A DNA stretch of 64,000 nt, from positions 2,302,001-2,366,000 of the forward strand of contig BPGD01000001.1 of assembly GCA_026002855.1 (NCBI GenBank), written 5' to 3'. Shown here in pieces: positions 1 through 64,000 of the stretch. Numbering within the stretch: the stretch's first letter is position 1; the number at the start of each line of letters is the position of its first letter. Origin of the DNA: Bryobacteraceae bacterium. Its GTDB lineage: Bacteria > Acidobacteriota > Terriglobia > Bryobacterales > Bryobacteraceae. Both the position numbers and the translations under genes were made by a program. Under the pieces are notes generated by a model. The model was given only the letters and a program-made list of their open reading frames with translations, was not told the DNA's origin and did no database searches.

Positions 1-861
1 GAGGAGGACGATGAGGATGATTTCGGGGTGGTTGGTGGCGATGGAGTGGGCGATGGACTGGAGCATCATCGTCTTGCCGGTGCGGGGTGGGGCGACGATG
101 AGGCCGCGCTGGCCTTTGCCGATGGGGGTGAGCATGTCCATGATGCGGCCGGTGAAGTTGTCGCGGGTGGTCTCCAGCCGGATGCGCTCCATGGGGTAGA
201 GCGGGGTGAGGTTGTCGAAGAAGATTTTGTTGCGGGCCTGTTCGGGGGGCTCGAAGTTGATGGCATCGACCTTGATGAGTGCGAAGTAGCGCTCGCCTTC
301 CTTGGGGGGGCGGATCTGGCCGCTGACGGTGTCGCCGGTGCGGAGGTCGAAGCGGCGGATCTGGGAGGGGGAGACGTAGACGTCGTCGGGCCCGGGCAGG
401 TAGTTGTACTCGGGTGCGCGGAGGAAGCCGAAGCCGTCGGGGAGGACCTCGATGACGCCCTCGCTGAAGATGAGGCCGGCCTTTTCGGCCTGCGCCTGGA
501 GGATCTTGAAGATGAGCTCCTGTTTGCGCATGCCGGCGACGCCGGGGATGTCGAGCTCGCGGGCGATCTGGTGGAGGCGCGAGATGGACATCTCCTTGAG
601 CTCGCCGAGGTCGAGGTTGCCGCGCTTGTTGAGGGCGCCCTGGCGGGGTCGTTCTTCGGTTTCGGCTTCGCGCTGGGCCTGGACCTCCTCGGGCTCCTCG
701 ACGGGGGCCGTGGTCTCGGGGCCGTTCTTGCGGGCGGACTCCGACTTGGCCTTCGCCTCGGGCTGGCGGCGCCGGGTGGGGACGCCTTCGCGGGCGGCCG
801 GTTCAGCGGCGCGGGACTCCGCAGTGGTGGTTTTTTCCTCGGTGGCGGGGTCCTGATTCAC
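1..861 (-). CDS. rho: Transcription termination factor Rho (partial, C-terminus outside window)
   Basis: Rho is the hexameric RNA helicase that ends transcription at C-rich unstructured sites. The visible 287 residues comprise a charged, low-complexity N-terminal extension (about 60 residues), a Rho_N helical domain ([16 protein letters not shown]), the cold-shock-like primary RNA-binding domain ([28 protein letters not shown]) and the beginning of the ATPase domain with its P-loop ([17 protein letters not shown] near residue 260). The rest, including the Q- and R-loops, lies beyond position 1. I chose the GTG at 861 because GGAAAAG lies about 9 nt upstream and the GTG overlaps the engB stop as GTGA. 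An in-frame TTG at 891 is the alternative. It is the last gene seen in the clpX-lon-engB-rho run. Confidence 0.95.
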
Positions 862-1430
862 CGGGTTGTTCTTTTCCAGATCGTTTGCCAAATCTCTTTC
901 ACTCCTTGGCCGGTGAGGCCCGAAAACCAGATGAGATCGCCTTCGGGGTAGAGCTGGCGGATCGCCTTCTGGCTTTCGTTCATTTCCTTGCGGTTGAGTT
1001 TGTCCGACTTCGTTGCCACGACGGCGTACGGCCGGTGATGGAACTCCAGCCACTGTTTGAGCTGGAGGTCAGATTCCATCCAGCCGCGCCGCGCGTCGAG
1101 CAGGACGAAGCACAGCGCCAAACTTTCGCGGTCGAGCAGATAGCTCTCGATGAGCTTCTGCCAGCCCCTCTGGACCGCTTTGGGGGCTTCGGCGAAACCG
1201 TAACCGGGCAGATCCACGAAGAGGATCCGGCCCTCGACTTCAAAGAAGTTAATGGCCTGCGTCCTGCCAGGGGAACTGGAGGTGCGGGCCAGCTTCTGCC
1301 CCAGGAGGCAGTTTAGCAGGGTCGACTTGCCCACGTTGCTGCGGCCGAGGAAGGCGACCTCGGGCAGGCGCGGGGGCGGGAACTGGCCGGGGTTGACCGC
1401 AGTCAGCAGGAATCTGGCTTGCGGACGCAC
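858..1430 (-). CDS. engB: Ribosome biogenesis GTP-binding protein EngB/YsxC
   Basis: This is a TRAFAC-class GTPase needed for late assembly of the large ribosomal subunit in the cytoplasm. The 190 residues carry the G1 motif GRSNVGKST near residue 29, the G3 motif DLPGYGFAE with the typical EngB Tyr-Gly extension, and the G4 motif TKSDKL. Length is normal for the family. The start is GTG at 1430. It lies 24 nt after the lon stop and overlaps the rho GTG start by 4 nt, so the three genes are probably one transcript. The assignment is secure from the motif set. Confidence 0.96.
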
Positions 1431-1454
1431 GCCTGAACCGTTCCACGGCCGCCC

Positions 1455-3911
<2,457 letters not shown>

Positions 3912-3996
3912 GGATAATGATTCGGTTGTCTGTCAGGAATTCCGCGCCGGCGCTCCGGGCGGCCCCGGGGCGCTGAACTCAGGCCCGGGGGGGCGC

Positions 3997-5265
3997 TCAG
4001 CCGGCCTTTTCCAGCAATGCCCAATTGATCTTCTGCGTCATGACCATCTCCCGCGTGACCAGGAACTCGCGGACCTTTTTGTAGGAGGGGAGATAGTACA
4101 TGACGTCGAGCATCAACTCTTCCAGGATCATCCGCAGGCCCCGCGCGCCCACCTTCCGCTGCAAGGCCAGGTCGGCTATGGCTTCCAGAGCGTCGTCGCT
4201 GAACTTCAGTTTAACATTTTCATACTCAAACAGCTTCTGGTACTGCTTGATGATGGCATTTTTCGGCCGGGTGAGGATCTGGACGAGGGCGTCGCGGTCG
4301 AGGTCCTCGAGGATGGCGGCGACGGGGAGGCGGCCGATGAACTCGGGGATGAAGCCGAACTTGATGAGATCTTCCGGCTGAAGCTGTTCGAGCAGCGACA
4401 TGTCGCGCTGCTGGGCGCCGCGGGCGGGATCGTTCCGGCTGTCCTCGACGCTCTTGAAGCCGAGGGTTTTTTTGCCCACGCGCCGGGCGATGATTTTTTC
4501 GAGGCCGACGAAGGCGCCGCCGCAGATGAACAGGATGTTGGTCGTGTCGACGGGGGTGAACTCCTGGTGCGGGTGCTTGCGGCCGCCCTGGGGCGGGACG
4601 TTGGCGATGGTACCCTCGAGGATCTTCAGAAGCGCCTGCTGGACGCCTTCGCCGGAGACGTCGCGCGTGATGGACGGGTTTTCGTCCTTGCGGGAGATCT
4701 TGTCGATCTCGTCAATGTAAATGATGCCGGTCTGGCAGCGCTGGACGTCCCAGTCGGCGTTCTGGAGGAGGCGGAGGATGATGTTTTCGACGTCCTCGCC
4801 GACGTAGCCAGCCTCAGTGAGGGTGGTGGCATCGACGATGGCGAAGGGGACATCGAGGATGCGGGCCAGGGTCTGGGCGAGGAGGGTCTTGCCGGTGCCG
4901 GTAGGGCCGATGAGGAGGATGTTGGACTTGGAGACCTCGACGTCGCCGACGCGGTGGCGGTTCATCTGGATCCGCTTGTAATGGTTGTAGACGGCGACGG
5001 CGAGTTTCTTTTTGGCCGCCTCCTGCCCGATGACGTACTGGTCGAGGTATTCCTTGATCTCAAGCGGCTTGGGCAGTTTCTGGGGGCCGCCGTAGGCGCG
5101 CTCCGGGCGGTCGTCGGCGAGGATCGAGTTACAGACGGCGATGCACTCGTCGCAGATGTAGGCGCGAGGGTAATCGCTGGGGCTGGCGATCAGCTTGCCG
5201 ACCGCATCCTGGCTCTTATGGCAGAACGAGCACCGGAGAATTTCGTCGCTCGGAGATCTTCTCAC
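3997..5265 (-). CDS. clpX: ATP-dependent Clp protease ATP-binding subunit ClpX
   Basis: ClpX is the AAA+ unfoldase that feeds substrates to ClpP. The 422 residues begin with the four-cysteine zinc-binding domain (CSFCHKS then CDECIAVC), followed by Walker [10 protein letters not shown], Walker [10 protein letters not shown], the pore loop GYVGEDVE and the sensor region [12 protein letters not shown]. Length is typical. The start is GTG at 5265, with GGGAG placed 7 nt upstream. It is the first gene of the minus-strand run leading to lon, engB and rho. clpP is not in this window. Confidence 0.98.
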
Positions 5266-5488
5266 AAATCGTCTCCCTGCGGTCCGGGGAGGAGAAGCCC
5301 TCCGGGAGCCGCGGTTCCCGTGCCCTCATTATCCACCGAAACCGAGTGAAGTGGCAACGGATGAAGAGGGATGAACCGTCCTGTAGCTTTAGATGCAGGA
5401 TCGGGCGTCGCAGCGTCGTGGTTTCGTGGCGTCTGCGCCGGCCGGAAGGCGGCGGAAGGGGGACAGAACGAGCATGGAGCCTTGTTCA

Positions 5489-5518
5489 TTGACAGTGCCG
5501 CGGCGGCTTTTCTATCCT
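5489..5518 (+). promoter_or_regulatory. Candidate sigma70 promoter of the ABC exporter operon
   Basis: TTGACA at 5489-5494 is a perfect -35 element. It is followed after an 18-bp spacer by TATCCT at 5513-5518, a 4/6 match to the -10 consensus. The predicted transcript would carry a leader of about 85 nt that includes the paired hairpins at 5545-5587. Confidence 0.5.
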
Positions 5519-5544
5519 AAGAACCGTCAAGGACTTCTGAGCAG

Positions 5545-5587
5545 GCAGCAAACGTGCTGCATGCAGGCGGGACGCCCGCACGTCCCG
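5545..5587. repeat. Two tandem small hairpins (REP-like)
   Basis: GCAGC (5545-5549) pairs with GCTGC (5556-5560), and CGGGAC (5568-5573) pairs with GTCCCG (5582-5587). Two close GC-rich palindromes in an intergenic leader are typical of dispersed REP-type elements. No second copy was recognised in this window, so the repeat nature is unproven. They could equally be 5' leader structure. Confidence 0.3.
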
Positions 5588-5612
5588 GACTCCGCATCCC
5601 AGGGATGAACCG

Positions 5613-6584
5613 ATGATCAAGGTTGAGAATCTGACAAAGAGATACGACCGCAACATTGCGGTCAATGACATCAGCTTCGAGGTGGGCAAGGGGCAGATCG
5701 TCGGTTTTCTCGGGCCGAACGGCGCGGGAAAGACGACGACGATGCGGATTCTGACCTGCTTCATGCCGCCGACGTCGGGCCGGGCGTGGGTGGCGGGCCA
5801 TGACGTGCTGGAGCAGCCGCTCGAGGTGAAGCGGCGGATCGGGTATCTGCCGGAGACGCCGCCGCTGTATCCGGAGATGGAGGTGCACGAGTACCTCACG
5901 TTCGTGGGGCGGCTGAAGGGGCTGAGCCAGGCAGAGCTGCCGCGGCGGGTGGCCGAGGTGAGCGAGCGCTGCGCGATCAGCGACGTCTCCCGGAAGCTGA
6001 TTTCGAAGCTTTCGAAGGGATACCGGCAGCGGGTGGGGCTGGCGCAGGCGATCCTGCACAACCCGGACGTGCTGATCCTGGACGAGCCGACCGCCGGGCT
6101 GGACCCGAAGCAGATCCACGAGACGCGGCAACTGATCCGATCACTCGCGGGCGAGCACACGATCATCCTTTCTACGCACATCCTGCCGGAGGTGGAGCAG
6201 ACCTGCGACCACGTGATCATCATCAGCAAGGGCAGGATTGTGGCGCAGGACACGGTGGAGAACCTGACGTCGCGGCTGCGGGGGCAGGAGGCGGTGCTGG
6301 TGGAGGTGGCCGGCGGCGGCGCGGGCGAGATCCGCGGGGCGCTGGCGGCGGTGCCTGGCGTGGCGCGGGTCCACGAGCGGGGTTCGAGGAACGGGGTGCA
6401 CGCGTTTGAGGTGGAGTCCGAGCCGGGCCGGAACGTGCGGGCGGAGCTGGCGCGGAAGGTGGTGGAGAGCGGCTGGGCGCTGAACGAGCTACGGCCGGTG
6501 GCGATGAGCCTGGAGGAGGTGTTCCTGGAGCTGACCGCGGCGGAGAAGGCGGAGGCGGCCGCGGCGAAAGGAGGCCGGCAGTGA
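5613..6584 (+). CDS. ABC transporter ATP-binding protein (GldA-like)
   Basis: This is the cytoplasmic ATPase of an ABC-2 type exporter. The 323 residues carry Walker A GPNGAGKTTT near residue 40, the signature SKGYRQRVGLAQA, Walker B VLILDEPTAGLDP and the switch His in ILSTHILPEV. The last 100 residues form the extra C-terminal domain seen in GldA/NatA-type ATPases. It overlaps the permease start by 4 nt and heads a four-gene operon of the ATPase, permease, GldG-like and DUF4340 type. In Bacteroidetes the homologous GldA/F/G proteins serve gliding. Here no other gliding genes are visible, so the exported substrate is unknown. Confidence 0.9.
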   Translation: MIKVENLTKRYDRNIAVNDISFEVGKGQIVGFLGPNGAGKTTTMRILTCFMPPTSGRAWVAGHDVLEQPLEVKRRIGYLPETPPLYPEMEVHEYLTFVGRLKGLSQAELPRRVAEVSERCAISDVSRKLISKLSKGYRQRVGLAQAILHNPDVLILDEPTAGLDPKQIHETRQLIRSLAGEHTIILSTHILPEVEQTCDHVIIISKGRIVAQDTVENLTSRLRGQEAVLVEVAGGGAGEIRGALAAVPGVARVHERGSRNGVHAFEVESEPGRNVRAELARKVVESGWALNELRPVAMSLEEVFLELTAAEKAEAAAAKGGRQ

Positions 6585-7348
6585 AAAACATCTGGACGAT
6601 CTCGAAGAAGGAGCTGAAATCGTACTTTGCGTCGCCGATCGCCTACCTGCTGCTGGCGATGTTTGCGACGATTTTCGGATTTTTCTTCTGGAATGCGGTG
6701 GGCTATTTCGTCAGCGTGAGCATGCAATCGACGATGTTCGGCCGCAGTTTTCCGATGGATGTGAACGAGATGATCATCCGGCCGCTGCTGATGAACACGT
6801 CGGTGATCGGGTTGTTCCTGATTCCGCTGATTTCGATGCGGCTGTTCGCGGAGGAAAAACGGCAGGGGACGATCGAGCTGCTGATGACCTCGCCGGTGCG
6901 GGACATGGAGATCATTCTGGGCAAGTGGCTGGCGGCGCTCATCCTGTATGCGTGCCTGCTGGGCATCAGCCTGCTGGACATCGCGTTCCTGTTCGCCTAC
7001 GGCAAGCCGGACTGGCGGCCGATGCTGGTGGGCTACGCGGGGCTGCTGCTCCAGGCGGGCGGGCTGCTGGCGATCGGGACGTTCATTTCGACGACGACGC
7101 GCAACCAGATCATTGCCGGCGCGGTGACCTTCGGCGCCTGCCTGCTGCTGTGGGTCTTCGAGTGGGTGGCCGGATATGAGACGGCGACGTGGGCGACGGT
7201 GATGGGCTACATGAGCGTGGTACGGCATTTTGAGCCGTTTTCAAAGGGCGTGATCGATTCGAAAGACGCGGTGTATTTCCTGTCGCTGATGTTTCTGGGG
7301 CTGTTTCTGACGTCGCGCAGCCTCGAGTCGCTGAGGTGGAGGGCGTAA
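6581..7348 (+). CDS. ABC-2 type permease (GldF-like)
   Basis: This is the integral inner-membrane permease partner of the preceding ATPase. The 255 residues contain about six hydrophobic segments, beginning at AYLLLAMFATIFGFFFW (about residue 20). The cytoplasmic motif RLFAEEKRQGTIELLMTSPV is the conserved ABC-2 membrane motif preceding the second helix. The start ATG/GTG region overlaps the ATPase stop, which shows translational coupling. It is followed 3 nt later by the GldG-like gene. The substrate cannot be inferred from the sequence. Confidence 0.88.
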   Translation: MKNIWTISKKELKSYFASPIAYLLLAMFATIFGFFFWNAVGYFVSVSMQSTMFGRSFPMDVNEMIIRPLLMNTSVIGLFLIPLISMRLFAEEKRQGTIELLMTSPVRDMEIILGKWLAALILYACLLGISLLDIAFLFAYGKPDWRPMLVGYAGLLLQAGGLLAIGTFISTTTRNQIIAGAVTFGACLLLWVFEWVAGYETATWATVMGYMSVVRHFEPFSKGVIDSKDAVYFLSLMFLGLFLTSRSLESLRWRA

Positions 7349-7351
7349 GCA

Positions 7352-8740
7352 ATGAAGATGCCGTGGCTCAAATCCCGTCAGGCGCGCTATGGGGCCTACG
7401 CGTCGACCTACATTCTGGTGGTACTGGCGATTCTCGTCACGGTGAACTACCTGGCGAACCGCTACAACAAGAGTTACGATTCGACGTCGAACAAGCGCTA
7501 TTCGCTGGCCGATCAGACGGTGAAGGTGGTGAAGGGGCTGAAGGCGGACGTCGAGCTGGCCTATTTTGATGAGACGACGGATTTCCAGCGCGCGCGCGAC
7601 CTGCTGGACCGCTATGACAACCTCTCGCCGCGGCTGAAGGTGGTCTACATCGACCCGTTCAAGAAGCCGGCGCTGGCCAGGCAGTACGGGGTGACGCGGA
7701 CGGGCACGATCATCCTGACGAGCGCGGGCAAGCGCGAGGAGGCGCGGAGCCTTTCGGAGGAAGAGATCACGTCGGCGCTGATCCGGCTGCTGAAGTCCGG
7801 GGTGAAGACGGTGTGCTTCACGACGGGAGCGGGCGAGCACTCGCTGGAGGACAGCGAGCAGCCTGGCTATTCGGCGCTGAAGGAGCTGATCGAGAAGAAC
7901 AACTACAAGACGGACACGGTGAACCTGCTGGAGAAGCCGCAGATCCCGGAGGCGTGCTCGATCGTGGTGGTGGCCGGGCCGCGGACCGATTATCCGCAGC
8001 CGGTGGTGGACGCGCTGAAGAAGTACGTCGAGGAAGGCGGGCGGGCGCTGTTTCTGCTGGATCCGCCGCTGAAGACGCGCAAGGAGAGCGTGGCCGACAA
8101 TGAAGCGCTGGCCAACGTGCTGAAGGCCTGGGGCGTGACGCTGAACAAGGACCTGATTCTGGACACGTCGGGCATTGGGGGCCTGTACGGGCTGGGGCCG
8201 GAGACGGCGCTGGGCACGCGCTATGAGACGCATCCGATCGTGCGGGACATGAAGCGGACGGCGACGGCGTTTCCGATCGTGCGGTCGCTGGAGGCGAAGC
8301 CGACCGACAAGACGAGCGTGGAGAAGCTGGTGTCGACGTCGCGCAACTCGATTGCGGCGACGAACCTGAACCTGGCCTCGGGGACGATGACGATGCCGAA
8401 GGGCGAGCCGCAGTCCTATTGCGTGGCGGCGGCGGGCACCTACCGCACCGGGAAGGAAAAGGACGGCAATGCGGTGGAAGGCCGCTTTGTGGTGGTGGGC
8501 TCGTCGGACTTCGTCACCAACTACGCGCTGGGCTTCGGCGGCAACCGGGACCTGGCGATGAACATGCTGAACTGGCTATCTTCGGACGAAGACCTGATCT
8601 CGATCCGGCCGAAGGAGCCCGAGGACCGGCGGATCCAGCTCACGCGGAACCAGATGCGGATGGTGCGGGCGGTGAGCCAGTTTGTAATTCCGCTGATCGT
8701 GATCGCGCTGGGCATTGTCGTGTGGTGGCGGCGGAGGTAG
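7352..8740 (+). CDS. GldG-family ABC transporter auxiliary protein
   Basis: The 462-residue protein is anchored by an N-terminal helix (about residues 11-33) and a C-terminal helix (FVIPLIVIALGIVVWWRRR). The extracytoplasmic body lies in between and matches the ABC-transporter auxiliary (GldG/IFT52-like) family. Features include the SYDSTSNKRYSLADQT start of the domain, the YIDPFKKP strand and a Rossmann-like VVVAGPRTDYPQPVVDAL segment. It is encoded directly after the permease and 3 nt before the DUF4340 gene. Established context puts these proteins with ABC-2 exporters, but their biochemical role is unresolved. Confidence 0.85.
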   Translation: MKMPWLKSRQARYGAYASTYILVVLAILVTVNYLANRYNKSYDSTSNKRYSLADQTVKVVKGLKADVELAYFDETTDFQRARDLLDRYDNLSPRLKVVYIDPFKKPALARQYGVTRTGTIILTSAGKREEARSLSEEEITSALIRLLKSGVKTVCFTTGAGEHSLEDSEQPGYSALKELIEKNNYKTDTVNLLEKPQIPEACSIVVVAGPRTDYPQPVVDALKKYVEEGGRALFLLDPPLKTRKESVADNEALANVLKAWGVTLNKDLILDTSGIGGLYGLGPETALGTRYETHPIVRDMKRTATAFPIVRSLEAKPTDKTSVEKLVSTSRNSIAATNLNLASGTMTMPKGEPQSYCVAAAGTYRTGKEKDGNAVEGRFVVVGSSDFVTNYALGFGGNRDLAMNMLNWLSSDEDLISIRPKEPEDRRIQLTRNQMRMVRAVSQFVIPLIVIALGIVVWWRRR

Positions 8741-8743
8741 GCG

Positions 8744-10057
8744 ATGCGTCCGAAGGGGCTGCTGATCGCGACCGTGGTGCTGGCGGCGCTGGCCGGCACG
8801 GTGTGGTGGACGAACCGGCACAAGAAAGAAGACACGGAGACGAAGAAGTCTCCCGAGCTCTGGTCGCTGAACCAGGACGATCTTGTGAGCATCGAGATTG
8901 CGCGCCGTGACGGCGAGCGGACGCGCATTGAGAAAGGGCAGGACGGCACATGGCGCATTACGTCGCCGGAGCCGCTGCCGGGAGACCGGGACGCGATCTC
9001 GAGTCTGGTGTCTTCAGCGGCGAAGGTGGAAGCGGACAAGGTAGTGGAAGAGAAGCCCGAGGACCTGGCGGGGTTCGGGCTGAAGGAGCCGCATGCGCGC
9101 ATCATCGTGACGCTGAAGGACGGCAAGACGCGCACGCTGCTGCTCGGCGAGGATGCGCCGGTGGGCGGCGGCGCCTTTGCGCAACTGGAAGGCGACCCGA
9201 AGGTCTATCTGCTGACGTCGTGGGTGAAGGGCGGGCTGGACAAGCTCGCCGTCGACCTGCGCGACAAGCGGCTGATGACGTTCCAGCGGGACAAGATCGT
9301 GCGCGTGGAGGTGACGCGCGGCAGGGAGTCGTTCGAGTTTTCGAAAAATGCCCAGGGCGACTGGGTGATCAGCCGGCCGCAGACGTACCGCGCCGACGGC
9401 TGGAGCGTGGACGATTACGTGCGCCGTCTTCAGGACCTGAAGCTGGACCCGCTGCTGACCTCGGACCAGAAGGCGGACCTGAAGAAGCAGTTCGAGAGCG
9501 GCACGCCGGTGGCGACGGTGCAGGTGACTGACGCGGGCGGCACGCAGAAGCTGGAGCTCCGCAAGACGAAAGACAAATACTACGCGCGCTCGAGCGCGGT
9601 GGAGGGCTTTCATCTTGTGCAGGAATTCGACGCCAAGGCGCTCGACAAGGGCCTGGACGAGTTCCGCAACAAGAAGGTATTTGATTTCGGCTTCAACGAT
9701 CCGTCGAAGGTGGAGTACCGGAGCGAGAAGCGGAAGCTCGCGCTGACGAAGTCCGGCGACAAGTGGCTGGCCGACGGGAAGGCGATGGACGCGGTTGGGG
9801 TGCAGTCGCTGATTGACCGTCTGCGGGAGCTTTCCGCGACGGCGTTTCCGTCGAGTGGCTTCAAGACGCCGGTGATCGAGATCACGGTGACGGCGAAGAC
9901 GACCGAGAAGGTGCTGATCGCGAAGGCCGGCGACAAATATTTGGCGCGGCGGGAGGGCGAGCCGGCGTTGTACGAACTGACGGCGACGAGCGTCGAGGAC
10001 CTGGAGAAGGCGGCACAAGACGTGAAGGAAGCGCCGGCGGGGGCGCCGAAGAAGTAG
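8744..10057 (+). CDS. DUF4340 domain-containing membrane-anchored protein
   Basis: The 437-residue protein has one N-terminal membrane helix (LLIATVVLAALAGTVWW) and a large extracytoplasmic region with repeated beta-rich units. Each unit holds a motif such as GTWRITSPEPLPGD, GDWVISRPQTYRADG or DKWLADGKAMD, which is the pattern of DUF4340 proteins. DUF4340 genes commonly follow GldG-type genes, as here. It probably completes the exporter complex at the outer face of the inner membrane. Lys/Asp/Glu content is high and the C-terminus is a short Pro/Ala/Lys tail. The function is unknown. Confidence 0.82.
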   Translation: MRPKGLLIATVVLAALAGTVWWTNRHKKEDTETKKSPELWSLNQDDLVSIEIARRDGERTRIEKGQDGTWRITSPEPLPGDRDAISSLVSSAAKVEADKVVEEKPEDLAGFGLKEPHARIIVTLKDGKTRTLLLGEDAPVGGGAFAQLEGDPKVYLLTSWVKGGLDKLAVDLRDKRLMTFQRDKIVRVEVTRGRESFEFSKNAQGDWVISRPQTYRADGWSVDDYVRRLQDLKLDPLLTSDQKADLKKQFESGTPVATVQVTDAGGTQKLELRKTKDKYYARSSAVEGFHLVQEFDAKALDKGLDEFRNKKVFDFGFNDPSKVEYRSEKRKLALTKSGDKWLADGKAMDAVGVQSLIDRLRELSATAFPSSGFKTPVIEITVTAKTTEKVLIAKAGDKYLARREGEPALYELTATSVEDLEKAAQDVKEAPAGAPKK

Positions 10058-10093
10058 CCGCGGCCCCGGCGGGGCGCGCGGGAAGGAGAGCGT

Positions 10094-11410
10094 GTGAACG
10101 CGCTGCTGACCGACCTGTACCAGTTGACGATGGCCGCGGGGTACTGGTCGGCCGGCAAGACGGAAGAGATCGCCACCTTCGAGCTGTTCGTGCGGCGGAT
10201 GCCGCCGCACCGCAACTACCTGATTGCGGCAGGGCTGGAGCAGGCGGTCGAGTATCTGCTGGGGTTGCGGTTCGAGGAAGAGGAGATCCGGTATCTTCAG
10301 GGCCTTCCGCAGTTCCAGCGGGTGGCGCCGGGGTTTTTTGAGGCGCTGCGGCGATTCCGGTTCACCGGCGACGTGTTTGCGGTGCCGGAAGGAACGCCGG
10401 TGTTTGCGGGCGAGCCGCTGCTGGTGGTGCGCGCGCCGCTCATTGAAGCGCAGATTCCGGAGACGTATCTGCTGTCGATGGTCGGTTTCCAGACGATGAT
10501 CGCCACCAAGGCGGCGCGGATGGTGGACGCAAGCGGCGGGCGCGCGGTGATCGAATTTGGCACGCGGCGGGCGCATTCCCCGCAGGCGGGCGTCTACGCG
10601 GCGCGGGCGGCCTACATCGGCGGCTGCGCCGGAACATCGAACGTGCTGGCCGGAATGCGGTTTGGAATTCCGGTGTTCGGCACGGCGGCGCACTCCTGGG
10701 TGCAGAGCTTTCCCACAGAGCGGGAGGCGTTCGAGCGGCTCCAGGAGCTGCTGGGGCCGGGCACGACGTACCTGATCGACACCTACGACACGCTGGAAGG
10801 GGCGCGGCAGGCGGTGGCGCTGGGCAGGCCGTTCTGGGGCGTGCGGCTGGACAGCGGCAACCTGGTGGAGCTGTCGCGGGCGGTGCGGCGCATCCTGGAC
10901 GAGGGCGGCTGCCGCGAGGCGAAGATCATGGCGACAGGCGACCTGAACGAGTACAAGATCCTCGAGCTGGCGGCCGCGGGCGCGCCGATTGACGCCTTCG
11001 GCGTGGGCACGGAGCTGGCGACGTCGCACGACGCGCCGAGCCACGGAGCGGTGTACAAGCTGGTGGAGCACTGGTCGCCATTGGGTCGGCGCTACACGGC
11101 GAAGTTCAGCCAGGACAAGGCGACGCTGCCGGGCGCGAAACAGGTGTTCCGGTTTGCCGACCATGACGTGATCGGCCGGGCGCACGAGTGTCCGATGAAC
11201 GGCGCCGAGGCGCTGCTGCGGCCGGTGATCGTGCGCGGCGAGCCGGCCGGGCCGCTGCCGGGAGCGGACGAAGCGAGGCAGCGGGCGCGCCGGGCGCTGG
11301 AGCGGCTGCCGCGGAAGCTGCGAAGTCTGTTCGAGGCGGATCCGCCGTACCGGATCGAACTGAGCGACGAACTCATCCAACTGGCCGAGGAGGTGAGGGC
11401 GAGGCGATGA
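10094..11410 (+). CDS. pncB: Nicotinate phosphoribosyltransferase
   Basis: This enzyme converts nicotinate and PRPP to nicotinate mononucleotide in NAD salvage (Preiss-Handler route). The 438 residues begin with the family signature LLTDLYQLTMAAGY. They also contain EFGTRRAHSP (His and Arg of the active site), GTAAHSWVQSF, LIDTYDTLEGA and GVRLDSGNL, all conserved in this enzyme. Start is GTG at 10094 with GGAAGGAGAG just upstream. The stop overlaps the pncA start as ATGA, so the two salvage steps are translationally coupled. Confidence 0.95.
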   Translation: MNALLTDLYQLTMAAGYWSAGKTEEIATFELFVRRMPPHRNYLIAAGLEQAVEYLLGLRFEEEEIRYLQGLPQFQRVAPGFFEALRRFRFTGDVFAVPEGTPVFAGEPLLVVRAPLIEAQIPETYLLSMVGFQTMIATKAARMVDASGGRAVIEFGTRRAHSPQAGVYAARAAYIGGCAGTSNVLAGMRFGIPVFGTAAHSWVQSFPTEREAFERLQELLGPGTTYLIDTYDTLEGARQAVALGRPFWGVRLDSGNLVELSRAVRRILDEGGCREAKIMATGDLNEYKILELAAAGAPIDAFGVGTELATSHDAPSHGAVYKLVEHWSPLGRRYTAKFSQDKATLPGAKQVFRFADHDVIGRAHECPMNGAEALLRPVIVRGEPAGPLPGADEARQRARRALERLPRKLRSLFEADPPYRIELSDELIQLAEEVRARR

Positions 11411-11937
11411 ACACGGCATTTTTCGACATCGACACGCAGATCGACTTCGTCTTTCCCGCCGGGGCGCTGTACGTGCCCGGTGCGGAGGTGGCGCTGCCGC
11501 AGGTGGCGCGGCTGAACCGGCATGCGAGGGAGCGGGGCATTCCGCTGATTTCGACGGCGGACGCGCATGCGGAAAACGACCCGGAGTTTGCGCAGTGGCC
11601 GCCGCACTGCGTGGCGGGGACGCTGGGGCAGCGGAAGCCGGACTGCACAATGGCGGGCCAGATTGTTTTAAACAAGCAGAACGTAAACTGTTTTACAATT
11701 CCCGGGCTGCCGGCGCTGCTCGAACAGCTCCGGGTGGAGCATGCGGTGGTCTACGGGGTGGTGACGGAGATCTGCGTGAAGCACGCGGTGTTCGGGCTGC
11801 TGGAGCGGGGCATCCGGGTGACGCTGGTGGAGGACGCGGTGCGGGCGCTTGACGAGGCGCAGGCGGCGGCGATGATCGCCGAGATGAAAGCGCGCGGAGG
11901 CAGCCTGGCGCGCACGGCGGAGATCGCCGTGGCGTGA
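11407..11937 (+). CDS. pncA: Nicotinamidase (isochorismatase-like hydrolase)
   Basis: PncA hydrolyses nicotinamide to nicotinate, the substrate of the preceding pncB product. The 176 residues show the catalytic Asp in FFDIDTQIDF (residue 7 or 9), HCVAGTLGQRK with the family lysine region, and the catalytic Cys in VVTEICVKHAVFGLL. I start at the ATG at 11407, which overlaps the pncB stop by 4 nt. A longer in-frame extension upstream lies inside pncB and has no homology pattern. It is convergent with rsfS, 13 nt apart. Confidence 0.92.
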   Translation: MNTAFFDIDTQIDFVFPAGALYVPGAEVALPQVARLNRHARERGIPLISTADAHAENDPEFAQWPPHCVAGTLGQRKPDCTMAGQIVLNKQNVNCFTIPGLPALLEQLRVEHAVVYGVVTEICVKHAVFGLLERGIRVTLVEDAVRALDEAQAAAMIAEMKARGGSLARTAEIAVA

Positions 11938-11950
11938 GTCCGCTTCCGCC

Positions 11951-12349
11951 CTAAGCGGCCGCTTCCGGGGGCACGGGCACGTCCCTGGCGCCGCGCCAGA
12001 GCCGCTCGAGCTGGTAGTACTCGCGCTTTTCCGGCGAGAAGACGTGCACGATGACGTCGCCGTAGTCGCCGAGAATCCACTCGCCGTGCTCGTAGCCTTC
12101 GACGCTGAGCGGCGTTTCGCCCGCCTGAAGCTTCATCTGCTTCTCGACCTCATCCCAGATGGCCTGGTTCTGCCGGACATTGCTGCCGGAGCAGATGAGG
12201 AAGTAGTCGCAGAAGGACGCGATTTCGCGCAGGTCGAGCACACGGATTTCCGTGGCCTTCTTCGATTCGGCTGCGCGGAGTGCAATGAGCCACGTGGGGA
12301 CTGGCGTGGCGGCGGAAGGAACGGCCCCGTCTGCTTTCCGTTTTCGCAA
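11951..12349 (-). CDS. rsfS: Ribosomal silencing factor RsfS (Iojap)
   Basis: RsfS binds ribosomal protein uL14 and blocks subunit joining during starvation. The core motif set is clear: KKATEIRVLDLREIASFCDYF, SNVRQNQAIWDEVEKQ, EGYEHGEWILGDYGDVIVHVF and YYQLERLW. The start is uncertain. The frame stays open far upstream, but homology begins at about PTWLIALRAAESKKA, so I use the TTG at 12349 (132 aa). No strong Shine-Dalgarno sequence is positioned there. The gene is divergent from the secreted HIH-motif protein, with only 51 bp between starts. The usual neighbours nadD and rlmH are not here. Confidence 0.88.
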   Translation of the reverse strand: MRKRKADGAVPSAATPVPTWLIALRAAESKKATEIRVLDLREIASFCDYFLICSGSNVRQNQAIWDEVEKQMKLQAGETPLSVEGYEHGEWILGDYGDVIVHVFSPEKREYYQLERLWRGARDVPVPPEAAA

Positions 12350-12387
12350 GAGTTCCGGTTCGAACCTCTCCCTATCCGGTATCGTAC

Positions 12388-12393
12388 TACAAT
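12388..12393 (+). promoter_or_regulatory. Candidate -10 element next to a GTG start (leaderless mRNA)
   Basis: TACAAT (5/6 consensus) lies 7 nt before the GTG at 12401, and there is no Shine-Dalgarno sequence between them. A transcript initiating 6-8 nt downstream would begin at or next to the start codon. No good -35 is visible. Confidence 0.4.
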
Positions 12394-12400
12394 CAGAACA

Positions 12401-13162
12401 GTGCGCAAGCTTTTTGTTTGCGCCGCCGCGGCCCTGCTGCCGGCGTTGTTGTGGGCGCAGAGGATCGAGTGGCGGCAGACGGTCGTGGAGAAGATCCGGG
12501 AAAGCGCCGCGGACCTGGCCGATGGTGACGTGCTGGGCCGGACGCTGTATTCTTCGCTGCGGCCGGACGAGCTGGGCCTGGAACAATGCGAGCAGATGGT
12601 GGAGGCAGCGGCGCGCCGCGCCGCGCGGGTGGAGGAGAAACTGGCCGAGTTGCGCCCGCTGGTGGAAGAGGGCGTCTTTGCGCGCAACGAGCTGAAGCTG
12701 CTGGAAGAAGAACTGGCCGAGCGGCGGCGGACGCTGGAGCTGGCGCGCTCGCGCGCCGAATTCATCCGCCAGCTTGCCGAGATGGCGCAACTGGAGGCGG
12801 CGCTGTTGCAGGCGCAGGGGGACGCCGAAGCGCGTCCGGTGCAGGAGCGTTTTGACGGGCGGGGTGATTTCAGCCCGACGCAGTTCCGCCGGATCGCCGA
12901 GGCGTTCGAGCAGGAATTCGGCCGCGCGCTGCCGGTGAGCGCGCAGGGCGAGACGGACTTCCACCGGCGCCTGGGTCTGGACCACCGCGGTCGAGTGGAC
13001 GTGGCGCTGGCGCCGGACTCGGCGGAGGGACGCTGGCTGCGCGATTATCTTGAGCGGGAGCAGGTCCCGTATTATGCGTTCCGCGCCGCGGTGCCGGGGC
13101 GCGCTTCGGCCGCCCACATTCACATCGGGCCGCCCAGCCCGCGCCTGCGCATGGCAGACTAG
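12401..13162 (+). CDS. Secreted protein with coiled coil and HRGRVD...HIHIG metal-site-like C-terminus
   Basis: The 253-residue protein starts at a GTG and has a signal peptide (KLFVCAAAALLPALLWAQ). It continues with a charged helical/coiled-coil stretch of about residues 60-150 (EEKLAELRPLVEEGVF, LLEEELAERRRTLELA). The last 90 residues form a separate domain containing FHRRLGLDHRGRVDVAL, then WLRDYLEREQVPYYAFR, then SAAHIHIGPPSPRL. A His...Asp pair followed by an H-x-H is the zinc-ligand order of LAS-type peptidases such as M15 and lysostaphin, but the His-Asp spacing is 4 residues rather than the usual 6. I see this as a possible periplasmic metallohydrolase. No named family is recognised. 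Confidence 0.72.
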   Translation: MRKLFVCAAAALLPALLWAQRIEWRQTVVEKIRESAADLADGDVLGRTLYSSLRPDELGLEQCEQMVEAAARRAARVEEKLAELRPLVEEGVFARNELKLLEEELAERRRTLELARSRAEFIRQLAEMAQLEAALLQAQGDAEARPVQERFDGRGDFSPTQFRRIAEAFEQEFGRALPVSAQGETDFHRRLGLDHRGRVDVALAPDSAEGRWLRDYLEREQVPYYAFRAAVPGRASAAHIHIGPPSPRLRMAD

Positions 13163-13167
13163 CAGGC

Positions 13168-13689
13168 ATGGGCGAACCGCGGTTCGAGGTACTTATCCCG
13201 CACGAGCGGATTCAGGAGCGCGTGGCCGAGCTGGGGCGGCAGATCACCCGGGATTACGCCGGCCGGCCGCTGGTGATGGTGGGCGTGCTGAAGGGCTCGT
13301 TCATGTTCCTGGCGGACCTGATCCGCCACATCGACCTGCCGCTGCGGATTGAATTCATCGGCACCAAGAGCTACGAGGGCACGAAGACCACCGGGCAGGT
13401 GCAGCTGACCAAGGACCTGGACCGTCCGATTCAGGACGAGGACGTGCTGCTGGTGGAAGATATCATTGACACGGGGCTGACGCTGAACTATCTGAAGCAC
13501 GTGCTTGAGCAGCGCGAGCCGCGGTCGCTGAAGACGGTGGCGTTTCTGGACAAGCCTTCGCGCCGGCGCATTGACGTGCAGGGCGACTACGTCGGTTTCA
13601 CCATCGAAGACAAGTTCGTGATCGGCTATGGGCTCGACTACGACCAGCGTTACCGGAACCTGCGCGACCTGTGCGTGCTGGTACCGTGA
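13168..13689 (+). CDS. hpt: Hypoxanthine(-guanine) phosphoribosyltransferase
   Basis: This enzyme salvages hypoxanthine and guanine with PRPP to IMP and GMP in the cytoplasm. The 173 residues contain the PRPP-binding loop VEDIIDTGLTL near residue 95, the VGVLKGSFMFLADL segment, EFIGTKSYEGT with the flexible catalytic loop, and the C-terminal VGFTIEDKFVIGYGLDYDQRYRNL that contacts the purine. Length is typical. It starts at ATG 13168, 5 nt after the preceding gene's stop, and is probably cotranscribed. It converges with the regulator at 13705. Confidence 0.95.
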   Translation: MGEPRFEVLIPHERIQERVAELGRQITRDYAGRPLVMVGVLKGSFMFLADLIRHIDLPLRIEFIGTKSYEGTKTTGQVQLTKDLDRPIQDEDVLLVEDIIDTGLTLNYLKHVLEQREPRSLKTVAFLDKPSRRRIDVQGDYVGFTIEDKFVIGYGLDYDQRYRNLRDLCVLVP

Positions 13690-13704
13690 GTTGGCCGGCG
13701 CGGA

Positions 13705-15813
13705 TCAGCGGAAGCCCTCGGCGAGGAGGACGTCGGCATTGGAGGGGTCGAGCCGGACGACGAGCATCGAGCGGCGGTCGGGCGCCAGGGAGAAGGGGCC
13801 GATGCCGATGGGGAGGATGGGCTCGGGATAGTCGGCGATGAGGCGGACGGCGCGCGTTTTCCAGTCCAGGTAGAAGATCGACTGCTGTGCGGGCGCCTTG
13901 GGGCGGACGCCCAGGTAGTAGATGCCCGTATCGGCAAGCGCCCAACAGGAAGTGCAGTAGGGCACGAGTCCGGAGAGTACGCGCTCGACTTCGCCGGTCT
14001 TGATGTCGACGCGCGAGAGGGTGGTGTCGGCAGGCTCGCGGACGAAGAAGACGAAGCGGCCGTCGGGGCTGACGTCCAGCGAGAGGCCGCGTGTGGGGGT
14101 GACGATTTCGCCATGGCCGCCAGTGGCCGGGTAACGGAGGATGGAGCCGGTGGCGGCGGCGTAGATGAACTGGCCGTCGGGGGAGAAGACGGGGTGGACG
14201 CCGCGGGCGCCGAAGGGGCGGACGTTCCAGCGGCCGTTCCCGTCCTCGGCAAGGAACATCTCGGTGGTGGCGGCGTCGTTGAAGACGAGGCGACGGCCGT
14301 CGGGCGACCATCGCGGCACCGAGGGGCGGCCCGTGCCGAAGGTCACCTGAACGGGATTGGCGCCATCGGCATCGCAGACCCAGATCTGCTCTTCACCCGA
14401 GCGGTCCGAGCGAAAGGCGATGCGGCGGCCGTCGGGGGAGTATTGCGGGCTGGCGTCCTGGCCGGAGGAGGCGATGATGCGTTTCCACTCCACCGCGGGG
14501 GTCAGGGTAAGGCGCCAGATGTTGGGATCGTTCTGAACGAGAGAGTAGACGAGCCGGGCAGCGCGGCGGCTGTAACTGAACTGAATGGGGAATTCGCCGT
14601 AGATGGCCGTGGGCGCGGCTGGCTTGCCGGCGGCGAGGCGCCAGATGCGGAAGGACCCGCCGCGGGAGGAGCCGGCGAGCAGAGAGTCCGCCGTCCAGTC
14701 GATGCCGGAAATCATGCGGGAATCCGAGGTCCACTGCCGTGGCGCGCCGCCGGCGAGGGGCACGGTGAACACTTCCTGATAGCTGCGGTGGAAGGCGCGG
14801 ATGAAGGCGATGGTGCGGCCGTCAGGGGAGAAACGGGGCGCGACGTCGCCGATGATCATTTCTTCAGGCTGGGTGAGCCGCCGCCTTTCGCCCGTTTTGA
14901 TGTTGACCAGGAAGATGGAGAGCGGCTGGCTGAGGGATGGCGTGTCGTCCACGGCGAGCCACTGTCCGTCGGGCGACCAGTCCACGTGATTCCAGATGAG
15001 GCCGAAGCGGGTGGGAAGAACCGGCACGACGACGCGCGCCTCGCCGCCATCGACGGGCAGGAGGACGAGCTCGCCAGTCGTCGGGCCGAAGCGGAGGCAG
15101 GCCAGCATGCGGCCCTCCGGCGACCAGGCGGGGCTCGACCAGGAGTAGCCGGCGGAAGAGACCTGGCGAGGCGCCGGTTCGCCGAGTTTCTGTACCCAGA
15201 TGCCCGGCAGGGCCTGGGCGCTTTCCTGCCAGACGAAGGCGATGCTGGAGCCGTCCGGTGAGATGGCCGGCTGAAATTCTTTGCCCGCCAGACGGGTGAC
15301 GGGCGTGACAATGGGCGCTGCTTCGGGCGATTCGCGGCGGACGAGGACCAGCAGGAGCACGACGGCGGCGAGAAGTGTGGCGATTCCCGCCACGGCAGGC
15401 CACAGGCGGCGGGGCGCCGGCGAAGGCACGGGCAGCTCTGGGGAGGTTGCGCTGGCTTCCGCACCCGCGGCCGGGGCCGGTTGCACGGGGGATTCGATGG
15501 TGACAGGGCCGTGGAGACGGTAGCCGCGGCCGGGGAAGGTCTCGATAAAGGCCGGCTCTCCGGGGGAAGCGGCCAGCGCCTTCCGGATCATGGCAATGTT
15601 CTGGGCGAGGTTGGCCTCGTCGACGATCCGGTCCGGCCAGACCTGGGCCATGATCTCCTCCCGGGTGGCCACTTCGGGAGATCGGGCGGCCAGAACGGTG
15701 AGCGTCTCAACGGCTTTCCGGGTGAGGTGAACCGGCTGGTCGCCGCGGAACAGGACTTTGGCTGCGGCATCCAGCCGGTAAGGCCCGAACCTGTAGACAG
15801 GATGCGATTCCAA
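13705..15813 (-). CDS. CadC-type membrane transcriptional regulator with WD40-like beta-propeller sensor
   Basis: The 702-residue protein begins with an OmpR/PhoB-type winged-helix DNA-binding domain (residues 1-105: FGPYRLDAAAKVLFRGDQPV, LTRKAVETLTVLA, ETFPGRGYRL). A Pro/Ala linker and one membrane helix follow (about 143-165, AVAGIATLLAAVVLLLVLV). The long extracytoplasmic region has at least eight PD40/TolB-like propeller repeats recognisable by SPDGRRIAF, SPDGRTIAF, SPDGQFIYA and SPDGRFVFF. Such proteins are one-component regulators that sense outside the membrane without phosphorylation. The start is TTG at 15813, because an in-frame TGA lies at 15832-15834. It is divergent from the GH106 gene and begins next to one arm of a perfect inverted repeat, so autoregulation and control of the glycan genes is a reasonable inference. 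Confidence 0.88.
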   Translation of the reverse strand: MESHPVYRFGPYRLDAAAKVLFRGDQPVHLTRKAVETLTVLAARSPEVATREEIMAQVWPDRIVDEANLAQNIAMIRKALAASPGEPAFIETFPGRGYRLHGPVTIESPVQPAPAAGAEASATSPELPVPSPAPRRLWPAVAGIATLLAAVVLLLVLVRRESPEAAPIVTPVTRLAGKEFQPAISPDGSSIAFVWQESAQALPGIWVQKLGEPAPRQVSSAGYSWSSPAWSPEGRMLACLRFGPTTGELVLLPVDGGEARVVVPVLPTRFGLIWNHVDWSPDGQWLAVDDTPSLSQPLSIFLVNIKTGERRRLTQPEEMIIGDVAPRFSPDGRTIAFIRAFHRSYQEVFTVPLAGGAPRQWTSDSRMISGIDWTADSLLAGSSRGGSFRIWRLAAGKPAAPTAIYGEFPIQFSYSRRAARLVYSLVQNDPNIWRLTLTPAVEWKRIIASSGQDASPQYSPDGRRIAFRSDRSGEEQIWVCDADGANPVQVTFGTGRPSVPRWSPDGRRLVFNDAATTEMFLAEDGNGRWNVRPFGARGVHPVFSPDGQFIYAAATGSILRYPATGGHGEIVTPTRGLSLDVSPDGRFVFFVREPADTTLSRVDIKTGEVERVLSGLVPYCTSCWALADTGIYYLGVRPKAPAQQSIFYLDWKTRAVRLIADYPEPILPIGIGPFSLAPDRRSMLVVRLDPSNADVLLAEGFR

Positions 15814-15814
15814 G

Positions 15815-15917
15815 GCGTTACACTGCCGATTTCAAGAATTTTTTAGAAACTTCTTCCTGCCCCATCATTGCATGAAACCGCGTTGTATTCGATGGTGAGG
15901 TAGTCCCAGTGTAACGC
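15815..15917. promoter_or_regulatory. Perfect 11-bp inverted repeat, candidate operator between regulator and GH106 gene
   Basis: GCGTTACACTG at 15815-15825 and CAGTGTAACGC at 15907-15917 are exact reverse complements, with centres about 92 bp apart. One arm abuts the regulator's TTG start. The other lies 4 bp before the -35 candidate of the GH106 gene. The arrangement would suit a dimeric regulator that loops DNA and controls both directions. Confidence 0.5.
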
Positions 15918-15921
15918 AATG

Positions 15922-15951
15922 TTGCTTCGCACGAGGGCTGACTGATATATC
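15922..15951 (+). promoter_or_regulatory. Candidate promoter of the GH106-TonB receptor operon
   Basis: TTGCTT (15922-15927) and TATATC (15946-15951) are separated by 18 bp, giving four matches to consensus in each hexamer. It begins 4 bp after the downstream arm of the 11-bp inverted repeat, so binding there would compete with or recruit RNA polymerase. Confidence 0.4.
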
Positions 15952-16011
15952 TGTCTGATGGGAGCGCGTGACTCCCGCGCACCCGTGCGGGTACAGCCAT
16001 GGAGCTTGGCC

Positions 16012-18645
16012 ATGTGGCGAATGTGGGGTCTGGCCCTGACCATCCTGATGAGCGCCGGCGGCGCTACCGTCGAACAGGTGGCGAAGACGCTGGCCAACCC
16101 TCCCGCCGAGGCCCGGATCATGATGCGGTGGTGGTGGTTCGGGCCGGCGGTCACCCGGCAGGAGCTTGCGCGGGAGCTCGAGGCGATGAAGGCGGCCGGG
16201 ATCGGTGGGGTGGAGATCCAGCCGGTATACCCGCTCACGCTGGACGATCCTGAAAATGGGGTTCGCAATCTCCGCTTTGTTTCGAAAGAATTTCTGGAGG
16301 CGCTCGAGTTTGCCTCCCGGAAAGGGCGTGAGCTGGGGCTGCGGGTGGACGTGACCCTGGGCAGCGGGTGGCCGTTTGGCGGGCCGAAGATCCCGCGGGA
16401 GTTGGCAGCGAAGAGGTTGCGCGTGGAGCCGCTGGGGCGTCCGCCGCAACTGCGGTGGGGCGAGCGCGTGGTGGGCGAGTACCCGGAGGTGGGGCTCCGC
16501 TTCATTGAAAGCCAGACGGGTCAGATGGTGAAGCGGGCCGCGGTGGGGGCGGAAGGGTTTGTCATCGACCATTACAGCCGCGAAGCGCTGAACCGCTATC
16601 TGGAGACGGTGGGCGGGCCATTGTTGAACGCGCTGCGGGGCGCTCCGCCTTACGCGATCTTCTGCGACAGCCTGGAGGTGTACGGGGCGGACTGGACGAC
16701 GGATCTGCCGCAGGAGTTCCGGCGGCGGCGCGGCTATGATCTGATGCCGCACCTGCCGGCGCTCGTCGGCGAATGGAATGAGGAGAAGGCGCGGATCCGG
16801 CACGACTGGGCGCTGACGCTGACCGAGCTGGCCGAAGAGCGGTTCCTGAAGCCGCTTTGGGAGTGGTCGCGGCGGCAGGGCGTGCGGTTCCGGGCGCAGA
16901 TCTACGGGATTCCGCCGGTGACGCTGGCCAGCCAGCGCTACGTGGATCTGGCCGATGGGGAGCAGACGCAGTGGAAGCGTCTGAGCGCGTCGCGATGGGC
17001 CTCGAGCGCGAATCACATTCTGCGCCGGCCGGTGACGGCGTCGGAGACCTGGACGTGGCTGCATTCGCCGACGTTCGCGGCCAACCCGCTGGACATCAAG
17101 GCAGAGGCGGACATCCACTTCATCCAGGGGATCAACCAGTTGATCGGCCACGGCTGGCCGTATTCGCCGCCCGAGGCGGGCCGGCCGGGCTGGGGGTTCT
17201 ATGCGGCCGCGGCGCTGAATGACCTGAACCCGTGGTGGGGCGTGATGCCGGACCTGGCGCAGTATCTCCAGCGGGCGAGCTGGCTGCTGCGGCAGGGCGA
17301 GCCGGTAGCGGACGTGCTGCTCTACGTCCCGGTAGGAGACATTCGGGCGCGGTTCTCGGCTGCGAGCGGGCGGGTCTCGATCGACCACGGGGTGGCGGAG
17401 GCAATTGGCCCGGCGGTGATTCCGCAGATCCTCGAGGCCGGCTACAACTTTGACGCGACCGACGACGGGCTGCTGGATGAGGCGTTTTCGCGGGCCGTCT
17501 ATCGCGCCATTGTGCTGCCGCGGGTGGAGCGGATGGAGCCGGAGTCGATTGAGAAGATTCGCGGGTTTGTCGAACGCGGCGGGTGGGTGTTCCTGGTGGG
17601 GAAGCGGCCGCGGCTGTCGCCCGGATATCGGAACCACGAGCAAAACGACCGGGCGGTGCAGGCGGCGATGGAGCGGCTGGGGGCGCTCGGCCGCACGGTG
17701 TATGTGGAAGACGAGGCCCGGCTCGGAGAGGCGCTGCGGGCGGCGTTGGCTCCGCCCGTGCGCTGGACGCCGGCGAGCGCGTCGCTCGGCTATGCGCACC
17801 GGCGGCTGGAGGACGGCGACGTGTTCTTCCTGGTGAACACGGACAACCGGCCCTGGCAGGGGTGGCTGGAGTTTCGCTCCAGTCCGGCGCCTGCGGTGGC
17901 GTGGGACCTGTTGACCGGAGAGAAGACGGCCTTTTCCGGCGAGATCGAGCTCCCGCCGTATGGGTCCGTCGCGCTGCTGGGCGGTGCTACGGTGACGCCG
18001 ACGAAGACGATGAAATTGCGCGGCCGGGAGCTGGACCTGAGCACGGACTGGGAAGTGACGTTCCTCGACACGGGCCGGAAGGTGCGGTTCGACCGGCTGC
18101 GGTCCTGGACCGAGGACGAGGAGACCCGGTACTACTCTGGCGTGGCTGCTTACGAGAAGACGGTGCAGGTGGAAGGCGGACTGCGGCAGGCGTGGCTCGC
18201 GTTCGGGCCGGCCGAGCCGCTGGCGCCCGGGCCGCCGCGGCAGAACGGGATGCGGGCGTGGCTGGCCGCGCCGGTGCGCGATGCGGCGGTGGTGTACGTC
18301 AACGGGCAGAGGGCCGGGGCCGTGTTCGCGCCGCCCTACCGGCTGGATGTGAGCCGCTGGCTGCGGGCGGGCGAGAACCGGATCCGCATTGAAGTGGCCA
18401 ACACGAATCTGAACCTGCTGGCGCGGCTGGGCGAGCCCGACTACCGGGTGCTGGCGGCCGCCTACGGCGAACGGTTCCAGATGCAGGACATGAGGGTTTT
18501 GCAGCCGGAGCCCAGTGGGCTTCTCGGCACGGTGAAGCTCGTTGCCTGGCAGGAGCCTGGCGGCGTGTCTTCAGAATCCAGTGGGAGCACGACAACAGAG
18601 CCGCGAGGCGGGCGCGTAGTCCGCCAGAGCGGCGAGAACAGGTGA
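16012..18645 (+). CDS. GH106-family glycoside hydrolase (alpha-L-rhamnosidase-like)
   Basis: This is a probable secreted or periplasmic enzyme that removes L-rhamnose from plant or microbial glycans. Family features are RWWWFGPAVTRQELAREL and GIGGVEIQPVYPL at the N-terminus, VDVTLGSGWPFGGP, FCDSLEVYGADWT with EFRRRRGYDLMPHLPAL, and EADIHFIQGINQLIGHGWPY. A jelly-roll carbohydrate-binding region lies at the C-terminus (AVVYVNGQRAGAVFAPPYRLD). At 877 residues it is shorter than many GH106 enzymes of about 1100. I start at ATG 16012 (signal-like MWRMWGLALTILMSAGGA), where GGAG lies 8 nt upstream, rather than the in-frame ATG at 15958. It is followed 11 nt later by an Oar-like TonB receptor. Confidence 0.85.
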   Translation: MWRMWGLALTILMSAGGATVEQVAKTLANPPAEARIMMRWWWFGPAVTRQELARELEAMKAAGIGGVEIQPVYPLTLDDPENGVRNLRFVSKEFLEALEFASRKGRELGLRVDVTLGSGWPFGGPKIPRELAAKRLRVEPLGRPPQLRWGERVVGEYPEVGLRFIESQTGQMVKRAAVGAEGFVIDHYSREALNRYLETVGGPLLNALRGAPPYAIFCDSLEVYGADWTTDLPQEFRRRRGYDLMPHLPALVGEWNEEKARIRHDWALTLTELAEERFLKPLWEWSRRQGVRFRAQIYGIPPVTLASQRYVDLADGEQTQWKRLSASRWASSANHILRRPVTASETWTWLHSPTFAANPLDIKAEADIHFIQGINQLIGHGWPYSPPEAGRPGWGFYAAAALNDLNPWWGVMPDLAQYLQRASWLLRQGEPVADVLLYVPVGDIRARFSAASGRVSIDHGVAEAIGPAVIPQILEAGYNFDATDDGLLDEAFSRAVYRAIVLPRVERMEPESIEKIRGFVERGGWVFLVGKRPRLSPGYRNHEQNDRAVQAAMERLGALGRTVYVEDEARLGEALRAALAPPVRWTPASASLGYAHRRLEDGDVFFLVNTDNRPWQGWLEFRSSPAPAVAWDLLTGEKTAFSGEIELPPYGSVALLGGATVTPTKTMKLRGRELDLSTDWEVTFLDTGRKVRFDRLRSWTEDEETRYYSGVAAYEKTVQVEGGLRQAWLAFGPAEPLAPGPPRQNGMRAWLAAPVRDAAVVYVNGQRAGAVFAPPYRLDVSRWLRAGENRIRIEVANTNLNLLARLGEPDYRVLAAAYGERFQMQDMRVLQPEPSGLLGTVKLVAWQEPGGVSSESSGSTTTEPRGGRVVRQSGENR

Positions 18646-18656
18646 AAGGAAGGAAT

Positions 18657-21600
18657 ATGAAGTCTCGCATTGTGTGGATTCTGGGTCTCTGCGCGATGCT
18701 TGCCCTGGCGGGCATGGCGCAGGATCCGCGCGGGGCGATTACGGGCATCGTGACCGACCCGTCGGGCGCGGTGGTCCCGAACGCACGCGTGGAAGTGATC
18801 AACAAGGCAATGGGCACGCGTCAGACGCTGACGACGAACGATGCCGGCGTATACACGGCGCTGTATCTGATTCCCGGCCAGTATCAGGTGATCGTGGAAA
18901 TGCCGGGATTCAAGAAGGCGATCCGGGACAACATTGAGGTGCGCGTGGACGACCGGCTGGCAGTGAATGTGCAGCTGGAGGTCGGCGCGGCGGAGCAAAG
19001 CATCACGGTAACGGAAGAGACGCCGCTGCTGGCGACCGAAACGGCCTCGACGGGAGCGGTGGTCGATCAACGCCGGGTTCAGGAGCTGCCGGTGCCGCAC
19101 GGCAACCCGTACTTCCTCATCGGACTGGCGGCAGGCGTTTCCTTCACGCGCGATCCGCGGCTGGACCGGCCATTTGAGCCGACCCACATTGTCGGATATG
19201 CGATGGACGGGACGCGCGCCAATCGCAGCGACGTGACCATCGATGGCGCGGTGAGCACGGCAACGGCAAACGCGGGCGAGGTGATCGCCAGCTACGTGCC
19301 GCCGGCTGACCTCATCCAGGAGTTCAAAGTACAGACGGCGACCTTCGACGCGCAGTTTGGCCAGACCGAAGGGGGCGTCACCAACATCAGCATCAAGTCC
19401 GGCACCAACCAGTTCCACGGGACCGGGTACTACACGAACATGACGCCGTCGCTGTTTGCGAATGACTTTTTTGCCAATCGCAACCGCATTGCCCGGCCTG
19501 ATTTCTACTATCACCGCTACGGCGCGACGCTCGGCGGGCCGATCACAATTCCAAAGCTGTACAACGGGCGCAACCGCACGTTCTTCATGTGGGGCATGGA
19601 AGGCATCAAGGAAGGCCGTCCGCGCAACAACGGCACGCCGACGGTGCCGACCGAAGCGATGAAGAACGGCGACTTTTCGGCGCTGCTGAACGTTTCCAGC
19701 AGCTTCCAGATCTACAACCCGTGGACGCGGCGGCCGGCCTCGGGCGGGCGCTTCCAGTCCGATCCGTTCCCGGGCAACATCATTCCGCCCTCGCTGTTCA
19801 ACCCGATTGCGAAGAAGGTCCTGGACACGTACTATCCGAAGCCCCTCCAGCCGGGCAATGCGGATGGCACGAACAACTATCTGCGGCCGGAGCTGATGGA
19901 GGAGGCCGACTACCTTTCCAACACGCTTCGAGTGGACCACAACCTGACCTCCTCAAACCGGCTCTATGTGCGCACGAGCTGGTACGACCGCGACAGCTTC
20001 TACAACAATTACTTCAACAACCTGGCGACAGGGCAGGCGTTCTGGTTCATTTCGCGGGCGGCCGTGCTCGACGACGTCTGGACGCTGAGCCCGACCATGG
20101 TGCTGAACCTCCGCTATGGGTACAACCGGTTTATCCGCAGGCAGGACGGGAATCCGGCGGCCAAAGGGTTTGATCTGACGACGCTCGGCTTCCCGGCCTC
20201 CTTCGCCAACGCGATTGATCCCGCTGTACGGCGGTTCCCGCGTTTTGACATTTCCGGCTACCAGGGCACGGGTTTTACGGGCGAGAACCGTCCCAATGAT
20301 ACGCACAACTTCGTAGGCATTGTGACGAAAGTGTTTGCGCGTCACACGATCAAGACGGGCACCGAGTTCCGCGCCTATCGGGAGACGAGCCAGCTCTACA
20401 GCAATGACCAGAGCGGGCGGTTCATTTTTGATGCCACCTATACACGGGGACCGCTCGACAATTCGCCCACGGCGCCGAACCAGTTGGGGCAGTCCGTGGC
20501 GGCGTTCCTGCTTGGGTTGCCGACTTCGTCCAGCTATGTGGCCATCAACGACAGCTACGCCGAGCAGTCGCTCTCGTGGGCGTGGTTTTTCCAGGACGAC
20601 TGGAAGGTCAGCCGGCGGTTGACGCTGAACCTCGGCATCCGGTGGGAATGGGACGGCCCGCTGACGGAACGGTTCAACCGCAGCGTGCGGCGTTTTGATG
20701 CGAGCTATACGCAGCCCTTTGAGGCCGCGGCGCGGGCCGCGTACGCGAAGAACCCGACGCCGGAAGTGCCGCCGGAGCAGTTCGCCACCCGCGGCGGGAT
20801 CACCTTCGCCGGCGTCAACGGGGAGCCGCGCGAGCTGTACCATACGCCGAAGAACAACTGGATGCCGCGTTTCGGGTTTGCCTACCAGTGGAATGACAAG
20901 ACGGTTCTGCGCGGCGGCTATGGAATCTTTTTCGGATTCCTGGGCCAGCGCCGTGGCGACGTCATCATGAGCGGCTTCAACCGGAACACGCCATATATTC
21001 CGACACTGGACGGATACACGTTCATCCGGACGCTCTCCGATCCGTTCCCGGACGGGCTTCTGCGGCCGGTCGGTGCGGGTCAGGGCTACCAGACGCTGGT
21101 GGGCAACTCGGTGACGTTCTTCAACGAGTATCCGCTGCGGCCCTACATGCAGCGCTGGCAGTTTGGCATCCAGCGCACCCTGGGCAAGGGATATGTGGCC
21201 GAGGTCAATTACGTCGGCAACCGCGGCACGCACATCGAGATCGGCCAGAACTTCAACGCGACGCCGATCGAGTATCTCAGCCACAGTCTGCTGCGGGACA
21301 ACGACCGGATCAATTACCTCTCACAGAACCTGCCCAACCCATTCCGCGGGCTGATGCCGGAAGGGGCCACGAGCTCGTTCATTGGAGCCAACATCGCGCG
21401 GGAGCGCCTGTTGCGGCCGTATCCGCATTTTGATGCGGTGAATGCCTCGCGCTTTGACGGCTACTCGTGGTATCACGCGCTCCAGGCCTCCCTTGAGCGC
21501 CGATTCTCGCGCGGCTACACGGTCGGCGCGTCCTACACGTTCTCGAAGTTCATGCAGGCGACCGAAACGCTGGTGACGAACGCGCCGCGCCCGGTGGAGG

Positions 21601-22160
21601 TGATCAGCGACCTGGACCGGCCGCACCGGCTGGTGGTGCACGGCATCTGGGAGTTGCCGTTCGGACGTGGCAAGGCCTTCGGCAGCAACTGGGGGCCTGT
21701 GACGAATCTTTTCCTCGGCGGCTGGCAGCTCAACGGCGTGTATACGTTCCAGAGCGGCGCGCCGATCAACTTCGGCAACATCATTTTCCTTGGAAACATC
21801 AAGGACATCCGTCTTCCGCGCGACCAGCGGACGGTGGAGCGGTGGTTCAACGTCGATGCGGGCTTCGAGCGCCGTGCGGCGTATCAACTGGACCGCAACT
21901 ACCGCTGGTTCCCGCCCAGGTTCAGCTTCCTGCGGGCGCACGAAGTCAATAATTTCGACCTGAGCCTCTTCAAGAACACAAAGCTGTTCAATGAGAGGCT
22001 CAACGTGCAGTTCCGTGCGGAATTCCTGAACGCGATGAACCATCCGCTGTTCCCGGCGCCGAACACGACGGTGACATCAGCGCAGTTCGGGCAGGCCATC
22101 GCGTCGACGCAGGCCAATTACCCGCGCCGGACGCAGCTGACGGCGCGATTCGTGTTCTGA
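18657..22160 (+). CDS. Oar-like TonB-dependent receptor with carboxypeptidase-regulatory domain
   Basis: This 1167-residue outer-membrane protein has a signal peptide (IVWILGLCAMLALAGMAQ) and a CarboxypepD_reg domain (residues 25-110: GAITGIVTDPSGAVVPNARV, GVYTALYLIPGQYQV). A plug with ELPVPHGNPYFLIGL and VTIDGAVSTATANAG follows, then a long beta-barrel ending in AQLTARFVF-like aromatic residues. Acidobacteria carry many such Oar/SusC-like receptors for oligosaccharide uptake. The start at ATG 18657 has AAGGAAGG directly upstream. It is the second gene of the GH106 operon and ends at a strong terminator. The likely cargo is the rhamnose-containing glycan, which is inference from context. Confidence 0.9.
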   Translation: MKSRIVWILGLCAMLALAGMAQDPRGAITGIVTDPSGAVVPNARVEVINKAMGTRQTLTTNDAGVYTALYLIPGQYQVIVEMPGFKKAIRDNIEVRVDDRLAVNVQLEVGAAEQSITVTEETPLLATETASTGAVVDQRRVQELPVPHGNPYFLIGLAAGVSFTRDPRLDRPFEPTHIVGYAMDGTRANRSDVTIDGAVSTATANAGEVIASYVPPADLIQEFKVQTATFDAQFGQTEGGVTNISIKSGTNQFHGTGYYTNMTPSLFANDFFANRNRIARPDFYYHRYGATLGGPITIPKLYNGRNRTFFMWGMEGIKEGRPRNNGTPTVPTEAMKNGDFSALLNVSSSFQIYNPWTRRPASGGRFQSDPFPGNIIPPSLFNPIAKKVLDTYYPKPLQPGNADGTNNYLRPELMEEADYLSNTLRVDHNLTSSNRLYVRTSWYDRDSFYNNYFNNLATGQAFWFISRAAVLDDVWTLSPTMVLNLRYGYNRFIRRQDGNPAAKGFDLTTLGFPASFANAIDPAVRRFPRFDISGYQGTGFTGENRPNDTHNFVGIVTKVFARHTIKTGTEFRAYRETSQLYSNDQSGRFIFDATYTRGPLDNSPTAPNQLGQSVAAFLLGLPTSSSYVAINDSYAEQSLSWAWFFQDDWKVSRRLTLNLGIRWEWDGPLTERFNRSVRRFDASYTQPFEAAARAAYAKNPTPEVPPEQFATRGGITFAGVNGEPRELYHTPKNNWMPRFGFAYQWNDKTVLRGGYGIFFGFLGQRRGDVIMSGFNRNTPYIPTLDGYTFIRTLSDPFPDGLLRPVGAGQGYQTLVGNSVTFFNEYPLRPYMQRWQFGIQRTLGKGYVAEVNYVGNRGTHIEIGQNFNATPIEYLSHSLLRDNDRINYLSQNLPNPFRGLMPEGATSSFIGANIARERLLRPYPHFDAVNASRFDGYSWYHALQASLERRFSRGYTVGASYTFSKFMQATETLVTNAPRPVEVISDLDRPHRLVVHGIWELPFGRGKAFGSNWGPVTNLFLGGWQLNGVYTFQSGAPINFGNIIFLGNIKDIRLPRDQRTVERWFNVDAGFERRAAYQLDRNYRWFPPRFSFLRAHEVNNFDLSLFKNTKLFNERLNVQFRAEFLNAMNHPLFPAPNTTVTSAQFGQAIASTQANYPRRTQLTARFVF

Positions 22161-22191
22161 CCCCTGACCGCAAGACGACCCCTGTGGAGCT

Positions 22192-22238
22192 GCCCCCGCC
22201 CCGGCATGGAGCCGTCCGGGGCGGGGGCGATTTTTTTT
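22192..22238 (+). terminator. Rho-independent terminator of the GH106-TonB operon
   Basis: A perfect 13-bp stem (22192-22204 with 22216-22228, GC-only) with an 11-nt loop is followed by GA and eight T residues (22231-22238). It lies 31 nt after the receptor stop. Confidence 0.93.
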
Positions 22239-22278
22239 CTGTGGGACCGGCGGAGTGAAGGCGGGCTCTTCCGGTTGC

Positions 22279-22284
22279 TATCCT
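22279..22284 (+). promoter_or_regulatory. Candidate -10 element immediately before asnB GTG start
   Basis: TATCCT lies 8 nt before the GTG start at 22293, in a region lacking a Shine-Dalgarno sequence. The start codon is fixed by the required Met-Cys N-terminus, so the mRNA is probably leaderless or nearly so. Confidence 0.4.
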
Positions 22285-22292
22285 GATGGCTT

Positions 22293-24161
22293 GTGTGCGG
22301 GATTGCGGGTTACACGAAGCTCGACCATCCGGCCGAGCCGGGGCGGATCCGGGACATTCTCGGCCTGATCCGTCACCGGGGGCCGGACGGGCTGGGCTTT
22401 CATGAGTCCGAGGTGGCGGCGCTTGGCAACACGCGGCTGTCGATCATTGACCTCGAACACGGCGATCAGCCAATGTTCAGCCCGGACGGCAACACCGTCA
22501 TCGTTCACAACGGCGAGATCTACAACTACCGCGAGCTGCGCCGCGAGCTGGAAGAACGCGGGCATGTTTTCCGCACGTCGTCCGACACCGAGGTGGCGCT
22601 GCGCGCCTTTCTGGAATGGGACACGCGCTGCTTTGAACGGCTGCGGGGGATGTTCGCCATCGCGCTGTGGGACGAGCGGCGCAGGCGGCTGGTGCTCGCG
22701 CGGGACCGGATGGGGATCAAGCCGCTCTATATTTTTCACCACGGGCGCGATCTCTACTTCGGGTCGGAAGTCAAGACCATCCTGCACCACCCGGAAGTCG
22801 TCCGGCGCCTGGACCGCAACGGGCTGAGCTACTATCTTGCGCTCAACTGGACGCCGGCGCCTTACACGCTGGTGGAGGGCGTGGAGAAGCTGATGCCCGG
22901 CGAGCTGCTCGAATGGGAAAATGGATCCATCCGCCGGGAATTCTACTGGCAGCTCCGTCTCCAGCCGGACCCGAAGCTGACGCTGGAGGACGCGAAAGAA
23001 GAGCTCGACCGGCTGCTGCGGCTCTCGCTGCGGGAACACCTGATCGCCGATGTGCCCCTGGGCGTGTGGGCCAGCGGCGGGCTGGACTCCTCCACGGTGC
23101 TGCATTATGCGGCGCAGGAGGCGGCGGGACTGCACACCTTTTCCATCTCTTTCCGCGGATATTCGCACGATGAGAGCGAATATTTCCGCATGGTGGCGCG
23201 CCATTATGGGACCGATCACACGGAATTCGATCTGAATCCGGAGGAAAATCTCGCCGAAACGATCGATCAGATCAGCTATTATTCAGACGAGCCCTCGGCC
23301 GACGCCGGCGCGCTGCCGGTGTGGTACCTGTCGCGGATGACACGGCAGCATGTCAAGGTGGCGCTTTCCGGCGAAGGCGGCGACGAGCTCTTCGGCGGCT
23401 ATCTCACCTACCGGGCCGATGCGCTGGCGGCCCGCGCGCGGCGCTTTCCCGCCTGGATGCGCCGTGCGGCGCTGGCCTGCGCGAGGCTGCTGCCCGTGTC
23501 CGACGAGAAGATCAGCTTTGAATACAAGCTGAAGCGGTTTCTGGAAGGCACGCTGCTCGATGCAAATGACGCGCACTTTTACTGGAATGGGTCTCTTGAC
23601 GAAGAGACCCGGCGGGCGCTGTATGATGCGGCGCGGTATCCGCGTCCCGGCGAGCTGATGCACAAGCTGCCCACGGAGGCCTTCCTGGGCGGAGAACTGA
23701 ACCGGTTCCTGTGGGTGGATCAGAAATATTACCTGCCGGATGACATTCTCTACAAGTGCGACCGCATGTCCATGGCGCATTCGCTGGAGGTGCGGCCGCC
23801 ATTTCTGGACCACCGGATTGTGGAGTTTGCCGCGCGCCTGCCGGAGGATTTCAAGGTGCGCGGTCCGGTGCTGAAGTTCGTGCTGCGGGAGCTGATGCGC
23901 GGCAAGCTGCCGCCGGCGGTGCTCGAGCGGCCGAAGGAGGGTTTCGACATTCCGGCGCACCGCTGGTTCCGCGGCCCGCTGCGGCCGCTGGCCGAGGAGG
24001 TGCTGTCGGCCGACAATGTGCGGCGCACGGGCCTCTTTCATGCAGAAGCCGTTGAACGGATCCTGCGGGACCACCTCCGGCGCCGGGCCAACTACGGCTA
24101 TCAGCTCTGGGGACTGCTGACGCTGCTGCTCTGGATGAGACGATGGAACGTCCACGCCTGA
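22293..24161 (+). CDS. asnB: Asparagine synthase (glutamine-hydrolysing)
   Basis: AsnB transfers ammonia from glutamine to aspartate with ATP. The 622 residues begin GTG-Cys2 (CGIAGYTK), the N-terminal nucleophile glutaminase, with RHRGPDG, NTRLSIIDL and HNGEIYNY conserved. The C-terminal synthetase domain has the PP-loop SGGLDSSTVLHY and GEGGDELFGGY. Length is normal. It overlaps a GT39-type gene by 19 nt and is followed by a GT4 gene. AsnB-like enzymes often sit in surface-glycan clusters, where they may amidate sugars or peptides. Plain asparagine synthesis is the alternative. Confidence 0.93.
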   Translation: MCGIAGYTKLDHPAEPGRIRDILGLIRHRGPDGLGFHESEVAALGNTRLSIIDLEHGDQPMFSPDGNTVIVHNGEIYNYRELRRELEERGHVFRTSSDTEVALRAFLEWDTRCFERLRGMFAIALWDERRRRLVLARDRMGIKPLYIFHHGRDLYFGSEVKTILHHPEVVRRLDRNGLSYYLALNWTPAPYTLVEGVEKLMPGELLEWENGSIRREFYWQLRLQPDPKLTLEDAKEELDRLLRLSLREHLIADVPLGVWASGGLDSSTVLHYAAQEAAGLHTFSISFRGYSHDESEYFRMVARHYGTDHTEFDLNPEENLAETIDQISYYSDEPSADAGALPVWYLSRMTRQHVKVALSGEGGDELFGGYLTYRADALAARARRFPAWMRRAALACARLLPVSDEKISFEYKLKRFLEGTLLDANDAHFYWNGSLDEETRRALYDAARYPRPGELMHKLPTEAFLGGELNRFLWVDQKYYLPDDILYKCDRMSMAHSLEVRPPFLDHRIVEFAARLPEDFKVRGPVLKFVLRELMRGKLPPAVLERPKEGFDIPAHRWFRGPLRPLAEEVLSADNVRRTGLFHAEAVERILRDHLRRRANYGYQLWGLLTLLLWMRRWNVHA

Positions 24162-25924
24162 CAAGGCTTGCGCTGGTGCTTGGACTGGCGGCGCTGATTT
24201 ACGCGCCGGCGCTGTTTTCGCCGCCGCATCTGCTCGACGACGTTGACGCGGTGCAGGCGCAGATCGCGCGGAACATGCTCATGTCGGGCGACTGGGTGAC
24301 GGCGAGGCTGGACGGCGTGCCCTACCTCGAGAAGGCGCCGCTCAAGTACTGGATGATCGCCTGTTCCTACGCGCTGTTCGGCGTGCACGACTGGGCGGCG
24401 CGGCTGCCGGTGGCGCTGTCCGTGCTCGGGCTGGCAGCGCTGGTCTATTTGATGGGCTGCTGGGCGTTCAGCGAGGCGGCCGGGTTTTTCGCCGCGCTGG
24501 CGCTCGGGACGGCCATCGGGACATTCCTCTTCACGCGCATTCTGATTCCGGACATCACGCTCACGCTGGCGGTGGCGTTGGCCATTTGGGCAATGCTGCG
24601 GGCGCTCGATGAAGACGAGCCGCGGCCACGGCTGTGGGCGGCGGTGATGGCGCTGGCGATGGGCGCCGGGGTGTTGCTCAAGGGGCTGATCGGGGCCGTG
24701 TTCCCCGGTGCGGCCGGCCTGCTGTGGCTTGCCTGGCAGGGACGGCTGCTCGACCGGGAGGCATGGCGGCGGCTGCGCCCCATTTCCGGTGCGCTGCTGT
24801 TTCTGCTGGTTGCCGCGCCGTGGCATGTGCTGGCAACGCTGAGAAATCCCCCGTATTTCGACTTTTCGATGACGGCCGGGCCGGGCCAATACCGCGGATT
24901 TTTCTGGTTCTATTTTTTCAACGAACACATTCTGCGGTTTCTGAACCGGCGCTGGCCGCGCGACTATAACACGGTGCCGCGGCATCTGTTCTGGCTGTTG
25001 CATCTGGTGTGGTTTTTTCCATGGTCGGCCTATCTGCCGTCGGTATTGGGCGTGAGGACGGGAGAGGATTCGCGCGCTCGCCGCATGCTGCGGATGCTCC
25101 TTTGCTGGGCCGGATTCGTGATGGTGTTCTTCACGTTTTCGACGACACAGGAATACTATTCGATGCCTGCCTACCCGGCGTTCGCCCTGTTGCTGGGGCT
25201 GGGCATGGCGGAAGCGCGCGAGCGGCTGGCGCGCCAGGCGCGCGTTCTCGGCGTGGTCTGCGCCGTGGCGGCACTTGCCGCCGGGGGGCTGCTCGTCCGG
25301 GTGTGGGGGCTGCCGGCCCCGGGCGACATTTCGCGGTCGCTTGCGAAGCATCCCGAGCTCTACACGCTCTCGCTCGGCCACATGGGTGACCTGACAATCG
25401 AGTCCTTCGCGTACCTGAAACTGCCGCTGGCGCTGGCGGCCCTGGCGTTCGCCGCAGGCGCGGCGGCCTGCTGGCGCTTCCGGCCGCGGGCGACGCACCT
25501 GGGCGCGGCGCTGATGATGGTGCTGTTTCTGAACGCGGCGCGCCTGGCGATGCAGGTGTTCGATCCTTATCTGAGCAGTTATCCGATTGCGGAAAAGCTG
25601 AAAAAGTCTCCGAAAGGCACGGTGATTTTCGGCGACCAATATTACGTTTTCAGCTCTGTCTTTTTTTATGCCGACCTGGACCGGGCGCTGCTGTGGCGGG
25701 GCCGGTATCACAACCTGGAATATGGCTCTTATGCTCCCGGCGCGCCGGACGTGTTTCTGGACGATGCGGAGCTGAAGGAGGAATGGTCGCGGCCGGCGCT
25801 CGTCTGGATGGTGGCGGAGGGGCCGAAGCTTGCGGTGCTCGAGGAGCTGCTCGGGCGGGAGCGGGTCCACCGGGTGTATGAATCCGGTGGAAAGTGGCTG
25901 CTGGCCAACCGCAGAATGGAATGA
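24143..25924 (+). CDS. GT39/ArnT-like membrane glycosyltransferase
   Basis: This is a 593-residue polytopic inner-membrane protein of the PMT/ArnT type that moves a sugar from a polyprenyl-phosphate donor. The N-terminus has the helix ALVLGLAALIYAPALF and then the conserved acidic loop DDVDAVQAQIARNML with the DD motif (residues 32-35 region). PYLEKAPLKYWMIACSYALFG follows, the typical PMT signature. About 11-12 hydrophobic segments follow, ending in a soluble C-terminal domain of about 130 residues. It overlaps asnB by 19 nt and is followed 7 nt later by the GT4 gene. The acceptor could be lipid A, a glycan or a protein. Confidence 0.87.
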   Translation: MERPRLTRLALVLGLAALIYAPALFSPPHLLDDVDAVQAQIARNMLMSGDWVTARLDGVPYLEKAPLKYWMIACSYALFGVHDWAARLPVALSVLGLAALVYLMGCWAFSEAAGFFAALALGTAIGTFLFTRILIPDITLTLAVALAIWAMLRALDEDEPRPRLWAAVMALAMGAGVLLKGLIGAVFPGAAGLLWLAWQGRLLDREAWRRLRPISGALLFLLVAAPWHVLATLRNPPYFDFSMTAGPGQYRGFFWFYFFNEHILRFLNRRWPRDYNTVPRHLFWLLHLVWFFPWSAYLPSVLGVRTGEDSRARRMLRMLLCWAGFVMVFFTFSTTQEYYSMPAYPAFALLLGLGMAEARERLARQARVLGVVCAVAALAAGGLLVRVWGLPAPGDISRSLAKHPELYTLSLGHMGDLTIESFAYLKLPLALAALAFAAGAAACWRFRPRATHLGAALMMVLFLNAARLAMQVFDPYLSSYPIAEKLKKSPKGTVIFGDQYYVFSSVFFYADLDRALLWRGRYHNLEYGSYAPGAPDVFLDDAELKEEWSRPALVWMVAEGPKLAVLEELLGRERVHRVYESGGKWLLANRRME

Positions 25925-25931
25925 AGCCGCG

Positions 25932-27029
25932 GTGAGAATCGCCATTGACTGCACGCCCCTGCTGCTGCGGAGCGCCGGAGTGAAGACGGCGCTCTATCAC
26001 TGGGTGCGCGCGCTTCAGGAGGCGGCGCCGGACGAGATTGTTCTTTACCCGCCGATGCGGCCTGGGCCGCTCAGGCATGAAGAGAGCGTGTCGGGGCGAT
26101 GGACCACGTGGGTGGGAATGCTGATGGCGGTAGCCAACCAGCGCGCCCGCATTCCGTTTCCGGAATGGCTTGTGGGAAGCGCCGACGTCTTCCACTGCAC
26201 GAATCAGGTGCGCACGCCTCCGCAACGGATGCCGGTGACGGCAACCATCCACGATCTGACCACCTGGAAGATCCCGGAGTTGCACTCGACAGCCAACGTG
26301 CGCGCGGACCGCGAGTTCGCCGCGCGCGTGATCGGGCGGGCGGCGGGCCTGATCGCGGTGAGCGAGCGCACGCGTCAGGACGCAATCGAGGTGCTGGGCA
26401 TCCCGCCGGAGCGGATCCGCACAATTTACAACGGCGTGGCTGAGGCGTATTTCGAGGCGCCGGAACCGCCGCCGCGGCTGAAGCCCTATGTGCTGTTTGT
26501 GGGCACGATTGAGCCGCGAAAGAACGTGGACCGCTTGCTGGACGCCTGGCAACGGCTGCCGGCGGGCGTCCGCCGTGAATACGAACTGCTGCTGGCCGGG
26601 GGCGCGGGCTGGCATTGCGAGGCGACGGTGCACCGTCTGCGGAGCGCGGGCGAGGGCATCCGGTGGATGGGCTACTTCCCGGAGCCGCAGCTCCCGGAGC
26701 TGATCCGCGGCGCGACGATGGTGGTTTATCCTTCGCTGTACGAGGGGTTCGGGCTGCCAGTGGCGCAGGCGATGGCGTGCGGCGTTGCTTGTGTCACCTC
26801 AAACGTAAGCGCGCTGCCGGAGATTGCCGGAGACACGGCGGTGCTGGTGAATCCCGAATCCGTGGAAGAGATCCGCGGCGCGATCCTGCGCCTGATCGAG
26901 AGTCCGGACGAGCGGCGGCGGCTGGGGGCCGCGGCGCGGGCGCGGGCGGAGAGGCTGTTCCGGTGGGAGCGCGCGGCGCGCGAGTCGATTGAGTTTTTCC
27001 GGGACGTTACGGGGAAGCGGCCGGCCTGA
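25932..27029 (+). CDS. GT4-family glycosyltransferase
   Basis: This is a 365-residue cytoplasmic retaining glycosyltransferase with the GT-B fold. The N-terminus RIAIDCTPLLLRSAGVKTAL resembles the RfaB/WbpX type. The C-terminal domain holds YVLFVGTIEPRKNVDRLLDAW, LLLAGGAGW, and the nucleotide-sugar site YPSLYEGFGLPVAQAMACG with the E-x7-E motif. I start at GTG 25932, because the frame remains open further upstream inside the GT39 gene but homology begins at VRIAIDCTP. It completes an asnB-GT39-GT4 operon, probably for a cell-surface glycan. Its end overlaps the convergent gene at 27007 by 23 nt. Confidence 0.88.
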   Translation: MRIAIDCTPLLLRSAGVKTALYHWVRALQEAAPDEIVLYPPMRPGPLRHEESVSGRWTTWVGMLMAVANQRARIPFPEWLVGSADVFHCTNQVRTPPQRMPVTATIHDLTTWKIPELHSTANVRADREFAARVIGRAAGLIAVSERTRQDAIEVLGIPPERIRTIYNGVAEAYFEAPEPPPRLKPYVLFVGTIEPRKNVDRLLDAWQRLPAGVRREYELLLAGGAGWHCEATVHRLRSAGEGIRWMGYFPEPQLPELIRGATMVVYPSLYEGFGLPVAQAMACGVACVTSNVSALPEIAGDTAVLVNPESVEEIRGAILRLIESPDERRRLGAAARARAERLFRWERAARESIEFFRDVTGKRPA

Positions 27030-27804
27030 CGACGCGAAAATCCCAGACGAGGATTTCGCCGCTGTCGGCGGCCTCGCCTTCCGAGTACTGGACCAGCGCG
27101 TACTCACCCGGTTCCAGCGGTTTGGCGGGCCAAATCCTGAACAGGTCGCTTTTGAGCTGCTGACGGAAGATGTCCACGGTCTCGAACTCGAAGAAGGCCA
27201 TTTTGGTCATCGGCTCGGTCTGGAGGATGCCGACGACGCGGCCTTCGCCCTTGGGCTTGGGCCTGACGCGGACGAGCGTGAAAGGGGCGGTCCAGTCGAT
27301 ACGGAAGTAGAGTTCGGGGCGCTCGCCGGCGACCGTGACCGCGGCATGCTGGCCGGGCAGCTCGAGGAAGGCCTTGCCGGCGACCACCGGGACGGGCACA
27401 AGGATCTTCAACGCGGTACGTTTCCTGCTGGCGACCGACTTCAGCCCGGCGCGTTTGATCTCGCGGACTTCGTTCCCATCGAAGTAATAGAGGCCGGCAT
27501 CGACGGGAATGCGGGCGATCTGACGGGCCATTTCACGCTCGAACGCTTCTTCGGCGTCGGCGGCTTCGGCCTCCTTCTTTTCCGCCTCGATCCGCGACCT
27601 TCGTTCTTCTTCGGTGCGCTTCAGATCGACCAGCGCGAGCGGGATCTCCTCCCATTCGCTGCGCTCAGTGGAGTAATAGCGGACGCGGTCCTCCAGCACC
27701 TGGTATTCGCGGACCATGTGCCAGCCGCCATCCTTGAGGTAGAGGCGGAACTGCTGCGCCCAGGCGGCGGCAGCCAGCAGCAGGAGGAGCATCAGGGCGC
27801 GCAT
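27007..27804 (-). CDS. Secreted protein of unknown function
   Basis: This is a 265-residue protein with a clear signal peptide (MRALMLLLLLAAAAWAQQ). The mature part starts with a small domain having FRLYLKDGGWHMVREYQV and DRVRYYSTERSEWEEIPLALVDL, a pattern found at the N-terminus of several secreted acidobacterial proteins. A highly charged helix (EEERRSRIEAEKKEAEAADA) and a beta-rich domain (YFRIDWTAPFTLVRVRPKP) follow. No catalytic motif is visible. It stands alone on the minus strand, with its 3' end overlapping the GT4 gene and its start 25 bp from the divergent aldo/keto reductase. Confidence 0.75.
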   Translation of the reverse strand: MRALMLLLLLAAAAWAQQFRLYLKDGGWHMVREYQVLEDRVRYYSTERSEWEEIPLALVDLKRTEEERRSRIEAEKKEAEAADAEEAFEREMARQIARIPVDAGLYYFDGNEVREIKRAGLKSVASRKRTALKILVPVPVVAGKAFLELPGQHAAVTVAGERPELYFRIDWTAPFTLVRVRPKPKGEGRVVGILQTEPMTKMAFFEFETVDIFRQQLKSDLFRIWPAKPLEPGEYALVQYSEGEAADSGEILVWDFRVVRPAASP

Positions 27805-27817
27805 CGCTTCCCTCCAC

Positions 27818-27823
27818 TATTAT
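27818..27823 (+). promoter_or_regulatory. Candidate -10 element next to the aldo/keto reductase GTG start
   Basis: TATTAT (5/6 consensus) lies 6 nt before the GTG start at 27830, with only GGGTTC between. No Shine-Dalgarno sequence is available, so a leaderless transcript is likely. Confidence 0.42.
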
Positions 27824-27829
27824 GGGTTC

Positions 27830-28807
27830 GTGATCAGGAGACGTACGCTCGGCAGAACAGGTTTTGAAGTTTCCGAAATCGGCTTCGGCGCCTGGGGCCT
27901 TGGCGGCAACCAGTGGCGCGGCCATTCCGAAGAAGAGGCGCGGGCCGCGCTGCGACGGGCGCTGGAGCTCGGCGTGAACTTCATCGACACGGCGCTGGCT
28001 TACAACGAAGGGCACAGCGAGCGCATCATCGGCGAGACGCTGCGCGAGACCGGGGCGCAGGCCCGGGTGGCGACCAAGGTCCCGCCGAAGAACCGCATCT
28101 GGCCGGCGCAGCCGGGCATCGGGATTGAAGAAGTCTTCCCATATGACTACGTCATCCGCTGCACGGAGACGTCGCTGAAGAATCTCGGCGTGGAGACGCT
28201 GGACCTCCAGCAGTTCCATGTGTGGAACCCGGAGTGGCTGGATCGCGACGAATGGCGCCGCGCAATCGAAGACACGAAGAAGGCGGGCAAAGTGCGCTTC
28301 TGGGGCATTTCGATCAACGACCATCAGCCCGACTCGGCGCTGGAGGCGATTCGCACCGGGCTGATTGACACCGTGCAGGTGATTTACAACATCTTCGATC
28401 AGACGCCCGAGCAGCGCCTGTTCCCGCTGTGCCAGGAGCGCAACATCGGCGTGCTGGCGCGGTGCCCGCTGGACGAAGGCGCGCTGACGGGAACGATCAC
28501 GCCGGAGACGGAGTTCGACCCCGGAGAGTTCCGCGCCTTCTACTTCCGCGGGGACCGCAAGCGGCAGGTATATGAGCGCGTGCAGGCGCTGGTGGCCGAC
28601 CTGCGGGCCGCGGGCCTGGACCGCCCGCTGGCCGAAACGGCGCTGCGCTTCTGCCTCTCCCATCCGGCTGTTTCCACCGTGATCCCCGGGATGCGCCGCG
28701 TGCGCAACGTGGAGATGAACGCCGGCGTCTCCGAACTGGGGCCGCTGCCCGAGCCCATTCTGGAGGTGTTGCGGCGCCATGTGTGGAACAAGAACTTTTA
28801 TTCTTAG
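27830..28807 (+). CDS. Aldo/keto reductase
   Basis: This is a cytoplasmic NAD(P)H-dependent oxidoreductase with a TIM-barrel fold. The 325 residues carry the catalytic tetrad Asp53 and Tyr58 (FIDTALAYNEGHSE), Lys83 (VATKVPPKN) and the His of LDLQQFHVWN. They also have the C-terminal cofactor region STVIPGMRRVRNVEMN. The family is the AKR/YdjG-like group often annotated as general stress or sugar reductases. The physiological carbonyl substrate is unknown. The next gene starts 29 nt before the end of this one, so the two are translationally linked. Confidence 0.9.
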   Translation: MIRRRTLGRTGFEVSEIGFGAWGLGGNQWRGHSEEEARAALRRALELGVNFIDTALAYNEGHSERIIGETLRETGAQARVATKVPPKNRIWPAQPGIGIEEVFPYDYVIRCTETSLKNLGVETLDLQQFHVWNPEWLDRDEWRRAIEDTKKAGKVRFWGISINDHQPDSALEAIRTGLIDTVQVIYNIFDQTPEQRLFPLCQERNIGVLARCPLDEGALTGTITPETEFDPGEFRAFYFRGDRKRQVYERVQALVADLRAAGLDRPLAETALRFCLSHPAVSTVIPGMRRVRNVEMNAGVSELGPLPEPILEVLRRHVWNKNFYS

Positions 28808-29675
28808 TCTGATTGCCGCCGCGCTTTCGGCGCAGACGGTGTATCTGCCGCTCGACGAGGGCAATCTGTGGGTCTACAGCGGGCCGCAGGGGACTTTTAC
28901 GGTGGAGGCGGGCCGCGCAGCCACCTTCAACGGGCGCGAGTACCGGGCCGTGCGCGGGCTGGTGGGGGGCGGGGAAGCCTGGCTCCGCAGCGATGACGAA
29001 GGCCGCCTGCTTGTCTGGGACGAGCGCGAAGGCCGGGAGCGGGTCTACCTGGACGCAGCCTCCGGGCAAGGAGCGCCTTTCGAGACGGCGGCCGATCCGT
29101 GCAACCGGTTTGCCCGAATCGAGACACGCAGCGCGCGTTATGCCGGCCCCGTTGGGGAATTTGAGAACGTATTGCGTGTGCGGTATGAGCCGGGGCCGTG
29201 CATGGATGCGGGGCTCGCCACGGAGGACTGGCTGCCGTGGGTGGGGCTGTTGCGGCGTGAGCGGATCACCCTCGCCGGACCGCGAACGTATGATCTCATC
29301 TACGCGCGGCTCGGCGGCGTGACCTATGTCCGCGCGCCGCAGGCCGGCTTTGAGCTTTCGCTGATGCCGGCCGGCGACCGGATGCTGGCGATGCTCACGC
29401 TCCGCCACACGCTGGACTGGCCGCTGGTGCTCACGTTTTCGAGCAGCCAACGATTCGATATCTCCGCCTACGACGCCGAGGGGCGAGAGATCTACCGCTG
29501 GTCCGCGGGCCGGGCGTTCCTCACGGTGATGGGGCGGGAGGAGATTCGCGGGGAACGGACGTGGGTCGCCGAGATCCCCGTCGCGGACTGGCCGAAGGGC
29601 GACTACGCGATCCGCGCCTGGCTGACGCCGCTGGAGGGCCACGCGTGGTCGGCTTCCGTTCTTTACAGGCGTTGA
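28779..29675 (+). CDS. Secreted protein with BsuPI-like (proteinase-inhibitor) C-terminal domain
   Basis: This is a 298-residue protein with an N-terminal signal (RTFILSLIAAALSAQ). The first two thirds form a beta-rich domain (YLPLDEGNLWVYSG, GPVGEFENVLRVRYEPGPC) of a kind seen in several secreted acidobacterial proteins. The last 110 residues match the BsuPI/intracellular proteinase inhibitor fold: LTLRHTLDWPLVLTFSSSQ, RFDISAYDAEGREIYRWS and GDYAIRAWLT. This domain is a fibronectin-like adaptor rather than a proven inhibitor in most proteins. It overlaps the aldo/keto reductase by 29 nt. Confidence 0.72.
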   Translation: MCGTRTFILSLIAAALSAQTVYLPLDEGNLWVYSGPQGTFTVEAGRAATFNGREYRAVRGLVGGGEAWLRSDDEGRLLVWDEREGRERVYLDAASGQGAPFETAADPCNRFARIETRSARYAGPVGEFENVLRVRYEPGPCMDAGLATEDWLPWVGLLRRERITLAGPRTYDLIYARLGGVTYVRAPQAGFELSLMPAGDRMLAMLTLRHTLDWPLVLTFSSSQRFDISAYDAEGREIYRWSAGRAFLTVMGREEIRGERTWVAEIPVADWPKGDYAIRAWLTPLEGHAWSASVLYRR

Positions 29676-29687
29676 ATGGCGCCCTGC

Positions 29688-29715
29688 TTGCGTCCCGCAT
29701 ATTTTCGACTAAACT
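29688..29715 (+). promoter_or_regulatory. Candidate promoter of the ars operon
   Basis: TTGCGT (29688-29693) and TAAACT (29710-29715) are separated by 16 bp. The -10 ends 6 nt before the arsR ATG, so the arsR message may be leaderless. The -10 lies within the imperfect palindrome at 29703-29720. Confidence 0.45.
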
Positions 29716-29720
29716 AGAAA
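29703..29720. promoter_or_regulatory. Candidate ArsR operator
   Basis: This is an 18-bp imperfect dyad (TTTC ... GAAA outer arms, 6 of 9 positions paired) that covers the -10 hexamer and touches the arsR start codon. It is positioned to block initiation when ArsR is bound. Confidence 0.35.
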
Positions 29721-29721
29721 T

Positions 29722-30096
29722 ATGAAAAGGAAGAGGGAGCCGGTGGCCGACGTCGACCGCCTGGCCGGAATGATGGCGGCGATGGGGGCGCCGCAGCGGC
29801 TGCGGATCATGCGCCTGCTGCTGGCGTCGCATCCGCAGGGGATGCCCGCGGGCGAGATTCAGGAAGAGCTGGAGATTCCCGCCTCGACGCTGTCGCACCA
29901 TCTCGAGAAGCTGCGCCATGCCGGGGTGGTGCGGGTGCGGCGGGAAGGGACGTACCTGTGGTACTCGGCCGAGACGGAAGCGCTGAGAGAGCTGCTTACG
30001 TTTCTGTATGCCGAGTGCTGCACGCGGAGTGCGGCAGTGGAGCCGGCGGCAGTGGTGGGAGCGTGTGGTCCGAAGTCGGAAAGGAGCAGGCGATAA
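29722..30096 (+). CDS. arsR: ArsR-family transcriptional repressor
   Basis: This is a 124-residue winged-helix dimeric repressor. The helix-turn-helix is LEIPASTLSHHLEKLRHAGVV (about residues 51-71), preceded by MGAPQRLRIMRLLL and followed by the wing VRVRREGTYLWYS. A vicinal Cys pair in AECCTRS (about residue 98) near the C-terminal helix could bind As(III). The classical ELCVC motif in the recognition helix is absent, so sensing would use a different site (inference). It is followed immediately by arsM. Confidence 0.87.
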   Translation: MKRKREPVADVDRLAGMMAAMGAPQRLRIMRLLLASHPQGMPAGEIQEELEIPASTLSHHLEKLRHAGVVRVRREGTYLWYSAETEALRELLTFLYAECCTRSAAVEPAAVVGACGPKSERSRR

Positions 30097-30909
30097 ATGG
30101 AAGACAGACCAATTCAGGAGGCCGTGAAGCGGCGGTATGCCCAGGCGGCGTTGCAGGTGCTGGGCGGAGAAGCCGCGTCGTGCTGCGCGTCGGGGTCGGG
30201 CTGTGGCCCGGACCCGATCACGGACGGCCTGTATGGAGAGGCGGAGACCGCGGTGCTGCCGGAGACGGCCGTGGCTGCGTCGCTCGGTTGCGGCAATCCG
30301 ACGGCGATGGCGGAGCTCCGGCCGGGCGAGACCGTGCTGGATCTGGGCAGCGGCGGCGGCATCGACGTGCTGCTTTCTGCGCGCCGCGTTGGGCCCGGGG
30401 GCAAGGCCTACGGGCTCGACATGACCGATGAGATGCTCGCGTTGGCGCGGGAAAACCAGCGCCGGGCGGGGGTCGAGAACGCGGAGTTTCTCAAGGGCGA
30501 GATCGAAAACATTCCGCTGCCGGCGGCCTCGGTGGACGTGGTGATTTCCAACTGCGTCATCAACCTTTCCGCAGACAAGGACCGCGTGTTCCGGGAAATC
30601 TTCCGGGTGCTGAAACCGGGCGGGCGGCTGGCCGTGGCGGACGTGGTGGTCCGCGGCGACGTGCCGGAGCGGATCCGGCGCAGCATCGAACTGTGGGCCG
30701 GCTGCATTGCGGGGGCGCTGGAAGAGAGCGAATACCGGCGCAGACTGGAAGCGGCCGGATTCACGGATGTCTCCATCGAGCCCTACCGCGTTTATGATGT
30801 TGAGGACGCGCGGCAGTTTCTGGCGGAAGCGGGCATCGATGTGGAAGAGGCCGCCGCTGCCGCCGCCGGCCGGTTCCTGAGCGCGTACATCCGGGCGAGG
30901 AAGCCGTGA
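30097..30909 (+). CDS. arsM: Arsenite S-adenosylmethionine methyltransferase
   Basis: ArsM methylates As(III) to mono-, di- and trimethyl arsenicals. The 270 residues carry the SAM-binding motif [14 protein letters not shown] (about 80-93). Three cysteines, Cys65 (LGCGNP), Cys153 (SNCVINL) and Cys203 (AGCIAG), are located where the known arsenic-binding cysteines of ArsM enzymes fall. A Cys29-Cys30 pair and Cys36 lie in the N-terminal substrate-recruiting segment. It begins at the codon after the arsR stop and overlaps arsC by 4 nt, forming a tight arsR-arsM-arsC operon. Confidence 0.93.
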
Positions 30910-31334
30910 AGGAAAAGATCCTGGTTCTCTGCACCGGCAATTCGGCGCGCAGCCAGATGGCCGAGGGGCTGCTGCGGGAGGCGCTGGGGCATCGATTTGA
31001 GATCCACAGCGCGGGCTCGAAGCCGAGTCGCGTCCGGCCCGAAGCGATCGCGGCGATGCGCGAGATCGGCATCGACATCAGCGGGCATCGCTCCAAGCAT
31101 CTGGACGAGTATCTCGGAACGGAGTTCCGGTATGTGATCACCGTGTGCGACAACGCGGCCGAGACGTGCCCGGTGTTTCCGGGCGTCGCCGAAAGGATCC
31201 ACTGGAGCTTCGAGGACCCGGCGGCCGTGGAAGGGGACGAAGAGACGCGGCTGGCGTCGTTCCGGCGCATTCGGGACGAGATTGCGGAGCGCGTGCGCGC
31301 CTTCGCCGCGTCGCTTGACGGAGGGGCCGCATAG
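30906..31334 (+). CDS. arsC: Arsenate reductase (LMW-phosphatase type)
   Basis: This is a 142-residue cytoplasmic reductase of As(V) to As(III) of the thioredoxin- or mycothiol-coupled type. It has the phosphatase-like loop C9-TGNSA-R15, the Cys80/Cys87 pair in VCDNAAETC used in the disulfide relay, and WSFEDPA with the general acid region. The start is GTG at 30906, overlapping the arsM stop (GTGA). Its product is the substrate of ArsM, so the operon converts arsenate to methylated arsenic without an obvious pump in the window. Confidence 0.93.
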   Translation: MKEKILVLCTGNSARSQMAEGLLREALGHRFEIHSAGSKPSRVRPEAIAAMREIGIDISGHRSKHLDEYLGTEFRYVITVCDNAAETCPVFPGVAERIHWSFEDPAAVEGDEETRLASFRRIRDEIAERVRAFAASLDGGAA

Positions 31335-31392
31335 CGCGTGTCCGCTGCTTCCGGTAGGATAAAGGCGATTTTCTGCCGAGGAGAACCGGGAC

Positions 31393-32754
31393 ATGCGAAA
31401 CGAAGGACCTTCGCGCCGCCACGTCTTCTTTGGCGCGCTGCTGGCGGGCACCGTGCCCGCCGGCGGCTACGGCAGCGCGCCGTCGCTGAAAGCGGTCGGC
31501 TACAAGAGTCCCAACGAGAAACTGAACATCGCCGCCATTGGGGCGGGCGGAAAAGGTTATTCCGACATCATGAACTGCGCCGCCACGGAGAACATCGTGG
31601 CGATGGCGGACCCGGACGACCGGCGCGCCGAACGCACCTACCGGCAGTTTCCGCAGGTCCCGAAGTACAAAGACTTCCGCCGGATGTTCGACCGCGAGGA
31701 GAAGAACATCGATGCGGTGCTCGTCTCCTGTCCCGACCACATGCACGGAACGGCGGCGATGTGGGCGATCGTGCGGGGCAAACACGTTTACTGCCAGAAG
31801 CCACTCACGCGCACGGTCTGGGAGGCGCAGGAGCTGCTGAAGGCGGCGCAGAAATATCGCGTGGCCACGCAGATGGGCAACCAGGGCTATTCGAACGAAG
31901 GCGCGCGCCAGGCATGCGAGATCGTCTGGGCGGGCGACATCGGCGACGTACGCGAGGTGCATGCGTGGACGGACCGGCCGGGCAAGTACTGGCCGCAGGA
32001 CCCGAGCGTGGAGCCCAGGGAGGCGCCGGTGCCGGAATGGCTGGATTGGGACGCGTGGCTGGGTGGGTCGCTGCCGCGCCCTTACAGCCCGGCCTATTGC
32101 CCGCACCATTGGCGGGGCTTCCCGGACTTCGGCTGCGGGGCCATCGGCGACATGGCATGCCACATTCTGGGCACGCCGAACATGGCGCTGCGGCTGAGCG
32201 AAGCCTGGCCGACGAGCGTCGAGTGTGTCCTCAAGGAGGGCGTGGGGAAGTACACGTTTCCGCACCGCACGATCATCCGCTTCGAATTTCCGGCGCGGGG
32301 CAACATGCCGCCGCTGACGCTCACCTGGTATGACAGTTGCAGGCAGGTGCCGAAAATTGAAGGAGTGCCGGAGGGCGAGCTGCTGGGCGACCCGGACATC
32401 AACGGCAGCCTGTTTGTGGGCGAGAAGGGCATGCTGACCACCGGCTGCTACGGCGAGAACACGCGGCTGGTGCCGGCGGCGCGGATGAGGGACTACCGGC
32501 TGCCGCCGCCGCTGCTGACGCGCTCGCCGGGGCATTACCGCGACTGGATCCGCGCCTGCAAGGGCGGCGAGCCGGCCTGTTCGAACTTCAACGTGGCGGC
32601 GCCGTTTGTCTCCTGGATGCTACTGGGCGTCATCGCCATGCGCTTCGAGGGCAAGCTGCTGTGGGACGCGCAGCGGATGGAGTTTTCCAACAACCGGGAG
32701 GCGAACCAGTATCTGAAGCCGGTTTTCCGTAAGGGCTGGCGCTTTGTGGGGTGA
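31393..32754 (+). CDS. Tat-exported Gfo/Idh/MocA-family oxidoreductase
   Basis: This is a 453-residue protein with a twin-arginine leader (SRRHVFFGALLAG). A Rossmann domain follows (NIAAIGAGGKGYSDI, NIVAMADPDDR, IDAVLVSCPDHMHG, VYCQKPLTRTVWEAQ), then the alpha/beta C-terminal domain. The EKP-type motif reads QKP, so the catalytic Lys is kept. Exported members of this family act on sugars or glycosides in the periplasm of Planctomycetes, Verrucomicrobia and Acidobacteria, using a bound NAD(P). RBS GAGGAG lies 13 nt upstream. It converges with a second family member at 32827. Confidence 0.87.
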   Translation: MRNEGPSRRHVFFGALLAGTVPAGGYGSAPSLKAVGYKSPNEKLNIAAIGAGGKGYSDIMNCAATENIVAMADPDDRRAERTYRQFPQVPKYKDFRRMFDREEKNIDAVLVSCPDHMHGTAAMWAIVRGKHVYCQKPLTRTVWEAQELLKAAQKYRVATQMGNQGYSNEGARQACEIVWAGDIGDVREVHAWTDRPGKYWPQDPSVEPREAPVPEWLDWDAWLGGSLPRPYSPAYCPHHWRGFPDFGCGAIGDMACHILGTPNMALRLSEAWPTSVECVLKEGVGKYTFPHRTIIRFEFPARGNMPPLTLTWYDSCRQVPKIEGVPEGELLGDPDINGSLFVGEKGMLTTGCYGENTRLVPAARMRDYRLPPPLLTRSPGHYRDWIRACKGGEPACSNFNVAAPFVSWMLLGVIAMRFEGKLLWDAQRMEFSNNREANQYLKPVFRKGWRFVG

Positions 32755-32766
32755 GGCAACGGACGC

Positions 32767-32803
32767 AAAAAAAGCCCGCGCCCGCCGCGAGGGCGGGGCG
32801 GGG
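32767..32803 (-). terminator. Rho-independent terminator of the 32827-34134 gene
   Basis: On the minus strand a GC-rich stem (6 bp plus 5 bp with one bulged base) closes on a short loop. It is followed by a run of seven T residues (32773-32767). It lies between two convergent genes and serves the minus-strand one. Confidence 0.75.
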
Positions 32804-32826
32804 ATGGGCTCACGTGAAATCCAGAA

Positions 32827-34134
32827 TCAGATGAATTTGTACTTGCCAGGCTCGGGCAGCGGCGGGGGAGCGAGCTGGAGCTTGTAATCGAACGCCTTGG
32901 GCATCAGGTCGAGCTGTGAGTTCATGATCATGTCCCAGGTGATGGCGATGCCCGAGTAGGCCGACTCGCGACCCATGATGGCGGTCATGGTGGACTCGGC
33001 CACCATCATTGCCTCGTTGCGGTACGGGCCGGTGCCGCGGATCGAGCTGATCAGGTGGATGTGCTCCTGGACGTAAGGGTTGATGCCCTTGCCGGAGGCG
33101 AGGTCAACTCCGTTGCTGACGCCCTTCGTGCCGACGATCAGGTCGCTGACATCGCGTGTGCAACCCTGCGGGTACTGGCGGCAGTGGGACGAGTAGCGGA
33201 TGCCGCCGGGGTACTCGAAGTCCGAGGCCATGTGGTCGTAGATGTTGCCGTAGAGCTCGTCGCCCTTGCGCCAGGAGATGCCGCCGGTGGCGATGACCTT
33301 CACCGGGTGCGTCCCCATCACCCAGTTGATGAAGTCGATGTTGTGGAAGTGCTGCTCGACGATCTGGTCGCCGCAGATCCAGACAAAGCTGTACCAGTTG
33401 CGGTGCTGCCATTCGAAGTCGGACCAGTTCGGGTCGCGCTTTTGCACATGAAAAACAGGGCCGGAGAAGTAGTGAGAATAAAGGGCGCGGATTTCACCGA
33501 TGGCGCCGTTCCTGATCCGGTCCACGGTTTCGATGTATTCGCGCTGCGCGTGGCGCTGGGCGCCGCTGACGACGGTGAGTTTCTTCTCTTCAGCCAGCTT
33601 TGCTGCGGCCATGAAGCGGCGGCAGCCGACGGGGTCGGTGGCCACCGGCTTTTCCGTGAAGATGTGTTTGCCGGCCTGCACGGCGGCCTCGAAGTGGATG
33701 GGGCGGTAGCCTGGGGGCGTGCAGAGCATGACGATGTCGACGCCCGAATCGATGACCTTGCGGTAAGCGTCGAAGCCGACGAAGTGATTTTCGGGCGGGA
33801 CCTGGATGCGCGGAGGGACGTCCTTCATCAGGTCTTGCATCGTCATCGTTTTCGTCTGGCCGCCGCGCGGAACGGTGATGCCTTCGTACCGTTTCAGGCC
33901 GCGGCCCTCGCGCAGGCTCCTCAGCGAGCTTTCGAGTTTGTCCTCGAAGACGTCAGCCATGGCGACGAGCTCGACGTTTTCATTGCCGACGAGCAGGTCG
34001 GTCACGGCCTGGGTGCCGCGTCCGCCGCAGCCGACCAGGCCGGCGCGGAGTTTCCCATCGGTGGCGGCGCGGGCGCCGGGAATAGCGACGGCCGCCGTGG
34101 CGGCGAGAAGGTCGCGTCGCGAGATCTGAGACAT
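32827..34134 (-). CDS. Tat-exported Gfo/Idh/MocA-family oxidoreductase
   Basis: This is a 435-residue protein with a twin-arginine signal (SRRDLLAATAAVAIPGARA). The nucleotide-binding domain has GLVGCGGRGTQAV, VELVAMADVFEDKL, IVMLCTPPGYRP and IFTEKPVATDPVG with the conserved EKP lysine. The C-terminal domain contains QIVEQHFHNIDFINWVMGTHP, with His residues resembling those of the Bacteroidetes/planctomycete sugar oxidoreductases. The substrate is unknown. It is convergent with the other family member at 31393 and they share little sequence beyond the fold, so they are not a recent duplication. Confidence 0.87.
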   Translation of the reverse strand: MSQISRRDLLAATAAVAIPGARAATDGKLRAGLVGCGGRGTQAVTDLLVGNENVELVAMADVFEDKLESSLRSLREGRGLKRYEGITVPRGGQTKTMTMQDLMKDVPPRIQVPPENHFVGFDAYRKVIDSGVDIVMLCTPPGYRPIHFEAAVQAGKHIFTEKPVATDPVGCRRFMAAAKLAEEKKLTVVSGAQRHAQREYIETVDRIRNGAIGEIRALYSHYFSGPVFHVQKRDPNWSDFEWQHRNWYSFVWICGDQIVEQHFHNIDFINWVMGTHPVKVIATGGISWRKGDELYGNIYDHMASDFEYPGGIRYSSHCRQYPQGCTRDVSDLIVGTKGVSNGVDLASGKGINPYVQEHIHLISSIRGTGPYRNEAMMVAESTMTAIMGRESAYSGIAITWDMIMNSQLDLMPKAFDYKLQLAPPPLPEPGKYKFI

Positions 34135-34189
34135 GGGACTGCTGTGCTCCTTGCCGGGTACGATATCGAACCGGCGAGCGGAAACACAA

Positions 34190-34222
34190 GCGCCGGCTCC
34201 CGCGCGGGGCGGGAACCGGCGC
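34190..34222 (-). terminator. Candidate terminator downstream of the beta-helix protein gene
   Basis: A 13-bp stem with one mismatch (34190-34202 with 34210-34222) and a 7-nt loop is followed on the minus strand by an imperfect T-rich tract (TTGTGTTTC). The T-tract is weak. Confidence 0.5.
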
Positions 34223-34245
34223 CGGAGTGCACGGAGCGTGATGGT

Positions 34246-36018
34246 TCAGGGCTTGATGGCCTTGTCGGTGACAAAGTTGGTCCACTCTTCCCACCACTTC
34301 GTCTCGCTGGCAGCGCCGAGGAAGCGGGCCGACTGGTCCAAGAAGCCGTTGTCCGGGGGCTGGACCCAGCCGGCGCGGAAGACAACGGATTCCGGCAGCG
34401 GGCGGAAGTCGGGGTCGTTGACCTCGAAGGGGCGCCGCAGCATGGGGTCGGCGACCAGGAACTGGCGGCCCTGACCGCGCTGGCCGAGCGCAAACTGGGT
34501 GCTGGCACCGGAGCGGACCTGGCCTTCAATGGTGTCCGCGCCGTTGCCGCCGATGTTGTTTTTCCAGAGCAGGATGCCGTTCATCTGGATGTTGCCGTTA
34601 TCGATCTGCGCTTCCGTGGCCGCGCCGTCAATGTACAGGCCGGTGCTGTAAAAGCGAGTGACGATGGCATTGTTGACGATGCCGCCAGAGCCGCGGCGGA
34701 GGTAGATGCCGGGCGAATTGGCCTCGTCAAAGCCCTGGACCCCTGAGCCAACGAAGGTGACGTTGTAGACCACCGGCCTGGACAGCGGACTGGCGCCCTG
34801 GTCGAACTCGCTGTTGTCTGCCTCGATGCCGCGGTTGCCCGGGTTGTCCGCGTCCTGGTAGAAAAACCCGAACTGGATGTTGCCGGTGTAGCCGAGCTGC
34901 CAGTCGAGATAGTCGTCGGCGCCGAGGCCGCCGATCAGGTATCGGGCGTTCATGGTGCCGCCGAACCATTCGAAGGAGTCATCGAGACCATAGATGGCCT
35001 GGAGGTACTCGGCGACCGTCTTCCGGCCGCAGCCCCCGAAGGTGAAAGCGTTGGCTTCATTGTTCGGGGCGAAGATGGAGCCGGCATATTCGACGCGCAC
35101 ATAGCGGAGCGTGCCACAGTCGTGATCGGGGTCGTTGCCGCCGAAGCGGGAGTCTTCCGTGGCCGGCAGGCCCTCGATGTTGAACTCGCCGCCGGCCACG
35201 TTCACCGGCGCGCGGCCAAGCAGGATGAGTCCGCCCCAATCACCGCGCTTGCGCTCGCCCGGAGGCAGGGCGGAAGTCATGATGATGGGCCGGCTGCGGG
35301 TGCCTTCTGCCCGGATCTTTCCGTTGCGTGTGACAACGAGCACGGAGGGCGGCTCCGAGCCGGGCTGGCCGATGATGACGGTGCCGGGGTCGATGGTCAG
35401 CGTGGCGCCGTTGCGGACGAAGACGGTGCCATTGATGCGGTAGAGCTTGTCGTTGGTGAGCCTGCGGTCAGACTCGATGTTGCCGGTGATGTCGACGATG
35501 TCGCTGACGACGGCGAACTTGGCGTAAAGGGTCTTGAGGACCCTCAGTCCGTTCCAGTCGCGGAACTCGAGCGCGAGGGTGTACATGCCGGGCTGGTCAG
35601 GCGCGTCGAGTGCGCCACCAAGCAGGCCGCCCTCGCCGAGCAGCGGCTCGCGTTCGGCGTCCGTGATGACCACGGGCGTGAATTCGCCCGGCTGCTTGCC
35701 GAAAATATCGGTGGCCTGATCAGTGAATGCAGGGAAATAGAGCTTTTCTCCCGTCTGATTGTTTTGCAGATAAGCCACCAGCGTGAAAGGATATTTTTCG
35801 CCGTAGGTCTTCACCGTGATCCGTGCGCTGATCTTCTCGGTGAAGCCGTACCAGATCTTGTCGGTCCACATCCACGCGGCGATGCCGGTCTCGTATGTCG
35901 ATAGCGCCGCCGCGCGGTCCAGCAGGGCCTGGTCAGCCTGCCGGAGCGGCTCCGCCGCTTCAGCGGCGGATGAAAAGGCCAGGGTGAAAACAGTTGCCAG
36001 ACAGGCGAATGTCCTCAT
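34246..36018 (-). CDS. Secreted beta-helix protein paired with a TonB receptor
   Basis: This 590-residue protein has a signal peptide (TFACLATVFTLAFSSAAEA). An N-terminal domain of about 170 residues precedes a right-handed parallel beta-helix region, recognised by GTVFVRNGATLTIDPGTVI, RGDWGGLILLGRAPVN, GTLRYVRVEYAG and IVNNAIVTRFYSTGLYI. Similar proteins occur next to TonB receptors in several Gram-negative phyla as secreted or surface partners of unknown role. I start at ATG 36018, where GGAAGGAGC precedes the codon. It follows the TonB receptor gene by 48 nt and is probably cotranscribed with it. Confidence 0.82.
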   Translation of the reverse strand: MRTFACLATVFTLAFSSAAEAAEPLRQADQALLDRAAALSTYETGIAAWMWTDKIWYGFTEKISARITVKTYGEKYPFTLVAYLQNNQTGEKLYFPAFTDQATDIFGKQPGEFTPVVITDAEREPLLGEGGLLGGALDAPDQPGMYTLALEFRDWNGLRVLKTLYAKFAVVSDIVDITGNIESDRRLTNDKLYRINGTVFVRNGATLTIDPGTVIIGQPGSEPPSVLVVTRNGKIRAEGTRSRPIIMTSALPPGERKRGDWGGLILLGRAPVNVAGGEFNIEGLPATEDSRFGGNDPDHDCGTLRYVRVEYAGSIFAPNNEANAFTFGGCGRKTVAEYLQAIYGLDDSFEWFGGTMNARYLIGGLGADDYLDWQLGYTGNIQFGFFYQDADNPGNRGIEADNSEFDQGASPLSRPVVYNVTFVGSGVQGFDEANSPGIYLRRGSGGIVNNAIVTRFYSTGLYIDGAATEAQIDNGNIQMNGILLWKNNIGGNGADTIEGQVRSGASTQFALGQRGQGRQFLVADPMLRRPFEVNDPDFRPLPESVVFRAGWVQPPDNGFLDQSARFLGAASETKWWEEWTNFVTDKAIKP

Positions 36019-36066
36019 GATGCTCCTTCCTGTGGATGTTTTTTGCCGGCCTGCGGCCGGCATGGA

Positions 36067-38820
36067 TCAGAAAATGTTGACGGCCAGGCCGACGGTGAAC
36101 GTGCGGCCGAGGCGGAAACTACGCTGTGTGAATTCTCCCTGGGTCCAGTGATAGTGATTATTGGCCAGGTTTTCTCCGGTGAAACGGAGCGTGTAGTTCC
36201 CCTTTTCGTCGAGGTAAAAGCGATAGCTGAAATCAACGAGTGTGAGCGGCTCCTGATAGATGTCCGGGACGCCGAAGGTGCCTACGTCAGAGACGCGGCG
36301 GCCGACGAAGGTGTAATCGAGGCGGGCCTCCGAGCGCCACCGCGGTTTGCGCCATTCGCTGATGATGTTGAAGACGTGACGCGATGTGCCGATGAGGGGG
36401 CGGCTTTTGCTGGTGAGGAGGGTGGCATCGCCCGGGCGGATGCGGATGTTTGAGTCGACGAAAGTATAATTGCCGCCCAAATAGAGCTCGCGAAGTCTTG
36501 GAGTGATGACCGACAGGGTGGTGCGGCCTTCGACTTCAAAGCCGACGTTGCGTGCGCCGGCTGCGTTGATGAATGTCTGGCGGAGGTCGTTGGAGGGCAG
36601 GATGGTGACTTCGATGGGGTTGGTGAAGTCCTTGTGGAAGAAGCTGGCCGCCAGGAGGCGGTTGCCGCCCGGGAACCACTCCCAGCGGAAGTCCGTGTTC
36701 TGGACGCGGGCGCGGACGAGGTTCGGGTTGCCCTGGGTGACGAAGCCGCCGTAGACGTTGTTAAAGTCGAACGGCGAGAGTTCGCGGAAGTCCGGGCGCG
36801 AAACGGTTTTGGAGAACCCGGCACGAAGGTTCTGGCGGGGCGTGAGCATATAGGTGACGTTGATGCCGGGCATGGGATCGCGGTTGACCAGCGAGGCCAC
36901 CTGCGGGCGGGCGTTGGGGATGAGCGGATCCAGCGTGGTGACCTGGATGTCGGCGTCTTCGATGCGGACGCCGCCGGTGAGGCGGAGCCGTGCGCCGAGG
37001 TTGACGTCCGCCATGACATAGCCCGCGTAGATGTCCATGGTGGCGTCGTAGCGGTCCGTGGCGCGGGTGAATTCGATGATCTGAAAGCCGTCCGGGCGGA
37101 TGTTGTCCCGCGCAAAGAGCTCGTTGGAGGGCGCGAACAGATTCAGCGTGGTGGAGCGGACGGGGATGTAACGGAAGCGGCGCGCCTGGAAGGTGCGGTC
37201 GCGGAAGGTGCCGCGGAAGCCGACAGTGAAAGCACCGGTGAACCACCCCCTGAAGAAGGGCCTGGACACTTCCCCGAGCGGCTCATAGAGACGCTCTTTC
37301 AGGCCGTTGAAGAAGCGCATGCCGGAGCTGGAGAGCGCAGCGAAGCTCCAGCGGCCATCGTCGAGCTGGCCGCGGATGACCTCGCGCATGTCGGGCTCGT
37401 CGCGGCGCGATTCGGCGGTGGTGAATTGCCAGCGGAAGTTCCAGTTGCCATGATCGACCAGGGCATGGGTGCCTTCGATGCTGGTGGAAACGAGCGACCG
37501 CTCGACCCAGCGCAGCCGCTGGGACCAGAGGTTGGAGTCGTTCGAGCCGTCATAGCCGCGGAACTCGCGGGCCTCCTTGTCCGAGTCCCGGGTGAGCGTG
37601 TTGCGGACGACGATCTTGTTGTTGGCGCTGATGCGGAAGGCGGCGTTGAGCACTCCTCCGAGGCGAACGGCCTCAGTGCCGGACTGGAAGTCTTCGTAAT
37701 TGCTGAAGACAAGAGGCCTGTTGCCGCCCATGCGGATGTAACGCTGGACTTCCACCTGATTCTGCGGGCGGTTGGAAAATGTGAGCGCGCCGACGAGGCC
37801 AAGCCGCCTGAAGGTGTTGCCGCCGACCACAGTGTAGGTCTGCTGGGGACGCATCTGGTCAACGAAGGTGGGCTCCCAGTTGTTGGGGAACGATCGGCCG
37901 ATCTGCTGCAATTGCGCCGCGGTAAATCGGCCTGGGATGATGCGCTGATCGACGGGCACGGCGGCTGGCAGCGCGCGTGCGCCATCGTCGAAGCCGAAGG
38001 CGTCGAGGCGGCCGCCGGGGTAGGTCATGAAGCGTCTGCGGGTGGTGACGGTGTTATAGCCGCTGGTCATCGAAACGCGAAGCACCGGCTGTGAAGGAAA
38101 ATCGACCGTCGTGAGCTGAACCACGCCGGCGGAGAACTCTCCCGGCAGATCTGGTGTGTAGCTCTTGACGACGCGGATGCTGTCGATGAGTGCGGCCGGG
38201 AAAAGATCCAGCGGCACGACGCGTTTCTCGGGCTCGGTGGTCGGGATGAGCGAGTTGTTGAGCATGGTGGAGCTGTAGCGCTCGCCAAGCCCGCGGACAT
38301 AGACGTAGCCCGAGTCCACCACGGAGACGCCGGTTACTTTCTGAAGCGCGCCGGCGGCGTCGGAGGCGACGGTCTGGCGGATTTCCTCGGCGGAGAGGCC
38401 GTCGGTGACCACGGCAGCCAGTTTTCGCTCGGTGAGCATGGACTCAGCGGTGGCGGCCACGGGACTCACGGTCTCCTGGACATCCACCTTGGTCACCTGC
38501 GACCTTGGCGCCAGGACCACGGTCCCGTCGGCGGTCTCGCCAGGGCGGATTTCTACCGTGTCGAGCGATGCGTCGAGAAATCTTTCAGCGCTGACCAGAA
38601 CCCGGTAGCGGCCGGGAGCGAGCTCGATGCGGTACTTGCCGAACTCATTCGAATGGACGCGGATGGGCGGGTCGGCCGAGATCGTGACGGTGGCTTTGGG
38701 GATCGGCTGTCCGGTGGCGCCGTCGATGACGTCGCCCGCGAGTATGCCCTTGGGAGCCTCCTGTGCGGACAGGACACAGAGGCAGGAGAACGAGCAACAA
38801 AAGACCAGGAGAGTTTTCAT
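36067..38820 (-). CDS. TonB-dependent receptor with carboxypeptidase-regulatory domain
   Basis: This 917-residue outer-membrane receptor has a signal peptide (LLVFCCSFSCLCVLSAQ) and a CarboxypepD_reg domain (VIDGATGQPIPKATVTI, FGKYRIELAPGRYRVLV). The plug carries DGLSAEEIRQTVASDAAGAL, VSVVDSGYVYVRGLGERYSST and FPAALIDSIRVVKSYTPDLP, followed by a barrel ending in FTVGLAVNIF with a terminal Phe. It differs from the Oar-like receptor at 18657 by having the classical VYVRGLGERYS plug. The ATG at 38847 is an alternative start. The paired secreted beta-helix protein follows, suggesting a two-part uptake system for an unknown ligand. Confidence 0.88.
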   Translation of the reverse strand: MKTLLVFCCSFSCLCVLSAQEAPKGILAGDVIDGATGQPIPKATVTISADPPIRVHSNEFGKYRIELAPGRYRVLVSAERFLDASLDTVEIRPGETADGTVVLAPRSQVTKVDVQETVSPVAATAESMLTERKLAAVVTDGLSAEEIRQTVASDAAGALQKVTGVSVVDSGYVYVRGLGERYSSTMLNNSLIPTTEPEKRVVPLDLFPAALIDSIRVVKSYTPDLPGEFSAGVVQLTTVDFPSQPVLRVSMTSGYNTVTTRRRFMTYPGGRLDAFGFDDGARALPAAVPVDQRIIPGRFTAAQLQQIGRSFPNNWEPTFVDQMRPQQTYTVVGGNTFRRLGLVGALTFSNRPQNQVEVQRYIRMGGNRPLVFSNYEDFQSGTEAVRLGGVLNAAFRISANNKIVVRNTLTRDSDKEAREFRGYDGSNDSNLWSQRLRWVERSLVSTSIEGTHALVDHGNWNFRWQFTTAESRRDEPDMREVIRGQLDDGRWSFAALSSSGMRFFNGLKERLYEPLGEVSRPFFRGWFTGAFTVGFRGTFRDRTFQARRFRYIPVRSTTLNLFAPSNELFARDNIRPDGFQIIEFTRATDRYDATMDIYAGYVMADVNLGARLRLTGGVRIEDADIQVTTLDPLIPNARPQVASLVNRDPMPGINVTYMLTPRQNLRAGFSKTVSRPDFRELSPFDFNNVYGGFVTQGNPNLVRARVQNTDFRWEWFPGGNRLLAASFFHKDFTNPIEVTILPSNDLRQTFINAAGARNVGFEVEGRTTLSVITPRLRELYLGGNYTFVDSNIRIRPGDATLLTSKSRPLIGTSRHVFNIISEWRKPRWRSEARLDYTFVGRRVSDVGTFGVPDIYQEPLTLVDFSYRFYLDEKGNYTLRFTGENLANNHYHWTQGEFTQRSFRLGRTFTVGLAVNIF

Positions 38821-38938
38821 GACAGACTGCTTTGGCGTATCCACCATTCAGCAAAGCAGCCCGTTGTAAAAACACCGTGAACAGCACGCTAAATCTGCGT
38901 GACAAATTCATCACGCCAGGGCATTCGCGGAGAGGGCG

Positions 38939-38971
38939 AAAAAACAAGAGCGCCGGCGAAGACGCCGGCGC
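38939..38971 (-). terminator. Rho-independent terminator of the DUF2911 gene
   Basis: A perfect 9-bp GC stem (38950-38958 with 38963-38971) with a four-base loop is followed on the minus strand by CTCTTGTTTTTT. It lies 28 nt after the stop at 38999. Confidence 0.85.
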
Positions 38972-38998
38972 GAGGCAGGTGGGGCGGGACGGCCGGGC

Positions 38999-39526
38999 TC
39001 AGTGCACCATGATGGGCACGGAGGCTTCCAGATCCGACCAGGCGATCTTCAGAACGCCGCGATTGCCGCCGGTGGACTCGATGGAGATGGTGAGCTGCTC
39101 GACGGGCCGGTCGAGTTTGCGGGCGGTCATTTTGACGCGGCCGAGGTCCTTGTTCTGGTCGTATTTGTACGCGCCCCACTGGTCGGCTTCTTTGTTGATG
39201 ATCAGCGTCCACTCTTTTTCGCCGGGGATGGTGAACAGGGCGTAAGACCCTTTCGGGACGTGCAGGGAGCCGATCATGAGGTCGGCCTCGGTGGTGAGCT
39301 TGGTGGCCTCGTCGGCGCCGGTGCGCCAGACCTTGCCGAAGGGGGCGATGGGTTCGGCCCAGACGTTGCGCCCTTTCACGTAGGGGCGGCCGTATTCGAT
39401 GGTGATCTTTTTGCCGGCGATGACGCCGGTGGTGGTTTCGTGCGGGCTGACGCGCTGCTTGGGCTGAGCGGAAGCGGCGAACGCCGCCAGGGCGAGGGAC
39501 GTTGCGAGTACGATCCAGTGTTTCAT
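38999..39526 (-). CDS. DUF2911-family secreted protein
   Basis: This is a 175-residue protein with a signal peptide ([17 protein letters not shown]). The mature part is typical of DUF2911: [55 protein letters not shown] and [13 protein letters not shown]. The family is common in Bacteroidetes and Acidobacteria and has no known biochemical role. I start at ATG 39526 with GAGGAG upstream. A longer open frame upstream has no pattern. It is divergent from the microcompartment shell genes, with 178 bp between the starts. Confidence 0.85.
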
Positions 39527-39651
39527 ATGGCGTGAAGCTCCTCTCGGTTGGAGTCTAGCAGATTGTTGTGACTCTGCCTGTGCACCCCTGGCCGGAAGAT
39601 GGGTAAAATCAGAAGCACGCATGGCCGCCGGGGCTGTGCGGAAAGATTCGT

Positions 39652-39677
39652 GGCCGCGCGGCCTATATCGCGCGGCC
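39652..39677. promoter_or_regulatory. Inverted repeat flanking a -10-like sequence upstream of the BMC shell genes
   Basis: GGCCGCGC (39652-39659) and GCGCGGCC (39670-39677) are perfect reverse complements around a 10-bp spacer that contains TATATC (39664-39669). It ends 27 bp before the BMC-H start codon. It could be an operator over a promoter or a leader hairpin. Confidence 0.4.
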
Positions 39678-39704
39678 GGCAAGACAAGCAGAGAGGAATT
39701 GCCC

Positions 39705-39989
39705 ATGGGTGAAGCATTGGGAATGGTCGAGACGCGCGGCCTGGTGGCGATGATCGAGGCCGCCGACGCGATGGTCAAAGCCGCGAAGGTGACCCTGGTC
39801 GGCTGGGAGAAGATCGGTTCCGGCTATGTGACGGCGTTGGTGCGCGGCGACGTGGCGGCGGTCCGCGCGGCCACCGATGCCGGCGCGGCGGCGGCGCGAC
39901 GGGTGGGCGAGCTGGTGGCGGTGCACGTGATTCCGCGCCCGCACCCGAGCCTGGAAGACGTGCTGCCGATCGGCAAGTCGTCGAAGTAG
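39705..39989 (+). CDS. BMC-H hexameric microcompartment shell protein
   Basis: This is a 94-residue single BMC-domain protein, the hexagonal facet tile of a bacterial microcompartment. It opens with [20 protein letters not shown], and the conserved edge lysine sits in MVKAAKV. The pore loop [10 protein letters not shown] resembles PduA-type pores, and [10 protein letters not shown] carries the edge arginine. I start at ATG 39705, where GAGAGGA is 9 nt upstream, not at the in-frame ATG 39621. It is followed by three BMC-P genes and no enzyme. Its length is typical, with a short basic C-terminal tail. Confidence 0.95.
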
Positions 39990-40010
39990 GCCGGCCGCGG
40001 ACATCCGGAC

Positions 40011-40286
40011 ATGACGCTCGGCCGCGTTGTCGGGACGGTGGTCGCCACGCGGAAGGATCCGCGCCTGGAGGGGCACAAGCTTCTTCTGGTGAAGCCGGTG
40101 ACGCCGGACGGCAAGGAAGAATCAGGCTATCTGGTGGCGGTGGACACGGTGAGCGCGGGCTTCCGCGAGCTGGTGATCACCGTGTCCGGCAGCAGCGCCC
40201 GGATGGCGGAAGGATGCAAGGACAAGCCTGTCGATTGCGTCATCGTCGGCATTGTCGATGGCGTGTCGCTCGACGAGGCCGGGTGA
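40011..40286 (+). CDS. BMC-P pentameric vertex protein (EutN/CcmL family), copy 1
   Basis: This 91-residue EutN/CcmL-type protein forms pentamers that cap microcompartment vertices. The family pattern is clear: LGRVVGTVVATRKDPRLEG, KLLLVKPVTPDG, LVAVDTVSAGFRELVI, and the C-terminal VDCVIVGIVDGV strand. It begins 21 nt after the BMC-H stop. It is one of three tandem paralogs that share the fold but little exact sequence, so duplication is old and the three vertices are probably not interchangeable. Confidence 0.93.
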   Translation: MTLGRVVGTVVATRKDPRLEGHKLLLVKPVTPDGKEESGYLVAVDTVSAGFRELVITVSGSSARMAEGCKDKPVDCVIVGIVDGVSLDEAG

Positions 40287-40293
40287 GCGGGCG

Positions 40294-40581
40294 ATGCAAC
40301 TGGGACGGGTCATCGGCAGGGTCTGGGCGAGCGTCAAGAATCCCGGCCTCGAGTCGCAGCGGCTCCTGATTGTGCAGCCGATCCGCCCTGACCGCACGCC
40401 CGTCGGCAAGCCGCTGATCTGCACGGACTGTACCGGCGCCGGCGCGGGCGAGATCATCTACTGGGTGCGGGGCAGAGAAGCCACGTTCCCGTTCCTCCCG
40501 AACGAAGTGGCCAGCGACGCGACCATCGTCGGCATTGTCGACGAGATCCATTCCGGCGGAAAACAGGAGCCGCGATGCTGA
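40294..40581 (+). CDS. BMC-P pentameric vertex protein (EutN/CcmL family), copy 2
   Basis: This is a 95-residue vertex protein with QLGRVIGRVWASVKNPGLES, RLLIVQPIRPDR, LICTDCTGAGAGEIIYWVRG and ATIVGIVDEIHSGG. Two cysteines in ICTDC, inside the third strand region, are absent from the other two copies. I start at ATG 40294, 7 nt after the stop of copy 1. The gene ends 7 nt inside copy 3, so translation of copies 2 and 3 is coupled. Confidence 0.92.
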   Translation: MQLGRVIGRVWASVKNPGLESQRLLIVQPIRPDRTPVGKPLICTDCTGAGAGEIIYWVRGREATFPFLPNEVASDATIVGIVDEIHSGGKQEPRC

Positions 40582-40931
40582 TTGCGCGCGTCATCGGCGA
40601 CCTCACGGCCACGCAGAAGCATCCATCGCACGAAGGGCGCAAGATTCTGCTGGTGCAGCCGCTGAACCTCGACGGAAGCGAGCGCGGCACGCCGCTGGTT
40701 GCTCTGGACAGCGTCAACGCGGGCGTTCACGACCGGGTGCTGGTGACGACCGACGGCTACGCGGCCTTCACGGCCGTGGGGCACAGGCTGGCGCCGATCG
40801 ACGCGGCCGTGATCGGCATCATTGATCACGTGGAGCTGGTCGAGGTACCCTCAGACGGCGCTGCGACGCCGGCTGCTGCTCCGGCTGCCCCCAAGAAGCA
40901 GCCAAAGAAGCGCCAGCCCCAGGGCGGCTGA
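40575..40931 (+). CDS. BMC-P pentameric vertex protein (EutN/CcmL family), copy 3 with basic C-terminal tail
   Basis: This 118-residue protein has a standard BMC-P domain in residues 1-90 (LIARVIGDLTATQKHPSHEG, KILLVQPLNLDG, LVALDSVNAGVHDRVLVTT, AAVIGIIDHVELV). A 28-residue extension rich in Ala, Pro, Lys and Gln follows (PAAPKKQPKKRQPQGG). The tail lies over the last 81 nt of the convergent gene at 40851-41453. Tails of this kind are unusual for vertex proteins and could face the lumen or cytosol as an anchor or interaction segment (inference). Confidence 0.9.
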   Translation: MLIARVIGDLTATQKHPSHEGRKILLVQPLNLDGSERGTPLVALDSVNAGVHDRVLVTTDGYAAFTAVGHRLAPIDAAVIGIIDHVELVEVPSDGAATPAAAPAAPKKQPKKRQPQGG

Positions 40932-41453
40932 GGCGATTTCAAACGCGGCAAACGCTCCGTGCAGCAGGCGGAAGCGCTCGCCGACGTCGGCGAGGCCGCT
41001 CGATCGAAACAGGCGCGACGTTTCGGCGATGGCGGGGATCAGCAGAAACTTCATCAGCAGCGCCAGCAGCAACATCGCGGCGGCCAGCCCGAGCCGCAGT
41101 TTTCCGACGTTCGAAAAGAAGACGAGCAGCAGCAACACCGCTGCCCCATAGGCCACCTGAAGCGTTCCCCACAGCGCGAACACCTGATTGTTGGCCTCGC
41201 CGGCGTGGTAGCGGAGAAGGTCCCGCATCTGGTCTTCCGGGACTTTTCCCATGACTCTGGCCAATGAGGGAGCGGGGTGCCGCAGGACAACCTCCCCCGC
41301 GCGGAACACGGCGGGCGCGCCCAGCGAGACCAGAAGAATCCCGCCGAGCCAGGCGCTGACCAGCACCGCGCAGACGCGACGCACAAACCACGAGGCTTCC
41401 GGCGTGATGCGGCTGTAGTGGATGGCCGGCGGCTGGCTGTTTTCGTCGATCAT
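40851..41453 (-). CDS. DUF4149-like membrane protein
   Basis: This is a 200-residue inner-membrane protein with about four hydrophobic segments: VCAVLVSAWLGGILLVSLGA (residues 28-47), VAYGAAVLLLLVFFS, LAAAMLLLALLMKFLLI and IASAALGLALLWLLLGG. The first helix with AWLGG and a following APAVF resembles DUF4149. The C-terminal RSSSRRRSAV is encoded opposite the tail of BMC-P copy 3 (81-nt overlap). It lies next to the pot genes but is not obviously part of their transport unit. Confidence 0.7.
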   Translation of the reverse strand: MIDENSQPPAIHYSRITPEASWFVRRVCAVLVSAWLGGILLVSLGAPAVFRAGEVVLRHPAPSLARVMGKVPEDQMRDLLRYHAGEANNQVFALWGTLQVAYGAAVLLLLVFFSNVGKLRLGLAAAMLLLALLMKFLLIPAIAETSRLFRSSGLADVGERFRLLHGAFAAFEIASAALGLALLWLLLGGSRSSSRRRSAV

Positions 41454-41513
41454 CGGCTGAGAGCGCTGAATCCCAAGTCTAGCCGCGCTGAGGGCCGGAT
41501 GTCCATGGCCGCT

Positions 41514-42539
41514 TCAGGCGGATTTGAGTTCGGTCCAGAGCCGGTCGCGAAGCCGCTGAGCGGCCGCAGGCAGCGGCTCGAACCACTCGCCACGCCGGAG
41601 CGTCTCCTCGGACGGGAAGAGTGTCTCCATGCGGGCCACGGGTTCCGGCAGCAGCTTGCGGACGCCCGCGATCGCGGTGGCGGTGAACGTCTCGGCGGCG
41701 ATTTCGGCGGCGACGTCGGCGCGCAGCAAATAGTCAAGGAACAGGGAGGCAAGATCTTTTCTCCTCGATTCGCGCAGGATGACGGCGCAGTCGGCGTAGA
41801 GCGCGAAGCCGTCCTCGGGGTAGACGTAACGCAGGTGGGGGGCGCTGCTGATGGCCTGCTGCGCGGTGGTGGCCCAGGTCTGGCAGGCGGCGAGTTCGCC
41901 GGCAACCATCAGGTCGCGGGCCTCGGCGTTGAGGTAGGCGCGCAGGAGCGGCTTCTGGCGCAGCGCTTCGGTGTGCGCGGCCTGGAGGTCTGCCGGGGCG
42001 GAGGCGTTCAACGGCCGGCCCAGTTTCTTGAGAGCGGCGCCGTAAACCTCAGCGGGGTCATCGAGCATCGTAATCCGCCGCGCGTAGAGGGGATCCCACA
42101 GGCTGGAATAGGCTTCCGGGACGGGCGCCAGCTGCGGGTTGGCGAGGATGCCGCTCGATCCCCAGTACAGCGGGACGCAGTGGTCGAGGCCGGGGTCCCA
42201 GGAGGGGCGCGCGAAGCGCGCTTCCAGCGCATCAAGGCGGCTGAGACGGCGGTGGTCGAGCCGAGCCAGCAGGCCGAGATCACGCATCGGGCCGATGTAA
42301 TAGTTCGAAGGGAAAGCGACGTCCCAGCCGGAGTTGCCACTGAGCACGCGGGCCAGCATCTCCTCGTCGGACTCGTAAACGCCGAGCCGGACTTCGATGC
42401 CGGTTTCGCGTTCAAACCGGGGCAGCGTCTGGCGCGCGGTGTAGTTGGACCAGTTGAAAACGTTGAGGCGGCGCCGCCGCGGCCGCAGGCAGCCGGCGAG
42501 ACCGGAAAGGGCCGGGAGGAAGAACGTGCGGCGCGTCAT
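41514..42539 (-). CDS. potD: Spermidine/putrescine-type ABC transporter substrate-binding lipoprotein
   Basis: This is a 341-residue periplasmic binding protein of the PotD/PotF class. The signal ends in a lipobox-like LSGLAGC (Cys17), followed by LNVFNWSNYTARQTLPRFERETGIEV, the conserved start of polyamine-binding proteins. SGNSGWDVAFPSNYYI, WGSSGILANP and PEDGFALYADCAVI are further family segments. It is the last of four genes with 4-nt overlaps throughout (potA-B-C-D). The ligand is likely a polyamine or similar amine, which is inference from the family. Confidence 0.9.
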   Translation of the reverse strand: MTRRTFFLPALSGLAGCLRPRRRRLNVFNWSNYTARQTLPRFERETGIEVRLGVYESDEEMLARVLSGNSGWDVAFPSNYYIGPMRDLGLLARLDHRRLSRLDALEARFARPSWDPGLDHCVPLYWGSSGILANPQLAPVPEAYSSLWDPLYARRITMLDDPAEVYGAALKKLGRPLNASAPADLQAAHTEALRQKPLLRAYLNAEARDLMVAGELAACQTWATTAQQAISSAPHLRYVYPEDGFALYADCAVILRESRRKDLASLFLDYLLRADVAAEIAAETFTATAIAGVRKLLPEPVARMETLFPSEETLRRGEWFEPLPAAAQRLRDRLWTELKSA

Positions 42540-43297
42540 CGTTTCTCCCGCAGGGATTCCGCGGCAAGGATGCCCGCGCCGAGCGCGACGACCACAACGG
42601 TGGAGACCGCGTTGACGACCGGAGATCCGCCCCGCCGCGCCATGGCGTAGAGCACCATCGGCAGCGTTTCCGTGTCCACGCCTGCCACCAGCGAGGTGAT
42701 CACATAATCGTCAAACGAGATGGTGAAGGCGAGCAGCGCCGCCGAGAGCACGGCCGGCACAAGGTTCGGCAGCGTGACGCGGCGAAAGGCCTGCCATTCG
42801 GTGGCGCCCAGGTCCATGGCTGCTTCCTCGAGCGAGCTGTCCATGGTCCTGAGGCGCGCCAGCACCACCAGGACGACAAAGGCGAGGCAGAAGCTCGTGT
42901 GCGCGAGCACCACCGTGTGAAGCCCAAGCTGGAGGCCGGCGAAGCGGAACAGCCACTGGAAGAGGGCCAGCAGGGCGACGCCGGTGACGATCTCCGGCGT
43001 GACCAGCGACAGGGACAGCCCCAGCATCAGTGTACGGGACTCGCGTTTCCACAACGCCCAGGCGCAGAGCGTACCGGCCACGGTGGCCGCGGCCGTGGCG
43101 GCGGCGGCGATCAGCAGGCTGTTACCGGCGGCTTCGATGAGGCGCGCGTCGCGCGCGGCCTCCTCATACCAGCGCAGCGAGAAGCCTTCCCAGAGAGTGA
43201 AGCGGCCGGCGTTGAAGCTGAACACGGCAAGGACGACGAGCGGCGCGTGGAGGAAGAGCAGCAGCAGCGCGGCGGCGCAGGCGATGGCGCGCCTCAC
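42536..43297 (-). CDS. potC: Polyamine-type ABC transporter permease PotC
   Basis: This is a 253-residue inner-membrane permease with six helices, starting MRRAIACAAALLLLFLHAPLVVL. The EAA-type cytoplasmic loop is EEAAMDLGATEWQAFRRVTLPNLVP (about residues 160-185). The reading frame is open further upstream through potB, but the true start is the GTG at 43297, which overlaps the potB stop (GTGA), and the protein pattern begins there. It forms a heterodimer with PotB. Confidence 0.92.
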   Translation of the reverse strand: MRRAIACAAALLLLFLHAPLVVLAVFSFNAGRFTLWEGFSLRWYEEAARDARLIEAAGNSLLIAAAATAAATVAGTLCAWALWKRESRTLMLGLSLSLVTPEIVTGVALLALFQWLFRFAGLQLGLHTVVLAHTSFCLAFVVLVVLARLRTMDSSLEEAAMDLGATEWQAFRRVTLPNLVPAVLSAALLAFTISFDDYVITSLVAGVDTETLPMVLYAMARRGGSPVVNAVSTVVVVALGAGILAAESLREKR

Positions 43298-44127
43298 AGC
43301 AGCGGCTCCTTCCGGCGGCGTACTTCCGCCCAGAGCAGGACGAGCACGACGGCCATCAGCGCCAGCGAGACAGCACTGCCGAAGGGCCAGTCGCGCGCGG
43401 TGGTGAACTGGTTCTGGATGAACGTCCCGACGAGGATCGTGCGGCCGCCGCCCAGCAGATCGGGGATCAGAAACGTGCCCAGGCAGGGGATGAACGTGAG
43501 CAGCACGCCGGCGCGGATGCCGGGGGCCGCCAGCGGCAGTGTGACTCGCCAGAAGGCCTGCCATTCGCGCGCGCCGAGATCGGCGGCCGCTTCCGCCAGG
43601 GCCGGATCCTGGCGCTCGAGCGCCGCATAGAGCGGGAGCACCATGAAGGGCAGGTGCGCGTAGACCAGGCCGAGCACCACCGCGCCCCAGTTGTAAAGCA
43701 GCGGCAGCGGGGCGCTGATGAGGCCGGCCTTCATCAGAAGCATGTTCACCAGGCCCGTGTCGCGCAGCAGAAACATCCACGCCCAGGTGCGCACAAGCAG
43801 GCTGGTCCAGAAGGGCAGCATGACGAGGGCGAGCAGCAGATTTTTCCGGCGCGTGCTGCGCGCGATGTACAGGGCGAGGGGAAAGGCGAGCAGCAGGCAC
43901 AGGAGCGTGGAGAGGGCGGCGACGAGGAACGAGCGCGCCAGGATGCCCGCATACAGCGGGTCGGCCAGCCGCTGCCAGTTTTCGAGCGTCCACGGCGGCA
44001 TCACGCCGCCATAGACGCCGCGGCTGAGACAGGCGTAGGCGGCCAGGATGAGAAAGGGAGCGCCGACGGTGAGGGCGAGCAGCGTGGCCGCCGGCGCCAG
44101 GGCGAGCGTGCGGAGACGGCCCGTCAT
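43294..44127 (-). CDS. potB: Polyamine-type ABC transporter permease PotB
   Basis: This is a 277-residue permease with a hydrophobic start (LALAPAATLLALTVGAPFLIL), six membrane helices and the loop EAAADLGAREWQAFWRVTLPLAAPG that docks on the ATPase. WTSLLVRTWAWMFLLRDTG is characteristic of PotB/PotH. It overlaps potA by 4 nt upstream and potC by 4 nt downstream, consistent with stoichiometric expression. Confidence 0.93.
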   Translation of the reverse strand: MTGRLRTLALAPAATLLALTVGAPFLILAAYACLSRGVYGGVMPPWTLENWQRLADPLYAGILARSFLVAALSTLLCLLLAFPLALYIARSTRRKNLLLALVMLPFWTSLLVRTWAWMFLLRDTGLVNMLLMKAGLISAPLPLLYNWGAVVLGLVYAHLPFMVLPLYAALERQDPALAEAAADLGAREWQAFWRVTLPLAAPGIRAGVLLTFIPCLGTFLIPDLLGGGRTILVGTFIQNQFTTARDWPFGSAVSLALMAVVLVLLWAEVRRRKEPLL

Positions 44128-45086
44128 GCGGACACGCGGATTTCGTCCTCCGGCCGCCAGGAGACGTAGACGCGCTGGCCGGGATGGTAGGCGCCGTTGA
44201 ACCGCGACACTTCGGCGAGCACGCGTGCGCCGTCTTCAAGCTCTGCTTCCACGTGGAGGCAGTTGCCGAGGAAGAGCGACGTGCGGACGCGCGCGGGCAG
44301 AGCGGGGGCGCCGTGCCCGGGCGGTTCCACGGCGACGCGCGTGGCTTCCGGCCGCAGGCCGATGCCGCGGATCCAGTTCACCGGGCCGAGAAAGGCGGCG
44401 GCGAAGCGCGTGCGCGGGCGCAAATAGAGCTCATGCGGAGCGCCGAGCTGTTCGCAGTGGCCCGCATTCAGCAGAGCGATGCGGTCGGACAGCGAAAGCG
44501 CCTCTTCGCGGTCGTGCGTCACGAAGACGAAGGTGATGCCGACGCGGCGTTGGAGGGCGCGCAACTCGGCGCGGACCTGTTTGCGCAGGTTGGGGTCGAG
44601 CGCGGAGAGAGGCTCATCGAGCAGAAGCACCTCGGGACGGAGCACGAGCGAGCGCGCGAGCGCCACGCGCTGCTTTTCCCCGCCGGAAAGTTCCCGCGGA
44701 TAACGGTTGAGCTTGTCCGCAAGGCCGAGCATTTCGACGCAGTCACCGACGGCCTGCCGGTGCGCGGCGCCGTTGCGATAGCGGAGGCCGAACTCGATGT
44801 TTTCGCGAACGGTGAGGTGCGGAAACAGCGCGTAGCTCTGGAACACCGTGGAAACGTTGCGGCGGTACGGCGGCAGGCCGTTGAGGCGCTCGCCGCGAAG
44901 AAGGATCTCGCCGCGAGTGGGCTGCTCGAAGCCGGCGATCAGGCGCAACGCGGTGGTCTTCCCGCAGCCGGAGGGGCCGAGCAGGGCGAAGAACTCGCCC
45001 TCGCCAATTTCAAGCGACAGCCCGTCCAGCGCGGTGTGGCCCGGGTATTGCTTGACGAGGCCGCGGAGCTCCAGGTGGGCGCTCAT
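44124..45086 (-). CDS. potA: Polyamine-type ABC transporter ATP-binding protein PotA
   Basis: This is a 320-residue ATPase with Walker A GPSGCGKTTALRLIAGFEQP, Q-loop FQSYALFPHLTV, signature LSGGEKQRVALARSL, Walker B LLLDEPLSALD and H-loop VTHDREEALSL. A C-terminal TOBE regulatory domain follows. Length fits PotA. It is the first gene of potABCD. The 139 bp upstream (45087-45225), before the end of guaD, contain no other gene that I can see. Confidence 0.94.
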   Translation of the reverse strand: MSAHLELRGLVKQYPGHTALDGLSLEIGEGEFFALLGPSGCGKTTALRLIAGFEQPTRGEILLRGERLNGLPPYRRNVSTVFQSYALFPHLTVRENIEFGLRYRNGAAHRQAVGDCVEMLGLADKLNRYPRELSGGEKQRVALARSLVLRPEVLLLDEPLSALDPNLRKQVRAELRALQRRVGITFVFVTHDREEALSLSDRIALLNAGHCEQLGAPHELYLRPRTRFAAAFLGPVNWIRGIGLRPEATRVAVEPPGHGAPALPARVRTSLFLGNCLHVEAELEDGARVLAEVSRFNGAYHPGQRVYVSWRPEDEIRVSA

Positions 45087-45225
45087 CGGTGTTTGTCAGA
45101 AATCTTAGCGCGAAACAGCGGCCCGCTCGCGAAGGCCGCGGGCGGCGGCGCGCTCTTCGCCGCCGGCACGATGGCCGTGGCGGCGGATTTGCCGGCCCTC
45201 TCCCGGATGTGCCGCCGTGAGGTGC

Positions 45226-45693
45226 TCAATACGGGACGCGGCCCGGGCTGTCCAGCCAGAGCGCGAAGGGGTCGCCAGCTTCGGCGAGCGGGATGCGCCG
45301 CGTGGGCAAAGAGCGCTCTGCCTCGCTGAGGGCGAACTGTTCATACAGGAAGCGGTCATCGAAGCCGGCCTGGGCGGCGTCCTCGCGTCCTGCGGCGTAA
45401 TAGAGCGCATCGAGGCGGGCCCAATAGATGGCGCCGAGGCACATGGGGCAGGGCTCGCAGGAGGAATAGATCACCGCCCCGCGGAGGTCGAAGCGGCCGA
45501 GCCGGCGGCAGGCGGCGCGGATGGCGACGATTTCGGCGTGAGCGGTGGGGTCGAGATCTGTGGTGACGTGATTGGCGCCTTCGGCGATGATCTCGCCGTC
45601 AGCGACAATGACGGCCCCAAAAGGGCCGCCGCGCCCCTGCCTGACGTTTTCGACGGCAAGCTGGATGGCGCGGCGGAGGAATTCTTCGTGCAT
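45226..45693 (-). CDS. guaD: Guanine deaminase (cytidine deaminase-like fold)
   Basis: This is a 155-residue zinc hydrolase converting guanine to xanthine. It has the zinc/catalytic motif TAHAEIVAIR and the PCxxC motif SCEPCPMCLGAIYWAR, and GFDDRFLYEQFAL near the C-terminus. Together these are closest to the Bacillus-type GuaD, including the swapped C-terminal segment. A tRNA adenosine deaminase (TadA) is the related alternative, but TadA lacks the long GFDD-containing tail. It stands alone between potA and sodA. Confidence 0.88.
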   Translation of the reverse strand: MHEEFLRRAIQLAVENVRQGRGGPFGAVIVADGEIIAEGANHVTTDLDPTAHAEIVAIRAACRRLGRFDLRGAVIYSSCEPCPMCLGAIYWARLDALYYAAGREDAAQAGFDDRFLYEQFALSEAERSLPTRRIPLAEAGDPFALWLDSPGRVPY

Positions 45694-45741
45694 TTTGTCC
45701 GGTCTGGCCTAAACCCACCATGCAGGGTAGCGCAATCGGGA

Positions 45742-46383
45742 TCAGAGCGAGCCGCCGGCGAACTGCTTCGCGTATTCCTGGAGGCGGAAGCGCTCTTCGG
45801 CCTTTTCCCAGTTGACGACGTTCCACCAGTTGGCGATGTATTCGGCGCGGCGGTTCTGATACTTGAGGTAGTAGGCGTGCTCCCAGACGTCGAGGCCGAT
45901 GACGGCGAATTTGTTCTCCATCAGCGGATTGTCCTGGTTCGGCGTGGAGATGATTTCGAGGCCGTTCTGGCCGATGATCAGCCACGCCCAGCCGGAGCCG
46001 AAGCGGCCCATGGCGGCGGCGGCGAATTTCTCCTTGAACTGGTTGAAATCGCCGAAGACCCGCTGAATGGCCTTGGCCAGCAGGCCGGTGGGTTCGCCGC
46101 CCTTCTTTGGTCCCATGATCTCCCAGAACAGGGAGTGGTTCCAGTGGCCGCCGCCGTTATTGCGGACGGCGGTGCGGATGGACTCCGGCACGATGGCCAG
46201 GTTGTTGGCCAGCAGCTCGTCGATCGGCTTGTCGGCAAGCTGCGGCGCGGTGGCCAGCGCCTTGTTGACGTTGTCCACGTAGGCGCCGTGGTGCTTGGTG
46301 TGGTGGATCTCCATGGTGCGCGCGTCGATGTAAGGCTCGAGCGCGTCGTAAGCGTAGGGAAGAGGTGGCAGCGTAAACGGCAT
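45742..46383 (-). CDS. sodA: Superoxide dismutase (Mn-type Fe/Mn family)
   Basis: This is a 213-residue cytoplasmic enzyme that dismutates superoxide. Metal ligands are visible as His in [13 protein letters not shown], His in [11 protein letters not shown], and Asp/His in [15 protein letters not shown]. Gly-Gly before the second His and Gln in [10 protein letters not shown] favour manganese over iron, though cambialistic use is possible. No signal peptide is present. GGAG lies 13-16 nt upstream of the ATG, and a TACAAT at 46479-46474 on the same strand is a plausible -10. Confidence 0.95.
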
Positions 46384-46493
46384 CTCTGTGTTGAAACTCC
46401 TTCAGCTTTCCCAGATGAACGAAGCAGTCGTTTGGATGCGGCTCTGGCGGACAAAGCCGCGAAATTCACTCTCATTGTACGGAAGACGGAGCG

Positions 46494-47936
46494 TCAAAGG
46501 CTGGCCCCGCCGGCGCGCTCGAACGCTTCACCGAGGCGGAACAGCAGCGGCTCGCCGAAGTGGGGACCAATCAACTGGAGCCCCACGGGCAGCCCTTCCG
46601 GCGTGCGCCCGCAGGGAACACTCATGGCGGGCAGCCCGGCCAGCGAGGCGGTGATGGTAAAGATGTCGGAGAGATACATCTGCCACGGATCGTCGAGCTT
46701 TTCGCCATGGCGGAAGGCGGGGAAGGGGCTGACGGGCGTGACGATGGCGTCCACCTGTTCGAAGGCGGCGAGAAAGTCGCGGGTGATCAGCGTGCGCACC
46801 TTCTGGGCCTTCAGGTAGTAAGCGTCGTAGTAGCCGGCGCTGAGCACATAGGTGCCGAGCATGATGCGGCGCTTGCATTCGGCGCCGAAGCCCTGGCCGC
46901 GGGTGCGTGAGTACATCTCGGCGAGCGTTTCGGCGTGCGGCGCGCGCCAGGTGTAACGGACGCCGTCGTAACGGGCGAGGTTCGAGCTGGCCTCGGCGGT
47001 GCAGACAATGTAATAGCAGGCGACCGCGTAGGGCGTGTGAGGCAGGCTGATGTCGCGCAGCTCACAGCCCAGGGATTCGAGCAGTGCGCGCGCTTTTTCC
47101 ATCTGGACGGCGGTGGCGCTGGAGAGGCCTTCGTAGTATTCGCGCGGCAGGCCGATTCTGAGCCCGCGGACCTGGCCGTCGAAAGCGGCCGCGTAGTCCG
47201 GTACCGGAGCGAAGGCGCTGGTCGAGTCGCGCGGGTCGCGGCCGGCGATGGCCTGGAGCAGGCGCGCCGCATCGCGGACGTTGCGCGCCAGCGGGCCGAT
47301 GCGGTCGAGCGAACTGGCGAAAGCGACCAGGCCGTAGCGCGAGACGCGCCCGTAAGTCGGGCTCAGGCCGACAACGCCGCAAAAGCTGGCGGGTTGGCGG
47401 ATGCTGCCGCCCGTGTCCGAGCCGAGCGCGACAACGGCGTTGCCATCGGCGACGGCGGCGGCCGAGCCGCCCGAGCTGCCGCCCGGCACGCGGTCCGGCG
47501 CAACCGGATTGCGCACGGGGCCGAAGGCGGAGTTTTCGTTCGACGAGCCCATGGCGAACTCGTCCAGGTTGGTCTTGCCCAGGATCACGGCGCCGGCGCG
47601 CTCCAGCCGTTCGACGACAGTCGCGTCGTAGGGCGGGATGAAATACTCCAGCAGGCGCGAGCCGCAGGTGGTGCGCACGCCGCGCGTGACGATGTTGTCC
47701 TTCACCGCGACGGGCACGCCCGCCAGCGGGCCGGGGTCTTCGCCGCGCCCGAGCATCTGGTCGATGCGCGCCGCCGCCGCCAGGGCGCGCTCTTCGGCGA
47801 AGGTCAGCCAGGCGTTGGTTTCCGCGTTGGCCTGGCGAGCTGCGCGCAACGCTTCCTGCGCCAGCTCGCGCGCACTGGCCCGCCGCTCCCGGAGAGCAGC
47901 CTGGACGGAATCGATGGTCAGGGTGCGGACCTCCAT
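46494..47936 (-). CDS. gatA: Aspartyl/glutamyl-tRNA amidotransferase subunit A
   Basis: GatA is the amidase of the GatCAB complex, which turns Glu-tRNA(Gln) and Asp-tRNA(Asn) into Gln- and Asn-tRNA. The 480 residues have the catalytic Lys in [14 protein letters not shown], and the Ser-cisSer-Lys pattern in [14 protein letters not shown]. They also have [16 protein letters not shown] and [17 protein letters not shown]. Length is typical. It follows gatC by 10 nt. gatB is not in the window. Confidence 0.95.
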
Positions 47937-47946
47937 GGCACAGGGA

Positions 47947-48246
47947 CTAGCGCTCGATCACGCGCGGAACCTTGAACTGGCCGGCGCCCGACAGCGGCGC
48001 GTTGGCGAGGGCCTCCTCGTGCGCCAGCGGCGTGTGCGGTTCATCCTCGCGCAGTGTGGCGTTCTCGCTGCCGGGGAACAGGACCTGCGCCATCGGTTCG
48101 ACGTTCTCCGTGTCGAGTTCGCGGAGCTGGTCCATGTGGGCGAGGATGCCGTCGAGCTCGTGCGTCATGCGCTTCACTTCCTCATCGGTGAGCTCCAGGT
48201 GGGCGAGCAAAGCGACGTAGCGGACTTCCTGCTCGGTGATCTTCAC
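47947..48246 (-). CDS. gatC: Aspartyl/glutamyl-tRNA amidotransferase subunit C
   Basis: GatC is the small stabilising subunit of GatCAB. The 99 residues have the family pattern [42 protein letters not shown] and [20 protein letters not shown], ending [10 protein letters not shown]. The start overlaps the DUF721 gene by 4 nt. With gatA it forms a DUF721-gatC-gatA operon. Confidence 0.95.
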
Positions 48247-48662
48247 GATGCCAGCGCCTTTCGTTTCGAACGGAGGTAGATGCGGCGAAGAACCGGGTCC
48301 TGGATGCGCGCGGCCTCGTCGGCCTGGGGGGCGACGAGCTGAAACGAGTCACGCGCGGGTTCGCTGCGCACCGGACGGCGCGGAATGGCGAGGCGGTATT
48401 CGATGCTCTTTGGCGCGCCTGTCCCCAGCAGCGAAGCGAGGTTGGCCAGGATCTGGCGGCTCAGCAGCTCGAGATTGCGGCGCCAGAGTTCATCGCCGAC
48501 CTCGACGACAAGCGTGTCGCCGCGCAGGGCCGCCGCCCGCGTGTGGCGGGCCGCCCTCGAACCCACTGCGGCGGGCCATGCGGCCAGCGCCAGCTCTTCC
48601 GCGGAGAGGTTCTTTCGGGCCGTTTTTGAAAGCGCCAGCAGCCGGCCTGCGCGTTCCATCAT
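48243..48662 (-). CDS. DUF721 (DciA-like) protein
   Basis: This is a 139-residue protein with the DUF721 core: LALAAWPAAVGSRAARHTRA, RGDTLVVEVGDELWRRNLELL and ILANLASLLG. DciA-type proteins help load the replicative helicase DnaB in bacteria lacking DnaC. Here the family match is clear but function is inferred. I start at ATG 48662 rather than the upstream in-frame ATG 48692. The reason is that an extended -10 (TGGTACAAT, 48683-48675) lies between them, so the upstream codons would not be in the message. Confidence 0.8.
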   Translation of the reverse strand: MMERAGRLLALSKTARKNLSAEELALAAWPAAVGSRAARHTRAAALRGDTLVVEVGDELWRRNLELLSRQILANLASLLGTGAPKSIEYRLAIPRRPVRSEPARDSFQLVAPQADEAARIQDPVLRRIYLRSKRKALAS

Positions 48663-48674
48663 CGTTCCCGACAG

Positions 48675-48683
48675 ATTGTACCA
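48675..48683 (-). promoter_or_regulatory. Extended -10 promoter element of the DUF721-gatC-gatA operon
   Basis: TGGTACAAT on the minus strand combines the extended TGn motif with a 5/6 -10 hexamer. Initiation would be expected near 48668, giving a leader of only about 6 nt before ATG 48662. No convincing -35 is present, as expected for extended -10 promoters. Confidence 0.45.
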
Positions 48684-48735
48684 CGCAGGCATCAGCGGCC
48701 ACTTTTCGGTGCGCTCATGTTAGCCTGAGAGGCCG

Positions 48736-49302
48736 ATGATCGTTCTGGCATCGCAGTCGCCGCGCCGGCGCGAACTGCTGGCCAACGCCGGCATCGCGTG
48801 CGAGGTCCGGCCGGCGGGCATCGAAGAGAAGCCCCGGGAGGGAGAGACGCCGGAGCAATATGTCGTGCGACTGGCACGCGAGAAGGCGGAGGCGGTGGAG
48901 GCTTCCGCCGATGAGTACGTGCTGGCGGCTGACACGACGGTGGTCGCCGACGGTCAGGTTCTCGAAAAGCCTCACACGCCGGAAGAGGCCGAGCGGATGC
49001 TGCGGCTGCTGCACGGGCGCGACCACACCGTGTTGACCGGCGTCTGCCTGCGGCACCAGGGGCGCTGCTGGACGGCCGTGGAGTCGACGCGCGTGTGGTT
49101 CATTCCGCTGCGCGACGACGAGATCGTTGCCTACGCGCGTTCGGGCGAGCCGCTGGACAAGGCAGGCGGCTATGCGATCCAGGGGCTGGCTTCGCGCTTT
49201 GCCGAGCGGATCGAGGGATGCTACTTCAACGTGGTCGGGCTGCCGGTGAGCCGCGTCTACCGGATGTTGCGCGCGGCAGGTTACAACTTCAGCGAAGGAT
49301 AG
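48736..49302 (+). CDS. maf: Maf-like nucleotide pyrophosphatase
   Basis: This is a 188-residue house-cleaning enzyme that hydrolyses dTTP/UTP or modified nucleotides. Signature residues are LASQSPRRRELL at the N-terminus, REKAEAV, LAADTTVVADGQVLEKP, and the C-terminal GGYAIQGLASRF with EGCYFNVVGLPV. Length is typical. Starts divergently from the DUF721 gene. Its end overlaps the convergent EVE gene by 22 nt. Confidence 0.94.
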   Translation: MIVLASQSPRRRELLANAGIACEVRPAGIEEKPREGETPEQYVVRLAREKAEAVEASADEYVLAADTTVVADGQVLEKPHTPEEAERMLRLLHGRDHTVLTGVCLRHQGRCWTAVESTRVWFIPLRDDEIVAYARSGEPLDKAGGYAIQGLASRFAERIEGCYFNVVGLPVSRVYRMLRAAGYNFSEG

Positions 49303-49691
49303 CGCCGGCGCAGCCATGCGAGGAAGGAATCGGGGACTTCCATCGTCGAGAGCCGTCCCTGGCGGACCAGCGCCCAGTCGTTGAAGAGCCCGCTGGACCT
49401 GATTTCGGCCAGCGTCACCGGCGGTTCGATGCGGCGGATGAACTCCACGTCCACGACCCACGACTTCGGGTTGGCGGGGTCGGGACGCGGGGCGGAGTCG
49501 ACCTTCGCCACGGCGACGATGGACGACTGGCCGCCGCTGTGATAGATGAACGCGCGGTCGCCGGCTTTCATTTCGCGGATGCAGCGCACCGCCTGCGCGT
49601 TGGTCACACCGTCCCAGACGGTGCGGCGGTCGCGCTCCAGGTCGGCGGCCGAATAGGCTGCCGGGTCGGTCTTCAAAAGGAAATACCGCAT
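49281..49691 (-). CDS. EVE domain-containing protein
   Basis: This is a 136-residue PUA-like EVE domain protein. Pattern: RYFLLKTDPAAYSAADLERD, TVWDGVTNAQAVRCIREMKAGDRAFIYHSG, IVAVAKV, and DFxxxxPVTLAEIRSSG-type ending. EVE domains bind modified bases in RNA or DNA, and bacterial single-domain forms have an uncharacterised role. I start at ATG 49691, where homology begins. The longer open frame has no pattern. It converges with maf. Confidence 0.88.
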   Translation of the reverse strand: MRYFLLKTDPAAYSAADLERDRRTVWDGVTNAQAVRCIREMKAGDRAFIYHSGGQSSIVAVAKVDSAPRPDPANPKSWVVDVEFIRRIEPPVTLAEIRSSGLFNDWALVRQGRLSTMEVPDSFLAWLRRRYPSLKL

Positions 49692-49830
49692 ACACGTGTT
49701 TCGATGACGGAATGGGACTTTCGTTCCAGGCGGGTAGAGCGGCCGTCCGGTCTGGGGCGGCGCCGCATGGGACGAAAGGCATGGAACTGGGGCGGTGAGT
49801 TTTGGCGGCGGGATCTGGACGGGGCTCCTG

Positions 49831-49885
49831 TAGAATAAAAAGTGCCGGTGACTGGGAAATACTCCAGGAATTGTCCAAATTTCCC
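49831..49885 (+). promoter_or_regulatory. Candidate -10 and leader palindrome of the EPS operon
   Basis: TAGAAT (49831-49836) is a possible -10. Downstream, GGGAAAT (49854-49860) and ATTTCCC (49879-49885) form a perfect 7-bp inverted repeat with an 18-nt spacer, inside the predicted leader and 61 nt before the first gene. It may be an operator or RNA hairpin. Confidence 0.35.
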
Positions 49886-49945
49886 GCAGGACATCCGCCC
49901 GGCGGCGCAAGGGCCGTACGGGCCGCGATCGGAGGAAATGAGCTC

Positions 49946-50590
49946 ATGAAGCAGTGTGCATGGTGCCGGTGGGCATGGGTGTGGCTCGCCGTGGGCTTGG
50001 CAATGGCGGCCCCCCGGGGTGTGGCCCAACAGACGCCGCAGCCGCAGGCGGCCGCCGGACCAGGGGCGGCGAAACAGCAGGCTGCGGGGCAGGGCCTGGA
50101 CGTGGCCGCTCCCGTGGATCCGAAGACATACCGGATCGGCGTGGAGGACGTTCTCGGAATTCGCGTCTGGCGCGAGGCGGACCTGAGCGGCAGCGTGGTG
50201 GTCCGGCCGGATGGCAAGATCACAATGCCTCTGGCGGGGGAGATCCAGGCGGCCGGACTGACGCCGGAAGAGCTCCAGCAGCGCATTGCGGAAGCGCTGA
50301 GCAGGTTTCTGACGAAGCCCGAAGTGATAGTCTCCGTGCTGGACGTGCGGAGCAAGCGCTATTACGTTTCCGGCAACGTGCTCAGGTCGGGCCCCGTGCC
50401 GCTGGTAACGCCCACGACGGTGCTTCAGGCCCTCAGCATGGCCGGGCTGGGCCAGTGGGCGAAGAAGAACAAGATCGTGATCATGCGGGGAACGCAGCGG
50501 CTGAAGTTCAACTACAACGAAGTCATCAAGGGGAAGAAGCTCGAACAGAACATCTTCCTCCAGGACGGCGACCACATCTTTGTGCCCTGA
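49946..50590 (+). CDS. Polysaccharide export protein (Wza/GumB-like)
   Basis: This is a 214-residue protein with a signal peptide (AWVWLAVGLAMAAPRGVAQ) and a Pro/Ala/Gln-rich linker. A Poly_export domain follows (YRIGVEDVLGIRVWREADLSG, VVVRPDGKITMPLAGEIQAAG, TPEELQQRIAEAL), then an SLBB-like segment (YYVSGNVLRSGPVPL, KIVIMRGTQRLKFNY). It lacks the long C-terminus of E. coli Wza, so it is the short GumB type. Start at ATG 49946 with GGAGGA 9 nt upstream. First gene of an EPS export operon with the Wzz and kinase-type genes. Confidence 0.88.
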   Translation: MKQCAWCRWAWVWLAVGLAMAAPRGVAQQTPQPQAAAGPGAAKQQAAGQGLDVAAPVDPKTYRIGVEDVLGIRVWREADLSGSVVVRPDGKITMPLAGEIQAAGLTPEELQQRIAEALSRFLTKPEVIVSVLDVRSKRYYVSGNVLRSGPVPLVTPTTVLQALSMAGLGQWAKKNKIVIMRGTQRLKFNYNEVIKGKKLEQNIFLQDGDHIFVP

Positions 50591-50605
50591 CGGAGGAGGC
50601 CCGCG

Positions 50606-52315
50606 ATGTCAGCCACAACCATGCCCCCCATGGCGCCTCCGGCGGAGCAGCCGATCTCCGTTCCGAGAAGGCCGCTGGATTTTGAGGACTACATCGACAT
50701 TGTGCGCCGGCACCGTTCCTGGATTCTGGGGCCGGCCTTTCTCGGCCTGGTGTTTGGCGTCGTAACGGCGTTCCTCTGGGAGGACTCCTACGTCGCCCGC
50801 GGCAAGATCCGCATCACGCCGCCGCACATTCCCGCCCGTTTCGTGCCGGGCAATGTGGGCGAGGAGATGACGGCGCGCATCAACGCGATCGCGCAGGAGA
50901 TCATCACGCGGTCGAGCCTTCAGAACCTGATCCAGACCTACAACCTCTATCCGGACGACCGGAAGCGGCTGCCGATGGAGGACGTCATCGACAAGATGCG
51001 CCGGGCCATTGGCATCGACAACATCCAGTCCTACGGGCGTTCCGGCGCGCCGCAGTACCACGTTTTCACGGTCAGTTTCGTGTATTCGGACCGGCGCCTG
51101 GCGCAGAAGATCTGCGCCGAACTGATCGACCGGTTCACCAAGCAGAGCATCGAGAGCCGGCTGAACAGCTCCCGGCAGACGACACTGTTTCTTTCCGACC
51201 AGTACGAGGCGGCCAAGCGCGAGCTGGACGAGATCGACGCTCGCATTGCGGTGTTCAAGTCGAAGTACTTCGGCGAACTGCCCGAACAGGAGCAGCTCGT
51301 GATGACGCGGCTGTCGGGCATGGAGTCCGCGCTCCAGGCCACCACGGGGCAGCTCAGCCGCGCGCAGCAGGACAAGCTCCAGCTGGAAACGCAACTGCGC
51401 GACCTGCGCGACCAGGCCGCGGCGCTGGCTCAGGCATCGTCACAGACGGAATCGCCGGCGGTGGCGGCCCAGCGCAACCCGAAGATCGCCGAGCTCCAGC
51501 GCGAGATCGAGCGGGCGCGCAATTCCCTGCGCGTGTTGCGCGAAAGCTATACCGACTCGCACCCGGACGTCCGCAGGCTGGTGGCCTTCATCGAAGGGCG
51601 GGAAAAACAGCTTGAAGAGCTGATGGAAGAGGACCGGAAGCAGCAGGCTGCGGCAGCCGGCGCGCAGGGCAAGGCGCCTTCGGGAGTCGTCATCACGCAG
51701 GGCAACCTGGACCGGCTGAGGGAGCTGAACAGCGCCATTGTGCGTCTTCAGGCCGCCTTGCAGGCCAAGGACATGGAGATTGACGACTACAATCGCCAGA
51801 TCAATGATCTGAAGAACCGGATCAAGGCGACGCAGGCGAAGCTGGAAAGTGGGGCGTCCATCAGCCAGGAGTATCTGCAACTGGTGCGGGACCGCGAACT
51901 CGCGGCGCGCCGCTATGAAGAGCTGGGCAAGAAGCTCCAGGAATCGAACATGGCTACGGACCTGGTGAGCCGCGGGCAGAGCGAGACGATGGAAGTGTTG
52001 GAATCGCCGGTAATTCCGGAAGAGCCGGTTGCACCGAACCGGCCGCTGATCATCGCGGTCGGCGTGGCCATCGGCCTGGCGGTTGGCATCGGGTTGGCGA
52101 GCGTGCGCGAGATCAAGGACACGTCGCTCAAGAACCTGAAGGACGTGCGCGCCTATACGAAGCTGACTGTTCTTGGCAGCATTCCGCTGCTGGAGAATGA
52201 TTTCATCGTGCGCCGTCGCCGCCGCATTGCCTGGCTGGCCTGGGCACTGGCGGTGCTGGTGGGCGTGCTGATGATGGCCGGCGCGGTCTTTTACTATTAC
52301 ACGCAGCGGGGCTAG
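50606..52315 (+). CDS. Chain-length determinant / polysaccharide co-polymerase (Wzz/GumC-like)
   Basis: This is a 569-residue inner-membrane protein with two membrane helices (about residues 36-57 and 545-563) flanking a long periplasmic coiled coil. DYIDIVRRHRSWILGPAFLGL begins the Wzz domain. The coiled coil has QEIITRSSLQNLIQTYNLYP, LREELxx-type and VRRLVAFIEGREKQLEELMEE repeats, and the C-terminal Pro-rich segment VIPEEPVAPNRPLIIAVG precedes the second helix. RBS GGAGGAGG is immediately upstream. It partners the separate cytoplasmic ATPase next in the operon. Confidence 0.9.
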   Translation: MSATTMPPMAPPAEQPISVPRRPLDFEDYIDIVRRHRSWILGPAFLGLVFGVVTAFLWEDSYVARGKIRITPPHIPARFVPGNVGEEMTARINAIAQEIITRSSLQNLIQTYNLYPDDRKRLPMEDVIDKMRRAIGIDNIQSYGRSGAPQYHVFTVSFVYSDRRLAQKICAELIDRFTKQSIESRLNSSRQTTLFLSDQYEAAKRELDEIDARIAVFKSKYFGELPEQEQLVMTRLSGMESALQATTGQLSRAQQDKLQLETQLRDLRDQAAALAQASSQTESPAVAAQRNPKIAELQREIERARNSLRVLRESYTDSHPDVRRLVAFIEGREKQLEELMEEDRKQQAAAAGAQGKAPSGVVITQGNLDRLRELNSAIVRLQAALQAKDMEIDDYNRQINDLKNRIKATQAKLESGASISQEYLQLVRDRELAARRYEELGKKLQESNMATDLVSRGQSETMEVLESPVIPEEPVAPNRPLIIAVGVAIGLAVGIGLASVREIKDTSLKNLKDVRAYTKLTVLGSIPLLENDFIVRRRRRIAWLAWALAVLVGVLMMAGAVFYYYTQRG

Positions 52316-52357
52316 CCGGCCGGCGGCAGGCGCCCGGGACCAGAGAGGATCCACACG

Positions 52358-53215
52358 ATGAGCCGAGTCCATGATGCATTGAGGAAGGCGCAGGCATCAG
52401 GTGCCCTGCCGGCCACGCCGCCGGAGGCGCCGGCCCCGCCGGCGGGGATGGCTTCGCATACGGAGACAGCCCCGTCGGCGGCGCTGGCTGATCTCCTGAC
52501 AAAGGTGCAGACCGTGCCTTTCAGCCCGGCGCCGGATGCTTCGCTGCTCGATCCTTCGCGGCCGGGCGAGGCGCCGGCGGAAGAGTTCCGCAGCCTGCGG
52601 ACGCGGCTCAATCACATCCAGTCGCTCCAGCCGATTCACTCGTTGGTGATCACTTCGCCCTCTCCGGCCGAGGGGAAGTCTTTCACCGCCGCCAATCTTG
52701 CCATCGCACAGGCGCAACTGGAAGGAAATTTTACGCTGCTGGCCGACTTTGATTTCCGCCGCCCGGTGATTCACACGCTGTTTCAGCAGCCACGCTCGCC
52801 AGGCATCACCGACTACCTTCAGGGCAAGGCGCCGCTGGAGGCGATCATCCGGCGGCTCGAGGGCACAAACCTGTTCATCATGACGGCGGGCGAGGCGGTG
52901 CTGAACCCGCTGGAGCTGCTGAACCTGCCCGAGGCGAAGCACCTGATCGACGGCCTGCCCTCATTCTTCAACTGGGTGATCATCGACACGCCGCCGCTTC
53001 TGTTCGCAGCCGATGCGAATCTGCTGTCCACGATGGCGCACGCGCTGTTGCTCGTGGTGCGCATTGGCACGACGACGATCGATTCGGTGACGCGCGCCAT
53101 CGGCTCGCTGTGTCAGAACAACATCATTGGCATCGTCGTCAATGCCGCGCAGAAGAGCGAGCTGTACAGCAAGTACACGTATTATCACTCCTACTATGCG
53201 GCGCCGGAGAGTTGA
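52358..53215 (+). CDS. BY-kinase-type EPS tyrosine kinase / ParA-like ATPase (CpsD-like)
   Basis: This is a 285-residue cytoplasmic protein. After a Pro/Ala-rich N-terminus it has the BY-kinase sequence: EEFRSLRTRLNHI, Walker A SPAEGKSF, Walker A' DFDFRRP (D-x-D-x-R kept), and Walker B WVIIDTPPL. The C-terminus is a tyrosine cluster (YSKYTYYHSYY) that is the usual autophosphorylation site. The kinase is a separate chain from the Wzz protein, as in Firmicutes. No tyrosine phosphatase is next to it in the window. Confidence 0.9.
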   Translation: MSRVHDALRKAQASGALPATPPEAPAPPAGMASHTETAPSAALADLLTKVQTVPFSPAPDASLLDPSRPGEAPAEEFRSLRTRLNHIQSLQPIHSLVITSPSPAEGKSFTAANLAIAQAQLEGNFTLLADFDFRRPVIHTLFQQPRSPGITDYLQGKAPLEAIIRRLEGTNLFIMTAGEAVLNPLELLNLPEAKHLIDGLPSFFNWVIIDTPPLLFAADANLLSTMAHALLLVVRIGTTTIDSVTRAIGSLCQNNIIGIVVNAAQKSELYSKYTYYHSYYAAPES

Positions 53216-53242
53216 GCCGGTGCCCGGGCCTGCCTGTCTGCC

Positions 53243-53887
53243 ATGAGTCCTGCCGAAGCGGGCGGCCTGCCGCCCCCGTGGCTGTTGCGTCTTGCCGCCG
53301 GAGTGGACGCCGGCGCTGCCGCGTCCATCGCAGTTCTGTCGTGGTTCGTGGTGCATTCGCGGCTGCTCGGGGACCCCTGGTGGGCGAAGTTCAACCTGGC
53401 GGCCGCGGTGATCTACGGCAATGAGGTGTACTGGATGGGGCGCGGCCGCGCCACGCTGGCCGGGGTGGCGCTGCTCTTTGTCCTGTATACGCTGTTGGGC
53501 GTTCTGTTCGCTTTTCTTGCCGGACAACGCGGCTTCTTGCGAAGCGCCCTGCTGGCGCTGCTGTGGATGACGCTGTGGCAGATGGTGGCGGAGCGTCATC
53601 TCTGGCCTCTGTTGGACGATGCTGCGCCGCGGTACTTCGACCGGCTCGCCACCGTGCCTGCACATTTGGCGGCGGCCATTCTGCTGATGCGTTACCCGTC
53701 CCGGCTCCGGCGGCTCGAGGCGCTGTTCCATCCTGTCCAGCCCGCGGGCCCGAGTGGTGACGCCATGGCGCCCGAGGTTGCGGCGGTGCAGGAGGCCGAA
53801 CCGGCGGAGGCTGCCGCGCCGAAGGACGCGGATTCGCCTGAACCGCCAGGAATGCCTCCGTCTTCTTTCGGCGGCGATCATTGTTGA
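53243..53887 (+). CDS. Hypothetical membrane protein
   Basis: This is a 214-residue protein with about four or five hydrophobic segments (AAASIAVLSWFVVHSRLL, ATLAGVALLFVLYTLLGVLFAFLA, ALLALLWMTLWQMVAERHLW). It ends in a Pro/Ala/Glu-rich C-terminal tail of about 55 residues without hydrophobic stretch. No family recognised. It follows the CpsD-like gene by 27 nt, so it may be the fourth gene of the EPS operon. It is separated from bamA by a promoter candidate. Confidence 0.65.
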   Translation: MSPAEAGGLPPPWLLRLAAGVDAGAAASIAVLSWFVVHSRLLGDPWWAKFNLAAAVIYGNEVYWMGRGRATLAGVALLFVLYTLLGVLFAFLAGQRGFLRSALLALLWMTLWQMVAERHLWPLLDDAAPRYFDRLATVPAHLAAAILLMRYPSRLRRLEALFHPVQPAGPSGDAMAPEVAAVQEAEPAEAAAPKDADSPEPPGMPPSSFGGDHC

Positions 53888-53910
53888 GGGCGCGACGGAT
53901 TGGCTAGAAT
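53881..53910 (+). promoter_or_regulatory. Candidate promoter of the bamA-ompH operon
   Basis: TTGTTG (53881-53886) and TAGAAT (53905-53910) are separated by 18 bp. The leader of about 95 nt contains an 8-bp stem (CGCCTGCG 53949-53956 with CGCAGGCG 53976-53983). Confidence 0.45.
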
Positions 53911-53948
53911 GAAGACTTTGAGCCCTCTGGCCGAGTTCATGGCTGAAA

Positions 53949-53983
53949 CGCCTGCGCCCTTCTGGACGTCACAGACGCAGGCG
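53949..53983 (+). other. Leader hairpin of bamA
   Basis: A perfect 8-bp stem with a 19-nt loop in the predicted 5' leader ends 28 nt before the bamA ATG. There is no T-run, so it is not a terminator. Confidence 0.35.
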
Positions 53984-54011
53984 GTATCGGAAAGGATCGC
54001 ACCTGCTTAAG

Positions 54012-57008
54012 ATGACCTTCAGGCGACCGAGCCTGTGCGCCTTACCCCTGTGTTTGCTGATCCTGGGGCCCTGTCTCGCCGGCCCGCTTGGGGCGGCGTC
54101 CAGGGATGTGCCGGGCAGAGCGGAACAGGCGCAGCCGCCGGCGGCCAGGCCGAAGAGTCCATTTGAATCCGTGCCCTCCACGGAAGACCAGCCGCCCGCT
54201 TCTCCGAAACCGCCGGAGGCAAAAAAAACTGCTCCGTTTGAGACGGTGCCGGAGGCCAAAGAGCCGGAGGCCCCCAAGCCGGCGGCGCCCGAGGCCGCCA
54301 GGCCTGGCGCGCCTGTCGTGGTGCCCGATGTGATCGAGGCGATCGAGTTCCGTGGCTCCCGCCGGGTGCCCCAGGACACGCTGCGCGCGTTGATCTTTTC
54401 GCGCAAAGGCGACCGTTACGATCCCGAAGCCATTCATCGCGATTTTATGGCGCTGTGGAACACCGGACGCTATGACGACATCACCGTCGAGCGCGAGCCG
54501 GGCAAGACGGGATGGATCATCCGCTTTCTCCTCACCGAGCGCCGTGTCATCCGCACCATCAAGTATGAGGGCGTCAAGTCACTGACCGTTTCAGAAATCC
54601 TTGACCGATTCAAGGAGCGCCGCGTCGGCCTGGCAGTCGAGCAACAGTTTGATCAGGGCAAGGTGCAGCGCGCGACGAACGTCTTGAAGGAATATCTGGC
54701 CGAGCGCGGCCGCCAGTTTGCCACGGTGACGCCAGTGATCCGCCAGATTCCGCCGTCCTCGGTGGAGCTGACCTTCCGGGTGGAAGAGGGCCCCAAGGTC
54801 AAGGTCGGCCGGATCGAGATCCTCAACAACAAGGTGTTCGGCGACCGCGCGGTGCGCCGCGCCATGAAAAACCTGCGGCCGGTAGGGATCCCGCACAGCA
54901 TCTTTCTGGAAAACCTGTTCGCCAAGACGTTTGACCAGGCCAAGCTCGACGAGGACAAGGAGCGCATCCGCTTTTTCTACTCCTCGCGCGGGTATTTTCT
55001 CGCGCGCGTGGTGGACAGCGAAGTGAAGCTGCGGGATTACCGCGGACGGCTCTGGGTGCCGCCGTTCCTGGCCACCAGACCAGGCAAGAAGGCGGACATC
55101 ACGCTCGACATCGAAGAGGGGCTGCGCTACCGGATCCGCAATGTGAATTTCGTCGGCGTCAAGGCGCTGAAGACGCCGGAACTGTTTGTCAAGCCGATCT
55201 TCGGCATGGGGCCCGGAGACATCTTCTCGACCGAGAAGCTTCAGAAGGGCATCAAGAACTTCCAGAAATTCTACGGTGAACTGGGCTACATCGATGCGGT
55301 GCCGGAGCCGGACTTCAACCCGCTGCCGAACGGCCAGATCGATCTCACCATCAACGTCGACGAGGGCAAGCAGTTTTTCATCCGCCGCATTGATTTCCAG
55401 GGCAACACGACCACGCGCGACAAGGTGATCCGCCGCGAGCTGCTGCTCGATGAAGGCGACATGTACAACACGCGGCTGTGGGAGCTGAGCATCCTGCGGC
55501 TGAACCAGCTCGGCTATTTCGAGGCGCTCAAGGAGGAAGAGGCGGCCACCATCACGCGCGACACGAAGAACAACACGGTGGACATCCTGCTGAAAGTGAA
55601 GGAACGCGGCAAGAACAGCGTTACGCTGAACGGCGGTGTCTCGGGCATTGCCGGCAGTTTCATCGGCTTCGGTTATGCCACGAACAACTTTTTGGGGCTC
55701 GGCGAGACGCTGTCGCTCAGCGCCGAACTGGGTGACCGCCTCCGCAACGTGACCTTCGGCTTCACCGAGCCGTACCTGTTCGACCGGCCGATCTCGGCCG
55801 GCTTTACGATCTACACGCAGCGATTCAATTACGACCAGGCCCGCGAAGTTTCGCTGTTCACCGGCCGCAACCTGATCCCGTTGTACAATGCAATCGGGCG
55901 CGACAACCTTCTGAACTACGTCTCCCGAGGCTGGGGCGGCACCGTGTTCGTCAGCTATCCGCTGCGGCGCACGTTCGCGCGCGTGAGCCTCACTTACGGC
56001 TACGACCGCTCGAACATCCGCGCGCTGAACACGTCATCGAACAGCTACTTTGAGTACGTCAACTTCCTCAACTTCGAAGGCCCGAACTCGCTGTCCGGCA
56101 TCGTGACCAGCCGCGTCATTCCCGCCTACACCTATAACACCGTGGATCATCCGATCACGCCGTCGCGCGGCAAGAGCTTTTTCGCCTCCATTTCGTTCGC
56201 CGGAGGCCCGCTGGGCGGCAACGTCAACATGATCGAGCCGACCGTGTCGGCCACCTATTTCCGCCGCGGCCTCTCGCCGCGGCACGTGATTGGGATGCGC
56301 GTGCTGGGCCGCATCATTACCGGCTTCGGAGGCAAGGTGGCTCCGCCCTACAACCGCGTGTTCATGGGCGGCGAGAACGACGTGCGCGGCTTCGAGATCT
56401 GGAGCATCCTGCCGTTCGTGTACATGCCCAGCGAGGGCGCCGTGAACGTGCTCAACCCCGATGGCAGCGCCCGCCAGCAGAAGATCATCGTGGACGGCAA
56501 GGAGCAGACCGTCAACGTGGTGCAGCAGATTCCGGTCTACCAGCTTGTGCCGACGGGTGGCGACACGCAGGGCGTGGCCAACTTCGAGTACCGCGTTCCG
56601 ATCATCGGGCCGCTCACGCTGGCCGCGTTCTTCGATGCGGGAGTCAACCGCATCAGCCTGCCGGGCCAGCTCCGCCTGAATGCGGGGCGCATCGCGGCCC
56701 TGAACAGTACGTTTCCGCAGGCGAGCTTCCAGAACCGCGCCGACGTCATCGGCGATACCCAGAAGATCCGCACCTCCACCGGTCTTGAGCTTCAGATCCT
56801 GATGCCGGTGGTGAACGCGCCATTCCGCCTCTACTGGGCATACAATCCCACGGTCGTGCAGCAGTGGTTTGTGCCGCCCATCGCCGTGGTGCCTTCCATG
56901 TTCCCCAACATGGCGACCTTCGCCAATGCCACACGAACGTTTGCCAACCCGGCGCCGTACTTCGAAAGACGCACCATGTTCCGGTTCACCATCAGCCGGA
57001 CATTCTGA
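54012..57008 (+). CDS. bamA: Outer-membrane protein assembly factor BamA
   Basis: BamA inserts beta-barrel proteins into the outer membrane. The 998-residue protein has a signal peptide (LCALPLCLLILGPCLAG), a Pro/Glu/Lys-rich linker of about 60 residues that is longer than in E. coli, and five POTRA domains (EAIEFRGSRRVPQDTLRALIF, KVGRIEILNNKVFGDRAVRR, FFIRRIDFQGNTTTRDKVIRRELL). The barrel has FGFTEPYLFDRPISAG and the NDVRGFEIW motif of lid loop L6. It ends in a terminal Phe (FRFTISRTF). ompH follows 42 nt later. Confidence 0.95.
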   Translation: MTFRRPSLCALPLCLLILGPCLAGPLGAASRDVPGRAEQAQPPAARPKSPFESVPSTEDQPPASPKPPEAKKTAPFETVPEAKEPEAPKPAAPEAARPGAPVVVPDVIEAIEFRGSRRVPQDTLRALIFSRKGDRYDPEAIHRDFMALWNTGRYDDITVEREPGKTGWIIRFLLTERRVIRTIKYEGVKSLTVSEILDRFKERRVGLAVEQQFDQGKVQRATNVLKEYLAERGRQFATVTPVIRQIPPSSVELTFRVEEGPKVKVGRIEILNNKVFGDRAVRRAMKNLRPVGIPHSIFLENLFAKTFDQAKLDEDKERIRFFYSSRGYFLARVVDSEVKLRDYRGRLWVPPFLATRPGKKADITLDIEEGLRYRIRNVNFVGVKALKTPELFVKPIFGMGPGDIFSTEKLQKGIKNFQKFYGELGYIDAVPEPDFNPLPNGQIDLTINVDEGKQFFIRRIDFQGNTTTRDKVIRRELLLDEGDMYNTRLWELSILRLNQLGYFEALKEEEAATITRDTKNNTVDILLKVKERGKNSVTLNGGVSGIAGSFIGFGYATNNFLGLGETLSLSAELGDRLRNVTFGFTEPYLFDRPISAGFTIYTQRFNYDQAREVSLFTGRNLIPLYNAIGRDNLLNYVSRGWGGTVFVSYPLRRTFARVSLTYGYDRSNIRALNTSSNSYFEYVNFLNFEGPNSLSGIVTSRVIPAYTYNTVDHPITPSRGKSFFASISFAGGPLGGNVNMIEPTVSATYFRRGLSPRHVIGMRVLGRIITGFGGKVAPPYNRVFMGGENDVRGFEIWSILPFVYMPSEGAVNVLNPDGSARQQKIIVDGKEQTVNVVQQIPVYQLVPTGGDTQGVANFEYRVPIIGPLTLAAFFDAGVNRISLPGQLRLNAGRIAALNSTFPQASFQNRADVIGDTQKIRTSTGLELQILMPVVNAPFRLYWAYNPTVVQQWFVPPIAVVPSMFPNMATFANATRTFANPAPYFERRTMFRFTISRTF

Positions 57009-57050
57009 CGCCGGGATGCTACCATTCAAAATTTGAGGAGCCTATCGACA

Positions 57051-57686
57051 GTGAGATCCGTTTGCAAGACATTGAGCCTGGCAACGCTGGTTGCCGCCGC
57101 CACGTTGGGGCAGGCGCAGACGCCGACCAAGGTGGCCATCATCAACATCCAGGGCGCCATCGTCGCCACCAAGGACGGCGCCAAGGCGCGCGAGTCCATC
57201 CGCGAAAAGTACGAGCCCCGCGCCAAGCAGATCGAGGCCCTGAACAACGAGATTCAGAAGCTTCGCAATCAGCTTGCCACGCTGGCCAACACGGCATCGC
57301 AGGAGACGCGCGACAAGATCAGCCGCGAGATCGACGACAAGCAGAAGAAGCTCCAGTGGGACTCGGAAGACCTCCAGAACGAGCTCCAGCAGGAGGAAGG
57401 AAAGCTTGTCAACGAAATCGGCCAGCGGATGATGCAGATCATCGACGAGTACGCCAAACAACAGGGCTTCGCGCTGGTGCTGGACGTGAGCTCGCAGCAG
57501 AGCCCGGTAGTGTGGGCGGCCAATGGGATCGACATCACCCAGCAGATCGTCGAGCTCTACGACAAACGGTACGGCGCCGGGGAGGCGTCTGGGGCCAAGC
57601 CCGCGCCCGCCGCCAAGCCCGCAGCCGGCGCCCCCGCTGCGGGCGCACCCGCCGCGGCTCCGAAGAAGCCTGCCGGCGTGAAGTAA
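57051..57686 (+). CDS. OmpH/Skp-family periplasmic chaperone
   Basis: This is a 211-residue Skp/OmpH-like protein that carries unfolded outer-membrane proteins through the periplasm to BamA. It has a signal peptide (TLSLATLVAAATLGQAQ), VAIINIQGAIVATKDG, a long coiled coil (EALNNEIQKLRNQLATL, ISREIDDKQKKLQWDSEDLQ), and the C-terminal LVLDVSSQQSPVVWAANGIDIT strand. A 35-residue Ala/Pro/Lys tail is extra. Start chosen as GTG 57051, where GAGGAG lies 10 nt upstream. A TTG at 57033 precedes it. Confidence 0.9.
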   Translation: MRSVCKTLSLATLVAAATLGQAQTPTKVAIINIQGAIVATKDGAKARESIREKYEPRAKQIEALNNEIQKLRNQLATLANTASQETRDKISREIDDKQKKLQWDSEDLQNELQQEEGKLVNEIGQRMMQIIDEYAKQQGFALVLDVSSQQSPVVWAANGIDITQQIVELYDKRYGAGEASGAKPAPAAKPAAGAPAAGAPAAAPKKPAGVK

Positions 57687-57709
57687 CCGCCCCTGCCCGT
57701 TTCTCCGGC

Positions 57710-57735
57710 AAGGCCCGCCTCCGGGCGGGCCTTTT
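57710..57735 (+). terminator. Rho-independent terminator after ompH
   Basis: A 10-bp stem (57710-57719 with 57724-57733) carries a TCCG tetraloop of the UNCG type and closes with A-A/T-T pairs into a short T-run (57732-57735). It sits between convergent genes. The T tract favours the plus strand. Confidence 0.78.
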
Positions 57736-58772
57736 CAGTAGCCTTCGGCCACGATCCGGAACACACCGCGCCAGCGGCCCCGCGGGGCGATGAAAGGCAG
57801 GTCCCTGTACCAGCCGGCATGCGCCGCATTGAAGGCGTTGGTGATGGCCGTCATCGGTTCGAAGCAGATGAACCCCCGCCCCGCCGGCGCATAGACGACC
57901 GCCACCCGCCAGGCTTCGCCGTATTCCACGGTGATGCGCTGCCGCCGGCCTTCCACGCGGAAGCGCGCCATGCCGTCGGGGTCGCGCGCCAGCCCGTCGA
58001 GCACGTCATCGAGCGCCGCGCCCTTCAGGCTCAGCCTGCCCGGATACGGCGAGGGCTCTGTCTGTCCGGTGGGGATCAGCTTCGCGTCCAGCAGATGCCT
58101 GCGGCGCGCCGCCAGCGTCACCGTCCACTCGTCGCGCGGAGCGTCGGTGATCTGGAAATAGGGATGGAAGCCCAGCGAGACGGGCATGGGCTCATCGCAC
58201 TGGTTCTCAACCTCCGTCTCCACAGTCAACGCCCCGCCAGCCAGCCTGTACGTCATCTCCACCGTGTGGGCAAACGGAAACTGCGCCATCAACTCAGGAC
58301 GGCGCCAGAATTCGAGCCGCGAAGTGACCCAGGCGCTCTCCTGATCCGCGCCATGCGCAGCAGGCTTCCAGAGATCTGAAAAGACGAGGAGCCCGTGGAT
58401 CGGCGTGTTGTTCGGACCGGGACGCACGTTGCCGAGCTCCGGGTTGAGCAGATATTTCCGGCCGTTCACCCAATAGGCGAGCCCGTCAATGCGGTTCGCC
58501 CAGGGCCAAAGGAACGGGTTGCCGAAGTGGGCCGGGCGGGCGCGCACCTCGCCGGGCGAGCGGAACGGCGACCAGAACACGGGCTGGCCGTGCACGGTCA
58601 TCTGCCAGACGTTGTTGCCCAGCGCAGGCACGATGCGCGCCTCCGCGTCTGCCGCGCGGTCGCGCAGGACGATGGTCTCCAGCCCTTCGAGGCTTTCCCT
58701 GCGGGCTTCGTATCGCTGGCTGAAAAGAGGTTGCATGGAGATCCACAAGAGGCAGAGAAGAACGGCTCGCAT
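57735..58772 (-). CDS. Secreted aldose 1-epimerase-like protein
   Basis: This is a 345-residue galactose-mutarotase-fold protein with a signal peptide (AVLLCLLWISMQPLFSQ). Catalytic-type residues are seen in NNTPIHGLLVF (His) and SLGFHPYFQI (His), and the Glu in ICFEPMTAITNAFN is the expected general base. YWVNGRKYLLNPE and RPAHFGNPFLWPWANRI are family segments. Export is unusual for galM but common for acidobacterial homologs. The ligand is unknown. Convergent with ompH. Confidence 0.86.
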   Translation of the reverse strand: MRAVLLCLLWISMQPLFSQRYEARRESLEGLETIVLRDRAADAEARIVPALGNNVWQMTVHGQPVFWSPFRSPGEVRARPAHFGNPFLWPWANRIDGLAYWVNGRKYLLNPELGNVRPGPNNTPIHGLLVFSDLWKPAAHGADQESAWVTSRLEFWRRPELMAQFPFAHTVEMTYRLAGGALTVETEVENQCDEPMPVSLGFHPYFQITDAPRDEWTVTLAARRRHLLDAKLIPTGQTEPSPYPGRLSLKGAALDDVLDGLARDPDGMARFRVEGRRQRITVEYGEAWRVAVVYAPAGRGFICFEPMTAITNAFNAAHAGWYRDLPFIAPRGRWRGVFRIVAEGY

Positions 58773-58784
58773 GTCACGAGCAGT

Positions 58785-59213
58785 TTACTTCAGATCCATG
58801 TCTCCAAGCGCCGGGTCGCGCAGGTCCAGCCGCATCTCCTGCTGGCAGCACTGGCATTTACCCGGCGACCAGGCGCGGATGGAGCAGACGTCGCACCAAT
58901 ACGTGACCACCAGCCGTTTACCATTGCGCCAGACGAAGAGCGCGCGCTCGTGGATCGGATCGACCACAAACACATCCGGCGCGCGGTAATGGCCCACGGC
59001 TTCGAAATCTTCCTTTGCGAGCCGCGGGTCGCGCAGCACGGCCTCCGAAGGCGCGTCCCCTTCCAACACGACGGTGCGGCCCTCGCGGGTGATGATGGCG
59101 GGCGGGAGATGCTCGTCCTGACGCAGGCGGCCGCGTATGCTGTCCTTCCGGTCAGCGGCCGCGCGTGCCACCAGCGCAGCGGGCAGAAGGAGCAGGACTC
59201 GGCGCGAAATCAT
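58785..59213 (-). CDS. Secreted small Cys-rich protein coupled to the P-type ATPase gene
   Basis: This is a 142-residue protein with a signal peptide (SRRVLLLLPAALVARAAA, twin-arginine but otherwise Sec-like). The C-terminus holds a cysteine cluster: CDVCSIRAW then KCQCCQQEM, giving CxxC and CxCC in 20 residues. The middle part includes GRTVVLEGDAPSEAVLRD, resembling metal-related redox proteins but without a recognised family. The start at 59213 overlaps the ATPase stop (ATGA) with CGGAGAA upstream, so translation is coupled. I suggest periplasmic metal binding (inference). Confidence 0.78.
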   Translation of the reverse strand: MISRRVLLLLPAALVARAAADRKDSIRGRLRQDEHLPPAIITREGRTVVLEGDAPSEAVLRDPRLAKEDFEAVGHYRAPDVFVVDPIHERALFVWRNGKRLVVTYWCDVCSIRAWSPGKCQCCQQEMRLDLRDPALGDMDLK

Positions 59214-61255
59214 TTCTCCGGGATTGGATGCTCGGTGGGCCGAAGCAGTCGCAGCCCGTTCAGCGTCACCAGCAGCGTGGCGCCGGTGTCGGCGGCGACG
59301 GCCATCCACAGCGTGGCTCTGCCCGTGGCTGCTGCGGCGAGAAACGCGGCCTTGAGCGCCAGCGCGAGAACGATGTTCTGGCGGATCACGCGCAGAGCGC
59401 GTTTCGCGTGCGCAATGAGGAAGACCGTCTTTTCCAGGGGACTACCGGCCACGATCACGTCGGCGCTCTCCTGGGCCGCCTCGGCGGAAGGCGCGGCGAT
59501 GCTGATGCCCACGGTGGCGCGCCGTAGGGCCTCTGCGTCGGCCACGCAGTCGCCCAGCATCGCCACCTCGCCATGATCGCGCCGAAGCTTATCGACGAGA
59601 TGCGCCTTCTCTTCAGCGGAAAGCTCGGCGCGGAATTCGTCCAGGCCGGCCGCCTCGGCCGCGGCGCGCGCGGCGGGTTCCGGATCCGACGCCAGCAGCA
59701 CGAGCCGCTGGAGCCCCAGCCGGCGCAGCGCCTCCACGTGCTGGCGCGCACGGCTGAGCGGCGCGTCGCACCACGCCTCTATTGCCTCGCCCGCCGGCGG
59801 GACCGAGACCGTGCAGCCTTCGGCCGTCAGGGCTTCGATCCGTTCAGCCAGCGCCGGTTCAATTCCCCCTGCGCTGGCCCAGCGGGGCGTGAGTGGAATG
59901 CCGCCGCCTTCGCCGGCTCGCCAGCGCCGCCAGTTTCGCAGCGCCTCCTGCTCCTCCTTGCCTAACGCTTCGCGGTGCGCCAGGCGCGGCTCGCCCTGGG
60001 TGAGGATTCCGGACCGGTCCATCGCCAGGGCGCGGAGCCGCCCGGCCGCTTCGAGAAACGCGCCGCCCTTGATCAGGACGCCCTGCCGCGCCGCGCTCGC
60101 CAGCGCCGCCATCACCGTCACCGGCGTCGAAATCACGAAAGCGCACGGGCAGGCGATCAGCAGCACTACCATGCCGTGATACATCCACTCGCCCCAACTT
60201 CCCCGGCCGGCCAGCGGAGGTACCAGAGCCACGGAAAGCGCCAGCAGCAGCACGGCGGGCGTGTAGCGGCGTGCGAAGCGTTCCACCAGCCGGTCGCTTT
60301 CGGCGCGCCGTGCGCCGGAGACTTCCAACATGCGGAGCATGCGCTGAAGACGCGTGTCTCGTGCCGGCTTGCGTACCTCCACAAGCAGCGTGCCGCCCGT
60401 GTTCAGCGTGCCGGCAAAAACCTCGTCTCCGGCCCGCCTCGGCACCGGCACGGATTCGCCCGTCAGCGGCGCCTGGTCGACCAGCGCCTCGCCCTCCAGC
60501 ACAATGCCGTCGCAGGGAACACGCTCGCCGCTCCGCACGCGCACGCGGGCGCCGGGAGTCAGCGATTCCACATCCACGCGGTGCTCATGATCGCCGTGGA
60601 CCAGCGATGCCTGCGCCGGCATCAACTCCAGCAACCGCGCCACCGAGCGCCGCGCCCGCTCCAGACTCAGCGTCTCCAGCCGCCCGGCGAGCCCGTATAA
60701 AAAGACAAGCGTGGCGCCCTCGGCCCACTCGCCCAGCACGGCCGCGCCGGCTGCCGAAATCATCACAAGCAGATTCATGTCTGCCCGCAAGGCCCGCACT
60801 GCCGCCCAGGCCTTGCGCCAGAACAGCGCCGCACCGGCCGCCACCGAGGCAACATAGCAGGCCAGTGCCGGAAGGGGCACGGCATGAGCGCGGGCGCCGG
60901 CGTGCCCGTGCGCGAAGAGAACTTCGATCGCCTCTCCTCCGGGCCATGCCTCCAGCGCCAGCCCCAGGGCCAGCAGCACGCCACTGAGCCACAGTGCCCC
61001 ACGCTCCCATCCCAAGCCCCGTGCCGGGCGCGCCGCCTCTTCCCATCGCTGGCAGCGCATCCCAATACATTCCACGGCGGCGGCGATTTCGGCTTCACTC
61101 GTCAACTCCGGCGCGTAGGCGACCTCCATCAGCCCCCTGGCCACGTCGAAATGGAGCTCGCGCACGCCTTTCACGCGGCTCAGCGCCGCGCGCAGCAGCG
61201 AGACCTCCTCGCCGCAGTCCATGCCAAGGACACGAAAACGGGCGGCCTTGTTAAT
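59210..61255 (-). CDS. Degenerate heavy-metal (Zn/Cd/Co-type) P-type ATPase-like protein
   Basis: This is a P1B-type ATPase-like protein of 681 residues (if started at the ATT codon at 61255; 670 from ATG 61222). It has an HMA-like N-terminus (RFRVLGMDCGEEVSLL), the transmembrane CPC metal site in IACPCAFVIS and the actuator TGES in PLTGESVPVP. The phosphorylation motif, normally DKTGT, reads D-R-S-G-I. The TGD motif is A-S-D, GDGxND is G-D-C-V-A-D, and the HP of the nucleotide domain is absent, with that domain unusually short. The phosphorylatable Asp is kept, so residual or regulatory activity is possible. Flanked by a His-rich and a Cys-rich protein gene. Transport function is in doubt. 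Confidence 0.88.
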   Translation of the reverse strand: MNKAARFRVLGMDCGEEVSLLRAALSRVKGVRELHFDVARGLMEVAYAPELTSEAEIAAAVECIGMRCQRWEEAARPARGLGWERGALWLSGVLLALGLALEAWPGGEAIEVLFAHGHAGARAHAVPLPALACYVASVAAGAALFWRKAWAAVRALRADMNLLVMISAAGAAVLGEWAEGATLVFLYGLAGRLETLSLERARRSVARLLELMPAQASLVHGDHEHRVDVESLTPGARVRVRSGERVPCDGIVLEGEALVDQAPLTGESVPVPRRAGDEVFAGTLNTGGTLLVEVRKPARDTRLQRMLRMLEVSGARRAESDRLVERFARRYTPAVLLLALSVALVPPLAGRGSWGEWMYHGMVVLLIACPCAFVISTPVTVMAALASAARQGVLIKGGAFLEAAGRLRALAMDRSGILTQGEPRLAHREALGKEEQEALRNWRRWRAGEGGGIPLTPRWASAGGIEPALAERIEALTAEGCTVSVPPAGEAIEAWCDAPLSRARQHVEALRRLGLQRLVLLASDPEPAARAAAEAAGLDEFRAELSAEEKAHLVDKLRRDHGEVAMLGDCVADAEALRRATVGISIAAPSAEAAQESADVIVAGSPLEKTVFLIAHAKRALRVIRQNIVLALALKAAFLAAAATGRATLWMAVAADTGATLLVTLNGLRLLRPTEHPIPEK

Positions 61256-61272
61256 GAGAATTCCTCCTCAAC
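61250..61272. promoter_or_regulatory. Imperfect 23-bp dyad, candidate metal-regulator operator
   Basis: GTTAATGAGAATTCCTCCTCAAC has 8 of 11 positions paired around its central base and contains AATGAGAAT, a core seen in Fur-family operators. It covers the Shine-Dalgarno sequence (GAGGAGG) and the putative ATT start of the ATPase gene and lies 48 nt before the His-rich protein gene. Confidence 0.3.
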
Positions 61273-61320
61273 AACATTCTAGCCTTTTCCTGCCGATTCA
61301 GGTATGAAGAAGGATTGGCC

Positions 61321-61680
61321 ATGCCGCAACACCCGATTCATCCTCAACACGCGCACATCCACGGCGAAGGCTGCGGGCACGCGGCCATCCGTCACGGCGA
61401 CCACATCGATTACCTGCACGACGGCTGCCTGCACACGATGCACGGCGACCACGTGGACGAGTGCCGCATCGAGGTCTCCGCGCGGAATCCCGACGGCTGC
61501 GCGGCCGTGGCCGAGGGGCATCCCGATGGTCATCTGCACGGCGAAGGCTGCGGCCACGAGCGTGTGCCCCATGGGGATCACCTGGATTACCTCGTTGACG
61601 GGCGTCTTCATCACCCGCATGGCGACCACTGTGACGACCACGGGCCCGTCGAGGTGATCGCAGAGAGCGGCCGACGGTAA
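61321..61680 (+). CDS. Histidine-rich repeat metal-binding protein
   Basis: This is a 119-residue cytoplasmic protein with 23 His and 6 Cys. It consists of two copies (about residues 14-52 and 73-112) of a unit HGEGCGHxxxxHGDHxDYLxDGxLHxxHGDH ending near a Glu-Val. Such His-rich proteins sit beside zinc/cadmium/nickel transporters in many bacteria and are thought to buffer metal. Here the partner is the divergent degenerate ATPase. Start ATG 61321 with AAGGA 8 nt upstream. TTG 61315 is the alternative. No membrane segment or signal peptide. Confidence 0.85.
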   Translation: MPQHPIHPQHAHIHGEGCGHAAIRHGDHIDYLHDGCLHTMHGDHVDECRIEVSARNPDGCAAVAEGHPDGHLHGEGCGHERVPHGDHLDYLVDGRLHHPHGDHCDDHGPVEVIAESGRR

Positions 61681-61692
61681 GCGGGGCGCGGC

Positions 61693-62397
61693 ATGTCCAG
61701 CGAATGGCGTCCGGCGCGGGCGCGCGTCTTCGATCTGTGGCTGATTCCGCCGGGCCTGCCTCCGGCGCTGCTGGAGGACTTTGCGGACGCGGCGGGCCAG
61801 GGCGCGCGGATTTCGGACAGTACGACCGAAGACCATGCGCCAGAGCCGGGCGCGGCGATCCCCGTTGTAACCGGTGGGGCCGGGATTGAGGCGTCATCGG
61901 AGGTCTCAGGATGGAGAGCGGCCATCCTTCCGCTGGGCGATGCGCGTCCTGGCGTCGGAATCGAGGAAGACGGCCGGCTGTTGCCGCCCCAGCGGCTGCA
62001 CCCGGCCGAGCGGCGCCGGCTGGAACGGATGCCGCCTCAGGAGCGGGCGGCGGCGCGGCGGCTGCTGGGTGCGGCGAGAGGGGCGCTGGCGCAGGCGTTG
62101 GGCGTGCCGGCGGCCGGGGTGGCTGCTGTGGCCGATCTGTCGCCGCTGCTGGAGGGCGCGCAGTCGCTGCGCGCGGGCGCCTGGAGCGTGCAGCGCGTGC
62201 CCTCGCCGCCGGGAGTCTATGTGTTTGTCGCCGCGCCTGGCGCGCGCTGGGGCTATCGTCTGGCGGGCTGGCGGCTTGGGCGGGCCGCAGCGTCAGCGGC
62301 CCGGTTCGCGCAGACGGGCGGCGAAGGCGGCGCCGCGCCGGAAGCGCGGCCCGGCGGCGCCACGCTCGACTTCCCGGGCCAGCTCCTCGAGCGTTAG
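61693..62397 (+). CDS. Degenerate 4'-phosphopantetheinyl-transferase-like protein
   Basis: This is a 234-residue protein starting 12 nt after the His-rich gene. The shape resembles the PPTase superfamily: VFDLWLIPPGLPPALLEDF, GVGIEEDGRLLPPQRLHPAERRRLERMPP and a C-terminal beta-rich half (GVYVFVAAPGARWGYRLAGW). The catalytic WxxKEA segment is replaced by LLGAARGALAQALG, and the GxDxE motif is poor, so an active enzyme is unlikely. The match is weak and the gene could be an unrelated hypothetical. Its last 105 nt overlap tyrA on the other strand. Confidence 0.5.
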   Translation: MSSEWRPARARVFDLWLIPPGLPPALLEDFADAAGQGARISDSTTEDHAPEPGAAIPVVTGGAGIEASSEVSGWRAAILPLGDARPGVGIEEDGRLLPPQRLHPAERRRLERMPPQERAAARRLLGAARGALAQALGVPAAGVAAVADLSPLLEGAQSLRAGAWSVQRVPSPPGVYVFVAAPGARWGYRLAGWRLGRAAASAARFAQTGGEGGAAPEARPGGATLDFPGQLLER

Positions 62398-63138
62398 GCC
62401 GAAGCGGCGCAGCGCCGATACAATTTCGTCGCGGTTTGTTTCGAGAATGTCCTGCCAGATGTCCCAGCCGCTGAGGGCGAGCCGCGTCATGTCCAGCAGG
62501 CCGGGGCCGGCCGCGCCGGCGACGCTTTCCGCCTCACTGCACTCGCCGAGCGCGGCTGCCAGTGCGGTGGAGATCATCTGCGGCAGGTGGGAGCTGAGCG
62601 CGACGATGCGGTCGTGTTCCTCCGGAGTGACCACGCGCGGCTCGGCGCCGATCCGTTCCACCCAGGAAAGGAACGTGCGCGCCGCGGGCGTTTCCAGGTC
62701 TTCGCGCCGCGCCGGCGCAAGCAGGTACGGGCGGCCGCGGAACAGGTCCGCGTCGGCCTCTTCCACGCCCCGCTTCTCCTTGCCCGCCATCGGATGTCCG
62801 CCGAGAAACAGCGCGCCGCGCAGATTGCGTCCCGCATCGCAGATGCGCCGCTTGGTGCTGCCGGCGTCGGTGACGAGGGCGCCCGTGCGCGTGCGGCCGT
62901 CGAGTTTCGGGATGGCGTCGAGAATGGCGCGGATCGGGCCGGCCAGATAAATCAGGTCGGCGCGCGCGGCGGCGTCTTCGAATTCCGCGCCCGCGTCGAT
63001 GGCGCCGCGTCTGACCGCGGCAGCGATCGTGCGCGGAGAGCTGACGCCGAGGATGCGGCCGCCAAATCCCGCCTTCCGGAGCGCCAGGCCGAAAGAGCCG
63101 CCAATGAGGCCCACGCCAATAATGGCCACGGTTTCCAT
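62293..63138 (-). CDS. tyrA: Prephenate dehydrogenase
   Basis: This is a 281-residue NAD-dependent enzyme converting prephenate to 4-hydroxyphenylpyruvate in tyrosine synthesis. It has the NAD-binding motif AIIGVGLIGGSFGLAL, LIYLAGPIRAILDAI, VTDAGSTKRRI, the catalytic His region LGGHPMAGKEKRGVEEADADLF, and VALSSHLPQMISTALA. No ACT or chorismate mutase domain is fused. Start at ATG 63138; an in-frame extension upstream is non-homologous. It lies 7 nt after the DAHP-synthase-like gene. Its 3' end overlaps the PPTase-like gene. Confidence 0.92.
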   Translation of the reverse strand: METVAIIGVGLIGGSFGLALRKAGFGGRILGVSSPRTIAAAVRRGAIDAGAEFEDAAARADLIYLAGPIRAILDAIPKLDGRTRTGALVTDAGSTKRRICDAGRNLRGALFLGGHPMAGKEKRGVEEADADLFRGRPYLLAPARREDLETPAARTFLSWVERIGAEPRVVTPEEHDRIVALSSHLPQMISTALAAALGECSEAESVAGAAGPGLLDMTRLALSGWDIWQDILETNRDEIVSALRRFGLTLEELAREVERGAAGPRFRRGAAFAARLREPGR

Positions 63139-63145
63139 GGCCGTT

Positions 63146-64000
63146 CTAGAAACTCCTTCCCAGCGCCGCGGCGACGGCGCGCAATTGCCGGGCGAGCTCC
63201 AGGAATTGCCGCGGCTCCAGCGACTGGGCGCCTTCGGCGAGGACCTTCGACGGATCGGGGTGAACGTCGACCAGCAGGCCGTCGGCCCCGGCGGCGAGCG
63301 AAGCCAGCGCGAGCGAAGGCGCCATGTCACGCCGGCCCGCGGCGCGGCAGGGATCGGCCATCACCGGCAGGTGCGAGAGCTTGTGCAACGCGGGGATCGC
63401 GGTGACGTCCAGCGTGTTCTTCGTGTAGGAACCGTACGTGCGCACGCCGCGCTCGCAGACGATCACGTCCGGGTTGCCGGCGTCGAGGATCATGTCGGCG
63501 CTGACGAGCAGCTCCTGGAGCGTGGCCGCCGGCGAGCGCTTCAGCAATACCGGCCTGCGGGCGCGGCCGGCGGCGCGCAGCAGCGGATAGTTCTGCATGT
63601 TGCGCGAGCCGATGAGCAGCACGTCGGCGTGCTCTTCCACCAGCGCGACGGCGCCAGCTTCGGCGATCTCGCCGACGAGGAACATGCCGAAGGTTTCGGC
63701 GGCGCGCTTCATCAGCCGCAGCGATTCGGCGTCCGGCCCCGCAAGGCTCGCGGGCGAAAGATGCGCGCGGAGGCTGCCGGCGCGGAACAGCCGCGCGCCC
63801 CCGCGCGCGGCCAGCTCGGCGCAGCGGAACAACTGCTCTTCGCCTTCCACGCTGCCGGGCCCGGCCAGCAACACTACGCGCGGCCCGCCGATTTCGACCT
63901 CGTCGGTTCGCTCGCCGGCGAGGCGGATGCGCGTGCCTTCCGGGCGGGCCGCCCGTGCCGCGCGCTGATACGGCGTCATCACGCGGTAGCATTCCATCAC
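63146..64000 (-). CDS. DAHP-synthase-like (AroF type I-beta) protein, all metal ligands substituted (partial, N-terminus outside window)
   Basis: The fold is that of 3-deoxy-7-phosphoheptulonate synthase, the first step of the shikimate pathway. Matching parts are VLLAGPGSVEGEEQLF, LLIGSRNMQNYPLLR, RPVLLKRSPAAT, VIVCERGVRTYGSYTKNT and LSHLPVMADP. The visible 285 codons begin in the linker after the ferredoxin-like regulatory domain, so the gene continues past 64000. Four metal-binding positions are changed: Cys to Gly (63854-63856), His to Arg (63344-63346), Glu to Asp (63266-63268), Asp to Glu (63233-63235). The FKPRTSPYSF loop is LRAHLSPASL. Activity as a normal DAHP synthase is doubtful. 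It is cotranscribed with tyrA. Confidence 0.85.
   Translation of the reverse strand: MMECYRVMTPYQRAARAARPEGTRIRLAGERTDEVEIGGPRVVLLAGPGSVEGEEQLFRCAELAARGGARLFRAGSLRAHLSPASLAGPDAESLRLMKRAAETFGMFLVGEIAEAGAVALVEEHADVLLIGSRNMQNYPLLRAAGRARRPVLLKRSPAATLQELLVSADMILDAGNPDVIVCERGVRTYGSYTKNTLDVTAIPALHKLSHLPVMADPCRAAGRRDMAPSLALASLAAGADGLLVDVHPDPSKVLAEGAQSLEPRQFLELARQLRAVAAALGRSF

Follow-up and report, generated by a model that had tools for sequence, protein, structure and literature searches.

A degenerate DAHP synthase as a putative regulator of later steps of its own aromatic pathway in a group of acidobacteria

RESULTS

The locus and its genes

The window, i.e., the whole stretch of 64,000 nucleotides from a Bryobacteraceae bacterium that was analyzed here (contig BPGD01000001.1, positions 2,302,001 to 2,366,000), ends inside a minus-strand gene for a homologue of DAHP synthase (DAHPS), here designated aroF*. 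The full gene comprises 342 codons and occupies positions 2365146-2366174 of the single contig of 4,437,915 bases that constitutes the genome; the start codon at position 2366174 and the first 174 nt are located beyond the end of the window. The relevant features are as follows (window coordinates).

62293..63138, minus strand: tyrA, prephenate dehydrogenase, 281 aa, beginning 7 nt past the aroF* stop
63146..64000, minus strand: aroF* (pseudo-DAHP synthase gene), C-terminal 284 codons and stop, residues 59-342
63233..63235, minus strand: Glu314 (GAA) in place of the metal ligand Asp309 of the Thermotoga DAHPS
63266..63268, minus strand: Asp303 (GAC) in place of the metal ligand Glu298
63344..63346, minus strand: Arg277 (CGC) in place of the metal ligand His272
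63758..63769, minus strand: RAHL, residues 136-139, in place of the Thermotoga KPRT substrate loop (131-134)
63854..63856, minus strand: Gly107 (GGC) in place of the metal ligand Cys102

The N terminus of the aroF* protein matches the ferredoxin-like regulatory domain PF18152 (residues 1-66, 67.9 bits), and its barrel matches the DAHP synthase family PF00793 (residues 93-333, 160.9 bits; cut-off, 25.5). The nearest solved relatives in both sequence and fold are the DAHPS of Thermotoga maritima (1rzm; 39% identity) and a chimera of that enzyme, and by its full-length similarity the protein is a homologue of type I-beta DAHP synthases. It also exceeds the cut-offs of the NCBIfam models NF006421 (345.7; cut-off, 335) and TIGR01361 (268.6; cut-off, 267.75), so that automatic annotation would label it a DAHP synthase. 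The AlphaFold2 model has a mean pLDDT of 88, and the order of strands and helices in its N-terminal domain (N domain) is that of an intact control (L020). The possibility that the substrate loop is unusually disordered was considered and rejected: the pLDDT of residues 137-143 falls below 50, but the intact control is equally weak at residues 134-137, and the low values are therefore uninformative.

Elsewhere in the window, a 121-aa His/Cys-rich open reading frame (61315-61680, plus strand), composed by eye of two similar halves (HGEGCGH...HGDHxD) and lacking a Pfam match at an E value of 0.01, adjoins a gene for a heavy-metal P1B-type ATPase (59210-61222, minus strand) and possibly encodes a metal-binding partner of this pump.

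Loss of the catalytic site

None of the four residues of the Cys/His/Glu/Asp metal site is kept in the aroF* protein (0/4), which has Gly, Arg, Asp, and Glu instead. Alignment with the Thermotoga DAHPS (C107G, H277R, E303D, and D314E) thus confirmed the central claim of an earlier note on this DNA, that all four ligands are substituted. Also correct was its statement that the ligand spacings of 170, 26, and 11 residues speak against a misalignment, since they are the same in the Thermotoga enzyme without any gap between the four positions, and the LLKR and RGVRT segments that it reported as kept are indeed present (the latter as ERGxRT). The note overlooked the loss of the substrate loop: the KPR[TS] motif for PEP and E4P is absent and RAHL is found in its place. 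A sequencing error, which the note had named as a possible refutation, was ruled out, as G/R/D/E and RAHL recur in all five genomes of the genus that were examined (82-92% identity). With five assemblies from different species in agreement and an alignment that is ungapped between the ligands, error or misalignment was rejected as a practically negligible explanation.

According to the sections of PMC6362186 considered here, the type I-beta enzyme Aro1A binds its metal via C36, H206, E232, and D243, PEP via R60, K65, S119, R120, K141, and R171, and E4P likely via R67, T68, and D243; every reported DAHPS is described there as a metalloenzyme. When these residues were mapped onto the aroF* protein by a constant offset, the E4P positions R67, T68, and D243 proved to be His, Leu, and Glu, and five PEP positions were kept (R60, S119, R120, K141, and R171 as R131, S190, R191, K212, and R242), the sixth, K65, being replaced by Arg. 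By this mapping, neither the metal site nor the site of E4P, the second substrate, is left, and most of the PEP site is present. Judged from these substitutions, a loss of catalysis in the aroF* protein is well supported. The retention of R131, R191, K212, and R242 within the genus makes it possible that the barrel still binds a ligand or even remains catalytic.

A clade of degenerate copies

All nine genomes examined of a related genus encode copies with 55-64% identity to the aroF* protein that are degraded differently and partly, with the ligand sets C/H/D/E (one copy), P/H/D/D (three), G/H/D/E (two), S/R/E/E (two), and a truncated G/H (one). Across the 14 copies of both genera, Cys is kept in 1/14, His in 7/14, Glu in 2/13, Asp in 3/13, and the loop Lys in 0/14; one copy (L047) ends at residue 293, so Glu and Asp were counted over 13, and it was left out of the pairwise-identity comparison below. 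A comparison set of 22 related copies that do not belong to the clade (21 encoded in the same family and 1 in another) has His, Glu, Asp, and the loop Lys in 22/22 each and Cys in 21/22, i.e., 21 copies show C/H/E/D and all 22 show KPR[TS]. A further 40 copies of the class among the matches listed, taken from the upper part with some entries skipped and not a random sample, have C/H/E/D and KPR[TS] throughout (40/40). Judged by these counts, the substitutions fall outside the usual range of variation within the family. Among additional loci, one lacked a frame (L142), two were cut (L106 and L134), and one, with Pro and His at the last two ligands beyond the matched part, was left uncounted (L136); loci from database records partly duplicate genomes already counted and were kept out of the counts. 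The named records bearing the closest relatives are Bryobacteraceae, Bryobacterales, Acidobacteria, and Paludibaculum. A contig with a pseudo-DAHPS at 82% identity is also found in a record titled "Arcobacter sp." (L099; DYJN01000002.1), a name that is probably wrong given the presence of this gene.

The 14 degenerate copies group together as one clade that lies within the intact enzymes, with a support of 98/94 (bootstrap/SH-aLRT) when 46 active-site positions were omitted. The first tree gave the same clade (100/97) with a bootstrap that was unsettled, a warning that did not recur in the second tree. Manual inspection of the tree indicates three or more losses of Cys (to Pro, Ser, and Gly), two or more changes of His to Arg, a single change of Asp314, and for Glu303 either two or more changes or a change followed by a reversion. 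Because the loop Lys alone is changed in 14/14 copies, it was probably lost first, followed by erosion of the metal site. One copy (L017) retains both Cys and His, and by the metal site alone the clade is not uniformly dead. Outside the clade, the lone exception among the 22 related copies (L033; G043:C6:4949-5953) is a type I-beta DAHPS with a single Cys-to-Ser change in the metal site and all other ligands and the loop intact, encoded in a genome that also has a type II DAHPS; it may represent an early, separate loss.

The operon of trpA, chorismate mutase, aroF*, and tyrA

In the window genome, trpA, a gene for a chorismate mutase of 100 aa, and aroF* overlap successively as ATGA, and the 4-nt overlap of mutase and aroF* genes is found in 14/14 clade genomes. 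The gene trpA is located upstream in 14/14 clade genomes and tyrA downstream in 13/14, the contig ending in the last one. Each clade genome has one match to the chorismate mutase family PF01817, directly upstream of aroF*, and over the 20 genomes tested a single match was obtained in 19 and two in one (G043), every genome having one that adjoins the DAHPS gene. An additional AroH-type mutase was ruled out for the clade, as PF07736 had no match in any of the 14 genomes. The top four PDB matches of the mutase are each to the mutase domain of a DAHPS-mutase protein (2d8d, 5gmu, 5j6f, and 3nvt). In the tyrA product, only the two core domains were found, with no match to an ACT domain at an E value of 0.001. 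A prephenate dehydratase gene occurs at one location per genome (14/14), which in the window genome is away from the operon.

Intact relatives share this arrangement: they have the order mutase-aroF-tyrA, trpA in 19/22 and tyrA in 20/22 cases within the available bases, and the ATGA overlap in 4 of the 20 copies for which a mutase was found, including the three nearest. Among the matches listed, the overlap was seen in 1/26 more distant relatives (mutase located by motif within 300 bases). The ATGA overlap was accordingly dismissed as a distinguishing feature of the degenerate copies; it predates the loss, and the synteny was inherited rather than having arisen with it.

Selection on the regulatory domain and the barrel

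Based on the five genomes of the genus (Nei-Gojobori), the median dN/dS of aroF* as a whole is 0.154, with residues 1-68 at 0.038 and the barrel at 0.169; the neighboring genes trpA, tyrA, and mutase have values of 0.114, 0.226, and 0.125. Synonymous divergence is similar in N domain and barrel (0.57 and 0.64), which places the conservation of the N domain at the protein level. This 68-residue domain is 97% alike within the genus, and its identity exceeds that of the barrel in 78/78 pairs of 13 degenerate copies versus 36/231 pairs among the 22 others. When the tree was fixed, the share of the degenerate clade relative to the remaining tree length is 0.19 for the N domain and 0.75 for the barrel, a median speeding-up of the barrel relative to the N domain of 4.1-fold (2.7-7.2 in 95% of 60 site resamplings), which reaches 9.9-fold (4.3-50) for the genus alone. 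Of the columns that are invariant in the 22 others, 1/12 in the N domain and 40/87 in the barrel are changed in any degenerate copy. In terms of sequence conservation, the barrel is under weaker constraint than the N domain, whereas intact relatives show the opposite.

Full-length open frames are present in all 13 copies that are not cut by a contig end. With its lost catalytic residues and a dN/dS well below 1, aroF* has the sequence features of a pseudoenzyme gene. His29 and Ser31, which we take to contact tyrosine in the Thermotoga enzyme, are present in 14/14 clade copies; in the intact class copies among the matches listed, His29 occurs in 40/40 and Ser31 in 36/40 (Thr or Val in four). 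We infer from these residues that the N domain binds tyrosine, but its constraint could also serve oligomer formation only.

Other DAHP synthases in the same genomes

The earlier note had advised looking for a canonical DAHPS elsewhere in the genome, and two were found, namely, a type I-alpha and a type II enzyme with all ligands and loop residues present; a KDO8P synthase is also encoded. A type II DAHPS with C/H/E/D is present in 14/14 clade genomes and an intact type I-alpha enzyme in nine (9/9 intact), the remaining five having a second type I-beta copy with C/H/E/D and KPRT. With this set of isozymes, the aroF* protein would not be needed for DAHP supply. A hetero-oligomer with an active I-beta paralogue was rejected for the genus of the window, whose genomes contain a single copy each at an E value of 1e-20 (5/5), and is possible for the related genus, in the five genomes with a second copy.

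DISCUSSION

Overall, the loss of the catalytic site in combination with the preferential conservation of the regulatory part suggests that a dead enzyme now regulates later steps of the same aromatic pathway in a group of acidobacteria. Since the protein scores above the DAHPS cut-offs of two NCBIfam models, pathway reconstructions would probably count it as an active enzyme. The clade lost its metal site in graded steps, with the regulatory domain kept and tightened, and would represent a natural experiment on the conversion of an allosteric enzyme into a pure regulator, with a graded series of intermediates that is testable in vitro protein by protein.

The explanation that we favor, and to which we give even chances, is a DAHPS pseudoenzyme that is kept as the tyrosine-responsive partner of chorismate mutase, and perhaps also of TyrA; in this proposal, the identity of the partner and the response to tyrosine are inferences. 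In the simplest account, a type I-beta DAHP synthase would have lost its chemistry and been retained as a regulatory subunit, the intact ancestor having already worked with the mutase and other DAHP synthases having taken over DAHP supply. The protein may bind the separate chorismate mutase via its barrel, like the DAHPS domain in DAHPS-mutase fusions, and tyrosine bound between the N-terminal domains, where His29 and Ser31 are kept, may tune the mutase and possibly TyrA. The point of feedback by tyrosine would thereby have shifted from the entry of the pathway to the branch point at chorismate. Precedents for such a dependence of the mutase are given in the relevant parts of two studies: separating the domains of the DAH7PS-CM protein of Porphyromonas gingivalis raises the Km of the mutase for chorismate from 19 to 207 µM (PMC12202928), and in Mycobacterium tuberculosis the DAHPS is required for a more than 100-fold activation of the mutase and for its feedback control by Tyr/Phe, which weakens along with mutase-DAHPS binding (PMC4281200). 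The mutase of the operon is ordinary in appearance and could perhaps function on its own. Extended to the whole lineage, the proposal is more tentative and falls a little short of even chances: the operon DAHPS would be a dedicated allosteric subunit, tyrosine on the dead DAHPS would control the sole chorismate mutase and perhaps TyrA, feedback would have moved to the branch point, and the graded states C/H/D/E, P/H/D/D, S/R/E/E, G/H/D/E, and G/R/D/E would survive in living species.

The earlier note had offered a pseudoenzyme regulating tyrA, of which the pseudoenzyme part is supported, with the overlapping chorismate mutase as a likelier partner than TyrA alone. A tyrosine sensor for TyrA alone, or a free sensor with no fixed partner, would fit the start of tyrA just 7 nt past the aroF* stop, the lack of an ACT domain match in its product, and the conserved N domain, but TyrA is not known to us to have a DAHPS as partner. 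The mutase gene lies even nearer, and it is mutases that have DAHPS partners in the cited parts of PMC12202928 and PMC4281200, so that this reading appears unlikely, if still worth considering. A decaying pseudogene retained only by its operon position would explain the accelerated barrel and is hardly credible in view of the uninterrupted frames, a dN/dS between those of trpA and tyrA, and the nearly uniform N domain.

Two further readings assume that the barrel still performs a reaction. For the genus, a different, metal-free, PEP-using reaction, which the earlier note had also raised, draws on the four PEP residues kept in 5/5 genomes and a barrel dN/dS that is still 0.17; the case is weak for the clade, where R191 is lost in 4/14 and K212 in 1/14 copies. 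The Lys and Arg of the loop are gone as well, and the replacement of Cys by Pro, Ser, and Gly in separate branches looks like relaxed constraint and not like a new active site, so that we regard such a reaction as improbable. The metal-independent enzyme envisaged in the same note fares worse. KDO8P synthases, including engineered nonmetal forms, follow directly behind DAHPS among the nearest solved proteins, but in metal-independent KDO8P synthases Cys is changed and the other ligands (His, Glu, and Asp) and the loop Lys are retained. In the aroF* protein, all four ligands and the KPRT loop are lost, the loop Lys is absent from all 14 copies, and intact isozymes occur in 14/14 genomes. Together with the description of every reported DAHPS as a metalloenzyme in PMC6362186, this renders a metal-independent DAHP synthase very improbable.

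Comparison with known systems

The closest known counterpart is the type I-beta DAHPS of T. maritima (1rzm/3pg9), which is homologous over the full length, has the same domains (PF18152 and PF00793), is the best fold match, and ranks second in sequence behind the chimera of that enzyme. His29, Ser31, and its PEP residues R126, R186, K207, and R237 are kept in the aroF* protein. In contrast to the Thermotoga enzyme, the latter lacks the four metal ligands and the KPRT loop, and its barrel is less constrained than its regulatory domain. The barrel is also related to that of metal-independent KDO8P synthase, with which the protein shares the replaced Cys; unlike that enzyme, in which only Cys is changed, it has lost His, Glu, Asp, and the loop Lys as well.

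The locus resembles the DAHPS-mutase fusions of Bacillus subtilis, Geobacillus, Listeria, and P. gingivalis, to whose mutase domains the neighboring mutase is closest and whose linkage is mirrored by the adjacent, overlapping genes. It differs from them in that the aroF* protein and the mutase are separate polypeptides and the DAHPS part lacks the catalytic residues. The DAHPS partner of the AroQ-delta mutase in M. tuberculosis is of type II and, unlike the presumably inactive aroF* protein, active. It acts noncovalently on a separate mutase, both as its activator and as its feedback sensor (PMC4281200), which is the likeness proposed here. The mutase of the window genome lacks the C-terminal Arg-Gly dyad that the same study describes as invariant in AroQ-delta.

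A search of the open-access literature for a DAHPS pseudoenzyme or a metal-independent DAHPS returned no paper, the sole passage on metal independence concerning another enzyme. Related cases are mentioned in the portion of PMC1173090 considered here, i.e., an aroA-I-beta pseudogene fused to the AroQ-PheA of Shewanella and degraded AroQ domains on the TyrA proteins of Nostoc and Anabaena. As proposed for the locus described here, inactive remnants of DAHPS or mutase are associated with pathway partners. Unlike these fusions, which are treated there in short notes, the aroF* product is a full-length, free protein under purifying selection, and its eroded site recurs in 14 genomes.
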